A DNA stretch of 64,000 nt from the NCBI GenBank assembly GCA_036417435.1, contig CM070900.1:32279496-32343495 (forward strand), written 5' to 3'. The DNA comes from Inia geoffrensis (lineage: Eukaryota; Chordata; Mammalia; Artiodactyla; Iniidae). Of this stretch, positions 1-64,000 are shown one piece after another. The notes under the pieces were generated by a model that saw nothing but the letters and a program-made list of their open reading frames with translations, ran no database searches and was not told where the DNA came from. Position numbers and translations under genes: made by a program. Positions within the stretch are counted from its first letter, which is position 1; every line of letters starts with the position of its first letter.

Positions 1-892
1 AACTTCCATCTTAGAACTGCTTTTGCTGCATCCCATAGGTTTTGGATCGTCGTGTTTTCCTTGTCATTTGTCTTTAGGTATTTCCTGATTACCTCTTTGA
101 TTTCTTCAGTGATCTCTTGGTTATTTAGTAACATATTGTTTAGCTTCCATGTGTTTGCGTTTTTACCTTTTTTCCCCTGTAATTCATTTCTAATCTCATA
201 GCATTGCGGTCAGAAAAGATGCTTGATATGATTTCAATTTTCTTAAATTTACTGAGGCTTGATTTGTGACCCAAAATGTGATCTATCCTGGAGAATGTTC
301 TGTGCACACTTGAGAAGAAAGTGTAATCTGCTGTTTTTGGATGGAATGTTCTACAAATATCAATTAAATCTATCTGGTCTATTGTGTCATTTAAAGCTTG
401 TGTTTCCTTAGTAATTTTCTGCTTGGATGATCTATCCATTGGTGTAAGCGAGGTGTGAAAGTCCCCCACTATTACTGTGTTACTGTCGATTTCCTCTTTT
501 ACAGCTGTTAGCAGTTGCCTTATGTATTGAGGTGCTCCTATGTAGGGAGCATATATATTTATAATTGCTGTATCTTCTTCTTGGCTTGATCCCTTGATCA
601 TTATGTAGTGTCCTTCCTTATCTCTTGTAACATTCTTTATTTTAAAGTCTATTTTATCTGATATGAGCATTGCTACTCCAGCTTTTTTTTGGTTTCCATT
701 TGCATGGAATATCTGTTTCCATCCCCTCACTTTCAATCTATATGTGTCCCTAGGTCTGAAGTGGGTCTCTTGTAGACAGCATATATATGGGTCTTGCTTT
801 TGTATTCATTCAGCAAGCCTGTGTCTCTTGGTTGGAGCATTTAATCCATTCACGTTTAAGGTAATTATTGATATGTATGCTCCTATTACCAT
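1..892 (-). pseudogene. L1 ORF2 endonuclease-domain remnant
   Basis: ORF2 is the L1 endonuclease and reverse transcriptase. The start codon is read at 892-890 on the minus strand and is followed by TLNVNGLNAPTKR, the conserved N-terminus carrying the catalytic Asn. The endonuclease continues in a broken frame through KVRGWKQIFHANGNQKKAG, NIYAPYIGAPQYIR and VGDFHTSLTPMDRSS (about 736-440). The usual GDFN is GDFH here, so an Asn expected at the active site is altered. SRIDHILGHKSSL and FSDRNAM follow; the usual SDHN motif reads SDRN, losing the catalytic His. At least one frame break lies between 892 and 736. The element is dead. Confidence 0.85.
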
Positions 893-914
893 TTTCTTAA
901 TTGTTTTGGGTTTG

Positions 915-1700
915 TTTCTGTTCGTCCTTTTCTTCTGTTTCCCACTTGGAGAAGTTCCTTTAGTATTTGTTGTAGAGCTGGTTTGGTGGTGCTGAATTCT
1001 CTTAGCTTTTGCTTGTCTGTAAAGCTTTTTGATTTCTCCATCGAATCTGAATGAGGTCCTTGCTGGGTAGAGTAATCCTGGTTGTAGGTTCTTTCCTTTC
1101 GTCACTTTAAGTATATCATGCCACTCCCTTCTGGCTTGCAGAGTTTCTGCTGAGAAATCAGCTGTTAACCTTACGAGAGTTCCCTTGTATGTTATTTGTC
1201 ATTTTTCCCTTGCTGCTTTCAGTAGTTTTTCTTTGTCTTTAGTTTTTGTCAGTTTGATTACTATGTGTCTCAGCATGTTTCTCCTTGGGTTTATCCTGTA
1301 TGGGACTCTCTGCGCTTCCTGGACTTGGGTGGCTATTTCCTTTCCCATGTTAGGGGATTTTTTGACTATAATCTCTTCAAATATTTTCTCAGGTCCTTTC
1401 TCTCTCTCTTCTCCTTCTGGACCCCTATAATGCGAATGTTGTTATGTTTAACGTTATCCCAGAGGTCTCTTAGGCTGTCGTCATTTCTTTTCATTCTCTT
1501 TTCTTTATTCTGTTCTGCAGCAGTGAATTCCACCATTCTGTTTTCCAGGTCACTTATGCGTTCTTCTGCCTCAGTTATTCTGCTATTGATTCCTTGTGTA
1601 TTTTTCATTTCAGTTATTGTATTGTTCATCTCTGTTTGTTTCTTCTTTAATTCTTCTAGGGCTTTGTTAAACATTTCTTGCATCTTCTGGATCTTTGCAG
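915..1700 (-). pseudogene. L1 ORF1 (RNA-binding chaperone) remnant
   Basis: ORF1 proteins coat L1 RNA as trimers through an N-terminal coiled coil, an RRM and a C-terminal domain. Translating the minus strand from about 1700 gives the coiled-coil region with repeated hydrophobic spacing (EAEERISDLENRM), then an NKEKRMKR segment and the start of the RRM (NNIRIIGVQ). Frame breaks follow; near 1105-1000 the C-terminal end reappears (YPARTSFRFDGEIKKLYR). The N-terminus is missing through 5' truncation. It cannot encode a complete protein. The order of parts matches the ORF1 relics at 7277-8188 and 46589-47515. Confidence 0.8.
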
Positions 1701-1710
1701 AAGCAAGAAT

Positions 1711-2369
1711 AACTACAATCCTGAGCAGACCTGCTCCTCTTGAATGAAGGGTAAAGTATATAATGAGACAAACACTAGGAGGTGAGAGCAATATCTAGGC
1801 ATTTAGAATTGGGAGAAGTCACATTTTTATGGTCCATGTTCATAAAGAGGAATGGATATTTAACTGGATATGGATAGGAAATATTACCATCCCAGGAAAG
1901 AGATAAGTTTATCTTTCATATTTCTTGTTTAACCAAAGGAGAGCTAAGCAATCCTGTTTATTACCACCAGTGGACCCAGTTGTGGAGGAGAGGGGAAGGG
2001 TCAGCATTACTCTGGCCTATGTATAAATAAAGGAATTGAATTTTAAGAATTTAAAAGCCTTATCCTGCCTTCAAATTCTATGATCTATGAAAGAGAGATA
2101 AAGTAAAAGGAGGAAAAAGGATAGATTGGGCAGTTTCACCTAGGGGATTTTATTCTTTAAGTGTAGCACCCTCCGGGTCTTTGGCAACCATCATCTGTTG
2201 CCTGGTTACTAAGAATCCACCTTGAGGTAAGGGACCCCTATTTTGCCTACTCTCCAATTTAAATAGCAGGGTAGGGGTGAAGGTGCCATGCTCTCAAATT
2301 TAACTGTCTCCTCCTCCTCTATTAAACTTCTCTTTCCCAAAACTTATGAACATGCAGTTTTTCAGAAAG
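1711..2369. other. Single-copy or unrecognised sequence
   Basis: AT-rich DNA between two L1 fragments. I recognise no repeat family, exon or RNA gene. A short purine-rich patch lies near 2090-2130. Reading frames here are short and have no recognisable domain. Confidence 0.5.
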
Positions 2370-3080
2370 AAGGTATGCAAATGGCCCTCATGTTAAAAAT
2401 ATGCTCAAGATCATTCAAACTAAGAAAAAAAATGCTAATGAAAATTTCACTAAAGCACCATTTCTCACCCATCACACCTCCAAATTTCCATTCCGGTGAC
2501 AATATATTCTGCTTTTCAGACTGTGGAGAAACGACTTGCTCATACTTTGATGGTAGGAATGCAAAATGGCACAATCCCCAAGGATTCCCCAAGGGGAATA
2601 TGGAAATATTTAGCAAAATTGTACATGCAGATACCACTTAACTCAATAATCTTCCTTCTTTGAATCCAACCCAAAGTTATACTGAAAAAAAATACGAAAT
2701 GATATATATAAAGGGTTATCTACTGTGGTGTAATTAGTACAAGCAAAAGATAGGAATAATACCAAATGTCCATCTAGAGGGAACTGACTGAATAAACTAT
2801 CTACAGAACAGAGTACTAAGAAAGTGGAAAAATGCATAAGGAAGCACTCCATGTATTGATATGAAATGATATCAGAAATAGGTTATTAAGTGATGAGAAC
2901 AGAGCATAGGGTAGAATACTGAACGTCACATGCTACTTTTGTGTCAGAAAGATAGAAAATACAAATACATACATATGTTTTGTAATTTTTGCTGAAAGAA
3001 ACAAAAGCTATCAACCAAAAGCTAACAATAACAAGGTTAAAAGGTTGCTTATGGGCAGCACAGGACTCCTATAAGCAAAT
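2370..3080 (+). mobile_element. Ancient L1M-type LINE, ORF2 C-terminus and 3' region
   Basis: The segment follows the order of old mammalian L1 3' ends: a decayed zinc-knuckle region (GACTGTGGAGAAACGACTTG, then GGTAGGAATGCAAAATGGCA), followed by the AAATGTCCATC and GGGAACTGACTGAATAAACT pieces typical of ORF2 C-terminal codons and 3' UTR. It is far more diverged than the other L1 copies here and has no usable reading frame. Sequence to about 3560, including a TTACTGAGTGTGGATATGGG segment and a T-rich end, may belong to the same or another old L1 tail. Confidence 0.65.
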
Positions 3081-4029
3081 CAACACTGTCCTGTGCCTAG
3101 AAGGAATTCTTTAAATAAAAGGAACCAACACTTCTTAGAAGAAAAACGGCTGATCCCAGTCTAGGGCAGAGACTGTATAAGATAACCCTGGGAAAACTTT
3201 ATGTTAACAGATTTTATTATAGAAGAAATGAAAGAGAAAATCACTGATTTTCAACTACTAATGAAATATTAGTACTATAAATGAAACAGTAGTACTAAAA
3301 GATTGATGGGAACTTGTAAATAGAAGGATCAGGCAAGAGCCACCTGAACCAAGGATCACTCTCCACATCACTAGAAGTGAGACCACCAGACATTTATGCT
3401 TCCTGAGGAGCAAACTGCTTTACACAAAGTGAAGTGGAGAAGGGAGTGATAAAGGAAGAAATGGTGGCAATATGTTGACAGTTACTGAGTGTGGATATGG
3501 GTATATAGAGATTCATGAAGCCCTCACTCCCTGGGTTTGTATAATTTCTTTTTTTTTTTAATTACAAATTTAAAACAAAAAAGTTCCCCTTTGGAATCTC
3601 ACTTCTCTCCAATCTAACAGGTTGAAAATTCTAGATAAAAAAGTACTTGGGTTTCTAAAAAGGAGTCTGGAGAGAATGACTTTCAAAGTGTTTTTCTCAG
3701 AAAATTAATTCCTATAATTTCATTTCATTGTAAATCTCCCCTTTTGGAGTAATTCCATGTACGCTGGTACAATAAATGTTCTGAGCAGCTCTAGTAAAGA
3801 AGCTGGTTTAACTTTGTTTTAACCAGGGTTTCCTGAAGATAATCAGTCACAGCCTCTTTGTTTTTGGTCTGGTGACCCCTGTTGTTCCACAGAAAGAACT
3901 GCCTCTCTACACAAGCAAGGGGGTATGATGGTAGGAAATTCAGTACTAGTGGAGGGTGAATCAAAATAATGTTCTTTAATCATTCCCCAGCTCTAAATCC
4001 TTCTAGGGATTCCCAACACCTTCCTTTTA
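3081..4029. other. Unrecognised AT-rich sequence, possibly old L1 tail at its left
   Basis: The part before about 3560 may extend the old L1 3' end (the GTTACTGAGTGTGGATATGG motif before a 9-10 T run). From 3590 to 4029 I see nothing recognisable. Confidence 0.4.
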
Positions 4030-4525
4030 AAACAAAACAGACACACAGATCAATGGAATAGGATAGAAAGCCCAGAAATAAACCCACTCACTTATGGCCA
4101 ATTAATCTATTACAAAGGAGACAAGACTATGGAGAAAAGACAGTCTCCTCAATAAGTGGTGCTGGGAAAACTGGACAGCTACATGTAAAAGAATGAAATT
4201 AGAACATTCTTTAATACCACATACAAAAATAAACTCAAAATGCACTAAAGACATAAATGTAAGACTGGATATTGTAAAACTCCTAGAGGAAAACACAGGG
4301 AGGACACTCTTTGACATAAATATCAGCAATAATTTTTTGGATCCTCCTGCTAGAGTAATAGAAACAGAAATAAAAATAAACAAATGGGACCTAATTAAAC
4401 TTAAAAGTTTTTGCACAGCAAAGGAAATCATAAACAAAATGAAAAGACAACCTATGAAATATGAGAAAGTATTTGCAAATGATGTGACTGACAAAGGATT
4501 AATTTCCAAAATATACAAACAGCTA

Positions 4526-4856
4526 ATACAGCTCAATATCAAAAAAAAAAAAAACCCAATCAAAACATGGGCAGAAAACCTAAATAGATATTTCTCCAAA
4601 GAAGATATACAGATGGACAATAGTCACATGAAAAGGTGTTCAACATTGATAATTATTAGAGAAATGCAAATCAAAGTTACAATGAGGTAACTCATACAAT
4701 TCAACAACAAAAAAACAAACAACCCAATCGAAAAATGGGCAGAAGACCTTAGACATTTCTCCAAAGAAGACACACAGACAAACAGACATCCAATAGGCAC
4801 ATGAAAAGATGCTCAACATCATTAATTATTAGAGAAATGCAAATCAAAACTACGAG
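4526..4856 (+). repeat. Imperfect tandem duplication inside L1 ORF2
   Basis: Two adjacent stretches encode the same ORF2 region: CCCAATCAAAACATGGGCAG ... ATTATTAGAGAAATGCAAAT, then CCCAATCGAAAAATGGGCAG ... ATTATTAGAGAAATGCAAAT. They differ clearly from each other, including small indels. That is more than expected of a fresh tandem duplication. Confidence 0.75.
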
Positions 4857-5574
4857 GTATCACCTTACACGGGTCAGAATGGGCATCATTAAAAAGTCTA
4901 CAAATAACAAATGCTTGAGAGGGTGTGGAGAAAAGGGAACCCTCCTCCACTGTTGGAGGGAATGTAAATTGGTGCAGCCACTATGGAGAACAGTATGGAG
5001 GTTCCTTAAAAATCTACAAATAGAGTTACCATATGATCCAGCAATCCCACTCCTGGGTATATATCCAGAGAAAACTGTAACTTGAAAAATACATGCACCC
5101 CAATGTTCACAGCAGTTCTACTTAAAATAGCCAAGATATGGAAGCAACCTAAATATTCATTGACATGTGAATGGATAAAGAAGATGTGGTGTACATATAC
5201 AATGGAATATTACTCAGCCACAAAAAGAATGAAATAATGCCATTTGCAGAAACATGCATGGACTTAGAGATTATCAAACTAAGTGAAGTAAGTCATACAA
5301 AGACAAATATCATATGGTATTACTTATATGTAGACTCTAAAAAACGGATACAAATGAACTTATTTACAAAACAGGAAGAGACTTAAAGAAATAGAAAACA
5401 AACGCAGTTACCAAAGGGGAAGGAGGGTGGGAGAGGGATAAATTAGGAGTTTGGGATTAGCAGATACAAACTACTATATATAAAACAGATAAGCATTAAG
5501 GGCCTACTGTATAGCACCGGGAACTATATTCAATATTCAATATCTTGTAATAACCTATAATGGAAAAGAAACTG

Positions 5575-5588
5575 AAAAAAGTATATAT
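5575..5588 (+). repeat. Target-site duplication, 5' copy, of the L1 at 5589-12611
   Basis: AAAAAAGTATATAT here is repeated exactly at 12612-12625. The sequence outside both copies belongs to the same older L1 3' tail, so the pre-insertion site can be read directly. Confidence 0.93.
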
Positions 5589-7276
5589 AGGCAAATAAGG
5601 AAGATGGCGGAAGAGTAAAACGCGGAGATCACCTTCCTCCCCACAGATACACCAGAAATATATCTACACGTGGAACAGCTCCTACAGAACACCTACTGAC
5701 CGCTGGCAGAAGACCTCAGACCTCCCAAAAGGCAAGAAACTCCTCACGCACCTGGGTAGGGCAAAAGAAAAAAGAATAAAAAGAGACAAAAGAATAGGGA
5801 CACGACCTGCACCAGTGGGAGGGAGCGGTGAAGGAGGAAAGGATCCCACACACTAGGAAGCCCCTTTGCGGGCGGAGACTCCGGGTGGCGGAGGGGGAAA
5901 GCTTCGGAGCCACGGAGGAGAGCACAGCAACAGGGGTGCGGAGGGCAAACCGGGGAGATTCCCGCACGGAGTATCGGTGCCGACCAGCAGTCACGAGGCC
6001 GAGAGGCTTGTCTGCTCACCCGCCAGGGCGGGCGGGGCTGGGAGCTGAGGCTCGGGCTTCGGTTGGAGCACAGGGAGAGGACTGGGGTTGGTGGCATGAA
6101 CACAGCCTGCAGGGGATTAGTGCGCTACGGTTGGCCGGGAGGGAGTCCGGGAAAAAGACTGGACCTGCCCAAGAGGCAAGAGGCTTTTTCTTCCCTCTCC
6201 GTTTCCTGGTGCGCAAGGAGAGGGGATTAAGAGTGCTGCTTAAAGGAGCTCCAGAGATGGGCGCCAGCCGCGGCGTTCAGCGCACACAGCAGAGACGGGC
6301 ATGAGACGCTAAGGCTGCTGCTGCCGCCACCAAGAAGCCCGTGTGTGGGCACTGGCCACTATCCACAACCCCCTTCTGGGGAGCCGGTGTAGCCTGCCAC
6401 TGCCAGGGTCCCGGGATCCAGAGACAGATATGCCGGGAGAATGCAAGGCACGCCTCAGGCTGCTGCAACGTCACGCTGGCCTCTGCTGCCGCAGGCACGC
6501 CCCCGCCTCCGTACCCCCCCCCCCCCCCCCCCGGCTTGAGTGAGGCAGAGGCCCCAAGGAGCTGCTCCTTTAACCCCATCCTGTCTGAGTGAAGAACAGA
6601 TGCCCTCTGGCGACCTACATGCAGAGGCAAGGCCAAATCCAAACCTGAGCTCCGGGAGCAGTGCGAACAAAGAGGAGAAACTGAAATCTCTCCCAGCAGC
6701 CTCAGAAGCAGCGGATTAAAGCTCCACAATCAACTTGATGTACCCTGCATCTGTGGAATACATGAATAGACAACGAATCATCCCAAATTGAGGAGGCTCT
6801 GGTGTTGCAGCCAGGAGTCAGTGCTGTGCCTCTGAGGTGGGAGAGCCAACTCAGGACACTGGTACACAAGAGACCTCCCAGCTCCACGTAATATCAAACC
6901 GTGAAAATCTCCCAGAGATCTCTATCTCAACACCAGCACCCAGCTTCACTCAACGACCAGCAAGCTACAGCGCTGGACACCCTATGCCAAACAACTAGCA
7001 AGACAGGAACACAACCCCACCCATTAGCAGAGAGGCTACGTAAAATAATAATAAGTCCACAGACACCCAAAAACACACCACCAGGCGTGGACCTGCCCAC
7101 CATAAACACAAGATCCAGCCTCATCCACCAGAACACAGGCACTAGTCCCCCCCACCAGGAAGCCTACACAACCCACTGAACCAACTTTAGCCACTGGGGA
7201 CAGACACCAAAAACAACGGAAACTACGAACCTGGAGACAGCAAATAGGAGACCTCAAACACAGTAAGATAAGCAAA
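5589..7276 (+). promoter_or_regulatory. L1 5' UTR with internal promoter region, CpG-rich
   Basis: In L1 elements this region holds the internal RNA polymerase II promoter. About 5820-6310 is strongly GC-rich and still dense in CpG (for example GGGCGGAGACTCCGGGTGGC), in contrast to the AT-rich surroundings. A 19-C run lies at 6514-6532. Open frames through this GC-rich DNA are by-products of composition. The part 6600-6795 is colinear with the other long L1, which lacks 5732-6599. Confidence 0.75.
6514..6532 (+). repeat. Poly-C tract (19 C) in L1 5' UTR
   Basis: An uninterrupted run of C lies between GTA and GGCTTGAG. The G-rich complement could form unusual structures. Its length is likely to be unreliable in sequencing. 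Confidence 0.9.
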
Positions 7277-8188
7277 ATGAGAAGACAGAAAAACACACAG
7301 CAGATGAAGGAGTAAGATAAAAATCCAGCAGAGCTAACAAATGAAGAGGAAATAGGCAGTCTACCTGAAAAAGAATTCAGAATAATGATAGTAAAGATGA
7401 TGCAAAATCTTGGAAATAGACAAAATGCAAGAAACATTTAACAAGGACCAAGAAGAACTAAAGATGAAACAAGCAATGATGAACAACACAATAAATGAAA
7501 TTAAAAATACTCTACATGGGATCAATAGCAGAATAACTGATGCAGAAGAACGGATAAGTGACCTGGAAGACAAAATAGTGGAAATAACTATTGAAGAGCA
7601 GAATAAAGAAAAAAGAATGAAAAGAACTGAAAAGTCTCAGAGACCTCTGGGACAACATTAAACGCACCAACTTTCGAATTATAGGGGTTCCAGAAAAAGA
7701 AAGGGACTGAGAAAATATTTGAAGAGATTATAGTTGAAAACTTCCCTAATATGGGAAAGGAAATAGTTAATCAAGTCCAGGAGGCACAGACAGTCCCATA
7801 CAGGATAAATCCAAGGGGAAACACGCCAAGACACATATTAATCAAACTTTCAAAAACTAAACACAAAGAAAACATATTAAAAGCAGCAAGGGAATAACAA
7901 CAAATAACACATAAGGGAATCCCCATAAGGTTAACAGCTGATCTTTCAGCAGAAACTCTGCAAGCCAGAAGGGACTGGCAGGACATATATAAAGTGATGA
8001 AGGAGAAAAACCTACAACCAAGATTACTCTACCCAGCAAGGATCTCATTCAGATTTGATGGAGAAATTAAAAACTTTACAGACAAATAAAAGCTGAGAGA
8101 GTTCAGCACCACGAAACCTGATTTACAACAAATGCTAAAGGAACTTCCCTAGGCAGGAAACACAAGAGAAGGAAAAGACCTAAAATAA
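7277..8188 (+). pseudogene. L1 ORF1 pseudogene
   Basis: The expected start ATG is at 7277, opening with MRRQKNTQQMKE, then an in-frame stop after 12 codons. The frame continues with IGSLPEKEFRIMI and is then shifted. The coiled-coil part is open at 7410-7661 (NSRITDAEERISDLEDKIVE), and the RRM and C-terminal parts (the IIGVPEK region and FRFDGE-like codons near 8040-8070) lie in other frames. The end of the gene is read at TAA 8186-8188, 22 nt before the ORF2 ATG, the normal L1 spacing. Intact ORF1 would be an RNA-binding trimer of the L1 ribonucleoprotein. Several stops and frameshifts rule out a working product. Confidence 0.85.
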
Positions 8189-8210
8189 CAAACCCAAAAC
8201 AATTCAGAAA

Positions 8211-11200
8211 ATGGGAATAGGAACATACATATCGATAATTACCTTAAATGTAAATGGATTAAATGCTCCCACCAAAAGAAATAGACTGGCTGAATGGATA
8301 CAAAAACAAGACCCATATATATGCCGTCTACAAGAGACCCAATTCAGACCTAGAGACACATACAGAATGAAAGTGAGGGGATGGAAAAAGATATTCCATG
8401 CAAACAGAAACCAAAAGAAAGCTGGAGTAGCAATTCTCATATCAGACAAAATAGACTTTAAAATAAAGACTATTACAAGAGACAAAAAAGGACACTACAT
8501 AATGATCAAGGGATCAATCCAAGAAGAAGATATAACAATTGTAAATATTTATGCACACAACATAGGAGCCCCTCAAAACATAAGGCAAATACTAACAGCC
8601 ATAAAAGGGGAAATCGACAGTAATACATTCATAGTAGGGGACTTTAACACCCCACTTTCACCAATGAACAGATCATCCAAAATGAAAATAAATAAGGACA
8701 CACAAGCTTTAAATGATACATTAAACAAGATGGACTTAATTGATATTTATAGGACATTCCATCCAAAAACAACAGAATACACATTTTTCTCAAGTGCTCA
8801 TGAACATTCTCCAGGATAGATCATATCTTGGGTCACAAATCAAGCCTTGGTAAATTTAAGAAAATTGAAATTGTAACAAGTGTCTTTTCTGACCACAACA
8901 CTATGAGGCTAGATATCAATTACAGGAAAAGAGCTGTAAAAAATACAAACACATGGAGGCTAAACAATACACTACTTAATAACACAGTGATCACTGACGA
9001 AATCAGAGGAAAAAAAAAATACCTAGAAACAAATGACAATGGAGACACGACGACCCAAAATCTATGGAATGCAGCAAAAGCAGTTCTAAGAGGGAAGTTT
9101 ATAGCAATACAATCCTACCTTAAGAAGCAGGAAACATCTTGAATAAACAACCTAAACTTGCACCTAAAGCAATAAGAGAAAGAAGAACAAAAAAACCCCA
9201 AAGTTAGCAGAAGGAAAGAAATCATAAAAATCTGATCAGAAATAAATGAAAAAGAAATGAAGGAAACGATAGCAAATATCAATAAAACTAATAGCTAATT
9301 CTTTGAGAAGATAAACAAAATTGATAAACCATTAGGCATACTCATCAAGAAAAAAGGGAGAAACCTCAAATCAATAGAATCAGAAATGAAAAAGGAGAAG
9401 TAACAACTGACACTGCAGAAATACAAAAGATCATGAGAGATTACTACAAGCAACTCTATGCCAATAAAATGGACAACCTAGAAGAAATGGACAAATTCCT
9501 ACAAAGGTATAACCTTCCAAGACTGAACCAGGAAGAAATAGAAAATATGAACAGACCAATCACAAGCACTGAAATTGAAACTGTGATTAAAAATCTTCGA
9601 GCAAACAAAAGCCCAGGACCAGATGGCTTCACAGGTGGATTCTATCAAACATTTAGAGAAGAGCTAACACCTATCCTTCTCAAAATCTTCCAAAATATAG
9701 CAGAGGGAGTAACACTCCCAAACTCATTCTATGAGGCCACCATCACCCTGATACCAAAACCAGACAAAGATGCCACAAAAAAAGAAAACTACAGGCCAAT
9801 ATCACTGACGAACATAGATGCAAAAATCCTCAACAAAATACTAACAAACAGAATCCAGCAGCACGTTAAAAGGATCATACACCATGATCAACTGGGGTTT
9901 ATTCCAGGAATGCAAGGATTCTTCAATATACGCAAATCAATCGAGATACACCATATTAACAAACTGAAGGAGAAAAACCATATGATCATCTCAATAGATG
10001 CAGAGAAAGCTTTCGACAAAATTCAACACCCATTTATGATAAAAACCCTTCAGAAAGTAGGCATAAAGGGAACTTTCCTCAAAATAATAAAGGCCATATA
10101 TGACAAACCGACAGCCAACATCATCCTAATGGTGAAAAACTGAAAGCATTTCCACTAAGATCAGGAACAAGACAAGGTTGCCCACTCTCACCACTCTCAG
10201 TCAACACAGTTTTGGAAGTTTTAGCCACAGCAATCAGAGAAGAAAAGGAAATAAAAGGAATCCAAATCAGAAAAGAAGAAGTAAAGCTGTCACTGTTTGC
10301 AGATGACATGATATTATACATAGAGAATCCTAAAGATGCTACCAGAAAACTACTAGAGCTACTCAATGAATTTGGTAAAGTAGCAGGATACAAAATTAAT
10401 GCACAGAAATCTCTGGCATTCCTATACACTAAGGATGAAAAATCTGAAAGTGAAACCAAGAAAACACTTCCATTTACCACTGCAACATAAAGAATAAAAT
10501 ATATAGGAATAAACCTACCTAAGGAGACAAAAGACCTGTATGTAGAAAATTATAAGACACTGATGAAAGAAATTAAAGATGATACAAATAGATGGAGAGA
10601 TATACCATGTTTTTGGATTGGAAGAATCAACATTGTGAAAATGACTCTACTACCCAAAGCAATCTACAGATACAATGCAATCCCTATCAAACTACCACTG
10701 GCATTTTTCACAGAACTAGAACAAAAAATTTCACAATTTGTATGGAAACACTAAAGACCCCAAATAGCCAAAGCAATCTTGAGAAAGGAAAACGGAGCTG
10801 GATGAATCAGGCTCCCTGACTTCAGACTATACTACAAAGCTACAGTAATCAAGACAGTATGGTACTGGCACAAAAACAGAAAGATAGATCAATGGAACAG
10901 GATAGAAAGCCCAGAGATAAACCCACACACATATGGTCACCTTATCTTTAATAAAGGAGGCAGGAATGTACAGTGGAGAAAGGTCAGCCTCTTCAATAAG
11001 TGGTGCTGGGAAAACTGGACAGGTACATGTTAAAGTATGAGATTAGATCACTCCCTAACACCATACACAAAAATAAGCTCAAAATGGATTAAAGACCTAA
11101 ATGTAAGGCCAGAAACTATCAAACTCTTAGAGGAAAACATAGGCAGAACACTCTATGACATAAATCACAGCAAGATCCTTTTTGACCCACCTCCTAGAGA

Positions 11201-12241
11201 AATGGAAATAAAAACAAAAATAAACAAATGAGACCTAATGAAACTTCAAAGCTTTTGCACAGCAAAGGAAGCCATAAAGAAGACCAAAAGACAACCCTCA
11301 GAATGGGAGAAAATATTTGCAAATGAAGCAACTGACAAAGGACTAATCTCCAAAATTTACAAGCAGCTCATGCAGCTCAATAACAAAAAAACAAACAACC
11401 CAATCCAAAATTGGGCAGAAGACCTAAATAGACATTTCTCCAAAGAATATATACAGACTGCCAACAAACACATGAAAGAATGCTCAACATCATTAATCAT
11501 TAGAAAAATGCAAATCAAAACTACAATGAGATATCATCTCACATCATTCAGAATGGCCATCATCAAAAAATCTAGAAACAATAAATGCTGTAGAGGGTGT
11601 GGAGAAAAGGGAACCCTCTTGCACTGCTGGTGGGAATGTGAATTGGTTCAGCCACTATGGAGAACAGTATGGAGGTTCCTTAAAAAACTACAAATAGAAC
11701 TACCATATGACCCAGCAATCCCACTACTGGGCATATACCCTGAGAAAACCATAATTCAAAAAGAGTCATGTACCAAAATGTTCATTGCAGCTCTATTTAA
11801 AATAGCCTGGAGATGGAAACAACCTAAGTGCCCATCATTGGATGAATGGATAAAGAAGATGTGGCACATATATACAATGGAATATTACTCAGCCATAAAA
11901 AGAAATGAAATTGAGGGCTTCCCTGGTGGCGCAGTGGTTGAGGGTCCACCTGTCGATGCAGGGGACACTAGTTCGTGCCCCAGTCTGGGAAGATCCCTCA
12001 TGCTGCAGAGCGGCTGTGCCCGTGAGCCATGGCCACTGAGCCTGCACATCCGGAGCCTGTGCTCTGCTACGTGAGAGGCCACAACAGTGAGAGGCCCACA
12101 TACCGCCAAAAAAAAACCCCAAAAAACAAAATTGAGCTATTTGTAATGAGGTGGATGGACCTAGAGCCTGTCATACACAGTGAAGTAAGTTAGAAAGAGA
12201 AAGACAAATACCGTATGCTAACACATATATATGGAATTTAA
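8211..12241 (+). pseudogene. L1 ORF2 (endonuclease and reverse transcriptase) pseudogene
   Basis: ORF2 nicks DNA and reverse-transcribes L1 RNA at the nick. The ATG at 8211 opens the endonuclease with ITLNVNGLNAPTKR, RLQETQFRPRD and VGDFNTPLSP, so the catalytic Asn, Glu and Asp/Asn residues are visible. A frameshift at about 8820 interrupts it; FSDHNTMRLD is in another frame (8828-9142). After stops, the fingers and palm of the reverse transcriptase are open at 9433-10143 ([47 protein letters not shown]). The catalytic FADDMILY is at 10212-10490, so both Asp codons survive. The cysteine-rich segment [15 protein letters not shown] lies near 11590-11640. A SINE splits the last part. At least five breaks make it non-functional. 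Confidence 0.9.
11916..12128 (+). mobile_element. CHR-2-type SINE, plus strand, inside L1 ORF2
   Basis: The tRNA-derived head GGCTTCCCTGGTGGCGCAGT starts the element. It has the B-box-like GTTCGTGCCCC and ends ATACCGCC followed by an A-rich tail. Short direct repeats flank it (AAATTGAG at 11908-11915 and 12129-12136). It inserted after the host L1. Confidence 0.93.
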
Positions 12242-12611
12242 GAAAAAAAAATGTAATGAAGGACCTAGGGGTAAGACAGGAATAAAGTCACAGACCTACT
12301 AGAGAATGGACTTGAGGATATGGGGAAGGGCAAGGGAAAGCTATGACAAAGTTAGAGAGTGGCATGTACATATATACACTACCAAACGTAAAATAGATAG
12401 CTAGTGGGAAGCAGCCGCATAGCACAGGGAGATCAGCTCGGTGCTTTGTGACCACCTAGAGGGGTGGGATAGGGAGGGTGGGAGGGAGGGAAACGGAAGA
12501 GGTAAGAGATATGGGAACATATGTATATTTACAACTGATTCACTTTGTTATAAAGCAGAAACTAACAAACCATTGTAAAGCAATTATACTCCAATAAAGA
12601 TGTAGAAAACC

Positions 12612-12618
12612 AAAAAAG

Positions 12619-12625
<7 letters not shown>
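12612..12625 (+). repeat. Target-site duplication, 3' copy, of the L1 at 5589-12611
   Basis: AAAAAAGTATATAT, identical to 5575-5588. It runs straight into a TG repeat of the older L1 tail. Confidence 0.93.

Positions 12626-12658
<33 letters not shown>
12626..12658 (+). repeat. (TG)n microsatellite
   Basis: About 16 TG units at the junction between the L1 TSD and the older L1 tail. Confidence 0.95.
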
Positions 12659-12660
<2 letters not shown>

Positions 12661-12757
12661 CATATATATAACTGAATCACTTTACCGTACACGTGAAACA
12701 TTGTAAATCAACTATATTTCAATAAAAATTAAAAAAAATAAAAACAACAGCCACCAA
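12626..12757 (+). mobile_element. Older L1 3' tail, right part (continues from 5588)
   Basis: After the TG tract, ATATATAACTGAATCACTTT and TTGTAAATCAACTATATTTC complete the 3' UTR broken off at 5588. It ends in CAATAAAAATT and an A-rich tail. No convincing TSD for this older element is visible; a weak candidate is AAACAAAACA near 4032 and 12765. Confidence 0.88.
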
Positions 12758-12949
12758 CAATAACAAAACAAAGTTACAGCTTCTCAGGAAGGCACCTGAA
12801 ACCCTTCCTATTACAGCCCTTATCTAATCTAATCTTCCCTTATTCTCTACAGAACCCAGGGCTGTAGCTAAAGTGAAGCATTCACGTTTGCATTGTTTGC
12901 CCACAGACTGTGCCCTCTGGTCTCTGTATGAAGTTCTTTCTGACGGAAC

Positions 12950-13180
12950 CATCTTTCTCTTCTTCACCTTGCTCAGTGTAAGTTCCAGTTCAAATATCAC
13001 TTCCTGGAAGATGCCCTAGGCAGAATAAATTGTTGCTTCACTACCCTCTCTTAGCACCAAACTCCAGCCTGATTTGTAGCACTTATCACAGATTTCTGTG
13101 ACAGATTATGATCTCCTTGAAGACAGTGTCTGTAGCTTACTTTCACTGTAACCTCAGAATATAGCATATTTGCTCAAAAC
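12950..13180 (+). mobile_element. L2 LINE 3' end fragment
   Basis: The order matches L2 3' ends: TTCCAGTTCAAATATCACTTCCTGGAAG, then AGCACTTATCACA, then GATCTCCTTGAAGACAGTG. Strongly diverged, with no ORF. Confidence 0.7.
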
Positions 13181-13629
13181 GATTTGTGGAAGAGAAAGAG
13201 GGAAAGGGTAATATCAAAAAGAATATGAAAAGAGTTAAACTTTCATCATTCACCATTTCTATAACTATAAATACTTCTGAAATACTGTAGTTAAAAATTC
13301 ACAACAAGGCACAAAGAAGTGGTATTTGATTATTTCCAGAAGACAGAATATTTGATGAGGGCTGAAGGCAGGGAGTAGATGGGCACTAGATTTCTGAAGA
13401 CTAAGGACACAGGGGTATGGGCCTTCTAATGGAGAGGGTAAAAGTTAACAAAATGAAAGGACAAACTTATAGATATAAACTTGACACAATCTGCAATTTT
13501 ACCAAATTCACAAGCTATGCAGAATCAAAAAGGCACTAACATTGAGAGTATCAAAAGGATGCTCAATTGTAGAGGAGGAAGGGAGAAAAGTGGCTCACTT
13601 AAGCTTCTTTCTTACATTTCATTCATATG
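13181..13629. other. Single-copy AT-rich sequence
   Basis: No recognisable repeat, exon or RNA gene. Confidence 0.5.
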
Positions 13630-13640
13630 GAGAAGTGCTG

Positions 13641-13872
13641 TTTTTTTTTTGTTGTTGTTGTTGTTGGTTTTTTTTTTTTTGCGGAACGCGGGCCTCTCTC
13701 TGTTGTGGCCTCTCCCGCTGCGGAGCACAGGCTCCGGACGCGCAGGCTCAGCGGCCATGGCTCACGGGCCCAGCCGCTCCGCGGCGTGTGGGATCCTCCC
13801 GGACCGGGGTTTGAACCTGTGTCCCCTGCATCGGCTGGCGGACTCTCAACCACTGTGCCACCAGGGAATCCC
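13641..13872 (-). mobile_element. CHR-2-type SINE, minus strand
   Basis: It begins with a long T tract including a GTTGTTGTT stretch (the A-tail on the other strand) and ends with the reversed head CCACCAGGGAATCCC. Flanking direct repeats GAGAAGTG lie at 13630-13637 and 13873-13880. Many CpGs are intact, suggesting a fairly young copy. Confidence 0.93.
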
Positions 13873-13880
13873 GAGAAGTG

Positions 13881-15879
13881 TTTTATTTTTTAATCTTATA
13901 TATGTCAAAAGCTCTGCAAATGCTATTCCTAGGTAAGTCCCCTGTATTCATCATCAGTCAGCTACCTGCCCTGAGCCCAGGCCCTCCTATATAGGAGTCC
14001 TGGACACACCACTCTGTTCTAGACAGGCTGTGTCACATTCTCACAAGCGGAGTTTTTGTTTTATTATGAATTTGCATTCTATATCTACACAAACCTCTCA
14101 ACTTATTTCCCTTTTTAAACAAATTACTTAATGCCAACTCATTTTTTAAAGGCAGATATTTTGTATTTTATATGGAGCAATTAAAGAGCATTTCCAATGC
14201 ACCATTTCCTTCCATTCCAGGGACTGTGTCTTAATGGGTCCTTATTATTTTTCAAGAAAATTACAAATGGAACAGCATCAGGGAGTGACCACTCAATCCA
14301 TTCTCCTGTTCCCACTAGTATAGGATATGTCATTTTCCCCCTCACAGCTGCCAGCAAGCTTTCAGTTTACTGAGTTCCATCAAAATACTCCAGGTGCTTT
14401 GGGCTTTTGCTTTCTGGTTACAGATTGGGTTTATTTACATTGTTTCCAAATGTGACAGAAAGCAAACAAACGATTATCCACATAGTCTAGACTTGGCTCC
14501 TCTTGTAACTCAAATGAAAAAGGCCTGACAATGTCACCCAGCCCCTGCTCTCTCTGCAGGCTCAATGGAATGCACAGAGCATCGCACTGGGAAGCTGCCA
14601 GCCTGGCTGATGAGCCCTAATTGCAGGAATGCAGATCACTGCCAGCAATTATGCAGGCATAGTTAAGTTAGATGCATTTGCTCTGTTTAGGTCATAATGC
14701 CACTTTTTCTATTGCTGGATAAAGTTTTAGCCAAGGTCTCAGAAATAATTTTCCTTGGTTGAGAAAGGTATAAATAATTTTAGTGATTTAAACCGTAACA
14801 ATTCTTTCTGGGGCTAGCCTTAAACAAAATGGTGAGAGGTCCATCTTAGTCCCATTTTTTTCCACTGGCACCTCCAATTTATCTGTACTATATGCCGACT
14901 CCTCTGGCTTATCTTTCTGTATTCCATGTCCCTGGCCAGGAATGCCAAACAGATGTTTGTCAACTTTGAGAGTAATTTTTTGGAAATTGGTTGACTAGGG
15001 TTTAGAGGTTGTGTATCGGAGCTCAGTGGGAAAAGTGCAAGGATCAATTAGCCATGTCTCCTACAGCATGTGAAATCTCTATTTTGTAGACGTCTCTTCC
15101 CACACCACTCTCTAGAAGATATTTTCCCAAAGTAGCCTTTTTTCAGCTATTTTAAGGTAATATACCGCCCTGATGACTTCTCAGACAGCAACAAGGATGA
15201 GGCGGCAGAGAGTAGATTGACACGTTTTACATCTGTTCCAGTTTCCTTTTCATGCCTCTTCCTGTACATCATAGGCTACAAAGGTAAAAACCACATTTCT
15301 TATATTCCCTTGCATGGCAGTTTCCAGATGTGACTAGATTCTTCCAGTTAGTTTCACTCTTATGAATCTTGATTTTCAAAACTGAGTGACATGGGAAGAA
15401 AGGCAGAGATTGAGAAAGCACTAGTGGCCTGAGTAGAGAGTGGCTGGGAGGCATGACTTTGAATTCAACAAAAATGGAAGCAGTTTCCTGGTTCCGGATC
15501 ACAGCTAACTTGGAGTCAGCAGTTTTGTGTCCCCAGTTTCTTTACTGTAGCAGGAGAAACAGTTCCCTGAGCAGGCCAGCTCCGTGGTATTGTTGGGGTG
15601 CTAACCTTGGAGGCCCACTCTGGAGCTTTTGCTCTTGCAGTCTTCCCACCCTTTCCATGAGCATGTAACTGTTAAACTCCCTAAAATGGTTTCTGTTATC
15701 TGCAAATGTCCCCTGGCTACTGCCCACTGAAGTATATTAAATCATTATGAAAACAAGACCATGAGACACAGAGATGAAACTATGAAGCAATGAAACTATG
15801 CAGTTGTGCCATGCTTACCGTCAGCCTAACCTTGTTCGTAGACCTACCGACCCTTGATAATATTCATACTTCCTCACAC
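13881..15879. other. Repeat-poor single-copy block with a conserved-looking core
   Basis: About 2 kb without a recognised transposon. The core 14520-14770 is less AT-skewed and contains homeodomain-type sites such as CTAATTG (14617-14623) and CAATTAT. Part of 15260-15740 may be a very old interspersed repeat, but I cannot name it. I see no exon-like frame. Confidence 0.45.
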
Positions 15880-16220
15880 CGGACAAAAACCTGTCTCTTC
15901 TCAGGGCTCAATTCCAATTTCACCTTCTCCAGGAATCTTCCCCCTAAACTCCACCAACATTAACTATTCTCTCCAAGCAAAAGGAGACTTTCCCTGTTCA
16001 CATGACATGACATGTTGCTTGTATTTTGAGCACTTTTCCTCTTCAATCATACATACTTTTAAACCTAGATCCTTGTCAGGCTGTGGAATCCTCAGAAGCT
16101 TGGATTGTAGAGATACAACTCTGACTTTGTGTGAGTTTTCTGTGGGGATATCCAAGCTCCTCTGCGTACACAACGATCCTAGCACAGTGGCTATGATCCT
16201 GTATATGTTCAATAATGCTA
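15880..16220 (+). mobile_element. L2 LINE 3' end fragment, diverged
   Basis: The segment has TTCACCTTCTCCAGGAATCT near 15920 and GATCCTAGCACAGTGGCTAT followed by TTCAATAATG near 16170-16215. These are in the order and spacing of L2 3' ends. Confidence 0.6.
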
Positions 16221-16569
16221 GTTCAATTGGATCAAAATCATTCAAAATCAGTTTGCCCTAAATTAAAATGCGTTAACATATTGTTCTTACCAAATAACCT
16301 ATTATAGTTGAACAGACAGAAATTAACCTCTAATGATCGAAGTTCAGTTTTAGTTTAAATGGAGAAGATATTTTTCAGTGTGGATCTGTGTAGGCTGGTA
16401 TAACAGGGTGGATGGTCAGAGGAGAAAAAGGGTAAACTAAACTATCCTCTAGCCTCTCAAATTCATTTAAATCTGCAGCTACCACCTTTATTGACTCCAA
16501 ATCCTCGTTCTTCTGGTGCTGCTTCTACAGAGTTGGTCTCTTTTATTAGGTCATATCCCCAGAGCCAAT

Positions 16570-16785
16570 ATAGAGTGGTTATGAATCCAGGCTCTGTAGC
16601 TAATCTGCCTGGTTGCAGATCCCATCTCTACCATTTGTGTGACCTTGCATAGGTTGTTTAATCATTCTTTGTTTCAAGTTACTTGTCTACAAAATTGTAA
16701 TAATAACAACACTTAACTCATGTTACATATATGTCAAGAAAAGTGCCAGAGATCTTGACATAAATGTTAGCAATTATCAGTATAT
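16570..16785 (+). mobile_element. MIR SINE
   Basis: GAGTGGTTATGAATCCAGGC, then TGTGTGACCTTGCATAGGTT and a decayed AATAATAACA stretch match the order of MIR: tRNA head, core, tail. Confidence 0.75.
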
Positions 16786-17104
16786 ATCTAATGGTGTTTT
16801 TCCTGCTATGAAGATGCGTACATCAAATTTCATTCACAGAGTTTTAAGAAATTCAAGGTACATATTTGTTATCTGACAAACTATAGATTAAAAATGAGCC
16901 AGAGTACTGGACTACTCTAACGTTCACATGTCCCTTTGGACCTTGAACCTACACATTAAATTTCATTAGCTTCATTCTGTAACAAACAGAAGAGGAATAC
17001 ATGAACAAGTCTGTGCAGCTAGATTACCCAGAAAGTCCTCTTTTCACAGATTACCTTATGGATCAGATGTCTTTGGGGGACGTGAGCTGCCATCCTTTGG
17101 TCTT
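16786..17104. other. Unrecognised AT-rich sequence
   Basis: Nothing recognisable on either strand. Confidence 0.5.
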
Positions 17105-17119
17105 AAAGAAAATATGATT
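17105..17119 (+). repeat. Target-site duplication, 5' copy, of the SINE at 17120-17417
   Basis: AAAGAAAATATGATT, repeated exactly at 17418-17432. Confidence 0.93.
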
Positions 17120-17417
17120 TGGGCTTCCCTGGTGGCGCAGTGGTTGAGAGTCCGCCTGCTAATGCAGGGGACACGGGTTCGAGCCCTGGTCTGGGAAGAT
17201 CCCACATGCCGCGGAGCAACTGGGCCCGTGAGCCACAACTACTGAGCCTGCGCGTCTGGAGGCTGTGCTCCGCAACAAGAGAGGCCGCGACAGTGAGAGG
17301 CCCGCGCACCGCAATGAAGAGTGGCCCCCGTTCGCCACAACTAGAGAAAGCTCTCATGCAGAAATGAAGACCCAACACAGACACAAATAAATTAATTTAA
17401 AAAAAATTAAAAAAAAA
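17120..17417 (+). mobile_element. Long CHR-type SINE (CHR-1-like), plus strand
   Basis: It has the head GGGCTTCCCTGGTGGCGCAG and the B-box-like GGGTTCGAGCCC. It extends past the compact form with CGCCACAACTAGAGAAAGCT and GAAGACCCAACACAG before an AAATAAATTAA tail. Exact 15-bp TSDs flank it. Confidence 0.92.
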
Positions 17418-17439
17418 AAAGAAAATATGATTAGCTTCC

Positions 17440-17545
17440 TAGCACTGTGGCTGGCAAAATCAAACAATCACAATGTATATCTTAAACTTACGCAGTAATA
17501 TATGTCAATTATTTCTCAATAAAACTGTGAAATGCAATGTTTTTA
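17440..17545 (+). mobile_element. Old L1 3' tail fragment
   Basis: CAATGTATATCTTAAACTTA and ATATGTCAATTATTTCTCAATAAAACTG match the terminal part of old L1 3' ends. A similar tail lies at 27965-28110. Confidence 0.55.
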
Positions 17546-19594
17546 AAATTATATTCTCCAAGAATGCACCTCAAAGGGTTACTTTAGAGAACTGAAGAAT
17601 GGGGTTGGTGAAGAGAAACTGGAACAACTGGGTGCTGCTCTTATTTAAGTTCATATATTGAGCATCTGCAAAAGCAGAAAGGATTATAAATCTAAAAGTT
17701 TGCCAAGCGTTGCTGTAGAATCCCAAGGATTCCTCTTCCCCACTCCTATTCTTTAGCGTAGCCAAGATATACCTTCTCTTGATGTCTTAGTATTAATTTA
17801 ACCCAGTTGTAATGGAGGCAAAAAAGTCAACTTTGTTCACATTAATGAAACTGATAAATTCAGACTATTGGCTTCCTCTGGTGTCAGATTTGGCAGCCTG
17901 AGGGCAGTAACAGAGTATTTCTATTGCTCCCAAAAAGGAGGTAAATAAAGGAGTCTGGTTTAGACTTGAGGGCAGGATGGGACACACTTCCAGGCCAAAC
18001 CACTGAGTGGAAAGTTGCGTGCTCTGAGATGCGGGATACAGATCTTGTCACTTTTTTAAACCCCTTGCTCAAGGGGATGACCTCAGGTTGTTTAGAACTC
18101 TCACTGAGCTGCTTCTCAGCTGAGGGCCATTTGTGTGTGTTTTTCCAATTGGCAATTCAAAAGGTCAGAAAAAAGATTGGATTAACTTAAACTTTACAGC
18201 AGCAAGATTGCAATGGGCTCTTTGTGTCTGCCTTTATTAATATCTCAGCGGTGGAAAATACCCCTCTGTGTTCACCTGCCCTTGGAAGGATGAGAGGAAT
18301 AATGCAATCTTTAATTTCGGATCTTACTTTAAGTCCATCCTGCTGTGATTCTTTTTCATGTGAAAAAAAACGATTTCACGATTTTTGGCATGGCCTAACC
18401 AGTATAGTGCTGCTGTGTTTGATTTTAAAAACAGCCCTCATCCCTGCTACTCCTACTCCAGGTCCATACAACCTGTTTCTGTGCTCTGAATAGTTTGCAT
18501 CATCCATAAAACTGAGGCACTGCTCATTTGCAAATCACTTAAAAAATAACCAGACTCTGCAAAATTGAATGAAATATTTGTTAAAATTTGGGGGTGGTGA
18601 CATTTTTAATGGGCTTTTTTTTCCCTGCACAACTGGACCAGAAATGTCTAGAGGCCATTATGCAAAATGTCTTGAGATGGCCTGTTGCATTCTGGATTAG
18701 AACTGTAAGGTAGAGGAGGAACATGTTTGAACAGTGAAAGCCTTGGCTTGTCTTTAGGGTACGGAAGGGGACAGCATTAGTTCACAGCTCATGCTTGGGT
18801 TCAGGGTCCAGTGGAAATTAGCTGCAACAGATGAGCAAGCTGCATCAGATCAACTTATCCCTGGAAGCTTGTTTATTGTTCTGCTTGCACATGAGTTTGT
18901 TTTTACTAAAAATCAGAGAAAGAACTAACATCCTCTGCTTAATGCGTAATATGAAGTTTTGAAAAAAGTTTATTTTTTCCATTTAATTACTTCTTTACCT
19001 GCATTTACAGTAATTAGACATCAGATGCAGTAGCTAAAGCAATTAACTATATGTCATTTCAGAGAATTACAGTATAGACATACAGTAAATAATAAACCAT
19101 GACAAGCTACTTAAAAAGTAATAAGGAAATTTAATTTAAAATGTGGGAGCCAAGATGCATGATGTACTTCTAAATGAAATGCCAACAGTTACAAAAGAGA
19201 AATCCCAGCTTTGAAAATCCACCATTATTAATTTACTACCCTTCACAGAGTGGGTCATTGGCCATCTCCCTTCCAAATGAACATTAACAGTGCATGATAA
19301 ATAGGCTCTTACAAAATGGAACACTCTCCTCTCCTTCTCTGTCCCTCTCCTCCTTTTTTCACCCCTTCTTTGCCCTCTCCTCCCTTCTTGCTTTCAGACA
19401 CACCTATATACCTTCCCTAAAGAGACTGAAAATCAGGGGTCACTTAAAGCCCATTAACCTGAGGACACAAAAGTTCAATTTGTAATAACATCACAGTAGC
19501 TAACATCACAGTGGCACTCCTTGACTTTCGCTTTGAAAGGTCTCTTTCCCCCTATATAACAACACGCTATAATAAAATGCATAGGGAATTTGGA
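17546..19594. other. Repeat-free block of about 2 kb with conserved-looking AT-rich core
   Basis: No transposon is recognised. The stretch 18830-19330 contains several homeodomain-type sites (TAATTA at 18984-18989 and 19011-19016, AATTAAC at 19041) and few simple repeats. No exon-like frame with support was found. Confidence 0.5.
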
Positions 19595-19790
19595 ACTCAT
19601 TGGAACTGAGTTCACTTCTCGGTTTATTTACTGAGGAAATTTGGGTGAGTTGTTCAGCCTCTCTGTGTCTCACTCAAGCTTACCCTTAAAGAAGAGGTAT
19701 AACTATTTATTAGTGAAAGAGTTGTCTGATATTACAAGAGCAAAGTATCTATCTGGGGTGGAGTGGGCACTGAATGAATGGCTGTTAGTC
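19595..19790 (+). mobile_element. MIR SINE, diverged
   Basis: TTGGGTGAGTTGTTCAGCCT followed by CTCTGTGTCTCA and a decayed GAAGAGGTATAAC segment match the MIR core and tail order. Confidence 0.6.
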
Positions 19791-20149
19791 TTGTGTTATC
19801 CATTTATTTATTTAAATGCAGTTAATAAGTTTAGAACATTTACTCTTTTTCTATTTAGATTTTCCCAGCCTTCATAACTTCTTAGAATAATCACTTTTAT
19901 GTGTTTATCAATCTATGGGATATAAATGTTTTCTCCATTCATTAAAAAAATTAAGGGGCAGTGTTCCTCCAAAGTATACCAAAGATTGAAGGCTAACTCT
20001 ACGTTCACCATTTTAAATACACTTATGGCTTTACAAATTCCTGTCTTAACTATTCTTAGGCAGTTTCTCAGGATTGTAGAGTTTTTTTCTCTCCCCGCCT
20101 CCCACTGCCTCAATCAGACCTCCTTCTCCAGTGTGGTATAATGAGAAAA

Positions 20150-20325
20150 GCATAGAGGAGAGATAGAAGCAGACCTGGGATTGAAGTCTGGATCTACCAC
20201 TTAGACCTGTGAAATTTTGGAATGAAGACTAAACCTCTGGAAGCCTCACTTTAAAAAAAAATTGGGGACAGTAATACCTACTTCATAAGGTTGTTATGAA
20301 GATCAAATGAGGCAAGACCATTCAT
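20150..20325 (+). mobile_element. MIR SINE
   Basis: GACCTGGGATTGAAGTCTGG, CCACTTAGACCTGTG and GACAGTAATACCTACTTCAT followed by AAGGTTGTTATGAAGATCAA fit the MIR order closely. The nearby CHR-2 SINE inserted just after its 3' end. Confidence 0.8.
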
Positions 20326-20342
20326 TCATTTATCATATTCTT

Positions 20343-20548
20343 TTTTTGTGTGTGTGTGGTACACGGGCCTCTCACTGTTGTGACCTCTCCCATTGTGGAG
20401 CACAGGCTCCGGACGCGCAGGCTCAGCGGCCGTGGTTCATGGGCCTAGTCGCTCCGCGATATGTGGGATCTTCCCGGACCGGGGCACGAACCCGCGTCCC
20501 CTGCATCGGCAGGCGGACTCCCAACCACTGCGCCACCAGGGGAGCCCT
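20343..20548 (-). mobile_element. CHR-2-type SINE, minus strand
   Basis: Reversed SINE from a T/TG-rich tail to the reversed head CCACCAGGGGAGCCC. Exact 15-bp TSDs ATTTATCATATTCTT lie at 20328-20342 and 20549-20563. Confidence 0.95.
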
Positions 20549-20563
20549 ATTTATCATATTCTT

Positions 20564-23500
20564 ATTGAATGCCATTGTATTGTCTTATTCTACCTACCAG
20601 GGAGCCTTGCATGTAGAATCTAATTTATAAGTGTGAGTTTCCTCATTCTTATGCATAAATTTTGCCTACTCCCCAGATCAGCTTTGCCCAAGCAATGTTC
20701 TATTGAATAGTTGTTACAGGAAATATTTTGTCAAAAAAGGGCTCCATAGTCAACTAGCTTTGAGAAATGTTACTTAATTTATCCCCTGCTTGGTTATTTC
20801 TAGTATAGTTGGGCATATAAAGGCTCCAAAAATGTCAATAATGGTTAAACAGAAACTTTAGTGCTTAGAATATGTGCATTTAAAATTTTGATCATTGATA
20901 AATTACCCTCCAAATTGCCACCCAAATTGTAGGAATATGATCTTATAACAATTTGGAATATACTGATATCACAGATTCTTTCTTCCTAACCCTTGATTTT
21001 CAGGTGAATAAAACTGAGGACCAGAGAGGGAATTACCCATAAGACACAGTTTACAACATGCATTCAAATAAATCCCGTACTGAACCTGTGAGAGCAGGTT
21101 TCTAAAGTTGGAAATGCCAGTTACTGATATCTTTCTAAATGTTAATCATGACGTTTAACTATTTATTTACACAATCTTTTCAGATACCCTCTTAGGCAGT
21201 CACTAACAAATTTAAATATTCACAAAGCTAGCTCAGAGAAATTAAGGCAGTTGCTGGGTATTACACATCAACAAGAGGTACTCTCACCTCTTCATGCCTC
21301 TCTACCCTGGTCTGCCTGAATCTAATTAGACATTTTTAGTGCACGCTCTGTTGGACTTTGCTGCTATAGTAGGTAAATCAGAATGGGGCTTCAGGTTACA
21401 TTTAATAATACAAATATTTGATTCTACCATAATGTGTCAGATCATTCAATAGAAACATTAGCCCTACTAGTCCATGGGGAATAGAGGTAAAGAGAAAATT
21501 AGCTCTCTGTCTTTATTTCCTATTATTTATGATAAGATCTCCTGTCTGTCAGTGATACCTCAGCCAACTGAAAAAGCCAGTATTTGCTTCAGAATGATTC
21601 CCTTCCCACAGAAAGGGACAACCTCATCAGAGATGTCTGGATACAATCCTTTAGAGCCAGGGCACTGCCCAGTTCACTGGGACTCAGATCATGACTGTGT
21701 CCTATTTCCCATGCTCCTGATACTTGTATGTGGACTCATCGGTCATGGTAAATGCACTGCATATTACACCTCCCGCATCTTTCTTTTACCAGAAGTTTCC
21801 TAGGTTTCACTTTTTCCACATATATCAATTCAAAAACAGTCACGTTATTTGGAACAGGTCAAAAGTAGTGACAGAAATAAGATAGCTCCAAAAGCTTCTC
21901 CACTCTTCCCCAGGGAGCCGATACAGAATCACTACCTACAACACAGTTTCCAGAGCTGGGTCCTGTCCTGTTACACGTGTACTGCGTAATGGATTTTCCA
22001 CTACTTCCCTTAGGACAGAACTTCTGAATCCAGTTCTCTCTGTCAGAACATTTTTTACCCACATTCTATCAAGATTCTCTCTCCCCCTCACATTTCAGCA
22101 TTCCATCCCATTACTCGTGGCTCTGTTTTCTCTGCCAGGGTAAATAATCACAATCTCCTTCGGCTTCTCTCTGTCGCCCTGCCACCGCTTCCCTTTGTTG
22201 TTCATTTTATCTTGCGTTTTCATGGCTGGTGAATTTATTTCACTTTTGTAGTAACACAAGCCCACTAATCCCTTCATCTGCATACTTCCCAAATATATAA
22301 GAGATGTTTAAAATTCTAGAATCCCATGATTTGGATTTGTCTAAAGAGCAGTTTTAGAAATAAAGCAAATGCATTCTTTAAATTATGGGAAACAAGATAA
22401 GCATTATGAATTTTTTAAAAAGAAGAAGAAAAGGAAAAAAATAGGCTTGTCATTAATACTTTCAAATACAAAAACCATCTACAGCAAGTGCAGGTACGCT
22501 CTCCCAAGAATGAATATAGGTACTTTTTAAGTTTACTGAGGTCTTATGGACAATTATGATTACAACAAACCTGGAAAAGGATTGTTGTTTCAGAATGCCT
22601 GCAAAAAGGTTTATTTTATGCCAAAGAGCCTGACTGATTTGGAACTAAATCAAAAGAGCTTTTGTGTCTCTGAGGTTGAGCAGTTTGTTGTTTTCTTTTG
22701 GCAAAGTATGTCGAAGTTCAGCCCACGTGGTCTCCAGCTCCTTCACCCCTCATCCCCGTGGAGAGCACACCAAGGTTATATTGTGGAAATAGACATTCTG
22801 GCAATTTGGCTATATTTGAGGACTGAAACCATTTTGTGACCACCATGAGACACGCAGTGCAGTATTTCAGTGGTCCCTTTTAAGTTGTAGGTAAATGCTC
22901 CTTTACAAATCATCATTATTATTGTTAACACAAACTAATGTGTACAGAAAGAACCTACTTGCATTCTTTCTCCCTCTTTACATTTTCTAATAGACTTTGA
23001 CATTTTGTACACTGCAAAAAATGTTCAGATTTCCCATAAGACAGTATTATCTCATTACATTTTGGTGAGTAGTCGTTTAGAGACTTTAGGGATTCTAATA
23101 CTCAAAGTTTGCTCAGATTCAGGACATACATAATCCAGTGCAGCATAATAGCAAAAAATATACTACTAAGGTTTAAAATACTGCTCAAGCAACCCTATAT
23201 GAATTAAATGAGGTGTATGGAATATTCCAGAATCATTCTTTAGCGAATACTGTAATTTTTTTCTTTTCTCTGTCTTTTTCTTTTCTCCAGCCTCTGTCTT
23301 CTTTCTCAATCTTCTCCACCTCCTCTTCCTCTTTGCCAGGTCAGATGATAACTTGATTAAAAACTATAGTATTAAAAATTATATGCAACTCCTCAGATAT
23401 ACCACTGTTATCTCCACCCAAAGTCATCATTATAACTGAAAGTAACATGTTACATCTAGCAGCACCATCGAACCTTCAGAAACAGAATTAAATACCCATC

Positions 23501-25485
23501 TGATCAAGCAGAAGCCACTGGCCCAGTCTAGAAGACACATTTTTTTAAAATGCCAAAAACATGACTGAACAGTCCTTGGCCATCTCTTACCTCGTTTTAT
23601 CATCTACCAACTAGTGGCAAATTTACTTTAATAACTACTTGGTAGGATAATCAAAAGGATGAATGCCGTGATAAGTGGAACACACTTAAAATTACTGAGT
23701 GGAAGGTGGTAGAAATTGGGGTGACTTTATATTTATATATATTTTATAGTATTTTCCAAATTGTCCTAATTTTATATTGGGGGAAAAAAAGTCACATGCT
23801 ATAAACTGTAAAGTGCAGTGCAACGGCATTACTAATTAGGGTAACAGTATGTGGTGGACGTGGAAGTTCTTAGAAGCAATGAAAAGAAGAGTAAGAATGT
23901 AATATTATATAATGGTGATAGTGTAAATAGGAGGGATAACTTTGCACATGTAAGGTGAGGGAGTTAAACCATAAATAAATATTTGAGGATGTTCTCAATT
24001 CTTGGCATGGGTAGTTTTACTTTAAAATTAACTTATTCTCATTTCAGAAAGATGGATTTATAAAAGAAAATCACAGCAACCTTTACATTTCATTACTTAT
24101 GGCATTTGTAAAGTATGTCAAATACAGGTTCTGATTCCCCTTCCCCGTGGGGATTAGTTTAGAGATACAAAGAAAAATCCTACATGGCCCAAGGCACAAA
24201 ACATTTTACAGCGCATCTTTATTTTCTCACAACAATCTAAGTTTTAGCCACCAAATCGTGAACATCCATTTACTTTGAAGGAAATTACAATTGGGCTAAT
24301 TTAGACACTTCACCCTGGATTTGCTCATTTTCTGCCTCTAGAGGAAAAACATGCAAAGTACACACAGGGATGAAAACCTAAAAACTTGGGCAAATGTTCC
24401 ACTATAAGAAACTGGCTGCAGGACTCACAAATGTATTCAAATGTTAGCACAAGTCTCAACACTCCACACGTGAAGCAGCGAGGGCTGACCATACTGGTCC
24501 TTCCCCACTTAGATTATAAAAATAAAAATTTCAAATAATTTTGCATATAATAATTTGGTTTCAAATAGTTCACCTGTCCTAAAATTATATTTAGCAGTTG
24601 TGTGTGCAGACACAAAACATAAATAATTTTCACAAATTCACATTTACTTCAAACAAAGCTATAAAAGTCACATGCTTGTAGCTAATATTTTATCTAAAAA
24701 TATTTTGGGCTTTCTTTCAAGCAGGTTGGGGGGTTGTGGTTGTGGGTTTGTGTGAGAGAGAGTATTTCTTTAACTTTTTTAAAATCGGGAACTGGATATG
24801 TATTCTGGCAATTTTGAGGCACACATTCTCATTATTACCTCAAAGTTAATCTTTCTCTGAGTAAATCAGAGCTCCAACTAAAGAGAGAGAAAAATATATT
24901 CAATATTGTGTAATGTTTATGCAAAATATTACTCTTAGTACTTATCAGCTAAACTATAATATCTTGTAGAGCTTATACAGCAATTTCCAAAAGTATATTA
25001 TCCACTTTGGCCTTTCCTTTCTTGTTCAATATGTATAATGTCTGATGAGAGGACAATTTCACTTTCAAAAACTGTAAATATTTGCTGGTAATTAGCGTGA
25101 TTCTACCATCTGCATTCTTTAATAAAAAAAGGTACAAGTCTCATTCCATGAGCACTCACTTTTTTCTGAAAAATCTCTGGCTTTTCTGGACCAGACGTTC
25201 ATAGATCTACCTGATTACAAACTTTATTGTGTTCTCGAGAGTTTAGGGCATTTGATGTTTTCTCTCAAGAGAGGATTCATGCAATTAATTTCTTCTATAT
25301 GGTATGTTTTTAAAACACAGAAATCCAAGAGTTGATACTTATTTCTGAATTCTTTCACTAGGACTTTTCGCATCACCTCCCCACCCAAAAATGAAAGAAA
25401 AATTGTACAGCTGTGCACACAAGCTCCATTATCAACATAAGAAATGACGCCTTAATTGTGTAGGCTTTAGGAGTAACTAACACTT
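20564..25485. other. Long single-copy AT-rich block (about 4.9 kb)
   Basis: Almost no recognisable transposons. A short stretch near 20980-21100 (ACTGAGGACCAGAGAGGGAA) may be the reverse of a MIR tail. Open frames at 21474-21803 (109 codons) and 22546-22839 (97 codons) have no recognisable domain, no supporting gene structure and biased composition; I treat them as chance. 22560-22850 looks conserved-like but this cannot be shown here. Confidence 0.5.
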
Positions 25486-25679
25486 TATTACTGGGTAGAT
25501 GTTCTATATTAACACAGAAAATTTAGATATACAATTTCTAACTTCTAGAATATTCTCAGAGAGTTATAAAGTAGCTATGCTCTATTACTGGGTAGATGTT
25601 CTATATTAACACAGAAAATTTAGATATACAATTTCTAACTTCTAGAATATTCTCAGAGAGTTATAAAGTAGCTATGCTC
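25486..25679 (+). repeat. Perfect 97-bp tandem duplication
   Basis: 25486-25582 and 25583-25679 are identical over 97 bases (each starts TATTACTGGGTAGATG and ends TAGCTATGCTC). The unit is not low-complexity and is not part of a recognised transposon. Confidence 0.97.
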
Positions 25680-25730
25680 TCATTCTCTCTCTCTCCATAT
25701 ATGTATATGTATGTATATATGTGTATAAAC
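25680..25730 (+). repeat. CT-rich and TA/TG-rich simple repeat
   Basis: TCTCTCTCTC followed by alternating TATATG units immediately after the 97-bp tandem duplication. Confidence 0.8.
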
Positions 25731-25844
25731 ACGGCATTTGTAAATACATACAGCTTAGGCTGTGATCATATATACTAAATATAAATTTTGGCAACAGGAG
25801 TGATTATACTAGTATCCACTAGAGTAGACTTATGGAAGTATTAC

Positions 25845-26012
25845 TTAACCCACCTGTATCAGAATCACTGAAGCACTTGCAAAAATGCAAATTAATGACC
25901 ACATTCTAGATCAAATGAATCAGAATCTCTGGAAGTACAATCAGAAATTCTTCATTTTTTGTAAGTTTCTCGATTTTTATGCCTACATCACTTTGAAGAA
26001 CACTGGTAAGTA
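25845..26012 (+). mobile_element. MER5A-like hAT DNA transposon remnant
   Basis: TATCAGAATCACTGAAGCAC, AATCAGAATCTCTGGAAGTA and the end CACTTTGAAGAACACTGG follow the order of the non-autonomous MER5 family, including the CACTG-type end. Strongly diverged. Confidence 0.7.
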
Positions 26013-26796
26013 AATTAGCTGTTGGGTCAGGACCTAAGAAAAATATGGACTTTTTATTTCCTGCAGAATTATAAGCACTTAGTCCCACTTCTTCCACTTC
26101 ATCCTTCTTTACCAGAGATTGAATTTATAACTTTAAAATCTTCTTATACCTTCCTCATCAAATACATGGCTTTAAAAATTCTTGGCCAATGAAGTTTTTG
26201 CAAATACTTGTAAAAACCAATTAAAAACTGGCCACACTTTTCCATTTGAAGAAATTTATTTCATGTAAATATTGAGAAAAAAATCATCTCAGACTGTATC
26301 TAAACAAATAAAAAGCTATTTAAGTGCAAGGGGCTAAGTTATAAGTGCTCTGGAAGCAGTGATGTTGAATTTTCTGGCTTTTGTAGATTTACGTTCTAAG
26401 TCATAATGCTGAATTAACACTTTTGCTTTGGGATGAATATATAAACACCTGTAAGATGAGGATTTCAACCTTCCTGGGGATCATATTAGAAATGAATTGA
26501 GGCTTAGAATGCAATTACAACATTAAGTCCCAAACCACTGTATAGTTAGAAACTGTTAGAAAAGATAGTCAATTTGCACTGGGGGCTCTAGGCCAAATTT
26601 CTGTAGGAGACTCAAAAGTCTGTAACGTCTATCCTCCTGGAAGGTAACACTCTGCTGACAAGGGCTATTATCCAGAGCCAATCTGTCAACATCAGAGACA
26701 CTGGATTGCTTGCATTGATTAGTAAGATGTGGGATGATAATGTTTTGGTTCTATGCTTCTGTGAATATCCTGTGGGCATAGAGAAGACATTTAACA

Positions 26797-26798
<2 letters not shown>
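26013..26798. other. Single-copy AT-rich sequence
   Basis: No recognised repeat or gene. Confidence 0.5.

Positions 26799-26838
<40 letters not shown>
26799..26838 (+). repeat. (TG)n microsatellite
   Basis: About 19 TG units. Apparent Cys-Val or His-Thr repeat proteins read through it are artefacts. Confidence 0.95.
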
Positions 26839-27439
26839 CGTGTTCCTTAACCCACAGATGCACCAAAATCTTTAATGTCAGAAACCAAGTAATTGTATAA
26901 TATCTTCCAAGGGATTCCCAGCATTTATCTGTTAAGTACTTTGGGACTTTTTTGACTGAACAGGTTTCCTTGTATTTTTACAAGAGAGAGCTTGCGAAGG
27001 GTACTCTGACCTGAGAGTTTGATATAGTACTAGAAACTCATTATTTCCTCAAACTATTTATTGATCTTTAAGTGTCTTTCAGCCTCTCTATCTCTGAATC
27101 AATCAAATGGAACTTCATTATGTACATATTAGCAAAGTAATTTAAAAAATACTAAAAACGCCCAAATAAGTAACAAAATTCTCAATTAAATTCCTAACAC
27201 TTGTTGAATACCTGCTACTACTTGCCCAGCACAATATGGAATATAAAAATATGTGTGACCAAGTTGCTATCTTCAAGTAGCATTAAATTAAATTTAGGGA
27301 GGAAGCCTGAAAAGGCACACCTGTTAGAGTGTGTATACAGCCTGGTGGGAAGATAGGGACATCCTCCAAATATAATTTGAGTACACTTATTTTTAAGCAA
27401 GTAGAATGAGTCATTCATTTCATATAAGTGGTACAGGCA
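26839..27439. other. Single-copy AT-rich sequence
   Basis: No recognised repeat, exon or RNA gene. Confidence 0.5.
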
Positions 27440-27680
27440 GGATAGTGAGGTTCTTAAGAAAGAACATGAGAGTCAGACTGATTGGATTCAAGTTACTTCC
27501 TAGCTCCTGATCTTAATATTTTACTTGTTACTTAAATTTTCTGTGCCTCATTTCGACCTCTATATTATGGGTCTAATAACAGTAGCCACTCCTTAGAGTT
27601 ATTATAGAATTAAATGAGATGTATCTACAGGCCTGCAGATATATAGATATATGAATATAAACTGCTTAGAAACCTTAGAA
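27440..27680 (+). mobile_element. MIR SINE, diverged
   Basis: AGAGTCAGACTGATTGGATTCAAG, TTTCTGTGCCTCATTTCGAC, GGGTCTAATAACAGTAGCCA and TTAGAGTTATTATAGAATTAAATGAG are in MIR order. Confidence 0.7.
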
Positions 27681-27964
27681 GAGCACCTCAAACATAAGCA
27701 GTTATGTATATATTTATATTTGTTTTTTTAAAACATACAAATAAGCATAAAAAGAGCTTATGAGCTAGTATGAAATCAGGTCCAGTAAATGTCCACTTGT
27801 GATCATTAGGAGAATTCTTGACCCTCTCAAAGCTCTTTCTATGGAATATCAATTTAAAATAATTAGAAGATCTTGTCATTAACTTTACACATTAGTCTGA
27901 GTTTTCAGATATGATAGTAGACTCTGGTCAGATAATAGAGAAGATTAACTACAGTCTTAAAAAT

Positions 27965-28110
27965 ATATGCAGCTGAGATGACGGATGTTCACTAAACTTA
28001 CTGTGATAATCATTTCATGATGTATGTAAGTCCAATCATTATACTGTACATCTAAAACCTATATAGTGCTGTATGTCAATTATATCTCAATAAAACTGGA
28101 AGAAAAAATA
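27965..28110 (+). mobile_element. Old L1 3' tail fragment
   Basis: GTAAGTCCAATCATTATACTGTACATCTAAAACCTATATAG-like order ending TCAATTATATCTCAATAAAACTGGAAG is typical of an old L1 3' end. Confidence 0.6.
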
Positions 28111-28489
28111 TGTAGCTGGATTAGAAGAGGCAAAAGAAGCACTTAGGATATTGCTCCACTTTTTCAACATTTATTTAGGAAGTCTTTAGTCTTTTTAGTG
28201 CTTATCACACAATCATTAATTTGTTTTATAAAAATTGTTTACATATAAGTTTTCTTTTTGCGATGAAGGTTCTACTCTTTCACCTTTAACTGCTCAACAA
28301 TATGAAAAGGATTAAAGTTTCATTTCAGAAGACGTAGTTATTTATCAAGAAATGCTAGTCTGAATGTGACATTAAACTATGCATTTGTATCAGGGTTTTC
28401 TCTCTTGAAAGCATTACAGTACACATTAGAATCTGACTACGGAGAGTAAACACACATAGAGGATGTATGGCATCATGTATTTAGAAAGC
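28111..28489. other. Single-copy AT-rich sequence
   Basis: Nothing recognised. Confidence 0.45.
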
Positions 28490-28960
28490 ACAGCAGCTGG
28501 GAAGACTTCAGGTGAAGCTTTATTCAAGGGCTTCACACAATGTTGTCAGGACTCAGTTTCTCTCTCATTAAACCCTCCTCAGGTCCACCTGTTTCTTTCA
28601 TTGTCTTAGAGTCTCTCCCTTCATGGTCATAGGAAGACCATCAACATCTCCTGGGGCTATCTCCTTTGGGATTCAACAAATACAATGGAAAATGTAACAC
28701 ATGCCACATTTAAAAAAAATTCAGATTCTTAGCTCAGGCAATGCCAACAAAGCTCTAACTTATAGGCTTCATTCACCAGCCCATACCTGAACCAATCACT
28801 GTGGAAAAGGAACTCTAATAGGCTGATGGCTACTGCCCTGTGTTATGTCATCTACCCATGAAACTGATCATAATGTCTCACCCAAACCATGTGAATCAGC
28901 TGGGGTAGATGTGGATCCTCCAGTGAACCCTGAGGCTATTTTAAGAAAGAAAAAATTTCT
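28490..28960. mobile_element. Ancient interspersed repeat, family not named (copy 1)
   Basis: GACTTCAGGTGAAGCTTTAT, GGGCTTCACACAATGTTGTC, then CATACCTGAACCAATCACTG and a GGATCCTCCAGTG-like end. The same motifs in the same order recur at 29500-29960, so both derive from one dispersed family. I recognise the pattern as a common old mammalian repeat but cannot name it surely. Confidence 0.5.
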
Positions 28961-29364
28961 TAAAGAAAATTGGACCTCTTGTGTTGGGTGACAAAGATGC
29001 ACTTCTAATACAGTATCAAATAAAGGTGACTGCAGAAACACAATCCCTTCCCTCTAGCTTGCAATTGCTCTGTAATTTTATTCAATTCAGTAAATAAGAT
29101 TAGAGTGCCTACTAGCTGACAATGAAATGGATGATGAGAAAAATCCAAAGATAAAATAAATTCTCTCTTTAATAAATTCAGGACCTAAGAAGGGAAACGT
29201 GCATATATATTATATATATATATATATACATATATAATATATAATATGTATATATGTATTCAAGGAGAACTAGGTATTCATGCATTTAATACAATGATTC
29301 TCAAACTATCTGAGTTAAAGAGTTAAACAACTCCAAAAAATTAATTGTTTATGAAGTGATCATC
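28961..29364. other. AT-rich sequence with a TA-repeat
   Basis: Contains an impure (TA)n tract at about 29202-29258. Otherwise unrecognised. Confidence 0.6.
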
Positions 29365-29465
29365 AAGAGTCAGCAACTTTTTAAAATAAAGGGCTAGATA
29401 ATATTTTAGAGTTTGAAGGCCAGACAGTCCCTGTCATAACTATTCAACTTGCCAACCCCTGGTCT
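29365..29465. mobile_element. Internally deleted DNA transposon remnant
   Basis: AGTCAGCAACTTTTTAAAAT, AAAGGGCTAGATAATATTTT and GAAGGCCAGACAGTCCCTG, ending TTGCCAACCCCTGG. This is the two-ended pattern of an old non-autonomous hAT-type repeat whose middle has been lost. Confidence 0.5.
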
Positions 29466-29499
29466 AGGTCTTCAGTTGCAGCAGATTGAAAACCCAGCA

Positions 29500-29960
29500 C
29501 ACACTGGTATAAAAAAAACAAAGAATTTATTAACTCTGGTAACTAAAAATCCAGTCTAGCTTCAAGTGAAGCTTGATCCAGGGGCTCAAACTCTGTTACC
29601 GAGATATGTTTTCTTCTATATCTCAGTTCTATCTTCCACTATTTTCAATCTCAGGCAGGGGACCCAAGAAGGTTCCAGGCTCGTATCATTTCTACTGTCA
29701 TAGTCCCATTAGAAGTGAGAGAACTCCTCTCTACAGAGAGAAGTCTCATTGCATTTTGTTGGCTGTAACTATGTCGCATATCTAACTATGACATTGGTCC
29801 AGGGAAAATGTATGCTCACATTGAACAGATCTCAGTCTCCTCTTCACAACTGAACCAGAGGATGAATTTAACTGTAGCTGAGCACACAAATTTAAGAGTT
29901 AGGTACAAGTTAGTTCCCCAGAAAGAAAATTAGGGTGTTTCTGCCAAAACTAGGATAAAT
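29500..29960. mobile_element. Ancient interspersed repeat, family not named (copy 2)
   Basis: GTCTAGCTTCAAGTGAAGCT, GATCCAGGGGCTCAAACTC, ATCTCAGTTCTATCTTCCAC, then ACATTGGTCCAGGG and GTTCCCCAGAAAGAAAATTA correspond to the copy at 28490-28960. Same orientation. Confidence 0.5.
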
Positions 29961-30254
29961 AGATAGCAGGGCCCCAAAAAAGAGTAATGTCCATAAAAGA
30001 AAACAAAGACCACAAAGCCAGAAACACCACAAGATTGGATTAGGTTTCCTACGTCAGTGTATGCTTTAGATTATAAGAAAATGGTCAAGGGCTAAGATGC
30101 CCATCTTTGGCTACCTGAAGAAGGTTGTAACTGGAAACAAAATAAAGGGTGAGATTTGGATGGGCAGTAGAAATGAAGGAAAATAACATTTCCTGTGCAC
30201 AAAGCATGAAGAATAGAAAGACACTGGGCATTCTGTTGACTATGCCTAGCCTGG

Positions 30255-30440
30255 TAGAGAGAAACACAAGTTTTGGTATCATATCTGGATTTAATTCTTA
30301 GCTGTACCAATTAAGAGTTATATAAACTTGGAGGAATTGCTTCTGAGCTTCAGTTCCTTTACCTTCAAATAAAGATACTTAATTCAAGGGGTTATATGAG
30401 GAGTAAGTGCACATTACGTGCTCCAAAAGTAGTGGTACTC
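30255..30440 (+). mobile_element. MIR SINE, diverged
   Basis: GTATCATATCTGGATTTAAT, TCTGAGCTTCAGTTCCTTTA and GGGGTTATATGAGGAGTAAG are in MIR order. Confidence 0.65.
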
Positions 30441-31589
30441 TTCCTAAAATCACACAAGTCTGGCTGAAACCATGGTTTCATTTCAAAGGAGTCAAAGAAA
30501 AGGCCCTTGGAAAGGAGGCTTTGGTTGATAAAAGAGCAGGGCCTTGAAAAGGAAATAAAATTTGACCCTATTCTATGTAGATATGAGTAGCAAGGAAAGA
30601 TTTTTCAGCTAGAAAATGACATAATGCAATTGATATTTTAGGGAGGCTTTCTGGCAATGAGAAATCCATGAAGAACTGAACAAACAAGATGCTGGACAAA
30701 GACAGTTCTGTTCAGGGAACTCCATGATCAATGTTTTTAAATGTCTATCATGAAAATAGAACTTTCTTTTAAAAGCCTGTCCCCATACATTTTATGTGAC
30801 ATTTCTCAATATTCTATGAAATGTAAAGACATTAATGCCAGATCCTTACATTGTGAAAGTAGCAGAAAAAGATATTTTCTGGCAATGAGTGAGGAACTGA
30901 ATGACCTTCACCTTCCATTAGCAACAACTGGGAGCTCTAAGGTGGCATCAGTAAGAAAGGAACAATGAGACTGGGAAATGACCACAAAAAGGAAAGTCTA
31001 TTACAAATTCCCTATAAATGGCAGGAGTAATTATAAAATTACTTTCTTTCAATGGTGGGTGTAATTATAAAAGGCCAGGTTTGATGTCAGAAAATATTTA
31101 GAAATTTTAAGATAAAGGAAGCAAACATAACACAGAAAATCATTTCCTATTATAATGGCAATGCCTTTTAATTCCATACTGGTGAGGGCCCCAACCAAGG
31201 ACAGAGTCACATTTTTGTAAGCTGGTACATGCTTAGTGTTCACTGAATTCCTAGTATTTATTCACATATGCTTCAATCACCAGAGAGAAGCATTTACCAG
31301 CTTGATAAGTTCTCATCCATTTACTTGGTCTTTTCTCTGCCTCTATTTCTTCCTCTATTTCTCTGTCCATGGGGTGTTATTTGAAACATGACAGATTACA
31401 GGTCACCACAATGCCACTGTTGTGGAAAACTCAGTTATATAGACAAATATTCAACCTACCTATTTTTCATATTATTTGATTTTAACCAAATCTTAATCCT
31501 TTATGCAAATATGTAGGTGGATTATGTTCTAACACAAATGTATGCATCATGGCTTCATAACCACAGGTGCTGGTAGAAATCACAAATCT
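30441..31589. other. Single-copy sequence
   Basis: 30480-30670 (AGGGCCTTGAAAAGGAAATAA and AAAATGACATAATGCAATTG) may be a very old repeat. No gene is supported. Confidence 0.4.
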
Positions 31590-31720
31590 TATTTTATAGA
31601 ATGGTTGTCTAAGAAAGGGAGAGAGGGAAAGAGATTAAGTGGATTGCCTAAGGTCACAAGCTAAAGCTGTCTCCTAGTAAGGTTTCTTAATTCTGCCTTT
31701 TGTGCCTGCAATGATTCAAT
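31590..31720 (-). mobile_element. MIR or L2 fragment, minus strand
   Basis: GGGAAAGAGATTAAGTGGATTGCCTAAGGTCACAAGC-like order is the reverse of the MIR core. Short and diverged. Confidence 0.5.
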
Positions 31721-32059
31721 CCATTTTGATGTTGGAAACTGTACAGTCAGATTCTGTATCTCCTACACTACATCTTCAGGCAGTGTGAGATTCTGACAGG
31801 TGACAAGACTATGTTTGAAATGATACTTCTTTTTCTTAGATAGTGCAGGAAAGTGGAAAAATGGAAAGTGAAAATGGAATTTCCATTAGATTCCATGCTC
31901 AACTATCCAGGAAGGACTACATAACAACAACAACAAAAAAGTTTAACTTTGAGAAGTTTTAAAAAATTTTGTAAAATAGGGTCAAATCATTCAAATGACT
32001 GAATATGCTCAGACTTGGCATGCTGTATGATCAATGGGCTCTATTTAAGAACTAACATT

Positions 32060-32250
32060 AAAATTTCAAGGGCTTCCCTGGTGGCGCAGTGGTTGAGGGT
32101 CCGCCTGCCGATGCAGGGGACATGGGTTCGTGCCCCGGTCCGGGAGGATCCCACGTGCCACGGAGCGGCTGGGCCCGTGAGCCATGGCCGCTGGGCCCGC
32201 GCGTCCCGAGCCTGTGCTCCGCGATGGGAGAGGCCACAGCAAAATTTCAA
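32060..32250 (+). repeat. Target-site duplications around the 3'-truncated SINE
   Basis: AAAATTTCAA at 32060-32069 is repeated exactly at 32241-32250, enclosing the SINE at 32070-32240. Confidence 0.93.
32070..32240 (+). mobile_element. CHR-2-type SINE lacking its 3' end and A-tail
   Basis: It starts GGCTTCCCTGGTGGCGCAGT and is colinear with the other compact copies until GGGAGAGGCCACAGC, where it stops at the TSD. The usual AGTGAGAGGCCCGCG segment and A-tail are absent. CpG sites are well kept (CCCGGTCCGGG, CCGCGCGTCCCG), so it is probably young. Confidence 0.95.
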
Positions 32251-32449
32251 TATGCGTCTTTATATTTGGGAAAACAAACCTTTGTGTGTCTGTTTGCTTT
32301 TTGCCTATATTCTGTTGTGCCTTATATGATGAGTGGTAGTTGACAGATGCTTTAACATAAAATCAGAACAATCAGTCCAGGTTTCCTTATTTAAATACAC
32401 TGTGTTCTCTAGCCAAAGAGCAAGCCCTCTCTAGTCAAAGACTAATAAT

Positions 32450-32660
32450 GATGATGATTGTATCTCCACATGTTTGTAACCCTTTGCATTCCACAGAGCA
32501 CTTTTACATAATCTATCTTCTTTGGCTTTCATAACTCCATGAGTTGCTTTTATATTATTCCCATTTTAAACAGAGAATGTCAGACTTCCGGAGGTTAATT
32601 ATCTTGCCCAAAGCTTCCCAATGAGTTATGATTCTTAACCATTGAGGGAACAGTTTTTTA
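32450..32660 (-). mobile_element. MIR SINE, minus strand
   Basis: GAGCACTTTTACATAATCTA, TTCATAACTCCATGAGTTGC, TATTCCCATTTTAAACAGAG and GGTTAATTATCTTGCCCAAAG are the reversed MIR order. Its first 47 bases recur at 33411-33457. Confidence 0.75.
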
Positions 32661-33029
32661 ATTAAATCTAAAAAGACATCAACATGAGACCTGCTCTCAT
32701 TGTATCTTTCACTAAAAAAAAAAAAAAACCTATTATGATGATATCATTACCAATTTTATGGTACATCCCAATTTTAGAGATGTTAAAAATGTTTAAAAAT
32801 ATGTGTAACACAGATGCAACATGGTTAGTTATTATGCCATTCTATCAATGGAATCCTGGTCTTTACCACCAGGCTTCTCTAAAAAGTGATCACCATGGAC
32901 CATGTCCTTCTTCTTAAAATGTGTTCACCACTAATTCCCCTGAAATCTGGCATCTGTCACTCTCAGATTTCTCTTTTAAATAGTTACCAATGTCCACACA
33001 AACAAAGCTGAGTCTTTTTTCAACTGATG

Positions 33030-33030
<1 letters not shown>

Positions 33031-33085
<55 letters not shown>
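33031..33085 (+). repeat. (TA)n(CA)n microsatellite
   Basis: Five or so TA units followed by about 22 CA units. Reads as Cys-Val or His-Thr repeats in chance frames. Confidence 0.95.
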
Positions 33086-33086
<1 letters not shown>

Positions 33087-34160
33087 TTTTCCAAAATGAA
33101 ACCAACTTCAGAATCCTTTTCTGGTCCTGTTTTCCTTATCTTGCTCCACCTTTTCAGCTTTCTTGAATGGTCTCCTTTCATTCCAAACTCAACATTTCTA
33201 AAACTAAAGTCATTCTCTCTTTCTTAATGATGACAACAAAAAGCAAAACAAAATAACAAAACTCCTTCCTGACTTGTAAAGTTTATAAAAGATACAACAT
33301 TTCCTCACTTGGTTTAGAATCCAGTGTAATGCTTTTATTAAAAATAATACAACTGCTTAAAATTGGATTCCTAAAAAGAAAGCCTATGGGGTCGTTTTGG
33401 AAAAGAAAATGTAACCCTTTGCATTTCACAAAGCACTTTTACATAATTTGTCTTCTTACTGTCTTGCCCAAATGCATTGATTTGTACAAGGATATCCATT
33501 GTGGGCCTAGTTTTTTTTCCCCCTAGAATTGGACTTCTGGAATTTTTTACAATATATCAATATCATATTTAGGTGTATCAATCCTGTATTGGGGAAACAT
33601 GTAAACTCCTCCCAGAATGGTCCTCTTAAGTGCCAGTTAAATGGTATTAACAGTTTCTGCTATAACCAAAAGATTTGATTTTCTATTCCTGTGTATATAA
33701 AGCCTTATAGGTCACAGAATATTGACCTGATATAGGTCCTCCTGCACGATGCACATCCTATTTTTCACCACACCATTTTAAATTTTATTCTTTTCTCACT
33801 TATTTATTTAATTGTTCTTTCTTTGTCTCCCATGAATACATGTTCCATAACGGCCGAATACGTGGGTATATTGGGCACTTTTGTATCTACAGAACCTAGA
33901 ACAATGCTTGACATTTAAAAGTCATTCAATATCCTATTGTATACCTCATTAAAACCACTAGTATAAGAAAGAATTATTGCATTGACTGGACAGCAAAAAG
34001 GGAAATAATGTATTTATCACTCATGTCTTCAACATATTGTGACACTGTTCACTTCATTGTTGGTAGTCAATATCAGTATACGGCTTGTCTCTAGATGGCT
34101 TTAAAATGAAATATCTTAAAATCTCAAAATTTTGAGAGATAAATAAGATATTTTTCTTTT
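33086..34160. other. Single-copy AT-rich sequence with a 47-bp copy of a MIR segment
   Basis: 33411-33457 matches 32476-32522 with four transitions over 47 bases. The rest is unrecognised. Confidence 0.5.
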
Positions 34161-34175
34161 CGAGAATTCACTTTT

Positions 34176-34387
34176 TTTTTTTTTTTTTTTTTTTTGCAAT
34201 ACGCGGGCCTCTCACTGTTGTGGCCTCTCCCGCTGCGGGGCACAGGCTCCGGACGCGCAGGCTCAGCAGCCATGGCTCACGGGCCCAGCCGCTCCGCGGC
34301 ATGTGGGATCTTCCCGGAGTGGGGCACGAACCCGTGTCCCCTGCATCCGCAGGCGGACTCTCAACCACTGCGCCACCAGGGAAGCCC
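34176..34387 (-). mobile_element. CHR-2-type SINE, minus strand
   Basis: A T tract, then GCAATACGCGGGCCTCTCAC and on to the reversed head CCACCAGGGAAGCCC. Exact 15-bp TSDs CGAGAATTCACTTTT lie at 34161-34175 and 34388-34402. CpGs are largely intact. Confidence 0.95.
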
Positions 34388-34402
34388 CGAGAATTCACTT
34401 TT

Positions 34403-36289
34403 GTTGAGTATAGCCTGCAAAGCATGACTGACAGTTTAACATTAGTAAAATGTTTTCCTATAGCTCATATAGCAATAATGCCTTGACACCTATTTAAAAT
34501 TATCAAGTTTCTTTCTCTCCCAACTGCTAATATTGTACTATATCTTTATTAAATTTTAAAGTTTAATATTTTATACATTTAGATTTTTCTGGATATACTT
34601 TTTTTACCTATTAATTTTACCAGTAGTATCAGTGTTCAGCAAATTAGGGTTTGCTAAATAGAGTTACACCATATTAATAAGCCAAAATCTCTTGGTCCTG
34701 ATGTTTAATTCATTGCTTTTATTAGTATATTTCCAAGTAGATGATTTAATTTATACATATTAAACTCTACTACATAGTGTCTCACTCACAAAGAATCTTT
34801 CATTAACTCTGTTCCCCAGTAATGAATAATTTACCAATTCATCACATGAAACACCACTGGCCATTATTACTTAGATAATCATTTGAGGAATTTTCTCAAA
34901 TATACCAAGCACGAAAAAAAAATACAAAAAAACCCCCCCAAACCCCAAAACAAACAAGAAGCACACAAATGAAAAACCCTTACTCTTCTGTTAGAAAATT
35001 TAATTCTTCTGTTCTTAGGGAAACCATTTAATTCACTTAAATCTTGTGTTTTCTAATAAGTATTTCAGAATTTATGGGGTTATAATATAGCTTTTCCACT
35101 AAAGATAATTTGCTAGAAGTAGCTCATTTCATGAATGAAGGAATATTTGTTTTGCATGAGATCAAAGCCCTAACTATGGTCAGACTTTCACTTTTCATGA
35201 AACACTTCTCTGGAAGTGTATTTGCCTCCATGGCCTAACTACCTATATATACACTCCTGTCCCATGAGTTTTACTATCTCCCTGGTAATGAGCTATGGAG
35301 ATAAAAAAAAGACTAGCATTTATTGTGCCATTTGTTTCAACTATTTGATGCTACCCGACACCATGGGATACTTATTTCCAAAGTGGGGTCTCAGGAGAAA
35401 GAAACTGCTTGTTTCACAGGATAGACCAGTTAGGGGCAGGTTACACAAGCATACAACCAAAGCACAGGGACTTGGATACCAAATTTGCAGGGCCAGGAAG
35501 ACTGATATTGCTAACTACTACCATGATATTTTATTAATGAATTGGCCATTGATTAAAACCCCACATTAGAAGTCTCCTTGATTCATCTTCCAAAGTTAAG
35601 TTTAGCATGTACACTGCTGGTGGGGAATACTTAATGAGAACGAAGTCATGTTCTCAGCAGGGGAAAGCTTAGATCCAGCTCTGACGGGGAGCACTCATGC
35701 AGTTTTGGGGAGGCTTCACAGAAGATAATTCAAGTCTCCATTCTTTAGTTATTCTGTATATTCATAACCATAAAACATGACCTTATAGTAAAGACGACCA
35801 AAAGGAAATTGATGTAGGACAGCTGTTTTGTGTCTGTTTGTGCCACATTTTTCTTGTAACCCTCAAATTTACCCTCTCCCTCTCTTCCACACTCAGGTTT
35901 CTCCCTCTCTCACTATTTATATTCATGCTCTAAATTTAAAGTCCCTAGGGGTAATCCAGGACAAAATCAGGAATCGCAAAACTTTGATCAATGTAATTTG
36001 AGCAGTCATTATAAAATAATATAATGACAATGGGATTATGCCCTAAAACACTATTTAGCCAGTAGAGGACTTTCTAATGTTTATAGATTGGCAGACCCAG
36101 AAAATAAGTAAATTCAATGGTGGCAGGGACTTTAATAATCTTGTTCAGTCCCTACTACTCTTCTAGGCTTATAGAAAATGGTCAGTAAGTATTGACTGAA
36201 CAAACAAATGAAAAGATGGCAAAACATAAGATGAAAGATGTTTTGTTTGGATATATTCCAAGGGCCTTGCCTAAAGATTGATTATTATT
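34403..36289. other. Single-copy AT-rich sequence (about 1.9 kb)
   Basis: An A/C simple stretch lies at 34913-34965. The frame at 35216-35569 (117 codons) has no recognisable domain. I see no repeat family I can name. Confidence 0.45.
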
Positions 36290-36480
36290 TCAGTCCAGGA
36301 AAGTATTTATTGAGCACATACTATATGCTGGACACCATACCAAAACCTGCCTTTATAAATATGCATAAGCATGGCCTCTTCTCTGAACTTACACTCTACT
36401 AGTGAAGCAAATATCAACATTTATCTTCAATTTATTTGTCAGAGCTATAATACAGATATGTATGGTTAAGGAAACTAAAA
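36290..36480 (-). mobile_element. L2 LINE fragment, minus strand
   Basis: TATTTATTGAGCACATACTA followed by TATGCTGGACACCATACC and GAACTTACACTCTACTAGTG is the reverse of the L2 3' end. Confidence 0.65.
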
Positions 36481-36589
36481 GCAGGCCATAAAACCCATTT
36501 AACCCTAAATTCAGAATCTCTCTGGGAAATGGTCGACTCTATTCAAACAAGAAAAATAAAAATAAAAGCATCTTGAAAAGAAGATTGGA

Positions 36590-36775
36590 TTGAAGTTAAA
36601 TTGACTGGAGTACAATCCCAGCCATGTGGCTCAATCAACTAACCTGATATCTCTGCTTCTCCATATCCTCAGCCAGAGAATGGTGGTACTCACACCTCCC
36701 TCCTGGAGTAATGGGGAGAATTAACGAAAGGGCATGCAGGAAGTCCTGCCATGTGCAGGATTAGGCAGAGGTCTG
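36590..36775 (+). mobile_element. MIR SINE, diverged
   Basis: GGAGTACAATCCCAGCCATG, ATCTCTGCTTCTCCATATCC and AATGGTGGTACTCACACCTC fit MIR order with heavy decay. Confidence 0.5.
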
Positions 36776-37208
36776 TAGGGAGAGAAAATGAAAGGACTAC
36801 TATGGGGAAGCTATAAGGAGGAAGAATTTTGCTTGCTTAAGGTAAAGAAAGAAAGTTCTATTAACCTGAGTTGCAACGATAAATTGTGCTGCCTCAGGAG
36901 ATACAGACCTCTCCCTTGAGGTACTGGAGCTTTGGCTGGCAGACTACTGAGGATATTTTAAAGCGGGCCATATTATCAGAGTAATAATTCCATTTGATGA
37001 TCCATAAGCCTTCTACATTTCCTAAGATTGTATTATTATATCAACCTGCAATATGCATAGCAATCACACATGGAATAATCATTCACAAGACCAACGTCCT
37101 ATTTATCTAGAATACCAACAACTGGAAAGTTTAGCAACAATTTTAGAGTAAGGATGTTCAAGAAGATAAATCTTACATATGTCTATTTTATATATACATA
37201 ATATAGTA

Positions 37209-37226
37209 TATATATCTTATATTTTT
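37209..37226 (+). repeat. Target-site duplication, left copy, of the L1 at 37227-38624
   Basis: TATATATCTTATATTTTT, repeated exactly at 38625-38642. Confidence 0.9.
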
Positions 37227-38624
37227 TAAAATTTTGCTTGTGTTTTTTTTTAAAATAGATCTATTTGAGTATAATTGCTTCACAATACCGCAGTTAGCTT
37301 CTGTCGCACAACAAAGTGAATCAGCCATATGCATACACATGTCCCCATACCCCCTCCCTCTTGAGCCTCCCTCCCACCCTCCCTACCCCACCCCTCTAGG
37401 TCATTGCAAAGCCCCGAGCTGATCTCCTTGTGCTATGTGGCTGCTTCCCACCAGCCAACTATTTTACATTCAGTAGTGTATATATGTCAATGCTACTCTC
37501 ACTTGACCTCAGCTTTGCCCTCCCACCCCATGTCATCAAGTCCATTCTTTGTCTACCTCTTTATTCCTGCCCTGCAACTAGGTTCATCAGTACCATTTTT
37601 TTTTTTTTAAGATTCCATATATATGTGTTAGCATATGGTATTTGTTTTTCTCTTTCTGACTTACTTCACTCTGTATGACAGACTCTAGGTCCAGCCACCT
37701 CACTACAAGTAACTCAATTTCATTTCTTTTTATGGCTGAGTAATATTCCATTGTATATATGTGCCACATCTTCTTTATCCATTCATCTGTCAGTGGACAC
37801 TTAGGTTGCTTCCATGTCCTGGCTATTATAAATAGTGCTGCAATGAACATTGTGGTGCATGCCTCTTTTTGAATTATGGTCTTCTCAGGGTATATGCCCA
37901 GTAGTGGGATTGCTGGGTCATATGGGAGTTCTATTTTTAGTTTTTTAAGGAACCTCCATAATGTTCTCCATAGTGGTTGTATCAATTTACATTCCCACCA
38001 ACAGTGTAGGAGGGTTCCCTTTTCACCACACCCTTTACAGCATTTACTGTTTCTAGCTTTTTTGATAATGGCCATTCTGACAGGTGTGAGGTGATACCTC
38101 ATTGTAGTTTTGGTTTGCATTTCTTTAATACTTAATGATGTTGAGCATCTTTTCATAGGCCTCTTGGCCATCTGTATGTCTTCCTTGGTGAAATCTCTAT
38201 TTAGGTCTTCCACCCATTTTTTAACTGGATTGTTTTTTTGATGTTGAGCTCCATGAGCTGTTTGTATATTTTGGAGATTAATCCTTTGTCTGTTGTTTCA
38301 CTTGCAAATATTTTCTCCCATTCTGAGGGTTGTCTTTTTGTCTTGTTTATGGTTTCCTTTGTTGTGCAAAAGCTTTTAAGTTTAATTAAGTCCCATCTGT
38401 TTAATTTTGTTTTTATTTGTTACTCTAGGAGATGGGTCAAAAAAGATCTTGCTGTAATTTATGTCAAACAGTGTTTTTCCTATGTTTTTCTCTAAAAGTT
38501 TTATAGTGCCTGGTGTTACATTTAAGTCTTTAATCCATTTGGAGTTTATTTTTGTGTATGGTAGGTAGTGCTCTAATTTCATTTTTTACATGTAGCTGTC
38601 CAGTTTTCTCAGCACCACTTATTG
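37227..38624 (-). mobile_element. 5'-truncated L1, minus strand
   Basis: A 1.4 kb L1 copy read on the minus strand. It starts in the ORF2 C-terminal region near 38624 and ends with the 3' UTR at about 37250. The 18-bp TSD is exact. On the left, a T run (37242-37250) is separated from the TSD by about 15 bases (TAAAATTTTGCTTGT) that are not L1. Confidence 0.93.
37587..38600 (-). pseudogene. L1 ORF2 C-terminal remnant
   Basis: The 208-codon frame at 38213-37587 starts in the segment [20 protein letters not shown]. It includes the cysteine-rich motif [17 protein letters not shown] and the conserved [19 protein letters not shown], and ends near the normal ORF2 C-terminus. Upstream, 38582-38382 carries the preceding part in another frame (WIKDLNVTPGTIKLLEKN). 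In intact ORF2 this C-terminal domain binds nucleic acid and is needed for retrotransposition. The endonuclease and reverse transcriptase are absent through 5' truncation, so it has no enzymatic function. Confidence 0.88.
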
Positions 38625-38642
38625 TATATATCTTATATTTTT

Positions 38643-39994
38643 GATTGCCAAAGAAAAATAAAACTGATGTGGCATGCTGTGCATTTTATAGTATATTAAT
38701 ACCTAGAAGAATAATTCCATGTTAATCAGACTATCCAAATGAACAAAGAAGTCCCTCCTACTATTTTAGAATGGCAGGAACTTGGCGATTATCAAGAGAT
38801 TCCCAACATTTATATTTTGGAACTTAAAACATTACAAGATGATATATATTCTAAAGCTAATTATATCATGATCTAAATCTGATTTTAGGTAATTTGTTTT
38901 CATAAATGTTACTTCACATTATTCAGCTGTGGAGCTTAATAACAACATTTTAACTTAGACCAAAAATGCTTTTATTGGTGAGAGTAGTTTAAACTTTCCT
39001 AAAAAAATTACCTAATTAAAGAATAACAGAATTATTTTTTTTTCCTGTATAATAAGATCACTTTTCTTGGTAGGTCTAAGCTTTAACCTCCATGACAGTA
39101 AAATTCAAGGGAGTAGAAGAGCCAAATCATTAGAAGAACTTATAGTACAATAATAATCATTTTAAAATCAAGTATAACAATACAAAGGTAGAATTATTAA
39201 AATTCCATGTATTATTACCTACCCAGGTGGCTATGGAGGATAAATACTGGTGATTGATATATGTTTATGTTCTAAAAAATTATGTAGACATTTTCCAGAA
39301 TAAAGGATATATGTCATGTCAAGTCATTTTTAATGCTTGTTAAAATTAAAAGTCAAGTGCCTTAATTTTCAATGACAGCTGTAAAATGACTAATTATTAT
39401 AAAAGTAAATGATAAACTAGCTTATAGATAAAATTTAAACCATACTCCCTTAGATGAACAGCTTAAGAAAAATACTTTAAAATAGGGGTAACTCCTCAAT
39501 ATTATGTTACTGAAATATATTTTTATGGATTGATAAGTGAATAAGACAAACATAAGGATACTTTGATGCTAACTGAAGAAGAACTGGAATAGGAGAGAAA
39601 GTATAGTCTGCAAAAAGAATAAACGTTTAGTTTTTGTTCTTTGGGAAAATTAATTTCTTTAAGAGTATGGGTTTATTCCACTAATTCTCATTGAGTTTAA
39701 AATGGCATTTTTTTCATAAGCCATGAAAAATGAAAATAATAGTGGTTCTCTAGAACTTGTAAATGAAATTATAGCTAGGTAGTTTCCTGTTAAATTAAGA
39801 CTTCAGCAAGAATAGAATATTAAAAATATTACTAATCAGAAGAACAAGTCAAGCATACTAAAGGACAAACACCAGTTGATTCTACCACTGTTGAAATTAA
39901 AATTAAATTCCAAAAAAGCTTTAATTCTTTCTGTGACTAATGAAAGGCGGCCAATCAAATCAGCAACTGTCAAAAACCTAACAACATGGCAGGT
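38643..39994. other. Repeat-poor AT-rich sequence
   Basis: No recognised transposon over about 1.35 kb. The composition is conserved-like in places (38860-38960), but this cannot be shown here. Confidence 0.45.
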
Positions 39995-39999
39995 TGGCT

Positions 40000-40316
40000 T
40001 TTTTTCTTTTTATATAAATTTATTTATTTATTTATTTACTTTTGGCTGCACTGGGTCTTCGTTGCTGCACGCGGGCTTTCTCTAGTTGCGGTGAGCAGGG
40101 GCTTCTCATTGCGGTGGCTTCTCTTGTTGTGGAGCATGGGCTCTAGGCGCATGGGCTTCAGTAGTTGTGGCACACAGGCTCTAGAGTGCAGGCTCAGTAG
40201 TTGTGGCGCATGGGCCTAGCTGCTCTGCAGCATGTGGGATCTTCCCGGACCAGGGCTGGAACCCACGTCCCCTGCATTGGCAGATGGATTCTTAACCACT
40301 GTGCCACCAGGGAACT
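40000..40316 (-). mobile_element. Long CHR-type SINE (CHR-1-like), minus strand
   Basis: TTTATTTATTTATTTA tail, then TTTGGCTGCACTGGGTCTTC, GCTTCTCATTGCGGTGGCTT and reversed head CCACCAGGGAACTCCC. More diverged than the compact copies. A TSD is not clear (weak match of TTGGCTTTTTT with CTGGATTTTTT). Confidence 0.9.
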
Positions 40317-41088
40317 CCCTGGATTTTTTGTTTGAATGAAAACCTTTATTTGACTTCTCCGTTCACATTTAGGAGCACAGATTTAGCTACTGTTCTTATT
40401 GCTTCATAGATGAAGCATTTCATCTTGAGTGGTATGTGCCTGTGCCAATATATCGCACATATCACACCACAGCTCCCTAACCTACTATTAAAGAGACAAG
40501 CTGCATCCTTTTAAACTCAGATATCTCCATGAAAAATCTTTCTTTTCCTGACAAAGACAAAGGTTAAATCAGATACACAACATCAGAGGAGCATTAGCTT
40601 ATCAAGTGGCTGGAATACATTAATACAGGAAGGAGCCTTTCAGTTACAATCTTAAGGATGGATGAAGGAAAATCTTCATACCTGCTATTTACATTATTTT
40701 TGCCATATGTAAAAATAAAAAAAGAAGAAGAAGAAATCTTGTTCACTACTCTGAAGGTATACTGGAAGAAATCCAATTTAATTAGGAAACAACACTGCTG
40801 ACTTGGGGGTTGCAAAAATACGACTTTGAAACAAGTATTAATATAAACCATTATAAGATCCAGTTTATGATTAATAGGCAAGGAATTCTTCCTTGACAGA
40901 TTTGCACTGTTGGTTATTTATTGAAGCTTCTTCATTTACGCTCTACATGGCATTTTCTTCATTTTTATAGTGTAAAACTCTTCCTGTTTACATCCATGTT
41001 CATTTTACTCTTAACAAGATAAATAACAATGAGGCTAAAAATACTTATGCATGAAACATCTTAGGCTGCGAGTATTGGTAAATTGCTT
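40317..41088. other. Repeat-free block, conserved-looking
   Basis: Single-copy sequence. The part 40330-40620 is of balanced composition without simple repeats. No supported gene. Confidence 0.45.
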
Positions 41089-41101
41089 TCATCTTTTCTT
41101 T

Positions 41102-41299
41102 TTTTTGTGGTACACGGGCCTCTCACTGTTGTGGCCCCTCCCACTGCGCAGCACCGGCTCCGGACGCGCAGGCTCAGCGGCCATGGCTCACGGGCCCAGC
41201 CCCTCCGCGGCATGTGGGATCTTCCCGGACCAGGGCACGAACCAACGTCCCCTGCATCGGCAGGCGGACTCTCAACCACTGCACCACCAGGGAAGCCCC
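41102..41299 (-). mobile_element. CHR-2-type SINE, minus strand
   Basis: GTGGTACACGGGCCTCTCAC to reversed head CCACCAGGGAAGCCCC. Exact 13-bp TSDs TCATCTTTTCTTT lie at 41089-41101 and 41300-41312. Confidence 0.95.
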
Positions 41300-41704
41300 T
41301 CATCTTTTCTTTATGTCAGTGTTTAACAAGAAAAAGTCAGAATAGTCAACATGATCTGACCCAGGGTTGTCCTTTGTAAAACATGGAAATTCAGCAGGAA
41401 AGAAGAATATGTTGGGGACCAGAAAGTGTAACTGAGTGTAGGTGACTGTTATGTAGAAAACTCAGGCTTGGACACAAAACTAAAACACTGTTTTCTTAGT
41501 GATAGCAGATTCCATTATGATGTGGCTGCGTCATAAAGTAGATCAGGCTTTAGATGAGTGTGTTTATGTTTTAGAAGTCAAGATATGATTTGTAATATTT
41601 TTAAATGATCCTATATACTTGGAAGCATTGAGCACTGGACTATACAGACACAACTTTGCCTGTTGGGTTTCCCAGATCTTAAAAGCAGTATTCATCTCTA
41701 TGTT

Positions 41705-42014
41705 TTTTTTTTTTTTTTTAAAGAGATTTCCCTTTTTAAATTAATTAATTAATTTATTTATTTATGGCTGTCTTGGGTCTTCGTTGCTGTGCGCGGGCTT
41801 CTTATTGCAGTGGCTTCTCTTGTTGCAAAGCACAGGCTCTAGGCATGTGGGCTTCAGTAGCTGTGGCTCGAAGGCTGTAGAGCTCAGGCTCAGTAGTCGG
41901 GGCACATGGGCTTAGTTGCTCCGCAGCATGTGGGATCTTCCTGGACAAGGGCTCGAACCCGTGTTCCTTGCATTGGCAGGCGGATTCTTAATGACTGCAC
42001 CACCAGGGAAGCCC
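41705..42014 (-). mobile_element. Long CHR-type SINE (CHR-1-like), minus strand
   Basis: T tract, ATTAATTAATTTATTTATTT tail, GGTCTTCGTTGCTGTGCGC and reversed head CCACCAGGGAAGCCC. TSDs CATCTCTATGTT (41693-41704) and CATTTCTATGTT (42015-42026) differ at one base. Confidence 0.93.
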
Positions 42015-42029
42015 CATTTCTATGTTAAT

Positions 42030-42120
42030 TCACTTATTCATTCAACAAATATTTGTTAAGCACACCTCAATGTTGGCAATATAACAAGTAATAATCACAA
42101 AATATGGTAAGTGCTGTTAT
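42030..42120 (-). mobile_element. L2 LINE fragment, minus strand
   Basis: TTCATTCAACAAATATTTGT followed by TAAGCACACCTCAATGTTGG is the reversed L2 3' end. Short. Confidence 0.5.
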
Positions 42121-43454
42121 GGGAAACATATGAAAATATTTGTACTCTGGGGATGGGGGGGTGGTTAGGAAACCCTGCTGAAGGACATATTATTAATTGC
42201 ACACAGGAGGCAGCCATCAGAGCATGTTCTGGCAGACAGTACAAGGACAAAGAAAAGGCATTTTTCTGAAAACCTGAAATGTGTTCAAGAAGGCTAGAAC
42301 TCAGCTTGTGTTTTCTTTTAGCATTTTATTTGAACATAAAGTAAATAAATTGCATACTCTTGTGTCAACATGTTTATGTTGAACCAAGCTTTTCCTTTCA
42401 GTGGATTCTGATAATTGGAGCTCTGAAGATGGCTTTCTTGCATAAATCTCACCCCTGAAACACTTGGTATAAGTTCAAGGTTGAGTTTTTTGAAGGTTGA
42501 ATGAGAATGATACATGTGAAGTAATCTGAGTACAGAATTTTCCTAGGTTAAAAAAATGTCATTACAAAATTTTTTAAATATCCTCAAAATTACAAAATAT
42601 ATCACCCAGATTGAACAATTATCAAGAATTTATCACACTTACTTTTCTGTTTTTTTTTTTTTTTGAGGCTGAGTTTATAGAGTAGAAGCAAATTCTAATC
42701 ACTACCCCTCCTCAATAAAACATTGGTAGGCATCTCTAAAACTATGAATATTTTCTTAGATATTCACACTGACATTAACAAAATTAATGTTAATTCTGTG
42801 ATGTCATTTATTACTTAATCTGTGTTCAATTTTTTGACTAGGAGTGAAAGAGGCTTCTATTATTTCAAACAGACAAACAACAGCAACAAAAACTTACCAG
42901 ACTAATAAACAGAATCCCCAGAGCACAAGCTTTCAAACAAAACAAAAAGTCAATGTGTCTGTTTTTATAAAAAATTAAAGACTTCTCTCCAGTGAAGTAC
43001 ACCATGATATTATCTAACATTTGCAACATCTGAAACTACTGAGATCCAAAAGCAAACAAATAAACAAACCAAAAAGCCTAAACTCCCTCCACTAGAAAGC
43101 TTAATATAATACAATGATTTTTCTCCAAGAAGAAATTTCTAAAATTTATTGTTTCATGCAGCCAACATAAGTAAGGAGTAACTGAGAATTCTAACATGAT
43201 ATTAAAGAATATGGTTACTGTATATGTCATGTTTTAATTGTTGATTTTGACCTTTCAATAAAATTAAGATGGGAAGAGATCAGTAAGAGAGCAAAGGTTA
43301 CATTCTAAGCAAGGCATGAAAAAGATTGAGAAGGAAGAACAACCTAGAAGAACATTCTCAGTGAAATCCAACTTGACTTGTACTTTAGCTACTTTACAAT
43401 TTTTTTCTTATAATTAAATAATGAAATGAACAGTAGTAGCAACAAGAATATTGC
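42121..43454. other. Single-copy AT-rich sequence
   Basis: Only poly-T (42650-42664) and A/C-rich stretches stand out. No gene. Confidence 0.5.
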
Positions 43455-43640
43455 ACTGATTAAGCAGCTACTATGTTTCAAATACCAGCTAAGTGCATTA
43501 CATGGATTCTCCCATTTAAACTGCACAATTATATTGGAGAGGTATTGTTATCCTTTACTTTTAGAAGGGAAACCCCTAGTTTAGAGAAGTTATGTAAATT
43601 GACTGAGCTCTTACCAGTAAGGGGTAGTTCAGGATTAGAA
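43455..43640 (-). mobile_element. MIR SINE, minus strand
   Basis: ACCAGCTAAGTGCATTACAT, GAGAGGTATTGTTATCCTTT and TAGAGAAGTTATGTAAATTG follow the reversed MIR order. Confidence 0.6.
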
Positions 43641-43734
43641 TATATATATCTAACAAAAATCCATGCTCTTCTGTTTTCCCTTTTCATGATTTTATTACTT
43701 TAATTATTTGTTTATTTACTTATTTATCACTAAC

Positions 43735-44145
43735 TAATGAAACTAGGTGGTTCAAACTTCAAAAAGCATAAAAGATATTCTCTGAAAAGACTTCCTTTGA
43801 CTCCTGGTTTTCTTCCAACTGATTCCTATACTACTATTTTCCCTTTTTGTTTATACTTCTAGACACCTATGAACACCCAAGAAGCCTCTATGCACATATG
43901 TTTATATATGTATATACTTTTTCCTTTCCTTTCTTATGCCAGCATTCATCCTTTTATGCATCTTCCTAAAATACGTATCTCACTTATAATTGCATATCAG
44001 CACATTTTTCCTAATTAATTTTTTTATTTATACAGATCCAATGAAATAGGTATACCATAATTCAGTTAAACAGCCCCATCATGAAGGAAATTTAGATAGT
44101 TTCAATGATTCTCTTTTAAAAACAGTGTTGCATATCATCTTGAAT
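43735..44145 (-). mobile_element. L1M 3' region fragment, minus strand
   Basis: TTCAAACTTCAAAAAGCATA, CTATGCACATATGTTTATAT, CATATCAGCACATTTTTCCT and AGGTATACCATAATTCAGTT follow the antisense order of old L1 3' regions. Confidence 0.6.
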
Positions 44146-44199
44146 TGAGATGGAGCCTCCATTAAGTTGTATTCATTAGTGACTACAATAGTGGAGAGA

Positions 44200-44724
44200 T
44201 AAATCTCTGTCATTAGCCTCAATTCTCTGACATTTGGAGTCATCTGTTACAATAGCATAACTTGAGTTGTGGTAGTTTAATTGCACTGATGGCTCCAACT
44301 AATGCCCTCTCTGCATCCTTGCCCTTTAGTAGAGTCCTACCACATAGAATTGGGGACCACTTAATTTTTCTGGTCAATTGGGCAATAAAAAAAATTTGAT
44401 ACATCAGTGGCTTCACAAAGAACTTGCACAATTATACTTCTTTTGGATACCTGCTATGCCATGAGATGATGTCTGGGTTAGACTGCTACAAGATGGGAAA
44501 CCATGTGGAGAAGAACTGAGTCATCCCAGACAACACCATCCTAGACCAGTCAGCTCTTGGCTGACTGACCAGGTGATCACTGGTACATGAGCAAGCCCAA
44601 GTTTCCCAGCCATCACTGAAGCAGATCAGCAAAGATTACTAACCAATTTATAGACTTGAAATAAAAAACAAGACAGCTAACTTTTACCTGCCGTTTTATA
44701 CACCTAGAGCTAACTGATACAGCA
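44200..44724 (+). mobile_element. MaLR (MLT1-type) LTR, plus strand
   Basis: An old endogenous-retrovirus-like LTR. ATGCCATGAGATGATGTCTGGG, GGAAACCATGTGGAGAAGAA, ACTGAGTCATCCCAGACAAC and the terminal CTAACTGATACAGCA are in MLT1 order. The right end is taken as CA at 44723-44724. The left end is uncertain. No internal retroviral gene sequence is seen next to it. Confidence 0.7.
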
Positions 44725-45069
44725 CGTCCAAACAAGTATGTTAACTAATCCCTATTTCATTGACATAAGCCATTCTGTTTGCTCCTCACTCATCCCTCTG
44801 TTGCTTGAATTTCTTAAGAAAATATGTAACAAAGTGCATTTCTTTTGTTAATAAAGTACCCAACCTTAAAAATTAATTTGTCTCAATTTAGCTCTCATCA
44901 TGATGAATCTAGTTCAAGTAATTTTACTATTGTCAAAAAAATTTCATCTTTAGGCCATCATTTTATTAGGCGACAAATGAACACGTCATTACAACTAAAT
45001 AAACACTAGTTATTTCAATAAGTGTGTGCAAATACCATGATAAATTATTTAGGAGATTTTTCCATTAAT
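44725..45069. other. Single-copy AT-rich sequence
   Basis: Nothing recognised. It is the left flank of the second long L1. Confidence 0.45.
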
Positions 45070-45079
45070 AAGAATGAGG
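45070..45079 (+). repeat. Candidate target-site duplication, 5' copy, of the second long L1
   Basis: AAGAATGAGG matches 52037-52046 exactly. It lies about 200 bp upstream of recognisable L1 sequence. Its left context (AAT followed by AAGAAT) fits an L1 endonuclease site with one mismatch. Confidence 0.6.
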
Positions 45080-45275
45080 TCAGAGCCACCTTGCCTTCTT
45101 CCAGCTAACTTTATATTAACGAAGTTGAGAGGGAAGGCGTCTGAAGCCTTCAAATGCCATAGAAAACTTCTGTCATATTGTTCAGCAGCAAGCTTAGCAG
45201 TAATTTCTCATCTCTTCCAGAAAATAACTGTCAATCAGTTAGTAGAAAAACATTTAATTTTAATTAAATTATTGA
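45080..45275 (+). other. Possible 5'-transduced segment ahead of the L1
   Basis: This stretch lies between the candidate 5' TSD and the start of recognisable L1 5' UTR. It has no match in the other L1 copy. If the TSD is right, it was carried in from the source locus; otherwise it is ordinary flank. Confidence 0.45.
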
Positions 45276-46588
45276 GGGGGCTCCTTCAAGATGGCAGAGG
45301 AATAAGACGTGGAGATCACCTTCCACACCACAAATACATGAAAACTACATCTACATTTGGAGCAACTCCTACAGAACACCTACTGAATGCTGGCAGAAGA
45401 CCTCAGACTTCCCAAAAGATGCCCTCAGGCGACCTACATGCAGAGGTGGGGCCAAATCCAAAGCTGGACCCCAGGAGCTGTGTGAACAAAGAAGAGAAAG
45501 GGAAATCTCTCCCAGCAGCCTCAGAAGCAGCGGATTAAAGCTCCACAATCAACTTGATGTACCCTGCATCTGTGTAATACCTGAATAGACAACGAATCAT
45601 CTCAAATTAAGGAAGTGGACTTTAGGAGCAACTGTAGACTTGGGGTTCGCTTTCTGCATCTAATTTGTTTCTGGTTTTATGTTTAACTTAGTTTAGTATT
45701 TAGAGCTTATAATCATGGTAGATTTGTTTATTGATTTGGTTGCTCTCTTCCAGCTTTTATTTTTTATATATATATATTTTTCTTCTTTTTTCTCTTTTTG
45801 TGAGTCTGTATGTGTATGCTTCTTTGTGTGATTTTGTCTCTATAGCTTTGCTTTTGCCATCTGTCCTAGGGTTCTCATTGTCCTTTTTTTCTTTTCTTTT
45901 GTTTTTTTTTAGTATAGTTTATAGTGCTTGTTATCATTGGTGGATTCGTTTTTTAGTTTGGTTACACTCTTCTTTCTTTCTCTCTTTTAAAAAATTATTT
46001 TCTCAATTTTCCTTATTTTTAATAATTTTTTCTACTTTAATAACTTCCTTCCTTCCTTCCTCTCTTTCCTTCTTTCTCCCTTTTATTCTGAGTCATGTGG
46101 CTGATAGGCTTTTGGTGTTCTGGCTGGGTGTCAGGCCTCAGCCTCTGAGGTGGGAGAGCCAAGTTCAGGACATTGGTCCACCAGAGACCTCCCAGCCCCA
46201 CGTAATATCAAACGGTGAAAGACCTCACAGAGATCTCCATCTCAAGGCTAAGACCAGCTCCACTCAATGACCAGCAAGCTACACTGCTGAACACCCTATG
46301 CCAAACAACTAGCAAGACAGAAACACAACCACACCCATTAGCAGAGAGGCTGCCTAAAATCATAATAAGGTCACAGACACCCCAAAACACACCATTGGAC
46401 GTGGTCCTGCCCACCAGAAAGACAAGATCCAGCCTCATCCATCAGAACACAGGCACCAGTCCCCTCCATCAGGAAGCCTACACAATCCACTGAACCAACC
46501 TGACCCACTGTGAGCAGACACCAAAAACAATGGGAACTATGAACCTGCAGCCTGTGAAAGAGACCCCAAACACAGTAAGTTAAGTAAA
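45276..46588 (+). promoter_or_regulatory. L1 5' UTR, internally deleted relative to the other long copy
   Basis: The segment aligns with 5589-5731, then jumps to the equivalent of 6600. A block from about 45615 to 46107 is T- and CT-rich, ending in a run of TTCC and CTTT units and then CTGATAG. The open frame at 45731-46270 is a translation of this pyrimidine-rich DNA and not a membrane protein gene. From 46108 the sequence again matches the other copy (CCTCTGAGGTGGGAGAGCC). Confidence 0.8.
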
Positions 46589-47515
46589 ATAAGAAGACAT
46601 AGAAATACAGAGCAGATGAAGGAGCAAGGTAAAAACCCATCAGACCAAACAAATGAAGAGGAAATAGGCAGTCTATCCGAAAAAGAATTCAGAGTAATGA
46701 TAGTAAAGATCCAAAATCTTGCAAATAGAATGGAGAAAATATAAGAAATGTTTAACAAGGATCTAGAAGAACTAAAGAGCAAACAAAGACTGATGAACAA
46801 CACAATACATGAAATTTAAAATTCTCTAGAAGGAATCAATAGCAGAATAACTGAAGCAGAAGAACTGATAAGTGAGCTGGAAGATAAAACAGTGGAAATA
46901 ACTACCACAGAGCAGAATAAAGCAAAAAGAATGAAAAGAATTTAGGACAGTCTCGGAGAACTCTGGGACAACATTAAATGCACCAACATTGGAATTATAG
47001 GGGTCCCAAAAGAAAAATAGAAAACAAAAGGGACTGAGAAAATATTTGAAGACTCTATAGTTGAAAACTTCCCTAATACAGGTAAGAAAATAGTCAATCA
47101 AGTCCAGGAAATGCAGAGGGTCCAATTCAGGATAAATCCAAGGAGAAACACGCCAAGACACATATTAATCAAATTATCATAAATTAAGTACAAAGAAAAT
47201 ATATTAAAAGCAGCAAGGAAAAAGCATCATTTAACATACAAGGGAAACCCCATAAGGTTAACAGCTGATCTTTCAGCAGAAAATCTGCAAGCCAGAAGTG
47301 AGTGGCAGGACATATTTAAAGTGATGAAAGGGAAAAACCTACAATCAAGATTACTCTGCCCAGCAAGGATCACATTCAGATTCAGTGGGGAAGTTAAAAC
47401 TTTTAGAGATAAGCAAAAGCTAAGAGAATACAGCACCACCAAACCAGCTCTACAACAAACGCTAGAGGAACTTCTCTGGGCAGGAAACACAAGGGAGGGA
47501 AAAGACTTACAATAA
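46589..47515 (+). pseudogene. L1 ORF1 pseudogene without a start codon
   Basis: The position matching the ORF1 ATG of the other copy reads ATA (46589-46591). Downstream, the IGSLSEKEF-type N-terminal codons, the coiled-coil stretch (NSRITEAEELISELEDK) and the C-terminal basic region (47321-47515) are recognisable in different frames, with stops such as the one in AAAATATAAGAAATG near 46735. The end is read at TAA 47513-47515, just before ORF2. Intact ORF1 would bind L1 RNA as a trimer. No complete product is possible. Confidence 0.85.
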
Positions 47516-47537
47516 CAAACCGAAGACACTAAAGAAA

Positions 47538-50500
47538 ATGGTAACACGAACAGACATTGATAACTACCTTAAATGTAAATGGATTAAATGCTCCCACCAA
47601 AGACACAGACTGGATGAATGGATACAACAACAAGACCTGTACATATGCTGTCTACAAGAGACCAACTTCAGACCTAGGGATACATACAAACTGAAAGTGA
47701 GGGGATGGAGAAAGACATTCCATGCAAATGGAAATCAAAAGAAAGCTGGAGAAGCAATTTTCATATCAGACAAAACAGACTTTAAAATAAAGACTATTAC
47801 AAGAGACAGAGAAGGACACTACATAGTGATCAAGGAATCAATCCAAGAAGAAGACATAACAATTGTAAATATTTATGCACCCAACATAGGAGCACCTCAA
47901 TACATAAGGCAAATGCTAAGAGCCATAAAAGGGGAAATCGACAGTAACACAATCATAGTAGGGGACTTTAACACCCCACTTTCACCAAGGGACAGATCAT
48001 CCAAAATGAAAATAAATAAGCAAACACAAGCTTTAAATGATACATTAAATAAGATGGATTTAATTGATATTTACAGTACATTCCATCCAAAAAAAGCAGA
48101 TTACACTTTCCTCTCAAGTGCTCATGGAACATTCTCCAGGATAGATCATATCTTGGGCCACAATCAAGCCTTGGTAAATTTAAGAAAATTGAAATCGCAT
48201 CAAGTATCTTTTCTGACCACAATGTTATAAGACTAGATATTAATTACAGGAAAAAATCTGGAAAAAATACAAACATGTGAAGTCTAAACAATACACTATT
48301 AAATAACCAAGAGATGACTGGAGAAATAAAAGAGAAAATCAAAAAGTACCTAGAAACAAATGAAAATGAAAACACAATGCAAAACGTATTGGATGCATTA
48401 AAAGCAGTTCTAAGAGGGAAGTTTATAGCAATACAATCCTACCTTAAGAAACAAGAAACATTTCAAAGAAACAAGCTAACCATATACCTAAAGCAATTAG
48501 AGAAAGAAGAACAAAAGTACTCCAAAGTTAGCAGAAGGAAAGAAATTATAAACGTCAGATCAGAAATAAATGAAAAAGAAATGAAGGAAATGATAGCAAA
48601 GATCAATAAAACTAAAAGCTGGTTCTTTGAGAATATAAAAAAAAATGATAAACCATTAGCCAGACTCATCAAGAATATAAGAGAGAAACTCAAATGAATA
48701 GAATTAGAAATGGAAAAGGAGAAATTACAGCTGACACTGCAGAAATACAAAGGATCATGAGAGATTACTGCAAGCAACTATATGCCACTAATATGGACAA
48801 GCTGGAAGAAATGGACAAATTCTTAGAAATGCACAACCTTCCGAGACTAAACAAGGAAGAAATAGAAAATATAAACAGACCATTCACAAGCACTGAAATT
48901 GAAACTGTGATTAAAAATCTTCCAACAAACAAAAGACCAGGACCAGATGGCTTCACAGGCGAATTCTACCAAACATTTAGAGAACAGCTAACACCTATCC
49001 TTCTCAAACTCTTCCAAAACATACCAGAGGGAGGAACACTCCCAAACTCATTCTAGAAGGCCACCATCACCCTGATACCAAAACCAGACAAAGATGCCAC
49101 AAAAAAAGAAAACTACAGGCCAATATCACTGATGAACATAGATGCAAAAATCCTCAACAAAATACTAACAAACAGAATCCAGCAGCACGTTAAAAGGATC
49201 ATACACTGTGAGCAAGTGCGGTTTATCCCAGGAATGCAAGGATTCTTCTATATATGCAAATCAATCAATGTGATAACCCATGTTAACAAATCCAAGGAGA
49301 AAAACCATATGATCATTTCAACAGACGCGGAAAAAGCTTACCAAAAAAAATTCAACACACATTTATGATAAAAACCCTCCAGAAAGTAGACATAGAGGGA
49401 AGTTACCTCAACATAATAAAGGTCATATATGACAAACCCACAGCCAACATTTTTGTCAATGGTGAAAAACTGAAACCATTTTCACTACGATCAGGAACAA
49501 GACAAGGCTGCCAACTCTCACCAGTATTATGCAACACAGTTTTGGAAGTTTTAGCCACAGAAATCAGAGAAGAAAAAGAAATAAAAGGAATCCAAATTGG
49601 AAAAGAAGAAGTAATACTGTCACCATGTGTAGATGACATGATACTCTACATAGAGAATCCTAAAGATGCTACCAGAAAACTACTAGAGCTAATCAATGAA
49701 TTTGGTAAAATTGCAGGATACAAAATTAATGCACAGAAATCTCTTGCATTCCTATACACTAATGATGAAAAATATGAAAGAGAAATTAAGGAAACACTCC
49801 CATTTACCATTGCAATAAAAAGAATAAAATACCTAGGAATAAACCTACCTAAGGAGACAAAAAACCTGTATGCAGAAAACTATAAGACTTTGATGAAAGA
49901 AATTAAAGACGAAACAAACAGATGGAGAGATATACCACGTTCTTGGATTGGAAGAATCAACATTGTGAAAATGACTATGCTACTCAAAGCAATCTATAGA
50001 TTCAATGCAATCCCTATCAAACTACCAAGGGCATTTTTCACAAAACTAGAACAAAAAATTTCACAATTTATATGGAAACACAAAAGACCCCGAATAGCCA
50101 AAGCAATCTTGAGAAAGAAAAATGGAGCTGCAGGAATCAGGCTCCCGGACTTCAGACTATACTACAAAGCTACAGTAATCAAGACAGTATGGTACTGGCA
50201 CAAAAACAGAAATATGGATCAATGGAACAGGATAGAAAGCCAAGAGATAAACCCACGCACATATGGTCACCTTATCTTTGATAAAGGAGGCAAGAATATA
50301 CAATGGAGAAAAGATAGTCTCTTCAATAATTGGTGCTGGGAAAACCGGATAGCTACATGTAAAAGAATGAAATTAGCATACTCCCTAACACCATACAGAA
50401 AAATAACATCAAAATGGATTAAAGACCTAAATGTAAGGCCAGACACTATAAAACTCTTAGAGGAAAACACAGGCAGAAGACTCTATGACATAAATCACAG

Positions 50501-51727
50501 CAAGATCCTTTCTGACAGCCCTCCTAGAGGAATGGAAATAAAAACAAAAATAAACAAATGGGACCTAATGAAACTGAAAAGCTTTTGCACAGCAAAGGAA
50601 CCTACAAACAAGATGAAAAGACAACCCTCAGAATGGGAGAAAATATTTGCAAACGAAGCAACTGACAAAGGATTAGTCTCCAAAATATACAAGCAGCTCA
50701 TGCGCTCAATATCAAAAAAAGAAATAACCCAATCCAAAAATGGGCAGAAGACCTAAACAGACATTTCTCCAAAGAAGATATACAGATTGTCAACAAGCAC
50801 ATGAAAGGATGCTCAACATCATTAATCATGAGAGAAATGCAAATGAGAACTATAATGAAGTATCACCTTACACCAGTCAGAATGGCCATCATCAGGGACT
50901 TCTCTGGTGGTGCAGTGGTTAAGAATCTGCTGCCAGTGCAGGGGACACGGGTTCAAGCCCTGGTCTGGGAGGATCCCACATGCTGTGGAGCAACTGAGCC
51001 TGTGCACCACAACTACTGAGCCTCTGCTCTGGAGCCCATGAGCCACAACTGCTGAGCCCACGTGCCACAATTACTGAAGCCTGCACGCCTGGAGCCCGTG
51101 CTCTGCAACAGGAAAAGCCACCGCAATGAGAAGCCCATGCAGTAACGAAGACCCAATGCAGCCAAAAATAAATAAATAAATTAAAAAAAAAAAAAAAGAG
51201 TGGCCATCATCAAAATATCTACAAATAATAAATGCTGGAGAGGGTGTGGAGAAAAGGGAACCCTCTTGCACTGCTGGTGGGAACGTAAATTGATACAGCC
51301 ACTATGTAGAATAGTATGGAGGTTCCTCAAAAAACTAAAAATAGAACCACCATAGGACCCAGCAATCCCACTACTGGGCATATACACTGAGAAAACCATA
51401 ATTCAAAAAGAGTCATGTACCACAATGTTCATTGCAGCTTTATTCACAGTAGCCAGGACATGGAAGCAACCTAAGTGTCCATCAACAGATAAATGGATAA
51501 AGAAGATGTGACACATATATAAAATGGAATATTACTTAGCCATAAAAAGAAACGAAATCGAGTTATTTGTAGTGAGGTGGATGGACCTAGAGTCTGTCAT
51601 ACAGAGTGAAGTAAGTCAGAAAGAGAAAAATAAATACCGTATGCTAACACATATATGTATGGAATCTAAAAAAAAAAAAGGTTGTGAAGAACCTAGCGGC
51701 AGGACAGGAATAAAGACACAGATGTAG
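47538..51727 (+). pseudogene. L1 ORF2 pseudogene, with a long open reverse-transcriptase stretch
   Basis: The ATG at 47538 is kept, but the first codons are in a shifted frame, so the conserved LNVNGLN motif is lost. The endonuclease resumes (CLQETNFRPRDTY, NIYAPNIGAPQYIR, VGDFNTPLSPRDRSS) until a frameshift before SDHN near 48215. Further open parts are 48314-48697, 48694-49056 ([15 protein letters not shown]), 49132-49368 (palm start, [10 protein letters not shown]) and 49365-50756, 463 codons. The last holds [12 protein letters not shown] and a mutated catalytic box, CVDDMILY in place of FADDMILY, with both Asp codons retained. A SINE at 50895-51200 then cuts off the C-terminal domain, in which the last Cys of the knuckle is also changed (TGGGAACGT). 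It cannot give full ORF2. Confidence 0.9.
50895..51200 (+). mobile_element. Long CHR-type SINE (CHR-1-like) inside L1 ORF2
   Basis: GGGACTTCTCTGGTGGTGCA head, GGGTTCAAGCCCTGG B-box-like segment, extended GAAGACCCAATGCAGCC part and AAATAAATAAATAAATT tail. Exact 12-bp TSDs TGGCCATCATCA lie at 50883-50894 and 51201-51212. Confidence 0.95.
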
Positions 51728-52036
51728 AGAATGGACTTGAGGACACGGGGAGGGGGAAGGGTAAGCTGGGACAAAGTGAGAGAGTGGCATGGACATATAT
51801 ACACTACCAAATATAAAACAGATAGCTAGTGGGAAGCAGCCGCATAGCACAGGGAGATCAGCTCGGTGCTTTGTGACCACCTGGAGGGGTGGGATAGGGA
51901 GGGTGGGAGGGAGGCGCAAGAGGGACGAGATATGGGGATGTATGTATATGTATAGCTGATTCACTTTGTTTTATGGCAGATGCTAACACACCATTGTAAA
52001 GCAATTATACTGCAATAAAGATGCTTAAAAAAAAAA

Positions 52037-52046
52037 AAGAATGAGG
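52037..52046 (+). repeat. Candidate target-site duplication, 3' copy, of the second long L1
   Basis: AAGAATGAGG directly after the A-tail, matching 45070-45079. The first A bases merge with the tail. Confidence 0.6.
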
Positions 52047-53139
52047 AATGCATGTCTGAAAAGGAAAATGAACTACTGAGTGTTAGAACAATTGAGTCTA
52101 ATCCATCCAGTTGGTGATGTTCACCCACTAGATGTTTATCCACTAGATGCTTGAGAGAAGACTTGGAACTGGAACTCGAGGGAGAGAGAGATATTTGTGA
52201 ATCCTTTACTGTTAAATGATACTGAAGCTCTGAATTTGAGACAGATTGATGAAGGATATCATAGACCTGAGGAAACGAAGGATAAAGAAAAAGTAGTATG
52301 GCAAACAAGTTCATTTACTTGGATGCAATTTTGAATATGTCTTTTATGATAGTTGTTCTTAACCATTTAATGCCGTGCTCTCTTAGAATCTGATGAAAGC
52401 TAAAAACTACAAAATGTACATGTGTACATATCCCTCAAGTATTAATATGATTTATAATAGTGCACAGACACTTTGACACATCCATGGACAGAACTTAGAT
52501 CAATAATCTGCCTCATGTTAAGATGCCTTGCTAGAGAAGAGTGTTTCTAACTCACATTCTTTTGTGAAATTCAGCTTTTTGAATAGCATATGTCATCCTG
52601 GAAATGCATATATTTTCTGGAGCTATAAAAATCTGAAGTGCATGCAAAGAGACTTTAAATGGAAAAAAATTTATAGACTTTTCAAATTTTTCCATTAGTT
52701 ACTTAGAGTCTGTTTTAGGATCCTAGATTTTGGAACAGACATGTGTTCATGTATCCATACTTTTTCACTCAATGCCTTAACTATAGTCAAAAGGAAATGA
52801 TGGATGTTGTTTCATTTTCCCAGAATGATATTAAATAACAATGACAAATGCCCTCTACAATGCTCTTTAAAACAGAAATATGAAAGTTTTGTTAGTACTA
52901 ATGAAAAATAAGGTGATCTCAGTTTCTCTAAAGACTGTCAAAGATTGAGGTCTCATGTGAATTTTAGTTTATTTAATATATTTAAGATTTCATATTCAAA
53001 ATAAGATTAATATCTGTGTGTGTATGATTCTCATATGTTTGATATTTTCTCTTATTTCTTCTTAAACCATTGACCTAAGCACCTAATCAGTCTATTCAGC
53101 TAAACATTGAAAACTAGTCGTACTATGTAAATATAGGCT
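52047..53139. other. Single-copy AT-rich sequence
   Basis: No repeat or gene recognised over about 1.1 kb. Confidence 0.5.
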
Positions 53140-53330
53140 AACAATAATTCTTGCTGACATTTATGTACGTTGCAATAGTTTTACATACACCCATTTTATT
53201 TTCACACCAAATTATAAGGTAAGCACAATTATCGTCCCCATTTTAAAGCAGAGGAAACAAAAGCCTGCCCAATGTAACACTCAGCTGGTAAGAAACAGAG
53301 TGCATCACACCCAGAACTCCAAGCCCATTC
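53140..53330 (-). mobile_element. MIR SINE, minus strand
   Basis: TTTTACATACACCCATTTTA, ATTATAAGGTAAGCACAATT, CCCATTTTAAAGCAGAGGAA and GTAACACTCAGCTGGTAAG fit the reversed MIR order. Confidence 0.7.
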
Positions 53331-53479
53331 TGTAAAAGGGTTTTTGAGAGATAGTATTCTTAAGTAAGAGCTATTTGTTCTGAAGTACATTTCTGTAAGA
53401 GAACCAGGCATGGGTTAGGGATGAAGGATGTTTAATCTCTATCATCTTTAATCTCTAACTTAAACTCATGCATCCTCCA

Positions 53480-53700
53480 CGATTAGGTAACGCAGGACTT
53501 CTATAGGGCCTAGTATTTAGGCTGTTATAGCACCAATTATTTTATTGACACAATCTGTTCTGGGATTTCTGATCATTTACTTAACACTAGGTTGTGGGCT
53601 GACTTTGGGCTAATCGTCACTGTGCTAAATGATTGTCATTGTATCATTAGCACCTAGCATTTTACTTTGCTCATAGTAGGAGCTCAAGTGTTAAAACCTA
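53480..53700 (+). mobile_element. L2 LINE 3' end fragment
   Basis: GGTTGTGGGCTGACTTTGGG, CATTAGCACCTAGCATTTTA and CATAGTAGGAGCTCAAGTG are the terminal L2 motifs in order. Confidence 0.65.
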
Positions 53701-54037
53701 GATCTTGGAATGAAAGTTTATACAAGTTTGGGATTGAACTTGGCAAGATGATTAGAGGAGCTCAAGAAGCTGCAAACTTCTTAGAGATAAATTCAGAGAT
53801 ATTAATTGACACTAAGCAGCTTGAAAAATCACACCTTTCGAAGTCCAATCATATTTTCTATTGATTTACGTTATCTACTCAGAGCTCTTAACCTTCATTG
53901 TGGATTGATCTTCAGTAGGGTCAGTCTGCCTTTCACTGAACTTCTCCACTTCCCCCTCTAATTTGCCTGCTCCCATCTCAAGTAGTTAGTGGTCTAAGCA
54001 ACCACTACACAAAAGAATTCCACTACTAATACATGTG

Positions 54038-54039
<2 letters not shown>

Positions 54040-54071
<32 letters not shown>
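54040..54071 (+). repeat. (TG)n microsatellite
   Basis: About 16 TG units. Confidence 0.95.
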
Positions 54072-54073
<2 letters not shown>

Positions 54074-54309
54074 CATCTCAACGTTTTTAAAGGAGAGATG
54101 TACTCCTTTTTCTGTAGCAGTGGTCATTTTTGAAAAACAGTTTATTATGGAATAACTGCATTACTGGGTTACTTTGCAGTATAGAAATTATGAATCAACC
54201 TTGTTCTTTAATAATGAGTTTCACTTCAAGTTAAATTTCATACCCTTTCATCAGTTTTCCTTCTCTTCCATGGAAAGCATTGCTCATTCATAGGTAACTA
54301 AATTGTAGT

Positions 54310-54555
54310 CCAGCAAAATAATAAAAGGCATGGCTGTGGAGTCAGGCTGACCTAGGTTCAAATTTCAATTTCGGCACTCATTATATTTGTATCTTTGGAC
54401 AAATTATTAAACTTCTTGGCTTCAAATCTTCATGACTAAAAACTGTGGTAATAATAACTCAGAGGCTTTTTAAAAGGATAAACTACAATAATATGGTAAA
54501 TCACTTAATACAATGTCTGGTACATGGTAGCTGTGTTTATTAATATTGTTTTTGT
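54310..54555 (+). mobile_element. MIR SINE
   Basis: GGCTGTGGAGTCAGGCTGAC, CTAGGTTCAAATTTCAATTT, GGACAAATTATTAAACTTCT, then GTCTGGTACATGGTAGCTGT. A fairly complete copy. Confidence 0.8.
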
Positions 54556-56232
54556 TATTACTTATTTTATTAGCAAGTAAATACTGTGCATTTACTGGGA
54601 TTTCTGATTCAGGCTTTACTGTCTAAACAAGTTTGCTGGCTTTTAGCAAGAAAGTAAACATCTGTCTTAAGTCTTTTATTGACTAGATTTAAAATCCAGT
54701 GTTTTATAAATAATGGAACTTGGCTCAATCATACCAAAATGAAATCTAACAATGGCATGTTGGTTTTATTACAACAACCAAAATGAGATTGTTCATTCAT
54801 TCCATCAATTCAAGCTCTACGTTTGGTAGGATTATCATTAGAATTTATAATGTTTGTGAGCATGAGACTCAGACATTGGAAGGTAAGTGTGGAAAATGAT
54901 TTAATATATGAATTTACTATAAATCATAAGAGGCGACTAGTATTAAAGGAAAACAGTATATGTCAGAATATAATTTCATCAACAAGTTTGTGAGTGGCCT
55001 AGAAAGGTGACAAATATTTCTAATTTCAAAAGTAGTTAATGACACTGAAAATGTGCACCTCTTCTACTATGAGCAATACTTCATAATATATTACAAATAT
55101 GTATGTATATATGTACACTCCCTTATAAAAATATAAATTCTAGCTAAATAAGATTACCCTAACAAACTTTATTTCTGTTCATTAGTTCACTTACATTTAA
55201 TTAATAGCCATAGTCAATCTGTCCCATAGCTTGTTCTTTTAAGGTAAATTCACAAGTAGTTGAATCTTCTAGTACTCCCTTATTCTGAGCTGTAATTAAT
55301 TTGGTGGTTTTACAGGAGTATGGTTTCCAAAGGCCTGAATGGCAGGTGTCCAATGTAATAATCCCTATATTCTAAGGTTGGGTGAACGCACAGCTGGAAG
55401 AGAAATAGTCAAGTCTGCTAATAGAAATTTACTGTACCAGATCCTCAACAATCAGATTGGCAATCGCATCTCATTAGTTTTCTAATTAAACTGTAAGTGT
55501 AATACATACATACAGATCATGCTTTTGAGCTACTGAAATATTATATTCATTTTCCAATAGGCTAATCACATTAAATTATTGAACCTAGGAAAAATAAAAT
55601 TCTATAACTGTAATAATTCAAACTTGCCGGCATCAACCCATTTTTCAAAGAATAAAAAAAATCTATCAAATAATAACTATTTTTCTTGGGAGATTTTTTT
55701 TTCCTGCAGCAGATTTTAATTATGAAGTGAACAAAAAATATGACAAATAGCCAGTAAAATCAAATGACTATCATTTGCCCAGTCACCTTCCTTCTTACTT
55801 CCCTTTTTGATTACCCTTAAGAAAGAAGAAATGATTTTTTTAAAAATTCAAAGCAAGACAGAATTAAACACAAATGCCAGTGAAGAGTGTGATAACATTT
55901 TCAAGTCTATGGGCACAAAAGCTTATTTCTGCAGTATCCTTGCAGGGTGATTTCTTAAATGGGAGATAGCTCTGATTTGACAATGGTTCATAAAAGTATT
56001 TTTATCAATGGAAATACTGCAATGAGACAATGCTTCCTGACACTTACAAACAAAGTCAGCATTCATTTCTTTGCACACGGAGGGATGCTATCAGAGGCAG
56101 AAAGAAAAGTAACTTTTTTATTTGAGTAAGGTACAATAAAGGTAGTTTTGTGGAATAGATTTTGTTCCTGCTGCTATTGGAATTTTATGTAGGGGAAAAT
56201 GGGATGCTTATTAAATGGATTGCATTTAGCAT
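54556..56232. other. Single-copy AT-rich sequence (about 1.7 kb)
   Basis: No recognised repeat. 55220-55560 is repeat-free and conserved-like, without proof. No gene. Confidence 0.45.
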
Positions 56233-56238
56233 TATATA

Positions 56239-56763
56239 TGTAACTACAGAACAAGCCTCAAACTGGCCGTGTCCTGTTCCTTACAAGATACTGAGTTGTT
56301 TTTCAGAGACAACAGAACAAACCATGAGCCATGCAGGCAAAGCACGCACAGAGTAGAAAATGTTTATCTCAAACAACACCCGGAACCAAACTTTCTCTTT
56401 CCCCCACTCCCAGCGAAACCAAAGGAATGGAACATGACCAGAACCTAAACGCTGAACCCCTTCGGAAGTGAAGGGTCTGTTGTGCACGAAGATCCAGTGC
56501 TAAAGCCCCTTTGCCGGGCCTTACCATATATGACCAAGTTCCAGAGCCCTCCAGTGGAAACCTGCCCCACCAGCACTTCTGCATACCAGCCACCCTCCCC
56601 TGATTCAAAAGTCTGACTGAACTCCAGGTGGAGACACAGATTGGAGCCTTGCCTCCTGTCTCCTTGCTGGCTGACCTCATAGTAAAGCTTTTCTTTTCTC
56701 AAATCCAGTGCTATAGTATTGGCCTCTGTGAGTGTTGGGCAGTGAGCCCTTTACTTGGTAACA
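56239..56763 (+). mobile_element. Solo LTR of an endogenous retrovirus
   Basis: 525 bp starting TGTAACTACAG and ending CTTGGTAACA, flanked on both sides by TATATA (56233-56238 and 56764-56769). It is GC-richer than its surroundings. A variant polyadenylation signal AGTAAA is at 56681-56686, followed by a pyrimidine-rich stretch and GTATTGGCCTCTGTGAGTG, as in ERV1-type LTRs. No internal viral sequence is present, so this is a solo LTR. Orientation is inferred from the polyadenylation-side motifs. Confidence 0.75.
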
Positions 56764-56769
56764 TATATA

Positions 56770-57269
56770 CTTTAAGAATGCAAAAATAACTGTCTAAATT
56801 AGTAGAATAACATGAGTCAATTAGTAAGGTACACGAGGAGGGTGATAACACTCATGGCAATAGGGGACCTTACCCCAAAAGAAAGGCCCTGAAAATCATG
56901 GGGTTGAGGATAATCTGTGAAGGCCTGGCTATAAGAGTGATTCCATACAGGTCAAATGTTTGGAGACGTAGGAGGAAATATGTTCTAGATGTAAATGCAC
57001 ATGAGTTAGTATCCTAATCTCTGCATTGACTGGCACCTTGCATAAAGCAAATGAATTTTACTTTTGTAGAATTTGGTAAATGCAAAAATAATTTAACTTT
57101 CCACCAAAGCCACAATCCCCTAAAGTGGTAGTTGGATCATGTTTTATAATTGGGCAGTATTTCAAGGCTTATTTAAACTTTTTAGTGATGTATTTGTGCT
57201 ACCTTGTTGTCTGAAATGGACTACTATTGAGATTCTTTGTTTTTATTTATCGTTATTTGTTTTCAGTAA
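56770..57269. other. Single-copy AT-rich sequence
   Basis: Nothing recognised. Confidence 0.45.
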
Positions 57270-57765
57270 ACTTTTTACTTTAGAATAGATTTAGATTTCC
57301 AAAAACACTGTGAAGAGAGTACACAGAATTCCCATATACCCCACACCCAGTTTTACCTATTACCAACAGCTCACATTACTACGGCTCATTCGTCACAGTT
57401 AATGAACAAATATCAATACATTACTATTAATTACAGTCCATATTTTACTCAGAATTCCTTAGTTTTTACCTAATGTCTTTTCTCCGTTCCAGAATTCTTA
57501 GATACGGCATTTCATTTAACAGTCATGTCTCCTTAGGCTCTTCTTGACTATGACAGCTTCTGAGCCTTTTCTTGGTTTTTATAACCTTGACAGTTTTAAG
57601 AAATACTGGTCAGTTATTTTGCAGAATATTCTCAACTGAGATTTGTCTGATTTTTTTTCATGATTATACTGAGGTTCTGGGTTCTGGGGAGAAAGACAAC
57701 AAATTTGAAGTGCCATTCTCATCACAGCCTATCAAGGGTACACACTATCAACATGACTTATCACG
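57270..57765 (-). mobile_element. Old L1M element, left part (outermost layer of a nest)
   Basis: GAATTCCCATATACCCCACA, CATGTCTCCTTAGGCTCTTC and CATTCTCATCACAGCCTATC are a well-known antisense stretch of old L1. It resumes after 58586 with GATGTCAACCTTGACCACCT. Orientation is inferred from the T-rich left end. Confidence 0.65.
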
Positions 57766-58586
57766 TGACCAAGCATTCACAATTGCTCACTCCTTACCTT
57801 CTGCTTCGTCTTAATCAGACTTTTGTCAGGTTTCTCTCCTCTCCACAGAACCCTGAACTTGTGGCTTGCCCACAAGCCTAAGCCAACACTAAATTGCAGA
57901 ACATGCCCCCTTTATCTTTTTTCTGAAAATTGGATAAGCACAGTGAGACACATACTGTGTCAAACCACACTGGTTGTTAGTCCTCCTAGTTTGAATAATG
58001 TATTAGATTGCTCCGGCTCCCATAACAAAATACCACAGACTGGGTAACTGAAACAGTAGAAATTAATTTTCTCACAATTCTGGAAGCTAGAAGTCAAAAG
58101 ATCAAGGCGTTGGCAGGTTTGGTTTCTTCTGAGACTTCTTTCCTTGGATTGCAGATGGCTGCACTTCTCACTATGTCCTCACGTGCTCTTTCCTCTGGGT
58201 GCATTCATCCCTGGTATTCTTAGTGTGTGCAGAGTTCCTCTGCTTGTAAGGATACTAGTCAGATTTCACTAAGGCCCCATACATTTGACCTCATTTAACC
58301 TTAATTACCTCTTTAAAGGCCTTGTCTCCAAAAGCACTCACATTTTGAGGTCCTGGGGGTGAGGGCTTCAACATATAAACTTGAGGAAACAGAGAACAAA
58401 ATTCAGCTCATGACACCCAACTTCCCCCTACTTACTGCTTACCCTTCCGTACTCTATAAGAGAAAAGTCTTTTACTGTTTAAATCTGAGGTACTTGCAGA
58501 TTTTTGGGACTGGAGTGTCCTCCTGTTTTAAGTCTTTTTGAATAAACTTTCTCCTTATCTAAGTCTGTTTTTGCTTTTACTTGACA
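57766..58586 (+). mobile_element. ERV1-like LTR inserted in the old L1, itself split
   Basis: Starts TGACCAAGCATTCACAATTG with CTGAACTTGTGGCTTGCCCA, is interrupted at 57999-58415, and continues to AATAAA (58541-58546) and the end TACTTGACA. Candidate 4-bp flanks CACG and CACT differ at one base. Confidence 0.65.
57999..58415 (-). mobile_element. MaLR (MST/MLT1-type) LTR, minus strand
   Basis: TGTATTAGATTGCTCCGGCT, CCATAACAAAATACCACAGA, CTCACAATTCTGGAAGCTAG, TTAATTACCTCTTTAAAGGC and CAAAATTCAGCTCATGACA are the reversed LTR in full order. It lies inside the ERV1-like LTR. Confidence 0.8.
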
Positions 58587-58915
58587 CACTATTGATGTCA
58601 ACCTTGACCACCTGGCTGAGGTAGTGTGTGTCAAGTTTCTCTACTATAGAATTCCTCTTCCCCTCATCCCCTCCCTTACTGCGCTCCATGGAACAAAGTC
58701 GCCATCAGCGCCCAACTTAAGTAGTAGAGAATTATGCTCCCCCTCTTTGAGGTAGAGTATTTACATAAATTGTTTGGTATTCTTCTGTATGGCAGATTTG
58801 TCTATTCTCTCATTTATGTATTTTTTCAAACATTTTTTATATTAAAATGGGATAATGGATATTCATTTATACTTTGCATTATAATCCAAAACTGCTTTGT
58901 CTGTTTTATTATTTT
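58587..58915 (-). mobile_element. Old L1M element, right part
   Basis: GATGTCAACCTTGACCACCT, GCTGAGGTAGTGTGTGTCAA, TTATGCTCCCCCTCTTTGAG and TTTGTCTATTCTCTCATTTA continue the piece left at 57765. Confidence 0.65.
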
Positions 58916-58928
58916 ATCATTGATTTTT

Positions 58929-59129
58929 TTGTGTGTGTGTGGTACGCGTGCCTCTCACTGTTGTGGCCTCTCCCGTTGCGGAGCACAGGCTCCAGATGTG
59001 CAGGCTCAGTGGCCATGGCTCACAGGCCCAGCTGCTCCACGGCACATGGGATCTTCCCGGACCGGGGCACGAACCCGTGTCCCCCGCATCAGCAGGCAGA
59101 CTCTCAACCACGCGCCACCAGGGAAGCCC
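58929..59129 (-). mobile_element. CHR-2-type SINE, minus strand
   Basis: GTGTGTGTGGTACGCGTGCC to the reversed head CCACCAGGGAAGCCC. Exact 13-bp TSDs ATCATTGATTTTT lie at 58916-58928 and 59130-59142. Confidence 0.95.
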
Positions 59130-59142
59130 ATCATTGATTTTT

Positions 59143-59960
59143 AAACCAACATTTTAAGCCAACATTCAACTGATTTCTGTACACACATGAACCTTAGCCA
59201 AATGCTGTTACTATATCCTTGTTCTGCATACTGGATGAATTTGGGTAGGACCTGCAGCTCCAACTGCTTGCCTCCATGCTTGTCTTGAAAACCAAATTTA
59301 TGGTGTGGGAAATCTATAGGTAACTAACTGGTTCCTGTTTCCTAAGAAAATGACAGCTGAGAATTGTGGCTACTGTCATCTTTTTCAAAACAGCATCAAA
59401 TGCTTGGAGGTAGTAAGTAATGTTTCATCTAGTTTTGTCATTGAAAGTGTAGATGCTAGGTAGTAATTTACTCAACCAGCCTACATACCCTCCAAACATT
59501 CTTACAATCAAAGAACTCTGATAATAATGGTCAGGAAGGGCAGAACTATAATAACCTTACTCACAAAAAAAAAAAAAAAAAGGAAGCTAAATATGCACAA
59601 TTGAAGACTAAATCTTGACAATCCCTGAAACATGCAGGTAACTATTGCACAATAAGATAAAAGCCAATTTAGTGCAAGGGTATCTCTTACTGTTCTAGGA
59701 TATTAATTCACTCTTGAGTGTAGTTTCACCAAATCTAAGAAATTTTGGAATTACTTTTAAGTCATAACTCTTCTTTATGACTTTTTATAATTCTTCCTCT
59801 TAATATTTTGAATTTTGCTAGATGTAGACAAATCTGAATTTTGCCAAATGTAGGTATTTCTGAGATACTTTAAACTTCATTCCAAGCAAGCAAATCAGTA
59901 AATTTTAGAGTTTCTATGTGGAGACATTTGTGTATCTGTTTATCTATCTATTTATCTAAA

Positions 59961-59961
<1 letters not shown>
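59143..59961. other. Single-copy sequence with an A18-type run
   Basis: A poly-A run lies at about 59564-59581. No gene or named repeat. Confidence 0.5.

Positions 59962-60013
<52 letters not shown>
59962..60013 (+). repeat. (AC)n microsatellite
   Basis: About 26 AC units, preceded by TATC-type units (59937-59958). Confidence 0.95.
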
Positions 60014-60014
<1 letters not shown>

Positions 60015-60611
60015 GTGTTTCTAGAATAAGGACTGGGGAAAGGCTAAGTGGAATGAAGGCTTGTAAGTCTTGATCTTCCTTATTTTAAGTAGAGTGATCT
60101 ACAGATTGTAAGATTTAAGTTAGGGAACTAATTAGGCATGTGTTTGGAGACTCTCCCATGAAAACACATCATAAAATTTGTTGTAAATACAATCACAATG
60201 CAGATGTACACTGTAGTTTAAGTGTTTGAAGTATCTATACTGATTCTATCTCATCTACGATTTTTAAAAAAAATGACTTCATGAAATGAATTGAGGTGAT
60301 TCAGCTAACGATTTGTAACGATCTATCTGCATACTTGATATCCAAAGGGATTCAAGTGGAATATCTGAGATAAAGACTGGCATACACTAGGTTACTTTGA
60401 CCCAGATTGAAAAATGTAACAAATAAATTGTTGCAATTTACATTGCACAGATGGTGCTAGTTTTAAAATTTTAAGAATGTTTGAGGGAACTCTTTGGCCA
60501 ATGAGCCAGCCTGACTTAAATATACCAAGCAGATCCATTGTTTTTGGCTAGAGGCACTAAGCTGCAATAAGGAGGACCTATTTGCATTTCTATGACAGAA
60601 CTTAACGATGT
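60014..60611. other. Single-copy AT-rich sequence
   Basis: No recognised feature. Confidence 0.5.
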
Positions 60612-60812
60612 TTTGTTTGTTTGTTTGTTTTTTGCAGTAGCTGGCCTCTCACTGCTGTGGCCTAGCACAGGCTCCAGACCCGCAGGCTCAGCGGCCATGG
60701 CTCAAGGGCCCAGCCACTCTGTGGCATGTGGGATCCTCTCGGACCGGGGCACGAGCCCATGTCCCCTGCATCGGCAGAAGGACTCTCAACCACTGCGCCA
60801 ACAGGGAAGCCC
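60612..60812 (-). mobile_element. CHR-2-type SINE, minus strand, with internal deletion
   Basis: TTTGTTTGTTTGTTT tail, then GGCCTCTCACTGCTGTGGCC directly joined to TAGCACAGGCTCCAGAC, so about 12 bases before AGCACAGG are missing. Reversed head CAACAGGGAAGCCC. The likely TSD is imperfect (AACGATGTTTT versus AACGTTGATGTTT). Confidence 0.92.
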
Positions 60813-63800
60813 AACGTTGATGTTTCGACACGCCCATGATTTAGACAATTTAGTTGAAAACAACTACTTTATAAATTCTTGGAATGAAAAAGAAAATTGA
60901 AATTGGTTCAATTTTTAGCAGTTTTAGCAGTTTTAGGAAGCATATATTTCAGACTTGTAAAATAAATATATAAAAAAGAGACAAATGGGTATAGTTACTA
61001 GCAAGGATGGATTACCGAAGTTGATTTTTAAAACCCTTTAAGCTACGTAGCTTAATTTTTAAAACCCTTTACGTTTTGTATTATGGCTGCTTCCTTTCTG
61101 TTTTTCTACTGGCTATTTTGTATCTTGTTAATTCCCATTAATTAGTATGCAGATTCCTAGAATAGTAAATATCAAATCTTAGTGATTATAGGTTTTAGAG
61201 AACACACAGAACTGTCTTTCAGTTCTAAGTCCTTGAACAAAATATTTAACCTAAACAAGTCTATTTTGTCATTTTTATACAGGGTTACTAATTTTGATTT
61301 TATACGGTTTTTGTAATTGGATAATGCATATAAAATGTCTAGAATTGCATATGGTAAAATATTCAAACTGTATTAGTAGCAGCAACATCAGAAACAGTAG
61401 TAGGACTAATTATTAGTTATTCTAAAAGTTCCCTTTGATCAGGCAATATTTCTCTAATTACAAGTTGACCAAGGAGGCTCTTCACTCCTGATGTTTAGAA
61501 AATGGGAGCAGTTAATTAAATCTGTTTGGCTTCTTCTTTTCCCTTGCCCCATTCTATTAGAAATAAGAAAGACTATTTGTATCTATTACATTAGCCACAC
61601 GCTTCAAGCCTTATATGGAATTTTGCAGTAGACTCAATTATTTTTCCCCATCTCTGTAAGGCCTGGTCTCCATTAATTTAAGGAGTAGGCCCAAGATTGC
61701 TCCAAGATGGATTTAACACAGGGGACTTAGATTGTAAGACTTTCCTTCTTATAACATGGCCCTTATCCAAGCAGAGTCTATTTCCTTTCCCGCACAGGTG
61801 AAAACTAACACCATGCACCAATCATTGATAGCAGAGTTTCTCTTGCTCATTTCAACCTTACAGTTTTGGCTTGGTGACAGTGCTTTGACTAGAGGGAAAG
61901 CTATTGAGTGGTTTGGGAGATCTGATTACAACATGCATAATAAATTTTGAACTAAGAAAATGCTGAAGATGGCTTTCATACCCTTGTTCAGACTCTTGGA
62001 AATGTGACTACAAAAAGGATAGATAGAAAAAGGGAAGTATAAAGCAATAAAATGCATAAGTTTAAAAAATTCAGTTATGGGGGGGGGGGTCCCAGAAAAG
62101 TCACCGTGGTTCATAAATCTGTCTGCTCTTTTCACTATTGTTCCATCATGTACCACTGATTTTGTTTTATCGGTCTGGATAAATTAGCCAGCAAAGCATC
62201 ATAAATATCCTTAGTTAGCAAATGTTAGCTTTCCTTAGGGAAAGGAGTTTTCTTTCTGATTTTCTTCCTGTTAGTTTGAGGTTTGAATAAACTGTTAGGA
62301 AATCAAAACAATTAAGTAATTATTCCTATAATCAATTTCTTTCTTTTTGCCTTAATCACTGTAAATGACTAGATGAATGAATGATTTTAAAACACTTAAA
62401 CCCTAGAATTTCCCTACCGGACCAATGATGCCATTCCAAATTTATTTAAAGCAGGGCAGTCAGGCAAATCATATTTCTCACACAGATAATATTGTCATAT
62501 CTATTATCTATTCTTTTACGTATACAAACACTTCTGTAAGAATTCACTGACTCTATCAGATGTGCTACACTGAGGGGGCAGAAAGTGAATTTTCATTTAA
62601 ACAAGGAATTTACACAGCCAACTGTGGCCTCTTAACAATTTTTATGCACTTCACAGCCTGTGTTCTAATTATAAATTAGGGATCTGATGTGTATATTTAT
62701 ACATAACCATATTTGAACCAACCTGTAACTGTAAGCTTTTGGGGAGTGATTGTGTTTCAACATCTGGATTTACCACATGTTTTCAGTTGGAAATAAAGCA
62801 TCATTTAGAAGACCTAGGTTTTAAAAAAGGAAGATAGGGTGATGACATTCTAAAGATGTTGCAGATGATGAGAAATATATTCTGCAAATATGATTTGGGA
62901 ACTCATAGCATATAGAGGTGTAAAATGATACTCTGAACTGAAGTAGTTTTACTTCCTTGTCATACCTCTTTCCTTATTTCACACAACTGAATGTTCTGGC
63001 TACTGTTTGAACAAAATAATAACAAATTGAATTACATGACAATTAATCTATTTTTATAATATTTTCTGTGAAAAACAATGATCATTTGCATTCCAAAAAC
63101 ATAAAAGGATCTTTGGAAAAATATCAATTTTCAAGAACCCTAAGTCATATTTTGTGTTTATTAAACAAAGATTAAGCTACATACTGTCTTTTGAAGTGCT
63201 AATATAATCTCTTTTAATCACAACTAGAACTTTGCCTTCATTAAATAACTGCCTAATAGGTAGTATGTTTTCTCACAAATACTTAAAAGAGAATATTGAT
63301 CCCAGTCTTTTCTTGTAGAAATTGAATTAATTTCTCCATTGGAACCCTATGGTTTATATTTACTATGTATGTATCTATCAGCAGAAACTAATTAATTGGA
63401 ATCTGTAACCTTCTTAGAGTAACCTTAAAGCCTGTAATATTTGCCTGTGCAGATTAAAGAAAACACTGGGATCTAATTTGAACAGAACTTTCCTGAAATG
63501 TCAGAAACCCTTTAATCTGTTAAAGAAAGTTCATGTAAGGAAAACTCTTTAATCTCCGACTTTCACACACTACAAAACTAACAATTTAACCTTTATATGC
63601 AAGCTCATTTACCTTGTTATATATACGGCTGTTATACAAATGATTGTATAAACTGAGATAGTTTTGTCATTTTGCACGCACATGGTTTTAGGAAAGTAAA
63701 TGAAGGAGCACTTTGTTTTAAAATTAGGATTGTTTCCATTTGTGAATTCACACATATACTCATGTACTTGTGGTTGCAAATCTACCTTACTTTGCCTGGG

Positions 63801-64000
63801 GGTTAGGTTTCTAAAGATGTGTATATAAAACAATTTTTAAATAAAATTAATGGCCTTGGATATTTTAAAATAAGCTTGTTCTTTAAAAACTGTTTTAACT
63901 ACCTCTTTTGGAAAAAAATATTTTAAAGCTAACAATAAACTTTGCAATTTAGCATCTTATTGAATGAACAAGTTGTCCTGTACGGCACTCTTTGAAGCAA
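60813..64000. other. Single-copy AT-rich sequence to the window end
   Basis: About 3.2 kb without a recognised transposon or gene. A G9-G10 run lies at about 62079-62088. 61620-61960 has some repeat-like features but I cannot assign it. Stretches near 62300-62800 look conserved-like. Open frames here are under 80 codons and have no recognisable domain. Confidence 0.45.

What the first reader, a model, noticed from the sequence alone, without database searches (positions are those of the whole stretch)
5589..6600. L1 5' UTR block missing from the sister copy has GC-AG intron edges
Seen: the L1 at 45 kb goes from CCCAAAAG (ending 45418) directly to ATGCCCTC (45419). The L1 at 5.6 kb has 868 extra nt (5732-6599) at this point, which begin GCAAGA after AAAAG and end GAACAG. 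This gives AG|GCAAG...CAG|AT, close to the GC-AG intron consensus, with a pyrimidine-rich stretch (CTGCTCCTTTAACCCCATCC) upstream of the acceptor. Known: human L1 5' UTRs are spliced, and spliced copies (SpIREs) integrate. Inference: the 45 kb copy came from a spliced L1 RNA. A 2-base shift in placing the breakpoints is possible, which slightly weakens the argument.
Basis: partly seen in the sequence, partly recalled or inferred. Interest (0 to 1): 0.75.

Follow-up and report, generated by a model that had tools for sequence, protein, structure and literature searches.

The report
Spliced L1 copies with host leaders
A jumping-gene copy in this window was very likely made from an RNA whose own promoter region had been spliced out, and it carries what looks like a piece of a host gene's RNA at its front, which suggests that host promoters can keep such crippled copies moving.

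Summary
In detail: the L1 at 45 kb lacks exactly 868 nt (5732-6599) that the L1 at 5.6 kb has, with GC-AG edges. The splicing reading is supported. Of 39 further block-less copies examined in the same genome, 35 have the same junction and 4 keep 6-7 nt ending in AG. In 39 copies that keep the block the donor is GC in 38 and GT in 1.

The unexpected part lies outside the given coordinates. The 45 kb insertion seems to start 196 nt upstream of the L1, at a 10-nt target-site duplication. These 196 nt recur, wholly or in part, before four other block-less L1s, and their first segment alone matches another locus, ending beside a GTGAGT. Seven of 40 block-less copies share such leaders with one another, against 0 of 40 block-bearing copies (sets not age-matched). 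The likeliest mechanism is retrotransposition of spliced host-L1 RNAs, as described in human (PMC13174262, section 14). The source locus was not found and no RNA was seen.

The parts
5575..5588 (+). 5' target-site duplication of L1a (AAAAAAGTATATAT; partner at 12612-12625)
   Evidence: 14 of 14 identical; 0 of 300 shuffles reach the score
5589..12611 (+). L1a, the copy that keeps block A; inserted into the 3' end of an older L1
5589..5731 (+). L1a exon 1 (143 nt, holds AAGATGGC at 5601)
5732..6599 (+). block A = inferred GC-AG intron (868 nt, 63% GC, 48 CpG); donor AAAAG|GCAAGA, acceptor GAACAG|ATG
   Evidence: donor GC in 38 of 39 and GT in 1 of 39 other block-bearing copies
5752..5761 (+). 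possible second donor CTGG|GTAGGG (first intron base 5756), inferred used in protein record P0091
6600..6797 (+). L1a exon 2 (3' edge uncertain by a few nt)
45070..45079 (+). probable 5' target-site duplication of L1b (AAGAATGAGG)
   Evidence: score 10; exchanged flanks reach 10 in 13 of 182; ends 196 nt upstream of the L1 5' end, within a few nt of the edge of the segment shared with L026
45080..45140 (+). leader segment alpha (3' edge approximate): matches G000:C31:14587921-14587974 alone
45141..45220 (+). leader segment beta1, ends TTTCTCATCTCTTCCAG; shared by L1b, L026, L092, L093, replaced by another sequence in L025
45221..45275 (+). leader segment gamma, directly before the L1; found before all five family members
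45276..45418 (+). L1b exon 1 (AAGATGGC at 45288)
45418..45419 (+). exon 1|exon 2 junction of L1b (block A absent)
   Evidence: same junction in 35 of 39 other block-less copies
45419..45614 (+). L1b exon 2
45615..46107 (+). block B (493 nt, 30% GC), absent from L1a; acceptor region with long pyrimidine tract
45276..52026 (+). L1 body of L1b
52027..52038 (+). A tail of L1b (12 A)
52037..52046 (+). 3' partner of the L1b duplication (AAGAATGAGG; its first two A overlap the tail)

Best explanation
L1b is a SpIRE-type insertion made from a chimeric, multiply spliced RNA. A host promoter made an RNA that began with a host first exon (alpha), continued through sequence just upstream of an L1 (beta1-gamma), and ran through the L1. 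In the L1 part the GC-AG intron (block A, the GC-rich part of the 5' UTR) was removed. The L1 machinery copied this RNA into a new site by target-primed reverse transcription, giving a 10-nt duplication, leader, L1 without block A and an A tail. Shown here: the recurrent junction, the leader, its recurrence before other block-less L1s, and a separate locus that matches alpha alone. Inferred: that the join is spliceosomal, that alpha is a host exon, that a host promoter drove the RNA, and that L1 proteins did the copying. Unknown: whether the source L1 already lacked block A or lost it in each RNA.
For: Junction: 35 of 39 other block-less copies the same, 4 of 39 with 6-7 nt ending in AG. Of 20 copies fetched at about 9 kb, none matches block A within 3 kb and 20 of 20 match block B. 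Donor GC in 38 of 39 and GT in 1 of 39 block-bearing copies. Protein records, by codon-level inference: the same donor with other acceptors (P0023, P0032, P0048; P0178, P0202) and a second donor (P0091). Block-less protein records are not one tight clade. Leader: duplications end at -196 (L1b), -243 (L025), -100 (L029), -100 (L016, by eye), where the sequence shared with a relative begins. Five family members, 5 of 5 without block A. Alpha alone lies at C31, and the similarity stops 5 nt before GTGAGT. L025's duplication ends right before GGGCAGCAA, and the similarity of L026 to L025 and to C31 begins there to within a few nt. L025 has a different middle segment between alpha and gamma, as alternative splicing gives. 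Shared leaders in 7 of 40 block-less against 0 of 40 block-bearing copies (Fisher p = 0.012).
Against: No RNA evidence. The source of beta1-gamma next to an L1 was not found: 7 matches in 6 loci, all family members except the alpha-only one. Duplication scores taken alone are modest: L1b 10 and L029 8, where exchanged flanks reach 10 in 13 of 182 and 8 in 80 of 182. None was found for L026 or L035, and 6 of 16 copies with a known 3' end are unclear. L1 bodies of family members are not closer than average (L1b-L026 0.885, rank 165 of 231; L025-L026 rank 137; L1b-L025 rank 84; L016-L029 rank 23; mean 0.891). Shared rare variants rank high for L1b-L026 (5 of 231) and L025-L026 (4) but not for L1b-L025 (104) or L016-L029 (106). 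The block-bearing control set is closer to its query (93-96% against 89-93%), so probably younger. Candidates were ranked by a query that contains the junction. Acceptor A has only 52% pyrimidines in its last 50 nt.
Confidence: 0.75

Rival explanations
1. A single ancient DNA deletion with AG repeats at its ends created a block-less master L1, and all block-less copies are its retrotransposed offspring (a subfamily, no splicing).
For: Many copies share one junction; the ends share an AG, as small deletions often do; the clade tests are weak.
Against: 4 of 39 copies keep 6-7 nt at the 3' edge, ending in AG. Protein records show, by codon-level inference, the same donor joined to other acceptors and a second donor used. 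Block-less protein records are as scattered as random sets. Donor conserved in block-bearing copies.
Confidence: 0.06
2. The splice junction in the L1 is real, but the leaders were joined to the L1 by template switching or trans-splicing with host RNAs rather than by transcription from a host promoter through the L1.
For: Source locus with beta1-gamma next to an L1 not found; L1 bodies of leader families not clearly closer than average.
Against: The fusion point at the L1 5' end is about the same in five copies, as expected for DNA that lies upstream of one source L1. No Rfam family in eight leader-bearing loci or in 44900-45700. L1b-L026 and L025-L026 rank 5 and 4 of 231 in shared rare variants.
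Confidence: 0.17
3. The shared leaders come from segmental duplication of whole loci.
For: Shared upstream DNA alone would fit.
Against: Similarity ends at about -100, -194, -243 and -309, and the DNA beyond differs; alternative middle segments.
Confidence: 0.02

Closest known systems
Human SpIREs (SpIRE97/622, 97/790, 97/976; PMC5860796: abstract, sections 7 and 8, first part of the discussion and passages seen)
   Same: L1 5' UTR interior missing at splice sites; one donor with several acceptors; full-length 5' start; many independent copies
   Different: Here the genome and 5' UTR are not those of the human study, the donor is GC rather than GT, the missing block is 868 nt, and non-L1 leaders are frequent in the sample. 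[quoted passage not shown] no fraction could be measured here
RAP1GDS1-L1PA2 chimeric SpIRE (PMC13174262, passages and section 14 seen)
   Same: Several insertions share host-derived 5' sequence fused to an L1 whose 5' UTR lacks the spliced block
   Different: There the source L1 in the host intron and RNA reads were found; here the source was not found, and three leader families plus two single cases occur among 40 block-less copies

Membership tests
SpIRE (spliced integrated retrotransposed element) | interior of the L1 5' UTR missing with splice-site edges | tested here: met
SpIRE (spliced integrated retrotransposed element) | same junction in independent insertions | tested here: met
   35 of 39 the same, 4 of 39 6-7 nt off; the query contained the junction
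SpIRE (spliced integrated retrotransposed element) | target-site duplication and A tail | tested here: met
   L1b 10 nt and 12 A. Of 16 block-less copies with a known 3' end (15 found, and L1b), 6 have a candidate duplication away from the L1 start, 4 next to it, 6 unclear; single scores modest against exchanged flanks
SpIRE (spliced integrated retrotransposed element) | L1 endonuclease motif at the insertion site | tested here: inconclusive
   L1b site reads AT/AAGA by eye, a loose variant
SpIRE (spliced integrated retrotransposed element) | spliced L1 RNA exists | not testable with these tools
   no RNA data
SpIRE (spliced integrated retrotransposed element) | reduced promoter activity after loss of the block | not tested
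   only composition: block A has 48 CpG and 63% GC
L1 5' transduction from a co-opted host promoter | same non-L1 leader before several insertions with different flanks and duplications | tested here: met
   duplications missing for L026 and L035 and not sought for L092 and L093
L1 5' transduction from a co-opted host promoter | leader maps to exon(s) of a host gene | tested here: inconclusive
   alpha alone matches C31:14587921-14587974, CpG-rich by eye, beside GTGAGT; gene not named; beta1-gamma not found
L1 5' transduction from a co-opted host promoter | source L1 downstream in the host gene | tested here: inconclusive
   no such locus among 7 matches in 6 loci, but the search had only 6 first-look candidates and the C31 locus was read for 301 nt only

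The most novel reading that the evidence does not exclude
In this genome, spliced L1 copies that have lost the GC-rich part of their 5' UTR are not dead ends. Host promoters repeatedly drive them (or their parents) and re-mobilise them, so that a sizeable share of spliced copies (9 of 40 examined, two of them on a duplication alone) carries host leader sequence. A GC donor is conserved in this L1 promoter, where it may be held between harm from splicing and use in transcription.
Probability: 0.4. Interest if true: 0.78.

Novelty: new variant of a known kind. Interest (0 to 1): 0.62.

Why it matters
Human SpIREs are described as generally evolutionary dead ends (PMC5860796), with one human locus that borrowed a host promoter (PMC13174262). 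Here another genome, with a different L1 5' UTR and a GC-AG junction, shows the same kind of splicing, and shared leaders appear several times among the spliced copies. If it holds, splicing of the L1 5' UTR is a convergent feature, and host promoter capture is a recurrent escape from it rather than a curiosity. Both can be counted in any mammalian assembly.

Tried and rejected
Block B as a second intron (missing from L1a): a GT-AG reading exists (GGAG|GTGGAC...GATAG|GC) but the donor is weak (0.46 on an approximate scale). In the genome, 35 of 40 scored matches cover only one side of the join, as copies with block B would; 5 of 40 span it: L1a itself, L094 with the same join, and L095-L097 with a different join at a TGAG shared by both sides. 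20 of 20 block-less copies fetched at about 9 kb match block B. Left open.

External DNA: viral contigs patterns and a protein, genome contigs pattern and a protein, plasmids and phages by distant blastn gave no usable related L1 (one search gave one 38% relative, not used). A known small RNA as template for the leaders: Rfam gave 0 matches. Clade test by L1 body: no clear resolution. First duplication test for L1b, close to the L1 start only: nothing, before the wider scan.

The splicing part alone I hold at about 0.92.

Full report
The observation. Two L1 copies lie on the + strand. L1a (5589-12611) has a perfect 14-nt target-site duplication and sits in the tail of an older L1. L1b has its L1 5' end at 45276. 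Aligning the two gives one 868-nt gap (block A, 5732-6599 in one of three equivalent registers) and, about 195 nt further on, the reverse gap of 493 nt (block B, only in L1b). The edges of block A read AAAAG|GCAAGA...GAACAG|ATG. For one pair of copies this is suggestive: 0.15% of 200,000 random deletions read AG|G[TC]...AG.

Recurrence in protein records. The own genome could not be searched at first, so I used chance open frames that run across the junction. A search with one gave 366 hits, of which only the best 120 are listed and were seen. Among these 120, ten have the exact join (P0003-P0007, P0009-P0011, P0013, P0014), and one more (P0078) fits it if one A was added to the A-run and one base of exon 2 changed. 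Three or four (P0023, P0032, P0048, possibly P0008) keep about 7 nt of the intron's end. By tblastn of all 208 records of the three searches, 25 run from exon 1 into block A. In two records from the third search exon 1 is joined to the acceptor at the end of block B (P0178, P0202), and in P0091 a second donor 24 nt into block A is joined to that acceptor. P0012 has other internal joins that fit no clean junction. All this is read through codons; the DNA and the species behind these records were not seen.

Recurrence in the same genome. One search covered the window's own genome (2.75 Gb) with 241 nt across the junction: 40 of 40 scored candidates (of 4044 in the first look) match across it, L1b among them. 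In 35 of 39 no intron base is left at the junction, counting a few with substituted or added bases at the edge (for example L020, L041, L043); 4 of 39 (L013, L023, L031, L047) keep GGAACAG, GAACAG or GAAAAG, that is, they end at an AG 6-7 nt upstream. Of the 20 fetched at about 9 kb, none matches block A within 3 kb and all 20 match block B. These 40 were the best-scoring to a query that contains the junction, so neither the frequency of block-less copies nor the share of exact junctions can be read from them.

The intact form. One search searched with exon 1 plus the start of block A: 40 of 40 scored (of 1964), L1a among them. In the other 39 the donor is GC in 38 and GT in 1.

Not one tight clade. 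At protein level block-less records are no closer to one another than random sets. Exon 2: 0.215 against 0.185, 85% of random sets at or below (13 block-less and 76 other rows, 31 of 120 records dropped for coverage, P0011 among them). Exon 1: 0.133 against 0.116, 87% (9 of 15 block-less records and 31 others had enough coverage). These tests are weak, as the stretches are short and not under protein constraint. No nucleotide tree of both classes was made.

The leader. I first found no duplication at the L1 5' end of L1b. Scanning 420 nt upstream gave AAGAATGAGG at 45070-45079, which recurs at the A tail, 52037-52046. The insertion would then start at 45080 and carry 196 nt that are not L1. 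Among the 40 block-less copies the same 194 nt precede L026 (93% identical), and two parts of it precede L025. L025 has its duplication at -243 (15 nt, one mismatch), where its similarity to L026 begins. L016 and L029 share another 98 nt, and their candidate duplications end at -100 (L029, with one mismatch; L016 by eye, with one mismatch). L035 and L046 share 310 nt; L046 has a 12-nt exact word at -405 that recurs at its A tail, and L035 none within 500 nt. L019 (-209) and L027 (-99) have duplications away from the L1 start without a partner leader. Four copies have it next to the L1 (L010, L013, L015, L023) and six are unclear (L011, L018, L020, L021, L024, L028). Control: with 3' flanks exchanged between copies, 13 of 182 reach a score of 10 or more and 80 of 182 reach 8 or more. 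L1b scores 10, L029 8, L019 11, L025 12 and L027 14, so taken alone L1b and L029 are not decisive. What carries them is that the duplication meets the edge of a segment shared with another copy, as in L1b, L025, L029 and L016. Counting shared leaders and lone duplications, 9 of 40 copies carry a leader (L1b, L025, L026, L016, L029, L035, L046, L019, L027).

The host match. One search covered the genome with the 196-nt leader: 7 matches in 6 loci. They are L1b, L026, L025 (two pieces), two further contiguous ones (C6:39319268, C5:135334528) and C31:14587921, which matches only bases 6-58. Short pieces show that the two further ones (L092, L093) also precede L1s without block A, which makes 5 of 5 family members. 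The C31 match aligns with L026 from GGCAGCAA, which is to within a few nucleotides where L025's duplication ends, and stops 5 nt before a GTGAGT, in a stretch that looks CpG-rich by eye. I read this as a host first exon; the gene was not named. The middle of the leader in L1b, L026, L092 and L093 ends in a pyrimidine-rich TTTCTCATCTCTTCCAG, and L025 has another sequence there: alternative splicing is the simplest account. The place where beta1-gamma lies next to a source L1 was not found.

Control with block-bearing copies. With the same test (480 nt upstream, E at most 1e-5, match ending within 25 nt of the L1 start), 7 of 40 block-less copies fall into shared-leader groups and 0 of 40 block-bearing copies do (Fisher p = 0.012). 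The block-bearing set is closer to its query and so probably younger, so this is an indication, not proof. Duplications were not scanned in that set, apart from L1a, where it is next to the L1.

Against the reading. L1 bodies within leader families are not clearly closer than average (L1b-L026 rank 165 of 231, L025-L026 137, L1b-L025 84, L016-L029 23), and shared rare variants are high for L1b-L026 and L025-L026 only (ranks 5 and 4 of 231; L1b-L025 104, L016-L029 106). Internal branches are very short, so little signal is expected, but template switching or trans-splicing is not excluded. No Rfam family matches eight leader-bearing loci or 44900-45700.

Literature. PMC5860796 (abstract, sections 7 and 8, first part of the discussion, passages) describes human SpIREs with one donor and several acceptors and calls them generally dead ends. 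PMC13174262 (passages and section 14) describes one human SpIRE locus revived by a host promoter. Passages of PMC5872511 and PMC10531181 were seen and not used. In the listings of nine searches I saw no title on SpIREs in a non-primate; most subscription papers are not held.

Verdict.

Noticed in passing
45615-46107 and junction at about 6794-6797: Reciprocal 493-nt block B missing from L1a; 5 of 40 scored genome matches span the join, one other (L094) with the same join and three (L095-L097) with another at a shared TGAG.
   Followed up: partly
P0123-P0145: Most of these 23 protein records keep the 5' edge of block B but then turn into a T-rich stretch without the part that L1b has there; a separate variant of block B.
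   Followed up: no
P0198 and P0204: Two records turn into non-L1 sequence close to the acceptor at the end of block B; could be host exons spliced to the L1 or truncations.
   Followed up: no
L073: One of 39 block-bearing copies has a GT in place of the GC donor.
   Followed up: no
L019 -209 and L027 -99 upstream of the L1: Two block-less copies with duplications away from the L1 start but no partner leader among the 40.
   Followed up: partly
about 4800-12740: L1a is nested in the 3' end of an older L1 whose remainder seems to follow at about 12626-12740; a SINE-like repeat (name recalled as CHR, not tested) interrupts L1a at about 11915-12115.
   Followed up: no
L092 and L1b: L092 aligns with L1b from the very base (45080) at which the L1b leader starts, 5' of where L026 continues further; possibly a shared start or truncation.
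   Followed up: no
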